Source of the DNA: a virus
Virus record (IMG/VR): IMGVR_UViG_3300042319_000971
Coordinates: 1-21,001 of that record
Length of the DNA: 21,001 nt
Reading direction: 5' to 3' (one strand)
In this document: piece by piece, positions 1 through 21,001 of the stretch
Layout: each line of letters starts with the position of its first letter
How positions within the stretch are numbered: the stretch's first letter is position 1
Notes under the pieces: model-generated
The model's input: the letters and a program-made list of their open reading frames with translations, nothing else
The model's database searches: none
What the model was told of the DNA's origin: nothing
Translations under genes and position numbers: made by a program

Positions 1-86
1 TTTCGTGCGCTCTAAACCTGGTCTACGTGTACACAGGGATGGAAAACCTTGCCGCAAAGGTGCTTAACCACTACCCGAAAGGATGA
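1..86 (+). other. Possible 3' end of an unidentified upstream gene
   Basis: Two plus-strand frames are open from the window edge. One runs to a TAA at 64-66 and ends in RDGKPCRKGA. The other runs to a TGA at 84-86 and ends in ENLAAKVLNHYPKG. Either could be the C-terminus of a gene starting before the window, and the second has the more ordinary composition. Too little is present to choose between them or to name a product. Confidence 0.3.
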
Positions 87-289
87 CGATCGCTACTAAG
101 ACCTGCGATTTGGTTATTTGAAAAGAACAACAAGGCAAAAAGAAGGGAGAAATACCCTACGTGTGTGCATTTGTTAGCGTAAATGTATACACCGCCGTCG
201 TATAAAGACGCAGCTCGAGGTACCGGATGACCGCCTCTGTAACGCTGTAACGCTAGAGTGTACTGTGCAACTCGCATAATGCTCTTATC

Positions 290-308
290 TTTGCCCGGCC
301 TGGGCAAA
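290..308. other. Perfect 7-bp hairpin
   Basis: TTTGCCC (290-296) and GGGCAAA (302-308) form a perfect 7-bp stem around a 5-base loop. No T-run follows on the plus strand, so it is not a typical intrinsic terminator. It could be a processing site or a protein-binding site. Confidence 0.55.
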
Positions 309-337
309 GTGTGACTGAACAATCTGCATAATACTTG

Positions 338-352
338 AATTGCTTCGCAATT
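338..352. other. Short hairpin with TTC loop
   Basis: AATTGC (338-343) and GCAATT (347-352) pair around a TTC loop. No U-tract follows on either strand. Its function is unknown; it lies about 60 bases before the terminator hairpin. Confidence 0.45.
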
Positions 353-410
353 ACAATGTAAATCAATTAAAAAAGAAGACAATCCGCGTTGAGCGATAAG
401 CGAAAACGCA

Positions 411-432
411 AACGAGCGCAAGCTCGTTTTTC
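411..432 (+). terminator. Intrinsic (Rho-independent) terminator
   Basis: AACGAGC (411-417), a GCAA tetraloop (418-421) and GCTCGTT (422-428) form a perfect 7-bp stem that runs into a T5 tract (427-431). It probably ends transcription of the upstream gene and insulates the late unit that starts just after it. Confidence 0.8.
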
Positions 433-440
433 AATAAATA
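433..440 (+). promoter_or_regulatory. Late-promoter-like box AATAAATA
   Basis: AATAAATA matches 7 of 8 positions of the T4 late consensus TATAAATA, which is read by a gp55-type sigma factor. It lies directly after the terminator and about 93 bases before the gene at 533. A start from here would give a long leader, so the box at 490 is a rival. Confidence 0.45.
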
Positions 441-489
441 AACTATAGTTCTTTGCGTTAGAAAGATTAAGTCATCAATGGCACATCTT

Positions 490-498
490 GATTAAATA
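490..498 (+). promoter_or_regulatory. Second late-promoter-like box GATTAAATA
   Basis: GATTAAATA resembles the T4-type late box and lies about 35 bases before the gene at 533. That is a normal leader length, leaving room for the AGGGA ribosome site near 518. It may be the main or an additional late promoter for the 533-2025 unit. Confidence 0.4.
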
Positions 499-532
499 CA
501 AAACAAAGAAAACCAATTAGGGACCGCTTGAT

Positions 533-1573
533 ATGAGAATTAACGAAATCTTAACTGAATCACAGCTGCAACAGCTAGAAGAAGGTCCGAAGCTTGATGC
601 TTTTGGACGAGGTGTGGGCCAAGCTGTAGGCGGTTTTGCTAAAGGTGTAGGAGCAGTAGCAGGCGGTGTAAGAGGAGCTTTTACAGCACTCAAAAAAGGA
701 TACCAGTCTGGCAAAGCTGTGGTCGGAGATGATCCAGATCCTAATGCAGGAAAACCTGGATACACAGCGCCTAGAGACCCAGCTGATCAAGCTCCTGCAC
801 CTTCTACAACAACTCCGCCGTCAGCAGCTGATATCAATGCGCAAGGTCCTGAAGGTTCAGCACCCGCTAAACCCCAAACTGGTGATGCTGGCAAAGCATT
901 AGCTAAGTCCACAGCAGTAGTTGATAAACAGCAAGCTCAGAACCAAGAAAAAGCCAATCAAACTGTGTATGCACAGGTCAAAGCTAATGTAGACAAGCTA
1001 GATAAGAAAGGCAAGCAGAGAATTTTGCAAATGCTACAGAAATCTATGTCAGCACCAGCACCTAAAGCACCAGCAGCACCAGCAGGTGGAGCAGCAGGAG
1101 CAGGAGCAATGGGTCAAATGGCCAATCAGCTAGCTGGCCAAAAACCTAACACTATGGCCAACGCACCTGTTAGTGCGACAAACACTGCCAAACCTGGCAA
1201 TCCAAATCTTGCTCAACCAGCGGCAGCACCAGCGGCAGATGCAGCGGCACCTGCAACAACACCTGCGGCACCTGCAACAACACCTGCGGCAACAGCAACA
1301 AAAGCTAAAGGTGGTAGAGTTAAAGGCGCTGGACCAAGTATGACACCTGATGCCATACGTAAACGTGCATCTAGAGAAGCAGCAGCCGCAAAAGCCAAGG
1401 CTGGCAATGCAGCAATGGGCGGTATGGCAAATCAACTGCAACAACAAAACGCCGGTAAAGATAATTACGGAAATGCATTGTCAGAAGCATTGGCCCAGCG
1501 TGTGGAAATGCACAAGCAGAAAATGTTTGAAACTGGCCTAGCACGAGGTACAGTCAGCGTGTTTAGAAAATGA
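533..1573 (+). CDS. Putative capsid-targeted internal protein with glycine-zipper and Ala/Pro linkers
   Basis: I do not recognise a named family for this 346-residue protein. Residues 1-9 (MRINEILTE) resemble the T4 capsid-targeting sequence of internal head proteins (MKTYQEFIAE). They end in an [L/I]xE site of the type cut by gp21. Residues about 25-60 are glycine-zipper-like (GVGQAVGGFAKGVGAVAGG) and could form a membrane-active helix. The rest is largely disordered Ala/Pro/Thr linker. A repeated element, GxMGxMANQL, occurs near residues 190 and 292, with basic helices near 150-165 and at the C-terminus. The start follows an AGGGA ribosome site. The stop overlaps the next gene as ATGA, implying coupling. 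The two proteins share the N-terminal architecture, so they probably arose by duplication. Packaging in the head and delivery with DNA is inference. Confidence 0.7.
   Translation: MRINEILTESQLQQLEEGPKLDAFGRGVGQAVGGFAKGVGAVAGGVRGAFTALKKGYQSGKAVVGDDPDPNAGKPGYTAPRDPADQAPAPSTTTPPSAADINAQGPEGSAPAKPQTGDAGKALAKSTAVVDKQQAQNQEKANQTVYAQVKANVDKLDKKGKQRILQMLQKSMSAPAPKAPAAPAGGAAGAGAMGQMANQLAGQKPNTMANAPVSATNTAKPGNPNLAQPAAAPAADAAAPATTPAAPATTPAATATKAKGGRVKGAGPSMTPDAIRKRASREAAAAKAKAGNAAMGGMANQLQQQNAGKDNYGNALSEALAQRVEMHKQKMFETGLARGTVSVFRK
1244..1285 (+). repeat. Two perfect 21-bp tandem copies in the Ala/Pro/Thr linker
   Basis: A 21-base unit beginning GCGGCACCTGCAACAACACC is present at 1244-1264 and again at 1265-1285, with a degenerate third copy after it. 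It encodes Ala-Ala-Pro-Ala-Thr-Thr-Pro repeats in a low-complexity linker. Copy number could change in frame by slippage. Confidence 0.85.
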
Positions 1574-2025
1574 AAATTAAAGAAATAATTTCTGAAGCTC
1601 CTGCAGGCGACATAGGTCATGCTGTTGGTCATACAACAAATGCTGCCGCTAAAGGAATTGGGGCTGTAGCTGGTGCAGTAGCAGGAGCACCAAAGCGTGT
1701 TGCCAAGGGAATTAAATCAGGAGCAGCAGCTTTTGATAAACTCATGTCCCCTAGTCAATGGTTCGGTGGCAACGATGACGAACCTAGTAATTTTGAAAAA
1801 GACACTGCTAAAAATGATAAAGCAGATGCCGCTGCTTATAAAGCCACTGTAACATCTGTATCACGAGGAATGACTCCGAACGCTCAGGACATTTCAAATC
1901 TAAAACAGTTAGCAGCAGGTTCCAAAACTCCAGAAGAACAAGCAGTATTAAAAGCTGCTTATTTGGGACTCCGATTAAATCCTGAACAAGTAGCGATAAT
2001 CAAACAGGTAGCTGCTAGGCTCTAG
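1570..2025 (+). CDS. Second putative capsid-targeted glycine-zipper protein, paralog of the preceding gene
   Basis: This 151-residue protein begins MKIKEIISE followed by Ala. This is again a capsid-targeting-like nonapeptide ending in an ISE site suited to gp21 cleavage. Residues about 17-52 (AAAKGIGAVAGAVAGAPKRV, then KGIKSG) align closely with the glycine-zipper segment of the upstream protein. The remainder has no Ala/Pro linker. It holds a charged middle and a C-terminal helical part (NLKQLAAGSKTPEEQAVLKA) ending in VAARL. Translation is coupled to the upstream gene through an ATGA overlap. Its TAG stop shares the palindrome CTAG with the stop of the convergent minus-strand gene. The function is unknown; an internal or ejected virion protein is the best inference. 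Confidence 0.7.
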   Translation: MKIKEIISEAPAGDIGHAVGHTTNAAAKGIGAVAGAVAGAPKRVAKGIKSGAAAFDKLMSPSQWFGGNDDEPSNFEKDTAKNDKADAAAYKATVTSVSRGMTPNAQDISNLKQLAAGSKTPEEQAVLKAAYLGLRLNPEQVAIIKQVAARL

Positions 2026-2249
2026 AAAAACGGTAGTCCAGTTTTTTTAGTTGTTTCTAAATTTTCTTTTATTATCTCACCAACTATGTCTCTTTCTTCG
2101 GGACTGAAATTCATTACTTCAGCGTATGAAAGTCCGCGCATATACCAACATAGCTGTAATGCTTCTTTTTTAATCACCCTTGCCTGCTTGTCTAACTTGT
2201 CTGATAACTCTACGATCTCAGGTAGGGTCAGTCCGGAGATCTGACTGCG
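2022..2249 (-). CDS. 51: gp51-like hub-assembly/tail-chaperone segment, probably made by -1 frameshift from gp26
   Basis: This frame codes for 75 residues, including DKLDKQARVIKKEALQLCWY, then MRGLSYAEVMNFSPEERD and the C-terminus KENLETTKKTGLPFF. I recall similar short proteins annotated as gp51, baseplate hub assembly catalyst, in T4-like marine phages, but cannot verify this here. In this frame there is no ATG before the internal one in WYMRG, and no ribosome site. GTG in ARVIKK is a weak alternative start. The frame opens just upstream inside gp26 and is entered exactly by a -1 slip at TTTTTTC (2249-2255). That would fuse 283 residues of gp26 to these 75, giving 358 in all. The composition and C-terminus argue that it is a real gene. 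The name is moderately sure and the mode of expression is inferred. Confidence 0.65.
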   Translation of the reverse strand, partial: RSQISGLTLPEIVELSDKLDKQARVIKKEALQLCWYMRGLSYAEVMNFSPEERDIVGEIIKENLETTKKTGLPFF

Positions 2250-3097
2250 AAAAAATTTGAATTATCCATGGTAATTGGGATATCAAATACTGTCGAACAT
2301 TCACCACAGGCAACATTTTTCACTTTGAATTCCATGCCTGCTCTCATAGACGTGAGATGTGTTTGAATTTTATCAAATATGTCTTTAGGACAGTTGTTGA
2401 TAAATTCTTTGATCTGTGCTTTATCTGTGCTTACACCGTCTGGTGTTTCTATGCCAGTGATACAATCGGCAATGACATCGATGGTAAGTTCAGTAATTTT
2501 TACAAAACTTTTGCCAAACTTTTCTAACTTAGCTTCATCGTCAAGCTCTTCATCATTGATCACAGTGAACAACTTCTGTTGTTCCATGGTCTTGAGACTG
2601 ATTTTTGTTGTTTCTTTGTATGAATAAGGTCTTATTTTGATAGTCAACGGGTCAGCATGCACTGTATCATTGTATTCAAAATTAAGGAACATATCCATCC
2701 AGGGCTGTAGAGAAATAGGATAGGTGTTCTCTGCGCTGCATTTTGGACACTTGCAGTCAACATCCATTCTATCACCATATGTGGCAATACGAATAGCTAT
2801 CAACACAAAATCTAAATCTAAGCTAGGCATTGACCAAGGTTCCAGTAGGGCAGGGAAACAACTTTTGATCACTTCAACAGTGCTTTGTCCTGTGAGCAAA
2901 GCGTCTGGAGTTTTAAACATCAACTCATCTTTGGCAGTCATTGAATACACAGGATATTCATCATTGGCGCTGCGATCCAAGGCGTTCTGCGGATAGAAAT
3001 TGCCTTTGCTAGGCAATCTCACATAAATTTTTGGTTGTCTGAACCATCCAGCAAGAGGATTCTTCTGCGTCTGGTTTTGATTAGGAATTTGGTTCAT
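2228..3097 (-). CDS. 26: Baseplate hub subunit / assembly protein, gp26-like
   Basis: The 289-residue protein resembles the T4 gp26-type baseplate protein family (Pfam T4_baseplate), which is needed to build the baseplate hub. The N-terminal QNQTQKNPLAGWFRQPKIYV followed by LPSKGNFY is typical of that family. Four cysteines, C117/C120 (KCPKC) and C264/C267 (CGEC), form two CxxC knuckles, suggesting a zinc ribbon. The acidic middle (INDEELDDEAKLEKF) is helical. The start is supported by GGAG seven bases upstream and by a perfect minus-strand late box, TATAAATA, at 3132-3139. The stop lies just beyond a slippery TTTTTTC and inside the overlapping gp51-like frame. It is divergent from the tape-measure gene. 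Family assignment is fairly firm; zinc binding is inferred. Confidence 0.85.
   Translation of the reverse strand: MNQIPNQNQTQKNPLAGWFRQPKIYVRLPSKGNFYPQNALDRSANDEYPVYSMTAKDELMFKTPDALLTGQSTVEVIKSCFPALLEPWSMPSLDLDFVLIAIRIATYGDRMDVDCKCPKCSAENTYPISLQPWMDMFLNFEYNDTVHADPLTIKIRPYSYKETTKISLKTMEQQKLFTVINDEELDDEAKLEKFGKSFVKITELTIDVIADCITGIETPDGVSTDKAQIKEFINNCPKDIFDKIQTHLTSMRAGMEFKVKNVACGECSTVFDIPITMDNSNFFAVRSPD
2249..2255 (-). promoter_or_regulatory. Predicted -1 ribosomal frameshift site T TTT TTC
   Basis: On the minus strand the gp26 frame reads AAT TTT TTC GCA. The heptamer T-TTT-TTC lets both tRNAs re-pair after a -1 slip, and the shifted frame is exactly the gp51-like one. Phage P2 uses the near-identical TTTTTTG between its tail-chaperone genes E and E'. 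A weak hairpin (CAGTC/GACTG, 9-base loop) follows almost immediately, closer than usual for a stimulator. Confidence 0.6.
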
Positions 3098-3131
3098 TTT
3101 ATCTCCGGTAAATATATAATAATCTGCATTG

Positions 3132-3139
3132 TATTTATA
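3132..3139 (-). promoter_or_regulatory. T4-type late promoter (perfect TATAAATA)
   Basis: The minus strand reads CATATAAATACAA, a perfect match to the T4 late consensus TATAAATA. It lies 35 bases before the gp26 start, leaving room for a leader and the GGAG ribosome site. It sits in the 71-base divergent region shared with the tape-measure gene, whose own promoter is less clear (AT-rich 3112-3122). Confidence 0.75.
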
Positions 3140-3168
3140 TGCGTATTTTATCAGGAAAAAAATAAATC

Positions 3169-6100
3169 ATGGCATCTGTGTTCATTGATATCCCCGGAAT
3201 AGGTACTGTAGAAGCCAAGAACGCTGCTTCTGAAGCAACCTTGCAGGCAATTCTTCAGACAATGCGAGCAGTTCAACGGAACACCCAGCAGAGAGGTGGT
3301 GCAGGTGGTGGTGCAGGTGGTGGTGCAGGTGGTGGTGCAGGTGGTGGTGCAGGTGGTGGTGCAGGTGGTGGTGCACAAACAGTAAGCGGAAAAGCAGCTT
3401 CATTTGCTTCTAAAATGGCTGCTCAGTCAGCTGGCCAATTTGCAAAATCTGCTGGATATGCCGGACAAATGGCTAATCAAGCCAGCAAGGCGATTAGCGG
3501 GGTTGCAGGCACCGTTGGCTTTCTTGGCAAAGGCGCTAGTTCAGCTGTTCGAGGAATCAATAATCTAGCTCAAGCCGGGGTATCCGCAGCTGAAGGTCTA
3601 GCTAATATGAATGACAGTCTGACTTCAGCAGCCAGCGCCTTAAATGCAATACCAAAAATAGGAGGACTACTAGCAGGTATTTTTGGAGCAATAGCAGGAG
3701 CCACAGAAAGTTTAGCAGCGTCAATAAAAGGAGCCACAGCCAGTGGTGCTTCATTTGGCGGATCACTAAGCCAACTACAAGCGTCATCTGCCCAGGCAGG
3801 CATGACCATGGAAAAATTTGGTAAACTCGTAGCAGAAAACGGACAAGCCATGGGTGCATTTGGATCTACCACAGAATCCGGAGCTAAGAATTTTGCTAGG
3901 CTCAGTGGTCAATTAAGAGCAGCCGGCGGCGATTTGTATGCGTTGGGATTTGGTACCGAGGAAATAAATCAGGGATTGGCTAATTATGGCAAACTATTAA
4001 AACACCAAGGACTGCAAGGAACAAAATCTAACGCAGAACTAGTAGATGGCTCTAAAAAATATCTTAAAGAAATGGACTTGCTGGCTAAAATAACCGGTGA
4101 AACCAGAGCCGATAAAGAAAAAGAACGAGAAGCACTTGTAATAGATCAACAGCTAGCAGCAGCTATGGTAGGTATAAATGAGGATGTGGCAAAATCGGCA
4201 CATAATTTCATACAATCTATGCCTAAAGGAGTCATGAGAGACTTTGCCAAAGACATGATAGCCAACGGTACTGCAACCACTGACGCCAATAAATTATTGA
4301 TGAGTCAATATCCTGGACTAGCAGCACAAATGACTAGTCTGCATTCCAGTACACAGAGAAATGTTAAGATTACTGACGATCAAACAAAATCTGCCCTAAT
4401 CATGGGCAAGGCAGAATCTCAGAACTTAAAAAATACCAAAACTGCTGTGGCAGCAAACACCAGTGAGCTAGGAGTGTTAACTGATGGCTTTGTGGGGTTC
4501 AACAACGTTAACGTAGCTGCTATCGATACTGCAAAAGCGCAACAGGATGCCGCAGCAGCTGGCACTGACGGCACGTTACAAAATGTAGAAGCCATGAAGT
4601 CTCAACTGGCAGCTCTAAGTGATAATATCAAAATGCAGTTGATGGCCAGCGGAGGACTGGGCATGATGATGGGAATAATACAAAAATTAGCTGATTTTGT
4701 CATTGCTTATGTGATACCGGGTATCGGCATGTTAATACCTATACTGGGAAAGATATTTGACGGTGCTATGATGATTATAAAACCGATCATGGAATCATTA
4801 ACCACGGCATTTGGTAACATGGGCGGCACGTTATCAGCCGTGGACAATGTGTTAAACTGGTTATTTGAAACTCTGAACGGAGCAGTCCGAGGTGGTATAT
4901 TAATCTTTGAAAGTTTACTGCGAGCATTTGACACACTGTCGGGGCCTTTTTCAAGACTATCCGCTGCGATATTTGGCACTGAGGAAAGCACAAATAGTTT
5001 TTCAAACGTCTTGATACTAGTAGGTGATGCTGTGGGAACAGCGTTTGAAATTCTAGCCAAGGTCATCGGTTTTGTAATAGACTTTGCGATACTACCGTTG
5101 GTAGACGTGTTTAACACCTATCTCATGCCAACCATCAAAGCTGTAGGCGGCTTTTTCATGGATTATCTAGTGCCTATACTTGTAGCAGCAGGAGTAGCAT
5201 TTTTAGCATTTAATGCGTTGACAATAGCAGCCACCGTGGTAAAATTTGCTTATATGGCAGCTATGCTTGTTGCTACTGTTGGCCTTGGTCTTTTAGCTGC
5301 AGGTGTAGCCATAGTGGCAGGTGCGTTTGCTCTGCTTACTAGTCCTATAGGATTAGCCATAGTTGCGATCTCTGCGTTGATTATTATTTTTAAGAAAGCT
5401 GGCGGAGATTTCCAGGTGGTAACAGATGGTCTCAAATATCTTTGGAGCGGATTACAAACTTTCTTTAGTGCATTAAAACTGGGATTTTTTAAAGTATTAG
5501 ATGCACTGCCTGGAGTTGATTTTAGTAAAGAGATAGAAGAAGAAGAAAAAAAGATAGTAGAACAAAAAGCTGAAAGAGAGGAACTGGTAACAAAAATGGC
5601 TACCAGAATGGAGGAGAATAAAGCAAAAGCCGCTGCCGATGCTGCCAAAGGAGACAGTAAAGAAGAAGGTGGTTTACTAAACAGCCTCAAAGGGTTGTTC
5701 AACATAGATCACAAAAATAGAGCAGGCGCTCACATAGAACAGAAAAATGCACAGGTGAGTGCATTCAAAGGTATTCCGGGAGCAGTCAGTGGTGGCATAT
5801 CAGGTGGAATGCCATCACTCAAGGAAGGTGTCAAGGAAGGTGTCAAGGAAGGAGCAGCAAAACCCACAGATTTTAATGCTGGCCCAGAAGCATTGCTAAA
5901 ACAATTTGCTCAGAAAGAAGGCAGTCCTTTAGCTGGCGCTGACGCTCAAAAGCAGGCCATAGTAGCAGAAGCTGAAAAGAAAAAACAAGACGAAGCTGCG
6001 GCCAAACAAAAAGACGAAGCTACCAAAAAGAAAGAAGAAGAAGAAAAAAACAAAAAGAAAGAAGAAGAAGAAAAAAGTAAAAAACCAGAATCTGCGGAAA

Positions 6101-6225
6101 CCTTGCTTGCGCAGTTAAATACTAATATGATAAAACTGTTAGCACACGCAGAACAAACTACTAAAAATACGTATGCTACCTATGATGCAGCTAAGGGATT
6201 GAATAAGAATCTATACAAAGCATGA
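3169..6225 (+). CDS. Probable tail tape-measure protein (gp29-like role)
   Basis: At 1018 residues this is by far the longest complete protein here, and it has tape-measure architecture. The N-terminal helix (residues 1-40) leads into a Gly/Ala linker of six perfect GGGA units (43-69). Ala/Gly-rich helices follow to about 480. A strongly hydrophobic centre lies at about 494-545 and 624-745. Lysine/glutamate-rich coiled-coil segments follow near 786-830 and 925-978. Tape measures set tail length at about 1.5 angstrom per residue, so up to about 150 nm would be predicted. The adjacent divergent gp26/gp51-like pair fits the usual tape-measure/chaperone pairing. The start follows AGGA at a long spacing. 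The stop overlaps the portal gene as ATGA. Direct homology to T4 gp29 could not be shown by eye, so the role is inferred from architecture and context. Confidence 0.72.
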   Translation: MASVFIDIPGIGTVEAKNAASEATLQAILQTMRAVQRNTQQRGGAGGGAGGGAGGGAGGGAGGGAGGGAQTVSGKAASFASKMAAQSAGQFAKSAGYAGQMANQASKAISGVAGTVGFLGKGASSAVRGINNLAQAGVSAAEGLANMNDSLTSAASALNAIPKIGGLLAGIFGAIAGATESLAASIKGATASGASFGGSLSQLQASSAQAGMTMEKFGKLVAENGQAMGAFGSTTESGAKNFARLSGQLRAAGGDLYALGFGTEEINQGLANYGKLLKHQGLQGTKSNAELVDGSKKYLKEMDLLAKITGETRADKEKEREALVIDQQLAAAMVGINEDVAKSAHNFIQSMPKGVMRDFAKDMIANGTATTDANKLLMSQYPGLAAQMTSLHSSTQRNVKITDDQTKSALIMGKAESQNLKNTKTAVAANTSELGVLTDGFVGFNNVNVAAIDTAKAQQDAAAAGTDGTLQNVEAMKSQLAALSDNIKMQLMASGGLGMMMGIIQKLADFVIAYVIPGIGMLIPILGKIFDGAMMIIKPIMESLTTAFGNMGGTLSAVDNVLNWLFETLNGAVRGGILIFESLLRAFDTLSGPFSRLSAAIFGTEESTNSFSNVLILVGDAVGTAFEILAKVIGFVIDFAILPLVDVFNTYLMPTIKAVGGFFMDYLVPILVAAGVAFLAFNALTIAATVVKFAYMAAMLVATVGLGLLAAGVAIVAGAFALLTSPIGLAIVAISALIIIFKKAGGDFQVVTDGLKYLWSGLQTFFSALKLGFFKVLDALPGVDFSKEIEEEEKKIVEQKAEREELVTKMATRMEENKAKAAADAAKGDSKEEGGLLNSLKGLFNIDHKNRAGAHIEQKNAQVSAFKGIPGAVSGGISGGMPSLKEGVKEGVKEGAAKPTDFNAGPEALLKQFAQKEGSPLAGADAQKQAIVAEAEKKKQDEAAAKQKDEATKKKEEEEKNKKKEEEEKSKKPESAETLLAQLNTNMIKLLAHAEQTTKNTYATYDAAKGLNKNLYKA
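3295..3375 (+). repeat. 12-bp tandem repeat encoding (GGGA)6
   Basis: After a GGT GGT GCA start, the unit GGT GGT GGT GCA is repeated six times without a single base change. It encodes Gly-Gly-Gly-Ala units in the tape-measure protein. Perfect identity, including third positions, points to recent expansion by slippage. Changes in copy number would stay in frame. Confidence 0.95.
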
Positions 6226-7925
6226 GCTGGAAAAAATACTTCACACCTGTTAACATAGACAACACCGGTGGCAGCATGAGCCCAATAAGTGGTCGTGGTC
6301 GCCCTGGTCCCGCTAGAGCTAATTACTCCAGCTATTTGCCAGACGTATACGCAGGTAGTCCCAATCGCATCGAACGATACATGCAGTATGATACAATGGA
6401 CATGGATTCAGAAGTCAATGCTGCCTTAGACATACTCACTGAATTTTGCACACAGAAAGACAAAGAAAATGCCACACCGTTTCATACACACTTCCGCGGT
6501 GAGCCTACTGCCACTGAAGTCAAAATTCTCAAAGACAGTCTACAAAAGTGGTGCAAGCAGAATAGTTTTGAAACTAGAATCTTCCGCATACTACGCAACG
6601 CATTCAAGTATGGGGACTGCTTTTTTATTCGCGATCCGGAAACTAAAAAGTGGTTGTTTGTTGATGCTGCTAAGGTCACCAAGATCATTGTCAATGAATC
6701 AGAAGGCAAGATTCCTGAACAGTATGTGATCCGTGATCTTAACTTTAACTTCAAAGAATTTATAGCCACAACACCGCACAATACTACAAACACAGCCCCT
6801 AGCGGCACAAGTTCATATACAACTGGCGGCGGAGGCGGTGCTAGAGGATTTGCAGGAGATGCAGCACGTTCAGTAGGCACCAGATTCAGTAATCAGACCA
6901 ACGAAATCACAGTGGATGCCAAGCACGTTATTCATCTTTCATTGTCAGAAGGATTGGATAATAACTATCCTTTTGGCAACAGTCTACTAGAATCAGTATT
7001 CAAAGTCTACAAGCAGAAAGAATTGCTTGAAGATGCTATCATTATCTATCGTATACAACGTGCTCCAGAAAGACGTATATTCTATGTAGACGTAGGTAAC
7101 ATGCCGGCACACATGGCTATGAGCTTTGTTGAGCGTGTAAAAAACGAGATCCAACAAAGACGTATTCCTAGCTCAACAGGTGGCGGAGCCAACGTCATAG
7201 ACGCTAGTTATAATCCTCTAAGTGTAAACGAAGATTACTTCTTTCCGCAGACAGCAGAAGGTCGTGGAAGCAAAGTTGAAACATTACCAGGCGGTACTAA
7301 CCTAGGTGAGATCACAGACCTACGTTACTTTACCAACAAGCTGTTCCGTGCGTTACGCATACCTGCTTCGTACCTGCCTACATCTATTGATGAAGCAGCC
7401 AACACAGTATCAGACGGCAAGGTAGGCACAGCTTATATACAAGAACTAAGATTCAACGAATACTGTAAACGTCTGCAGAGCATTATAGTTGAAACATTTG
7501 ATCTCGAGTTTAAACTTTGGCTCAATGATCAAGGGGTTAACATTGATAGTGGCCTGTTTGAGCTTAAATTCAATCAGCCCCAGAACTTTGCTGCATATCG
7601 TCAATCAGAACTTGACACAGCTCGAGCAGCTACATTTGCAGCGGTAGTAGCAATTCCGCATCTCAGCAAGCGTTTTGCTATGAAGCGATTCTTAGGCATG
7701 ACTGAAGACGAAGTCAAAGAAAACGAAAGATTATGGCGTGAAGAAAACGGTGCTAATCTCACAGCACCTGCTGACGCTCAAAGTCAACTACGAGGCATAG
7801 GTGTAACGCCCGGAGGAATGGCTGCAGATGCAGGCGGGCAAGAAGAAGAAGCACCTTTAGACATGGCAGCTGCCGCAGAGCCGGGTGCAGAAGCAGAAGC
7901 AGCACCAGAAGCACCTGTTCAGTAA
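6222..7925 (+). CDS. 20: Portal vertex protein gp20
   Basis: This 567-residue protein is the T4-type portal, the dodecameric ring at one head vertex through which DNA is packaged and to which the neck attaches. T4 gp20 is 524 residues. Recognisable conserved stretches include MDMDSEVNAALDILTEFCTQ near residue 65, FKYGDCFFIRDPETKKW near 127, RIQRAPERRIFYVDVGNMP near 280, and GTNLGEITDLRYFTNKLFRA followed by LRIPASYLP near 360-390. Unusual parts are a glycine-rich insert (TGGGGGARGFAG, about residue 205) and a disordered Ala/Glu/Pro tail of about 40 residues. The start overlaps the tape-measure stop (ATGA), so translation is probably coupled. The assignment is confident. Confidence 0.96.
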   Translation: MSWKKYFTPVNIDNTGGSMSPISGRGRPGPARANYSSYLPDVYAGSPNRIERYMQYDTMDMDSEVNAALDILTEFCTQKDKENATPFHTHFRGEPTATEVKILKDSLQKWCKQNSFETRIFRILRNAFKYGDCFFIRDPETKKWLFVDAAKVTKIIVNESEGKIPEQYVIRDLNFNFKEFIATTPHNTTNTAPSGTSSYTTGGGGGARGFAGDAARSVGTRFSNQTNEITVDAKHVIHLSLSEGLDNNYPFGNSLLESVFKVYKQKELLEDAIIIYRIQRAPERRIFYVDVGNMPAHMAMSFVERVKNEIQQRRIPSSTGGGANVIDASYNPLSVNEDYFFPQTAEGRGSKVETLPGGTNLGEITDLRYFTNKLFRALRIPASYLPTSIDEAANTVSDGKVGTAYIQELRFNEYCKRLQSIIVETFDLEFKLWLNDQGVNIDSGLFELKFNQPQNFAAYRQSELDTARAATFAAVVAIPHLSKRFAMKRFLGMTEDEVKENERLWREENGANLTAPADAQSQLRGIGVTPGGMAADAGGQEEEAPLDMAAAAEPGAEAEAAPEAPVQ

Positions 7926-7931
7926 TAAATA
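7923..7931 (+). promoter_or_regulatory. Late-promoter-like TAATAAATA at the portal stop
   Basis: TAATAAATA overlaps the gp20 stop codon and ends only 4 bases before the ATG at 7936. If used like a T4 late promoter, transcription would begin at or near that ATG and give a leaderless message. It may be an AT-rich coincidence, or it may serve the later genes of the unit. Confidence 0.35.
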
Positions 7932-7935
7932 CATT

Positions 7936-8187
7936 ATGCTTCTTAACGAATTCTTTTACTTTAACGAAAAAAACAACGACTTTGCTCAAGATCGCAGATA
8001 CGAGTCCAGCAGAGATCGCAGCATCATTGACAAGAAAGACACAAGAAAGATACGTCTTACGCTGCGACAAATCAATCAACTGAGGCTTCAGAGCGAAGCA
8101 CATCAATTAGAATCTCAATCTGAACTGGACTTTATAAGACAAATGTATGGAACTCCAGTTGGCGAAGAAGCAGCACCTGCAGAATAA
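7936..8187 (+). CDS. Small charged protein between gp20 and gp21, possible prohead core component (gp68-like position)
   Basis: This 83-residue protein begins MLLNEFFYFNEKNNDFAQDR, then has a basic helical stretch (DTRKIRLTLRQINQLRLQSE) and an acidic tail ending GEEAAPAE. In T4 the genes between 20 and 21 are the prohead core genes 67 and 68. Position, size and charge fit a core protein, but sequence homology is not evident by eye. The ATG at 7936 was chosen because the frame otherwise extends back inside gp20. There is no ribosome site, so coupling to gp20 is likely. The C-terminal 41 bases overlap the next gene. Confidence 0.65.
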   Translation: MLLNEFFYFNEKNNDFAQDRRYESSRDRSIIDKKDTRKIRLTLRQINQLRLQSEAHQLESQSELDFIRQMYGTPVGEEAAPAE

Positions 8188-8803
8188 TCCCGGATTTGTC
8201 ATAGGCAACGGCACCAGCCGACAATGCTTAGACGTTTGTTCTCTAATGACCAAAGGTGTGACTTACGGCTGCAACGCACAATATCGTGAGTTTGAACCAA
8301 ACTATCTGATAGCTGTAGATGTAAAAATGGTCAACGAAATCATAGAATCCGGCTATCACAAAAAGCATCAAGTATGGACCAATCCCAACAAAGGCATACA
8401 GACCAAGCACGGTATTAATTTTTTCAGTCCGCACAAGGGATGGAGCTCGGGTCCTACAGCACTTTGGTTTGCAGCCACCCAAGAACACAAGACTATCTAC
8501 ATTTTTGGCTTTGATTATCAAGGAATTGACGGCAAGTTCAACAACGTTTATGCAAACACATTCAACTATAAAAAATCAACAGACGCAGCCACATACCACG
8601 GAAACTGGTTAAGCCAGACTGAAAAAGTAATCAAAGAATTCCGTCACATACATTTTTTTAGGGTCATAGAACCTGGTGCATTTATACCAGACAAGCTAGG
8701 TCCTACCTTGACTAACCTAAGTCATATCACCTACGACGAATTTAGTAGAAGTTTTCCTGATACTATATATTCTAATCAAATCAATCAAAAAACTACCATT
8801 TAA
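8147..8803 (+). CDS. DUF115 / GT42-like putative nucleotide-sugar-binding protein
   Basis: Residues 17-26 (FVIGNGTSRQ), then YGCNAQYREFEPNYLIAVDV, resemble the start of DUF115 (MptE-like) proteins and of the related sialyltransferase-like fold. There, a GNGPS loop binds a nucleotide or nucleotide-sugar. Middle segments KGWSSGPTALWFAATQEHKT and YIFGFDYQG also fit that fold, in which a following beta-strand ends in an acidic residue. It is not part of the standard T4 head set, so it looks like an acquired gene within the head operon, for example for glycosylating a virion protein or altering host glycans. The ATG at 8147 overlaps the preceding gene by 41 bases and lacks a good ribosome site. 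TTG at 8159 is an alternative. The fold is suggested; the activity is unknown. Confidence 0.5.
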   Translation: MELQLAKKQHLQNNPGFVIGNGTSRQCLDVCSLMTKGVTYGCNAQYREFEPNYLIAVDVKMVNEIIESGYHKKHQVWTNPNKGIQTKHGINFFSPHKGWSSGPTALWFAATQEHKTIYIFGFDYQGIDGKFNNVYANTFNYKKSTDAATYHGNWLSQTEKVIKEFRHIHFFRVIEPGAFIPDKLGPTLTNLSHITYDEFSRSFPDTIYSNQINQKTTI

Positions 8804-8830
8804 CACCTGATTGTAATCTTCGTGTTAAAT
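8798..8830 (+). repeat. Perfect 9-bp inverted repeat across stop codon and late box
   Basis: ATTTAACAC (8798-8806) and GTGTTAAAT (8822-8830) are exact reverse complements separated by 15 bases. The left arm contains the TAA stop of the preceding gene and the right arm overlaps the late box. It could act as an operator or an RNA hairpin. There is no long U-run for a terminator. Confidence 0.7.
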
Positions 8831-8831
8831 A
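8824..8831 (+). promoter_or_regulatory. Late-promoter-like GTTAAATA before the core/gp21-gp23 unit
   Basis: GTTAAATA lies 33 bases upstream of the ATG at 8865, a normal leader distance. It precedes a tightly packed run of four genes that ends at the terminator after gp23. It is the best candidate promoter for the abundant head proteins. Confidence 0.5.
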
Positions 8832-8864
8832 AACAACAGCCCATACCATACGAGGAGATAAACT

Positions 8865-9776
8865 ATGGCCGATAATAAACTACTACAACAAATGCTTGAG
8901 CATTTGGTCAACGACGATCAAGCTAAAGCAGAAGAACTGTTCCACGAGTACGTGGTTACAGCATCACGTGAAATCTACGAATCTTTAATCGACAGCGAAA
9001 TTGCTGAAGAAGAAGAAAAAGAAGAAGACGAGGATGAAGACAAAATGAAAGAAGCTGCGAAAGATGATGACGCAGAAGATGACAAAGTAGACGAAGAATT
9101 TGAAGATATTGCCATCGAAGGCGACGACGACATGTCCCCAATGGGCGGTGATCCAACTGATGATCTAGAAGGCGATATCGATGCAGAAATGGATGACGAA
9201 GAAGGCGGCGAAAAGTCCGAAGAAGAACTGTTCCAAGACCTAGACTCTATTGTTGATGAACTACAGGCCAAATTTGATGAACTCAAAGGCGGTGACGACA
9301 TGGGTGACATGGGTGACGACGGTGAAGAAGGCGGAAATCCATTTGCTAAAGAAGAAGGCATGGGCGACCTAGCAACTGTACGTGAATACGTTGAGAAAGT
9401 TGCAAACGGCCATGGTGCAGAAAAGAAAGGTGCTGGTGAAGGCGCTTTAGTAGGAACAGGCAACAAAGGCCAAGGTTCTGCTACAAATGCACAAGGTATG
9501 AAATTCAGCAAGAACGACATGGGTGGCACAACTGCTAATATCCTAAGTGGTCGTAACGGTGCTCAGGCAGGTGAAGTAGGCGCAGCAGGCGGAAAAATGA
9601 AAGGTTCTGCACTTAGCGATACATCTCCTAAAGAAGATAATGCTGGCAACATCAATGTCCCAGGTGGCAAAGCCGGTGGTGCTTTCTCTAAGAAAGAACC
9701 TGGACATGGTGCTGAGAAAGCTGGTGCAAAAGAATCACCAGACAACAAGCAAAGCCTTTTCCGTGGTCGTAGGTAA
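8865..9776 (+). CDS. Acidic prohead core-like protein (gp67-like position)
   Basis: This 303-residue protein has three parts. Residues 1-45 form a helical head (MADNKLLQQMLEHLVNDDQA). Residues about 46-160 are extremely rich in Asp and Glu. The C-terminal half is glycine-rich and basic, with a repeated GHGAEK element (KVANGHGAEKKGAG and EPGHGAEKAGAKES), and ends FRGRR. T4 gp67, in the same place before gene 21, is a small acidic core protein. This would be a much larger counterpart, consistent with a DNA-mimicking or scaffold-filling role inside the prohead. [L/I]xE sites suited to gp21 cleavage are present in the N-terminal part. A strong GGAG ribosome site precedes the ATG. The role is inferred from position and composition. 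Confidence 0.7.
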   Translation: MADNKLLQQMLEHLVNDDQAKAEELFHEYVVTASREIYESLIDSEIAEEEEKEEDEDEDKMKEAAKDDDAEDDKVDEEFEDIAIEGDDDMSPMGGDPTDDLEGDIDAEMDDEEGGEKSEEELFQDLDSIVDELQAKFDELKGGDDMGDMGDDGEEGGNPFAKEEGMGDLATVREYVEKVANGHGAEKKGAGEGALVGTGNKGQGSATNAQGMKFSKNDMGGTTANILSGRNGAQAGEVGAAGGKMKGSALSDTSPKEDNAGNINVPGGKAGGAFSKKEPGHGAEKAGAKESPDNKQSLFRGRR

Positions 9777-9782
9777 TAGGAC

Positions 9783-10421
9783 TTGACAAAGGTGAAAACT
9801 ACTCTATCAGAACATTTGAGTTTTGACCAGGCTAAGATTGTCTTGGAGCGCGACGAAGGCAGCGATGGTAAAAAATCGCTGCATCTAAACGGCATTTGCA
9901 TTCAAGGAGACATCCGGAATGCAAATCAGCGTGTTTACTCTTCTGAAGAAATTGGCAGGGCTGTCAAAACGCTCAATGAACAGATCGCTGGTGGCTACTC
10001 CGTTCTTGGAGAAGTTGATCATCCTCAGGATTTAAAAATCAATCTTGATCGTGTGAGTCACATGATAACCAAGATGTGGATGGATGGTCCTAACGGCTAC
10101 GGAAAACTAAAAATACTTCCAACTCCAATGGGTCAGTTGATTCAGACCATGTTGGAGTCGGGAGTTAAACTAGGTGTTAGTTCCAGAGGATCCGGCGAAG
10201 TAGACAGCGGTGGAAAAGTACAGGGTTTTGAAATTATCACTGTAGACATCGTAGCACAACCAAGTGCTCCGGGCGCTTACCCAACACCAGTATACGAACA
10301 TTTAATCAATAACACAGGCGGTTACAAGGCATATCAATTAGCACAGGAAGTCCAAGGCGACCCCAAGGCACAGAAGTACTTAGCAGAGAGTCTGAAAAAA
10401 ATAATTTCAGGCCTCAAATAA
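9783..10421 (+). CDS. 21: Prohead core scaffold and protease gp21
   Basis: This is the T4-type prohead maturation protease, which has a herpesvirus-assemblin-like fold. It cuts scaffold, core and capsid proteins after [L/I]xE motifs before DNA packaging. Hallmarks are NANQRVY (residues 47-53), the catalytic-His motif GEVDHP (His80) followed by NLDRVSHMI, and the catalytic-Ser motif GVSSRGSGEV (Ser133/134). The following VQGFEIITVDIVAQPSAPGA (Asp155) is also typical. The 212 residues match T4 gp21 in size. There is no upstream ATG. The start is TTG at 9783 or, with better spacing from the AGGA site, GTG at 9792; a non-ATG start may keep the protease level low. It lies six bases after the core-protein gene. 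Confidence 0.95.
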   Translation: MTKVKTTLSEHLSFDQAKIVLERDEGSDGKKSLHLNGICIQGDIRNANQRVYSSEEIGRAVKTLNEQIAGGYSVLGEVDHPQDLKINLDRVSHMITKMWMDGPNGYGKLKILPTPMGQLIQTMLESGVKLGVSSRGSGEVDSGGKVQGFEIITVDIVAQPSAPGAYPTPVYEHLINNTGGYKAYQLAQEVQGDPKAQKYLAESLKKIISGLK

Positions 10422-10436
10422 CAGTAGGAGAATCAC

Positions 10437-11531
10437 ATGCTAGACATCGTAAAACAATTGTTTGAAAACAATGTGATTTCCGAAGAAATCAAATCGGAAA
10501 TTGACTCTGCTTGGCAAAGCAGACTTCAAGAAAGCCGTGATCAAGTAACCGCTGAACTACGTGAAGAATTTGCTCAGAAGTATGAGCATGACAAAGGCGC
10601 AATGGTAGAAGCTGTAGAAGCTATGCTAACAGATCGCTTACAGGCAGAGTTAGGTGAATTGGCAGAAGATCGCCAAGGACTTATTGAAGCCCGTGCCAAG
10701 TATGCTAAGAAAATGAAAGACGACTCCAAAGCAATGGAATCATTTATCTTTAATAATCTTAACAAAGAATTGGCAGAACTACACGAAGATCGCAAGACAG
10801 TTGCAAACAATGTAGCTAAATTAGAATCCTTTATCGTGGATGCACTGGCGAAAGAAATCGCAGAATTCCACACAGATAAGAAAGACCTAGCCGAAACTAA
10901 AGTAAAATTAGTACGCGAAAGCAGAGCTAAGTTTGACAATCTCAAGAAAGATTTTATCACAGCAGCTTCCACAAAAGTAGCAGAAACAGTGCAGAACGGT
11001 CTACGTTCTGAAATGACTCAGCTCAAGGAAGACATTGAATCAGCTCGTAGAAATGACTTTGGTCGCAGAATTTTTGAATCATTTGCAAGCGAATACGCTG
11101 CAAGTCATCTAAATGAGAAATCTGAAACAGCAAAACTTCTCAAAGTTATGCTGACAAGAGAAGCCGAATTAGAACAAGCAGTAAAGATTGTTGCAGAATC
11201 ACAAGAACAAGTAGCACAGAAAGATCGTGAACTACGTATTATCAAAGAAAACAACCAACGCAAAGAAGTTATGAGCGAATTGCTAGGACCGTTGACTGGA
11301 GATAAGCGTCAAGTAATGGGAAGTCTACTTGAGTCAACACAAACAGAAAAGCTACGTACAGCTTTCGACAAATACCTACCAGCAGTAATGAATGGTGGAG
11401 CACCGGCGAAGAAAGTACTATCAGAAGGCAAAGAAATTACAGGCGATAAACAGGCACCTCAATCCAGCGGTAAAGAAGAAAAAACCGCTGAGATATTTGA
11501 CATCCGCAGGCTTGCGGGACTAAAAGTTTAA
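10437..11531 (+). CDS. 22: Major prohead scaffolding core protein gp22
   Basis: This 364-residue, highly charged, almost wholly alpha-helical protein occupies the T4 scaffold slot between gp21 and gp23. It starts MLDIVKQLFENNVISEEIKS and continues through long coiled-coil segments (about residues 25-280) rich in Ala, Glu and Lys. In T4 the homolog forms the prohead core and is degraded by gp21; many [L/I]xE sites are visible, such as VISE and LAE. Residues 281-300 (LLGPLTGDKRQVMGSLLEST) closely match the N-terminal prodomain of the capsid protein encoded next. The C-terminus is RRLAGLKV. It has an AGGAG ribosome site, with 15 bases after gp21 and 11 bases before gp23. Confidence 0.93.
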   Translation: MLDIVKQLFENNVISEEIKSEIDSAWQSRLQESRDQVTAELREEFAQKYEHDKGAMVEAVEAMLTDRLQAELGELAEDRQGLIEARAKYAKKMKDDSKAMESFIFNNLNKELAELHEDRKTVANNVAKLESFIVDALAKEIAEFHTDKKDLAETKVKLVRESRAKFDNLKKDFITAASTKVAETVQNGLRSEMTQLKEDIESARRNDFGRRIFESFASEYAASHLNEKSETAKLLKVMLTREAELEQAVKIVAESQEQVAQKDRELRIIKENNQRKEVMSELLGPLTGDKRQVMGSLLESTQTEKLRTAFDKYLPAVMNGGAPAKKVLSEGKEITGDKQAPQSSGKEEKTAEIFDIRRLAGLKV

Positions 11532-11542
11532 GGAGAACTATA

Positions 11543-12712
11543 ATGTCACAATTACTCGAGTCACGCTGGTCGGAAACCAAAGAGGCCCTTTTAGAAGGCT
11601 TACAAGGTAACAAGCGTTCAGTAATGGCAACCACTCTAGAGAATACCCGCAAGTATCTCGCAGAAAGTGCCACCGCTGGTGCTACATCCGCCGGTAACGT
11701 AGCAACACTAAATCGTGTGATCCTTCCAGTGATCAGACGTGTAATGCCAACAGTCATTGCAAATGAACTAGTTGGTGTACAACCAATGACTGGCCCAGTT
11801 GGACAGATCCATACTCTACGTGTACGTTACAGCGATACATTCGCTGGTGCTACCGGTGGAGCAACTACAGCTGGTGAAGAAGCTCTAAGCCCATTCAAGA
11901 TTGCAGAAGGTTATTCTGGTGCTACAACTGGTAAGCCAGCTGCTACATCAGCACTAGAAGGCGTTGCTGGTAACAAACTAAGCATCCAAATCTTGAAACA
12001 AACAGTTGAAGCTAAAACACGTAAGCTATCAGCTCGTTGGACATTCGAAGCTGCTCAAGATGCACAAGCCCAACAAGGCATTGACATCGAAGCAGAAATC
12101 ATGGCTGCTCTTGCACAAGAGATCACAGCTGAGATCGACCAAGAAGTTCTACGTAGCCTTGCTTCATTGAGCTCTACTGTATTGACCTATGACCAAGCTG
12201 CCGTTTCAGGTACCGCTACATTCGTTGGTGACGAACACGCTGCTTTAGCTGTTCAAATCAATCGTGCAAGCAACTTGATCGCTCAGCGTACACGTCGTGG
12301 TGCAGGTAACTGGGCAGTTGTAAGCCCAACTACATTGACACTACTACAATCTGCTACTACAAGCGCATTTGCTCGTACAACAGAAGGTACATTCGAAGCA
12401 CCTACAAACACCAAGTTTGTTGGTACATTGAACAGCGCAATGAAAGTGTATGTTAACACATACGCTGAGAACGACAACGTTCTTATCGGTTACAAAGGTG
12501 GTTCTGAGTCTGATGCAGCAGCATTCTATTGCCCATACATTCCATTGATGAGCAGTGGTGTTGTTCTTGACCCAGCAACTTTCGAACCAGTCGTGTCATT
12601 CATGACACGTTATGGTTATGTTGAGTTGACAAACACAGCTTCTTCTCTAGGTAATGCAGGTGACTACCTAGCGACTGTTGCTGTAACATCCGCTAACCTA
12701 CGTTTTGCTTAA
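11543..12712 (+). CDS. 23: Major capsid protein gp23
   Basis: This is an HK97-fold major head protein of the T4 type. Signatures include MTGPVGQIHTLRVRYSD, LSIQILKQTVEAKTRKLSAR followed by WTFEAAQDAQAQ, QRTRRGAGNWAVVS, and FYCPYIPLMSSGVVLDPATF ending in TRYGYVEL. Residues 1-41 are a helical prodomain ending in YLAE before SATAGATS. Cleavage by gp21 between Glu41 and Ser42 is predicted. At 389 residues it is much shorter than T4 gp23 (521) and cyanophage homologs (roughly 460-470, from memory). The stretch between TTAGEEALS and KLSIQIL, where T4 has its insertion domain, is reduced to a few dozen residues. AAGGAG precedes the ATG, and a strong terminator follows the gene. Codons such as CGT, GGT and GCT look expression-biased. 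Confidence 0.97.
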   Translation: MSQLLESRWSETKEALLEGLQGNKRSVMATTLENTRKYLAESATAGATSAGNVATLNRVILPVIRRVMPTVIANELVGVQPMTGPVGQIHTLRVRYSDTFAGATGGATTAGEEALSPFKIAEGYSGATTGKPAATSALEGVAGNKLSIQILKQTVEAKTRKLSARWTFEAAQDAQAQQGIDIEAEIMAALAQEITAEIDQEVLRSLASLSSTVLTYDQAAVSGTATFVGDEHAALAVQINRASNLIAQRTRRGAGNWAVVSPTTLTLLQSATTSAFARTTEGTFEAPTNTKFVGTLNSAMKVYVNTYAENDNVLIGYKGGSESDAAAFYCPYIPLMSSGVVLDPATFEPVVSFMTRYGYVELTNTASSLGNAGDYLATVAVTSANLRFA

Positions 12713-12735
12713 TCAGTAACACGTAACGCAACTTC

Positions 12736-12763
12736 AAAAAGCACCTTCGGGTGCTTTTTGTTT
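12736..12763 (+). terminator. Strong intrinsic terminator after gp23
   Basis: AAAAAGCACC (12736-12745), a TTCG tetraloop (12746-12749) and GGTGCTTTTT (12750-12759) form a perfect 10-bp stem ending in a T-run. It closes the head-protein transcript. Confidence 0.93.
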
Positions 12764-12765
12764 GA

Positions 12766-12773
12766 CTTAAATA
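12766..12773 (+). promoter_or_regulatory. Late-promoter-like CTTAAATA
   Basis: CTTAAATA follows the terminator directly and ends six bases before the ATG at 12779. Late-promoter geometry would put the transcript start at or next to that ATG. Confidence 0.4.
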
Positions 12774-12778
12774 TCAGG

Positions 12779-13048
12779 ATGAAAGTAGAATCAGACAAGG
12801 ATTTTCTAGAATTAAGAAAACAGTTTAATGTTTGGAGAAAGCGTTTTCCAATGTTTACGCATGATGTTGATCAAATAGAAAATATTATCGAAAGCAGAAT
12901 TCAAAATTACAGCATCGCCCTTGTTTATTACAGACAAACAAAAGGTAAAAATCATTTAGAACGTGCCCAACAAGAAATAGATGCTATCAACACAGTGTTA
13001 GCCACAGTGGAAAAAATGGAACTGATGAGTCTGCTGAGCCGCGGATAA
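12779..13048 (+). CDS. Small helical protein of unknown function downstream of gp23
   Basis: I do not recognise a family for this 89-residue charged, helical protein. It contains LRKQFNVWRKRFPMFTHDVD and YYRQTKGKNHLERAQQEIDA. It ends MELMSLLSRG. The ATG at 12779 was chosen over an in-frame TTG at 12758 because the TTG lies inside the terminator stem-loop's T-run. No separate ribosome site with good spacing is present, since AGG abuts the ATG, so initiation may be leaderless. Its stop overlaps the late box of the next unit. A structural or assembly role is only a guess from position. Confidence 0.75.
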   Translation: MKVESDKDFLELRKQFNVWRKRFPMFTHDVDQIENIIESRIQNYSIALVYYRQTKGKNHLERAQQEIDAINTVLATVEKMELMSLLSRG

Positions 13049-13051
13049 ATA
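13044..13051 (+). promoter_or_regulatory. Late promoter GATAAATA
   Basis: GATAAATA matches the T4 late consensus at 7 of 8 positions. It overlaps the preceding stop codon and lies about 68 bases before the ATG at 13119. It probably starts the transcript for the decoration and adhesin genes. Confidence 0.6.
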
Positions 13052-13056
13052 AAGTA

Positions 13057-13095
13057 TCTAGAAGAATTATGCGGTACCCGCCGCGTAGACCTAGA
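13057..13095 (+). other. Leader hairpin between late promoter and 13119
   Basis: TCTAG (13057-13061) pairs with CTAGA (13091-13095), and inside it GCGG (13071-13074) pairs with CCGC (13078-13081) around TAC. The structure ends before the AAGGAG ribosome site. It may protect the 5' end of the message. Confidence 0.4.
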
Positions 13096-13118
13096 ACGTC
13101 AAACACAAGGAGAAACAA

Positions 13119-13520
13119 ATGGGACGTCCACTAAGAAAAGATAGAGCAGGTACTGATGCTATCGGTACCCCACTAAGTACAGCAACTGGTATTCGTGTTG
13201 AAGCATATACTGATCAAGCATACACAGATGCAACTTATAACATAACAACTAATTATGCTTACATTGTTAAGCAACGCGGTGCAAAAACTTTTGTAGTTGC
13301 AAATCAAGCAGGAACAACAGCTGTTTGCAAGTTACAATCAACTATTCCAACCGCCGCAGGTCAAATGCGAATCAACGGATATATTGGCGGAAACGGTGCA
13401 GTACCAACCCCAATCGCAAAGATCACCAAGCGTGTTGCTACAGACTTTAACGGAAAACGTTATACTTGGATATTATTAAACGATTCGTCATCAGATTATA
13501 TTGCACTAACAGCAACTTAA
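13119..13520 (+). CDS. Virion structural protein of the MGRP-start family
   Basis: This 133-residue protein begins MGRPLRKDRAGTDAIGTPLS. Similar MGRPL-starting virion proteins are common in aquatic T4-like phages, to my recollection. The rest is beta-rich: strands around NYAYIVKQRGAKTFVVANQA, then CKLQSTIPTAAGQMRINGYI, and YTWILLNDSSSDYIALTA at the end. No transmembrane segment or catalytic motif is visible. It has a strong AAGGAG ribosome site behind a dedicated late promoter, suggesting high expression. A head decoration or tail-surface role is plausible, particularly since the capsid protein lacks most of its insertion domain, but this is inference. Confidence 0.7.
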   Translation: MGRPLRKDRAGTDAIGTPLSTATGIRVEAYTDQAYTDATYNITTNYAYIVKQRGAKTFVVANQAGTTAVCKLQSTIPTAAGQMRINGYIGGNGAVPTPIAKITKRVATDFNGKRYTWILLNDSSSDYIALTAT

Positions 13521-13533
13521 TCAAGGAAGTCTA

Positions 13534-14661
13534 ATGGGACAGTTTCTCAAAGTCAACGGTGACTACAACATTCGAGCAGGCGATGGTGCCAAGATAACAC
13601 TTGACACTGGCCCTGCGGCGAGTGGCGGTTCAGTCAGAGTCACTGGTAATCTTGTGGTTGAAGGTGATACCTTTAATATTAGTACCACCAACTTAACCAT
13701 TGAAGACAACATTATATCGCTGAACACCGGAGAAGTTGGTCCGGGTGTATCGCTGGTATATTCAGGCATTGAAATCGAGCGTGGCAACACATCTTCAACA
13801 TCCCCACAGAACAATGCTAGTTTCCTTTATGACGAAAGCACCGATACTTGGATACTGGCACACGGATCGGCTCCAGGACCTTTTAATTTCGACGCCAGTA
13901 GACTTAGACTAAAACAAATATTGACCAACAGTGCTACTGATTCGGGAGACCTCACCCTAATAGGTACTGGTGGTGGTCTAGTAAAAGTTTCTGGTACAAC
14001 AACCTATGAAGCAGAAATACTTGCAAGAGAATCTGCAGTTCCTGGCAGCGTTGATGATGTATTGCCAAACAAAAAATATGTTGATGATGCAATTCAAAAT
14101 AATCCTACCTTTCAGATTGTTGCGCCACAGAGTCAAGATACAAGAGTTGTTATTGCAGATAAAGAAATAACACCTAACATTTCGGGTCAAGCTGGATCGT
14201 TGGCTTATTTCACAGCAACAACTAATTTTAACACATATGGCGAAAGTGCAGTATCTGTTATTGTAGATAATTCTTTAGTTGGACAATTCTATTCTAATAG
14301 ATTTGAGGTTGGCGATTTAGAAATTGGCGGCGGCATTGATCGTAATGAAATAACTTCTAGAGCAAGTATTACCAGTGAAAACATTATTATTAGAACTCAA
14401 GGCACCGGTAAGGTAGTACTCAATTATGCTTTACAACTTGAAAGGATTGGAACGTCGGGCGAAACACCACCTCTAGGATCCCCATTTAGTCCTTCAACCC
14501 CTGCATATGTAAGCGGCAGTATATTAATATATTCTAGTTCTGCAGGAGTCGGAAGCACCGGATTATGGTTTGTAAATGACACATTGGATGCAGCTAGTAA
14601 TCCAGGCACCGGCGAGTTGATAAGTAAAAACAAAGCACTGGTATTCAGCATGCTATTTTAA
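13534..14661 (+). CDS. Beta-rich virion / tail-adhesin protein
   Basis: This 375-residue protein contains GSVRVTGNLVVEGDTFNIST followed by TNLTIEDNIISLNTGE and SGIEIERGN. This signature recurs in structural and fibre proteins of aquatic T4-like phages. Repeated short GN-x-V strands suggest an elongated beta-helix or beta-prism shaft. A second half with LPNKKYVDDAIQNN, then GTGKVVLNYALQLERIG, and a globular C-terminus (STGLWFVNDTLDAASNPGTG) follows. AAGGA lies upstream, and the gene starts 13 bases after the previous stop. It probably forms part of a fibre or adhesin set with the following genes. The exact location in the virion is not known. Confidence 0.75.
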   Translation: MGQFLKVNGDYNIRAGDGAKITLDTGPAASGGSVRVTGNLVVEGDTFNISTTNLTIEDNIISLNTGEVGPGVSLVYSGIEIERGNTSSTSPQNNASFLYDESTDTWILAHGSAPGPFNFDASRLRLKQILTNSATDSGDLTLIGTGGGLVKVSGTTTYEAEILARESAVPGSVDDVLPNKKYVDDAIQNNPTFQIVAPQSQDTRVVIADKEITPNISGQAGSLAYFTATTNFNTYGESAVSVIVDNSLVGQFYSNRFEVGDLEIGGGIDRNEITSRASITSENIIIRTQGTGKVVLNYALQLERIGTSGETPPLGSPFSPSTPAYVSGSILIYSSSAGVGSTGLWFVNDTLDAASNPGTGELISKNKALVFSMLF

Positions 14662-14670
14662 GAGACAACT

Positions 14671-15072
14671 ATGATAAGAAATTATGAAACTCCAGAAGGC
14701 ACACTATCACTGATAGATTCTACTGATGTCACTATACCTAAAAGAGTGTTTACCAGCTCAACCACAGGTGGTCCTATTGCTGGCGGTGTAGTAGGCAGAG
14801 AAAATGCTGTTACTACCATAGCATTATGCAACACCGCCACACCAGATCCAGCAAACGAAACTGCTGATTCAGTCACAGTTAGTATCTACGTGGTACGTAG
14901 CGGACTGAGCTATGGACCGGGTAATCGCATAGTAAGTGAGCTTGTTGTGCCAGCAGGTGAAACTGTGTTCTTCTCAGAAGAACGAATGGTGTTAGCCAGC
15001 GGTGATCAGATATGGGTTGGTACTTCATCCGCTGCTAAGTTAGCTGTCACAGTGAGTGCTCTAGCAGTATGA
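14671..15072 (+). CDS. Small beta-sandwich virion protein
   Basis: This 133-residue protein consists almost entirely of predicted beta strands: TTIALCNTATP, DSVTVSIYVVRSG, RIVSELVVPAGETVFFSEER, MVLASGDQIWVGTSS and LAVTVSAL. The strand order and spacing closely parallel those of the protein at 18087-18419, so the two look like diverged paralogs. Such small sandwiches serve as tips or caps of phage fibres or as decoration proteins. The ribosome site is weak (AGAG). The stop overlaps the next start (ATGA), so the two genes are probably coupled and their products may interact. Confidence 0.7.
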   Translation: MIRNYETPEGTLSLIDSTDVTIPKRVFTSSTTGGPIAGGVVGRENAVTTIALCNTATPDPANETADSVTVSIYVVRSGLSYGPGNRIVSELVVPAGETVFFSEERMVLASGDQIWVGTSSAAKLAVTVSALAV

Positions 15073-15797
15073 AATTCTTAAAGACTAAAAATATTTCTCA
15101 GTTCAGCATCAACGATCGTGCGCTGATTTATTATCCTGCCGGTAATGGCCCAGGCAACAGAGTAGTGATTAATGCCAACGGTGGTATGATGCTGCCTAAA
15201 GGTACCACTGCACAACGACCACAGACGACCAGTGTGCGACAGCCTACAGATGCCAACGGCACAATAAGATATAACACAACAATTCCCGCATTAGAAGCCT
15301 ATGTTGGCGGAGCATGGGTTATCGTAGCCAGTCCGTTGGGGTCTGCTATTGTCAAAGAACAATTAGCTCCGGCAGGTGACGGCGTATCTACTATTTTTGG
15401 TCCATTGAATGCTACTTATGCACCATCGTATGCTGCTAGTGCAGATAATATAATTGTATTAGTAGAAAATGTCATGCAGATTTCTTCTACAAACTTTTCA
15501 ATAAGTCAAAATCCCTCATCCACAGGATCGGGTGCTGAAATCAATGCTACATCATTAAGCATTCTTAATAACGGTACCAGTTATGTGATCACTGATGTAG
15601 GGTCAACAACATTTACATCATTTGGCGCAGGTGCAAATACAGTAGGTACAGTATTCACAAAAAGTGGTGGAACTCCTACAGGCACAGGTAAAGTGCGAGT
15701 TGCTGGATATTATATCACATTTGCATCAGCAGTGCCAGCATCAGGAGGAGGCGGTAATCCAGTTTACGTAACTGTATACTACGGATACGCCAACTAA
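15069..15797 (+). CDS. Tail-fibre / virion protein with RYN...W motif and inserted GTG-rich beta domain
   Basis: This 242-residue protein has three parts. The N-terminus (MKFLKTKNISQFSINDRALI) leads to GTIRYNTTIPALEAYVGGAW near residues 57-76. That motif is also found near the C-termini of the two following fibre proteins and is common in phage fibres. Residues about 158-210 (GTSYVITDVGSTTFTSFGAG, then ANTVGTVFTKSGG and GTGKV) look like a separate beta-module that I recall recurring in many phage structural proteins. Here it interrupts the strand pair NFSISQN and YYITFASAVP. The C-terminus is VYVTVYYGYAN. It is coupled to the preceding gene by ATGA and lies 2 bases before the next one. A fibre or adhesin role is inferred. 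Confidence 0.72.
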   Translation: MKFLKTKNISQFSINDRALIYYPAGNGPGNRVVINANGGMMLPKGTTAQRPQTTSVRQPTDANGTIRYNTTIPALEAYVGGAWVIVASPLGSAIVKEQLAPAGDGVSTIFGPLNATYAPSYAASADNIIVLVENVMQISSTNFSISQNPSSTGSGAEINATSLSILNNGTSYVITDVGSTTFTSFGAGANTVGTVFTKSGGTPTGTGKVRVAGYYITFASAVPASGGGGNPVYVTVYYGYAN

Positions 15798-15799
15798 TC

Positions 15800-16897
15800 A
15801 TGAGTCAATTGGGGCGCATAGGCGGACAGGTACTCACAGACAATCTGTTACGTGCCGGTGTTGACCTTGCATTTGAAACCAATCTACTGTATCTTGATGT
15901 AACTAATCAACAGATTGGTATACGAGATTCGACTCCGATATACACGCTGGATGTAAACAACAACATCTATGCCAACGAGTTCACAGTTGTCACACAACTT
16001 GCTCCGGGTAATTTACGATTTAATGCCCCAAACACTATTTCTACCAGCGTGGGCGGTATTGATGTGTACATCAACGGCAACGGCGACATCTTTCACGATA
16101 GGCTTACCACAGCTAATCTCATCTTAGATGGCAATCTTATATCTAGTTCAAGTAACAGCAACATAGTGTTTGATCCTAACGGATCAGGCACAGTAGAATT
16201 AAAAGCCAATGCTAATATCACTGGAGATCTTGCAGTCAGCGGCAATATCAATATCAACGGCAATCTCTCAGGTCAAAGCACACTGACGTTTGGTGATAAT
16301 CAAACATTTGACACTGTGACCATAAACACTGATTTCACACAGAGTATTATACCCGGTGATGATTTAACCTATGTCATGGGCGCAGATGCAGGAGATTCTA
16401 GTATTCGTCGTTGGGCTGAATTACATGCGTCACAGTGGCAATACATTGATAACGGAGCATGGCCAGGTAGCGGAATCCAATCGCAGTTTGCTACTATCAG
16501 CAATCAAACATTTATTGATGGTGTTAATAATAAAATATCAACGATACAATCCAATGAAGATATTATATTAAATCCGCACACTGGAATAACATTTATAGAA
16601 AACACTAAATGGCAAAACAATGATATCACAAATTTATTAAATACTCCGCTAACTCTAGTGTCTACAGGCACAGGTTACTTTAAAATTACTGGTACAAACG
16701 CTATGGTTATCCCCTCAGGTGATGATTCTCAGCGAAGACTTATTCCTGAACTAGGAGAAACACGTTGGAGTACTCAGCAACAATATCTTGAGTGTTACGA
16801 TGGATCAGTATGGATAGTAGCCACCGGTGGAGGAGAGATTGTTACTCAAGAGTACATGGAAGATCTTGGATTTATATACAGTGCTATACTGGGATAA
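15800..16897 (+). CDS. Beta-helical tail-fibre protein, first of a paralogous pair
   Basis: This 365-residue protein begins with GRIGGQVLTDNLLRAGVDLA followed by FETNLLYLDVTNQQIGI. The same header opens the protein at 17027, and similar headers occur in fibre-like proteins of aquatic T4-like phages. The middle carries short repeats (GNLISSSSNSNIVFDPNGSG, ANITGDLAVSGNININGNLS) typical of a beta-helical shaft. The C-terminus holds GETRWSTQQQYLECYDGSVW, then a small tail ending FIYSAILG. A trimeric fibre or adhesin segment is likely. It starts two bases after the preceding stop without a clear ribosome site, so translation is probably coupled. Confidence 0.78.
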   Translation: MSQLGRIGGQVLTDNLLRAGVDLAFETNLLYLDVTNQQIGIRDSTPIYTLDVNNNIYANEFTVVTQLAPGNLRFNAPNTISTSVGGIDVYINGNGDIFHDRLTTANLILDGNLISSSSNSNIVFDPNGSGTVELKANANITGDLAVSGNININGNLSGQSTLTFGDNQTFDTVTINTDFTQSIIPGDDLTYVMGADAGDSSIRRWAELHASQWQYIDNGAWPGSGIQSQFATISNQTFIDGVNNKISTIQSNEDIILNPHTGITFIENTKWQNNDITNLLNTPLTLVSTGTGYFKITGTNAMVIPSGDDSQRRLIPELGETRWSTQQQYLECYDGSVWIVATGGGEIVTQEYMEDLGFIYSAILG

Positions 16898-16907
16898 TGC
16901 CAAAAAT

Positions 16908-16915
16908 GATAAATA
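16908..16915 (+). promoter_or_regulatory. Late promoter GATAAATA
   Basis: GATAAATA (7 of 8 match to the T4 late box) lies 10 bases after the preceding stop and about 112 bases before the ATG at 17027. Transcription from here would give an unusually long leader of about 105 bases for a late phage gene. Confidence 0.6.
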
Positions 16916-16943
16916 AATTTAATTGCAGAAAAGACCATTTTTG

Positions 16944-17009
16944 CAGGATTCGACTGCGGTAAACCGGCAAAGAGCGCAAGCTGAGAATCTGGTTAACGGT
17001 GTAACACCG
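16944..17009 (+). ncRNA. Structured 5' leader upstream of 17027
   Basis: An outer helix pairs CAG-ATTC (16944-16951, one G bulged) with GAATCTG (16985-16991). It can enclose CGG-TAAA-CCG (16957-16966) and AGC-GCAA-GCT (16973-16982, GNRA loop), making a three-way-junction-like fold. A separate hairpin, CGGTG-TAA-CACCG (16997-17009), ends 8 bases before the GGAG ribosome site. It matches no riboswitch I recognise. The inner stems are only 3 bp, so the fold is tentative. Confidence 0.4.
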
Positions 17010-17026
17010 GGTAAATTGGAGAGCTA

Positions 17027-18079
17027 ATGGCTATCGGTCGCATTTCCGGTCAGCTCTTGAAGTCAAATCTTCTTCGCGCAGGCGAAAATTTGGCATTCGA
17101 GACTAACCTACTCTATCTAGATGTTGTTAACTCTCGTATCGGGATAAAGACAACATCACCCACCACTGACCTAGACGTTAACGGACACCTTCGATCTACC
17201 AACGTCACAGTAGACAATCAATTAAACATCGGAAGCCTGCACTTCACCGGCAACACAATAACCAGCGATTCTAACACCATAGCATTTGCTGCGGCAGCAG
17301 GCGAAGCCACAGTATACCATTCAAGACTGCAGATAGATGATCTACAACTGCAAGGCAACATAATATCAACCACTGTCAGCAATAGCTCGATAGAAATAGA
17401 TCCCAACGGTACCGGCACAGTTAACATCATAGCCAACACCAACATCACTGGCAATCTTGTGGTCACTGGCAATGTCAATGCCACAGGAAACATAGTCATC
17501 GGCGGTAATATAACTATCGGTGATGCCCTCACAGACAATATTGTTATTAATGCCAGTATCAAAAGTGATCTAGTTCCGGAAATAGATAACATCTACGATC
17601 TTGGATCTGCAAGTTATAGATGGCAGGCCGTATACTCGAATACCTTGTATACCACAGCTATTAACGTGCCCGCATTGGATGTTGGTAATTTGATGTTCAG
17701 CGATAATGAAATTACCACTACAGCTGGACAAGATCTTTACATTGACGGCAACGGCGCAGGCGGGGTGAGACTAGGAAATTTCCGTATAGTAGATAATGTT
17801 ATTACTAATCTAATTTCAAATGCAGTATCACAGATCGCACAGAGCGGAACAGGGTATTTAAAAATTCAAGGCACTAATGGATTTGTACCCCCAGTGGGAT
17901 CAGACGGTGAACGTCCTACAGCGTATGCAGTATTGGGCATGACTAGATATAACTCTAATTCTAAAGCTCTAGAAATATGGGACGGGTTTGCTTGGGCATC
18001 ACCAGCAGGTGCCAGCGGCGCTGTTTCGGAAATACAAGCCAACGACATTTCAGCATCATTTGCTATTGCACTAGGATAA
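17027..18079 (+). CDS. Beta-helical tail-fibre protein, second of the paralogous pair
   Basis: This 350-residue paralog of the 15800-16897 product opens with GRISGQLLKSNLLRAGENLA followed by FETNLLYLDVVNSRIGI. It continues with strand repeats (NSSIEIDPNGTGTVNIIANT, NITGNLVVTGNVNATGNIVI). The block DNIYDLGSASYRWQAVYSNT is a further common fibre element. The C-terminus has GMTRYNSNSKALEIWDGFAW and ends FAIALG, parallel to the SAILG end of its paralog. It has its own late promoter, structured leader and GGAG ribosome site, so unlike its neighbours it can be expressed independently. A fibre or adhesin role is inferred. Tandem duplication followed by divergence is strongly suggested. Confidence 0.8.
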   Translation: MAIGRISGQLLKSNLLRAGENLAFETNLLYLDVVNSRIGIKTTSPTTDLDVNGHLRSTNVTVDNQLNIGSLHFTGNTITSDSNTIAFAAAAGEATVYHSRLQIDDLQLQGNIISTTVSNSSIEIDPNGTGTVNIIANTNITGNLVVTGNVNATGNIVIGGNITIGDALTDNIVINASIKSDLVPEIDNIYDLGSASYRWQAVYSNTLYTTAINVPALDVGNLMFSDNEITTTAGQDLYIDGNGAGGVRLGNFRIVDNVITNLISNAVSQIAQSGTGYLKIQGTNGFVPPVGSDGERPTAYAVLGMTRYNSNSKALEIWDGFAWASPAGASGAVSEIQANDISASFAIALG

Positions 18080-18086
18080 AAATAAA

Positions 18087-18419
18087 ATGCCAACCCTATT
18101 TAGACACGCAGTTACGACATCAGTAGGTATTACACCTGTAGATGTATTACAAATTCAAGAAGGAGTCAGAGCCACAGTGATTGGATGTAATATTGCCAAT
18201 ATCACAGACTATGACACTGTAGTTGTCAACATGTATGTAGTAGACGAAAACTCCACACAAGCCACATATGTGCGGGGTATTATCATAGCTCCTAACACCA
18301 CCGCCAAAGTTATTACACAGGGTGAAAAATTAATTTTACCTGCAACTTCGGGAATTCGAATTGAAACAGATACCGAAGATAGTGTGGATGTTACCATCAG
18401 CTATGTTGAGATATCATAA
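18087..18419 (+). CDS. Small beta-sandwich virion protein, paralog of the 14671 product
   Basis: This 110-residue protein has the strand series ATVIGCNIAN, TVVVNMYVVDEN, YVRGIIIAPNTTAKVITQGE, KLILPATSGIRIETD and DVTISYVEIS. It parallels the 14671-15072 protein strand for strand (CN element, xVVVxMYVV, a PN/PAGxT turn, GEKLILP versus EERMVLA). It probably forms a small cap, tip or decoration subunit. It lies 7 bases after the second fibre gene, and a run of As replaces a proper ribosome site. The fold is inferred from strand pattern only. Confidence 0.7.
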   Translation: MPTLFRHAVTTSVGITPVDVLQIQEGVRATVIGCNIANITDYDTVVVNMYVVDENSTQATYVRGIIIAPNTTAKVITQGEKLILPATSGIRIETDTEDSVDVTISYVEIS

Positions 18420-18428
18420 GGAACAATT

Positions 18429-18794
18429 ATGCCAAGCCCATATTATTTAGGTCAAAGCCCAGATGAAGCACTAGGAGATTCGCCAAGGTATTGGTATGCA
18501 TTGAGAAGAAACGAGGACGGTGAATTATTTTTGTTACGTAGCGATCAACTCAAAGACAAAGACAGTATTGAATTAAATCTTCCAGGAGCACCTGATGAAA
18601 ACTTTGAAGATTTTGAACCAGGCGTTGACTATTTCGACGGTATTCGAGCAGATCACGAAGTTGAATATGAAAATTTAGTATGGACACAATATCGCTGGGA
18701 CAATAGAAACATGTTGTACTATGTTGACACCCAGGGAAGACTAACACAAAGAATAAATCAGGGATATAATTATCCTACAGGACACTCAAGTTAA
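18429..18794 (+). CDS. Conserved acidic virion-associated protein
   Basis: This 121-residue acidic protein is rich in aromatic residues. It contains GDSPRYWYALRRNEDGELFL, DSIELNLPGAPDENFEDFEP, GVDYFDGIRADHEVEYENLV and WTQYRWDNRNMLYYVDTQGR. I recall proteins of the same pattern beside fibre genes in uncultured marine T4-like phages. No enzyme motif is visible. It has a good AAGGA ribosome site 10 bases after the preceding gene and lies 13 bases before the large tailspike-like gene. Its place suggests a fibre connector, fibre chaperone or minor structural protein. I cannot choose between these. Confidence 0.7.
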   Translation: MPSPYYLGQSPDEALGDSPRYWYALRRNEDGELFLLRSDQLKDKDSIELNLPGAPDENFEDFEPGVDYFDGIRADHEVEYENLVWTQYRWDNRNMLYYVDTQGRLTQRINQGYNYPTGHSS

Positions 18795-18807
18795 CTCGGA
18801 ATAAATT

Positions 18808-21001
18808 ATGGCAGAATTTAAGATCAGTAGGATTAGATATACATGGCGCAATGCTTGGGCTACAACCACGGTGTACAATCGTGACGATGTAATAAGATAC
18901 GGTGGAAGCACATGGATCTGTCAACGTCAACACACCGCTGGAACATTTGCCGCAGACCAAACATATCTAGCTAATCAAAACGACACACAGCCAAGCCCAG
19001 CTTGGCTTAAAATGACCGATGGCTATGCCTGGAGAGGTGGATGGACGACTACTCCAACACTGTACAATCCTGGAGACATCGCATTACACGGCGGTGTTAT
19101 ATATCTGTGCGTAACTAGTCATACGTCAACATCGACCTTTGATGCTAACATAGCCGATTGGACTGTATATCTTAGTGCAGATAATTGGAGAACTGATTGG
19201 GCGCCTAGCACCAGATACGGCATCGGAGACATAGTAAAATACAACGGTACTGTATATCGTTGCCTAGTAGGACACACATCATCTAGCACTGCCCTTGGGT
19301 TGGAAGTTGGAAACAATGATACTGAAGATGACAGTACTGGAGAATTATGGCAAGCAGTCTACGAAGGAATAGCATATGTAGGTACATGGACTGCAACTAC
19401 TAGATATCGTGTTAATGATTTAGTTAAATACGGCGGAAGTGTTCTTCGTTGCATAGTAGGACACGTGGCTGGCACAAACATTACCAATGCTAATTTTGTT
19501 ACAGAATTTCCTGGACAGAATTTTTATAACTCGTGGTCCAACGTTGTTTACTACGCTGTTGGAGACATAGTTAGACATGGCGGATATCTCTACGTAGCTG
19601 CCGTTAACAATTACGACAGTATCAGCCCGTCACAAGACAGCATAAATTGGACTTTGTTGTCCAAGGCAGTAAATTTCGTAGGAACATGGAATGCCGATGT
19701 GGATTATAAAATCGGTGACGTTGTACGCCGAGGTGGAAATTTATACATAGCCACAGCAGATACCACCAACGATGGCAGTTCATTAGATTATTTAGATGCA
19801 GGAAATTGGGAAGTAGTTACCACAGCTCAATCTTGGCGCGGCTCGTGGATTGAAGATATCACCTACGGTGTTAACGATATTGTAATATATCTTGGTAACA
19901 CCTATGCCTGTAATTTTGAACACACTGCTACTGATCAAAATCTTCCAGGAGATAACGGATCAGAATTTTTCTATTGGGATCTATTGCTGCAAGCTGGCCA
20001 ACCGGCTGGTATGAATCTGCGAGGAGAGTTGCTGACATTCGACCTTTCAAGAACCCTACAAGGTGATGGCAGCTCGTTTGGCCCCACAGCTGTGACTATA
20101 GGTGAAGCAAATCAAGTAGTCATTGTCAACGACCAAAACAGTGTCGACTATGCGTTCTGGGGTGATTTAACCAGAGTGCGATATGTAGATCTTACTGGTG
20201 TCGATGACAACACCGATCCAGAACGTGGAACCAGTCAGTTTCTTCCTTGGAGAACCATACGTTATGCCTGTGAGCAAGTAGATGACGGTTTTGCCGGCAA
20301 CACCACTATCAAAGTTGCAGTAGGAGAATACCTAGAAATAACTCCTATCATAGTTCCACGCAACACTGTGGTCCTAGGTGCAGAATTAAGATCCACAACT
20401 ATCAAAGCATCGCCGTCAATATTATCTACAGCAGATCGTCCCTATGCTATTGCAGTACTGAATAGAATTTCGGGAATAATACAGGCTGTTGTTGCAGGAA
20501 CCGCAATTAGTCCTCCAAAATCTGCAGGCAATATTTTAGATCCTGTAATCGCAACTGGACCAATACCTGTTTCATTTGATCCGCCACAGTACGATGAATT
20601 TGGTCAAGAAATTTTTGACACAGTGACCCAACCTCTTAGTACTAGCGGTGTTGCTGCAATAGCTATTCAGGCTAAAATTGCCAACATGATATCCTATATC
20701 AACTTTTATGTTAATTCATCAGGATCAAATCCCACATTAGTGAGCACAAATACTGCGGTAACAGACACAACATATACCAACACTGTGTTACAATTAGAAG
20801 CTAACAAAGAATTTTTAGCTGCAGAAGCTGTGGCTTTTATGCAGGTAACATATCCTAGTTATGAATTTGACATAGAGTCTTATAAAACAAATGTGCGTAG
20901 ATATATAAACGCCTGGAAATATGACATAATTTATACCGGTAATTATAAATCATTGCTAGAAGCAAGGTACTACAGAAACAATGTACTAGGATGCACCGAC
21001 A
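18808..21001 (+). CDS. Large tail fibre / tailspike with seven carbohydrate-binding-type repeats (3' end beyond window)
   Basis: The frame is open from ATG at 18808 to the window edge (731 codons, no stop). Seven repeats of about 45-65 residues begin near residues 12, 75, 127, 191, 243, 292 and 343. Each follows W-x-x-x-Y-x-x-x-D-x-V-x-x-x-G-x-x-Y/W-x-C/A-x-x-x-H/N, as in YGIGDIVKYNGTVYRCLVGH. This resembles the CBM5/12 chitin-binding module of chitinases and many fibres. From about 457, VRYVDLTGVDDNTDPERGTS followed by FLPWRTIRYACEQV and TIKVAVGEYLEITPIIVPRN resembles the entry of a right-handed beta-helix. This layout suggests host-glycan binding, with possible depolymerase activity beyond the window. 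It follows a GGA ribosome site 13 bases after the previous gene. The enzymatic part is not visible. Confidence 0.82.
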   Translation, partial: MAEFKISRIRYTWRNAWATTTVYNRDDVIRYGGSTWICQRQHTAGTFAADQTYLANQNDTQPSPAWLKMTDGYAWRGGWTTTPTLYNPGDIALHGGVIYLCVTSHTSTSTFDANIADWTVYLSADNWRTDWAPSTRYGIGDIVKYNGTVYRCLVGHTSSSTALGLEVGNNDTEDDSTGELWQAVYEGIAYVGTWTATTRYRVNDLVKYGGSVLRCIVGHVAGTNITNANFVTEFPGQNFYNSWSNVVYYAVGDIVRHGGYLYVAAVNNYDSISPSQDSINWTLLSKAVNFVGTWNADVDYKIGDVVRRGGNLYIATADTTNDGSSLDYLDAGNWEVVTTAQSWRGSWIEDITYGVNDIVIYLGNTYACNFEHTATDQNLPGDNGSEFFYWDLLLQAGQPAGMNLRGELLTFDLSRTLQGDGSSFGPTAVTIGEANQVVIVNDQNSVDYAFWGDLTRVRYVDLTGVDDNTDPERGTSQFLPWRTIRYACEQVDDGFAGNTTIKVAVGEYLEITPIIVPRNTVVLGAELRSTTIKASPSILSTADRPYAIAVLNRISGIIQAVVAGTAISPPKSAGNILDPVIATGPIPVSFDPPQYDEFGQEIFDTVTQPLSTSGVAAIAIQAKIANMISYINFYVNSSGSNPTLVSTNTAVTDTTYTNTVLQLEANKEFLAAEAVAFMQVTYPSYEFDIESYKTNVRRYINAWKYDIIYTGNYKSLLEARYYRNNVLGCTD

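Follow-up and report, generated by a model that had tools for sequence, protein, structure and literature searches.

A predicted -1 frameshift signal with a covarying downstream stem-loop in a gp26-family gene of the T4 superfamily

The gp26-family gene and its surroundings

Near one end of the window (the whole stretch of 21,001 nucleotides of viral DNA analysed here), a gene of the gp26 family overlaps a second open frame on the same strand and stands back to back with a tape-measure-like gene. The features of this locus are listed in Table 1.

Table 1. Features of the gp26-family locus in the window
Feature	Coordinates	Strand	Basis and remarks
-1 extension (TAC-C, gp51-like)	2022..2255	-	Translation; FF + 75 residues + TAG stop
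Stem-loop region	2210..2245	-	Folds, pair counts and energy minimum; alignment columns 11-46, 10 bp in most relatives
gp26-family gene, short form (TAC-N)	2228..3097	-	ORF; 289 aa, C-terminus ...NSNFFAVRSPD followed by the stop
Slippery heptamer T TTT TTC	2249..2255	-	Sequence; gp26 zero frame (AAT TTT TTC GCA)
Tape-measure-like gene	3169..6225	+	phrog_991, tail length tape measure protein, E 1.5e-5

The product of the gp26-family gene matches the Pfam family T4_baseplate (PF12322; E 2.9e-18, 66.8 bits, above the gathering cut-off of 24.5) and the baseplate hub family phrog_150 (E 2.7e-21). Its AlphaFold model, graded good (pLDDT 83), is matched in BFVD by baseplate hub assembly proteins of T4-like phages (best E 5.5e-23) and also by Gp26 of Aeromonas phage 25. 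The 3' end of the gene reads AAT TCA AAT TTT TTC GCA GTC AGA TCT CCG GAC TGA; the TGA stop occupies positions 2230-2228, and the last base of the heptamer lies 18 nt before it. The initial annotation had placed the end of gp26 at 2228, with a T-TTT-TTC 18 bases ahead of the stop at which a -1 slip enters a second frame, and its coordinates, phase and spacing were all confirmed.

After such a slip, the -1 frame would read FF-RSQISGLTLPEIV...TTKKTGLPFF as far as a stop codon at 2022-2024 (the post-slip sequence being FF-RSQISGLTLPEIVELSDKLDKQARVIKKEALQLCWYMRGLSYAEVMNFSPEERDIVGEIIKENLETTKKTGLPFF), and the predicted fusion product has a length of about 358 aa. The initial description of this frame (2022-2249) as a 75-residue protein segment that lacks a starting ATG agrees with both the translation and a scan for start codons. 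The extension was modelled by AlphaFold with confidence (pLDDT 91) as a protein of four helices.

The gp26-family and tape-measure-like genes are divergent, with a gap of about 70 bp between them (3097-3169). A divergent large structural gene lies beside gp26 in many jumbo phages, whereas the arrangement in cyanophages and in phage Cr30 is co-directional: in Cr30 gp26 is followed by an annotated tape-measure gene, and the gene directly downstream of the gp26 locus in cyanophages and vibriophages is large and uncharacterised. At its start (3230-3400), the tape-measure-like gene of the window encodes a tandem repeat rich in Gly, GAGGGAGGGAGGGAGGGAGGGA; on the opposite strand the repeat opens long ORFs that are rich in Cys/Thr or in His. 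On the other side of the locus, two overlapping plus-strand ORFs with no function assigned (533-1573 and 1570-2025) converge on the end of the extension, and the stop codon of the second (at 2025) overlaps that of the extension (at 2022).

Conservation of the slip site, the extension and the stem-loop

The junction was compared in two samples of related loci. The first was matched on the extension protein, for which 546 relatives were found in IMG/VR and the best 80 were used; it comprised 84 loci (80 metagenomic ones, the jumbo phages Atu_ph07 and Phosso, and the window) with 61 distinct junctions. The identical heptamer TTTTTTC, in the same phase and followed by G, was present in 84/84 of these extension-matched loci, which are related by ancestry, so that this and similar counts do not represent independent events. 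Because of this uniformity in sequence and phase, the heptamer of the window cannot be considered a chance occurrence. The zero-frame stop lies 10-25 nt past the start of the heptamer throughout the set, and the codon that precedes the heptamer specifies N, S, D or H (AAT, AGT and GAT among them), its third base always being T. The FF pair itself is encoded by TTT-TTC in 34/34 gp26 relatives, compared with a TTC share of 18% among the other F codons of the gene (TTT 334, TTC 73).

As the first sample had been found via the extension, gp26 was chosen as the anchor of the second, which was assembled from relatives in the phage collections and from searches with gp26 of T4, S-CAM1, a vibriophage and 121Q. 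Atu_ph07, Phosso and a few cyanophage-type and other isolates in it had first been reached via the extension, but most of its loci had not. T TTT TT[C/T] with a -1 ORF was found in 83/84 cyanophage-type loci, and the lone exception (L139) has the heptamer on a contig that ends inside the extension. The same combination was seen in 13/13 jumbo-phage loci (PA5oct, BF, XaC1, Munch, Vibrio 2.275, CBB, RaK2, GAP32, 121Q and an IMG/VR relative, SCTP-2, Atu_ph07 and Phosso) and in 7/7 other loci, including those of Cr30, phiN3 and two vibriophages. In four loci of the T4 clade in this sample no slip site was found. The heptamers GGGTTTA, GGGTTTG and AAATTTT, at first assigned to 15 loci, proved to be artefacts of picking an upstream heptamer with a slightly longer frame; a re-scan gave T TTT TT[C/T].

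In Bacillus phage SP-15 (L095:2150-2290) and Rhodothermus phage RM378 (L100:2170-2210), a T6 or T7 run marks the end of gp26, and the ORF that could plausibly extend it is in the +1/-2 rather than the -1 frame. It is possible, judging from this layout, that -2 or +1 frameshifting occurs within the same gene family.

The extension shows the marks of a protein-coding sequence. Aligned as protein in 33 sequences, it is ungapped over 77 codons in 58 distinct sequences; its median dN/dS is 0.16 in the -1 frame, the two alternative frames giving 1.4 and 1.7, and mean heterozygosity at codon positions 1, 2 and 3 is 0.23, 0.13 and 0.48, respectively. By these measures the extension evolves as a protein in the -1 frame only. 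Alternatively, the extension might be a gene in its own right (gp51) that is translated through an internal start or translational coupling: in many cyanophage and jumbo-phage records a short CDS of its own, with a downstream start, is annotated, and the -1 frame of the window does contain two candidate start codons, GTG at +78 and ATG at +114. However, the conserved coding sequence extends back to the heptamer, ahead of any start codon, and the ATG at +114, which alone among the possible starts is conserved throughout the lineage, would halve the domain. The GTG, which lies within ARVIKK, is shared by the window with only three, nearly identical relatives (L004-L006), and initiation at this codon was rejected on that ground. 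No conserved start codon was found in the -1 frame ahead of the mid-domain methionine in the 84 loci, nor was any ATG found in the window ahead of this methionine (WYMRG). Independent initiation of the extension is hence very unlikely. The initial annotation had named a conserved start for the gp51-like frame, or loss of the heptamer from junctions with both frames intact, as findings that would speak against frameshifting; since the heptamer is conserved and neither a start codon nor the GTG is, no such sequence evidence was encountered.

Another conserved element, overlooked when frameshifting was first proposed for this locus, is a stem-loop downstream of the heptamer, whose covariation and energy minimum add to the support for that reading. 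In the window, the stable core of the stem is formed by 6 bp (2241-2236, GATCTC, with 2219-2214, GAGATC) and starts 7 nt past the heptamer, and the gp26 stop codon sits in the loop. With its 6 bp plus 2, this stem is shorter than that of most relatives, in which columns 11-20 pair with columns 37-46 over 10 bp. Among 42 non-redundant sequences, standard pairs occupy 89.8% of the cells of the 10-bp stem; when the partner strand is slid by 1-3 columns, pairing drops to 33-52%. Compensated double changes were found in 26 cells, against 7.2 +/- 2.3 in shuffles that ignore relatedness. The most informative pairs are 12:45 (UA, CG, AU, GU) and 15:42 (GC, AU, GU), whose four columns all coincide with third positions of -1-frame codons (AGT/AGC, AAG/AAA, ATC/ATT, TTA/TTG). 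The commonest states of these two pairs are seen in all four combinations, which suggests that both have changed repeatedly.

RNAalifold retained only a 4-bp core in the window lineage, where pair counting supports 10 bp, and revealed no common structure in a mixed set of cyanophage sequences, for which reason single-sequence folding profiles were used. In three separate lineages, the average folding energy of 45-nt windows is lowest exactly at heptamer +7: -12.1 versus a background of -5.0 kcal/mol in the window lineage, -10.7 versus -4.8 kcal/mol in cyanophages and -9.0 versus -5.2 kcal/mol in jumbo phages. The position of the stem-loop is consistent with a role in stimulating slippage.

The two frames could also be joined at the level of the transcript, if RNA polymerase slipped on the T6 run and U residues were gained or lost in the mRNA. 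Transcriptional slippage does happen on T runs, and the slip sites described here consist mostly of T6 and in a few cases of T7. T6 is, however, short for efficient transcriptional slippage, the run is fixed in the phase X XXY YYZ with a final C that is invariant in the window lineage, and it is followed by a covarying RNA hairpin at ribosomal spacing. Slippage of the polymerase is highly improbable in view of these features. That the two frames formerly were one ORF, now split by a sequencing error or by decay into a pseudogene (one single-base change would indeed join them), has virtually no chance of being correct and is refuted by comparison, as the two-frame layout is shared by dozens of independent assemblies and isolate genomes and the extension is under purifying selection.

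Predicted expression of a tail assembly chaperone pair

Programmed ribosomal frameshifting at this locus is indicated by a slippery X XXY YYZ heptamer in the zero frame within the overlap, a downstream open frame that is under protein-level selection and has no start of its own, and an RNA structure a few nucleotides past the heptamer. The overlap, the heptamer, the coding constraint on the -1 frame, the RNA structure and the presence of a single PF12322 gene per genome have been demonstrated by sequence comparison, and on the same basis we conclude with high confidence that a programmed -1 frameshift signal is under selection. The original proposal that such a frameshift fuses gp26 to a gp51-like domain is borne out by the heptamer, the lack of a conserved start and the dN/dS of 0.16. 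That slippage takes place in the window locus, and its efficiency, we infer from these sequence signals.

The gene very probably encodes a tail assembly chaperone (TAC) in short and long forms, which arise by a -1 slip at T TTT TTC. Most ribosomes would reach the gp26 stop and yield the short form (TAC-N). A minority would pause at T TTT TTC against the downstream stem-loop, slip back by one base and read 75 more codons, thereby producing the long form (TAC-NC). By analogy with gpG/gpGT of lambda, both forms may coat or bind the product of the neighbouring tape-measure gene and nucleate the tail tube; binding of the tape-measure protein and a requirement in tail assembly are predicted on this analogy. 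Typical of TACs are the short and long forms with a common N-terminus (the zero frame plus the -1 extension, as deduced from the sequence) and the position of the pair beside a tape-measure gene, divergent in the window. The assignment to a chaperone pair is suggested by the gene family, the neighbourhood and the literature.

This mode of expression is known from G/GT of lambda and E/E' of P2, in which short and long products are made by a -1 slip near a tape-measure gene. The window locus resembles them in these respects, and the P2 heptamer, TTTTTTG, is related to that of the window. There is, however, no detectable relation in sequence or fold, and the tape-measure gene of the window is divergent, while that of lambda lies downstream. 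Searches of the PDB with the gp26 and extension models gave no match at E <= 0.001, and sequence searches of the PDB with the two proteins gave no match. As no solved structure was matched, the link with the HK97/lambda chaperones is based on where the gene lies and how it is expressed, and not on fold.

Tail assembly chaperones of T4-like phages have been identified by Vladimirov, Gautam and Davidson (2022; Virology 566:9-15), whose work is considered here as it is cited in PMC10885494 and PMC12846349. According to these papers, the TAC-N genes of T4-like phages contain poly-T slippery sequences (PMC12846349), and some T4-like phages encode the short form and a long fusion in two distinct genes, in place of frameshifting (PMC10885494). 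The idea of frameshifting put forward in the initial annotation is thus supported, but for T4-like phages it had already been published. As far as the citing papers describe them, these TACs agree with the window locus in the gp26-family short form, the long form with a common N-terminus, the poly-T slip and the tape-measure neighbour. Relative to that account, the additions of this study are the uncultured lineage, the covarying stem-loop and the spread over annotated jumbo phages. The same kind of TAC frameshift has been described in Vandenendeviridae (PMC12846349). The TACs of Vandenendeviridae and Andersonviridae share with the window locus a -1 frameshift at a T run before a tape-measure gene and an extension annotated as hypothetical, but they belong to other phage families and use the motif GTTTTT (PMC12846349).

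Relation to T4 gp26 and gp51

In T4, the two proteins are encoded separately. T4 gp26 (208 aa) comes from a gene in which neither a slip site nor an extension ORF was found, whereas gp51 (249 aa) is the product of a separate gene on the strand opposite to gp26. Residues 1-201 of gp51 match PF12322 (E 3.9e-52), phrog_150 is matched over residues 3-248, and the two T4 proteins are similar to each other by BLASTP (E 3e-6). As judged from these matches, T4 gp51 is a full-length homologue of gp26 with a C-terminal tail. The family phrog_634, "baseplate hub assembly catalyst", is matched by this tail as well as by the extension of cyanophage S-CAM1. The extension of the window is related to those of jumbo phages (hhalign E 2e-21), and the latter show a weak match to cyanophage extensions (E 4e-4, probability 35%); a direct hhalign profile comparison of the window extension with T4 gp51 was not significant (probability 1.1). 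The label "gp51-like", used for the extension from the beginning, is therefore supported through the jumbo-phage and cyanophage intermediates and phrog_634, and not by a direct match to gp51.

A search for PF12322 genes in 18 records, some of which (metagenomic ones) may be incomplete, detected two per genome in three genomes of the T4 clade and a single one per record in 14 records with a slip site; SCTP-2 was below the threshold, yet its gp26 was found by BLAST. In the T4 clade the short and long forms therefore appear to be separate genes, while the others would rely on one frameshifting gene. What had been suggested for the lineage of the window, namely that gp51 is a frameshift extension of gp26, is accordingly supported for the lineages with a heptamer and a -1 ORF, but does not apply to T4 itself. 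T4 and the window locus have in common the PF12322 domain and, via the intermediates, the C-terminal extension; they differ in that T4 has two genes on opposite strands and no slip site in gene 26. Both T4 proteins have been listed as hub assembly chaperones (PMC3004832).

We consider it somewhat likely that the whole T4 superfamily, jumbo phages included, ancestrally made its two gp26 products by frameshifting with the downstream hairpin, and that the T4 clade alone replaced this mechanism by gene duplication and in-frame fusion of the extension, which gave rise to gp51.

Across records such as L092, L086, L097, L101, L105 and L107, the -1 extension is either missing from the annotation, as in RaK2, PA5oct and S-CAM1, or represented by a separate short gene with a downstream start, called "baseplate hub assembly catalyst" or hypothetical.

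To conclude, the analysis proposes a concrete role for a locus that is mis-annotated or omitted in many public phage records, corrects its gene model, and yields a set of naturally occurring slip sites, with covarying hairpins, on which bacterial frameshifting can be studied. The putative covarying stimulator and the contrast between one gene and the two genes of T4 are the parts most worth pursuing. If the proposed history is true, gp51, the long-unexplained hub assembly protein of T4, would be a former frameshift product. The analysis also suggests that gp51, described as essential but of unknown function, is the long form of the chaperone, a proposal that is directly testable.
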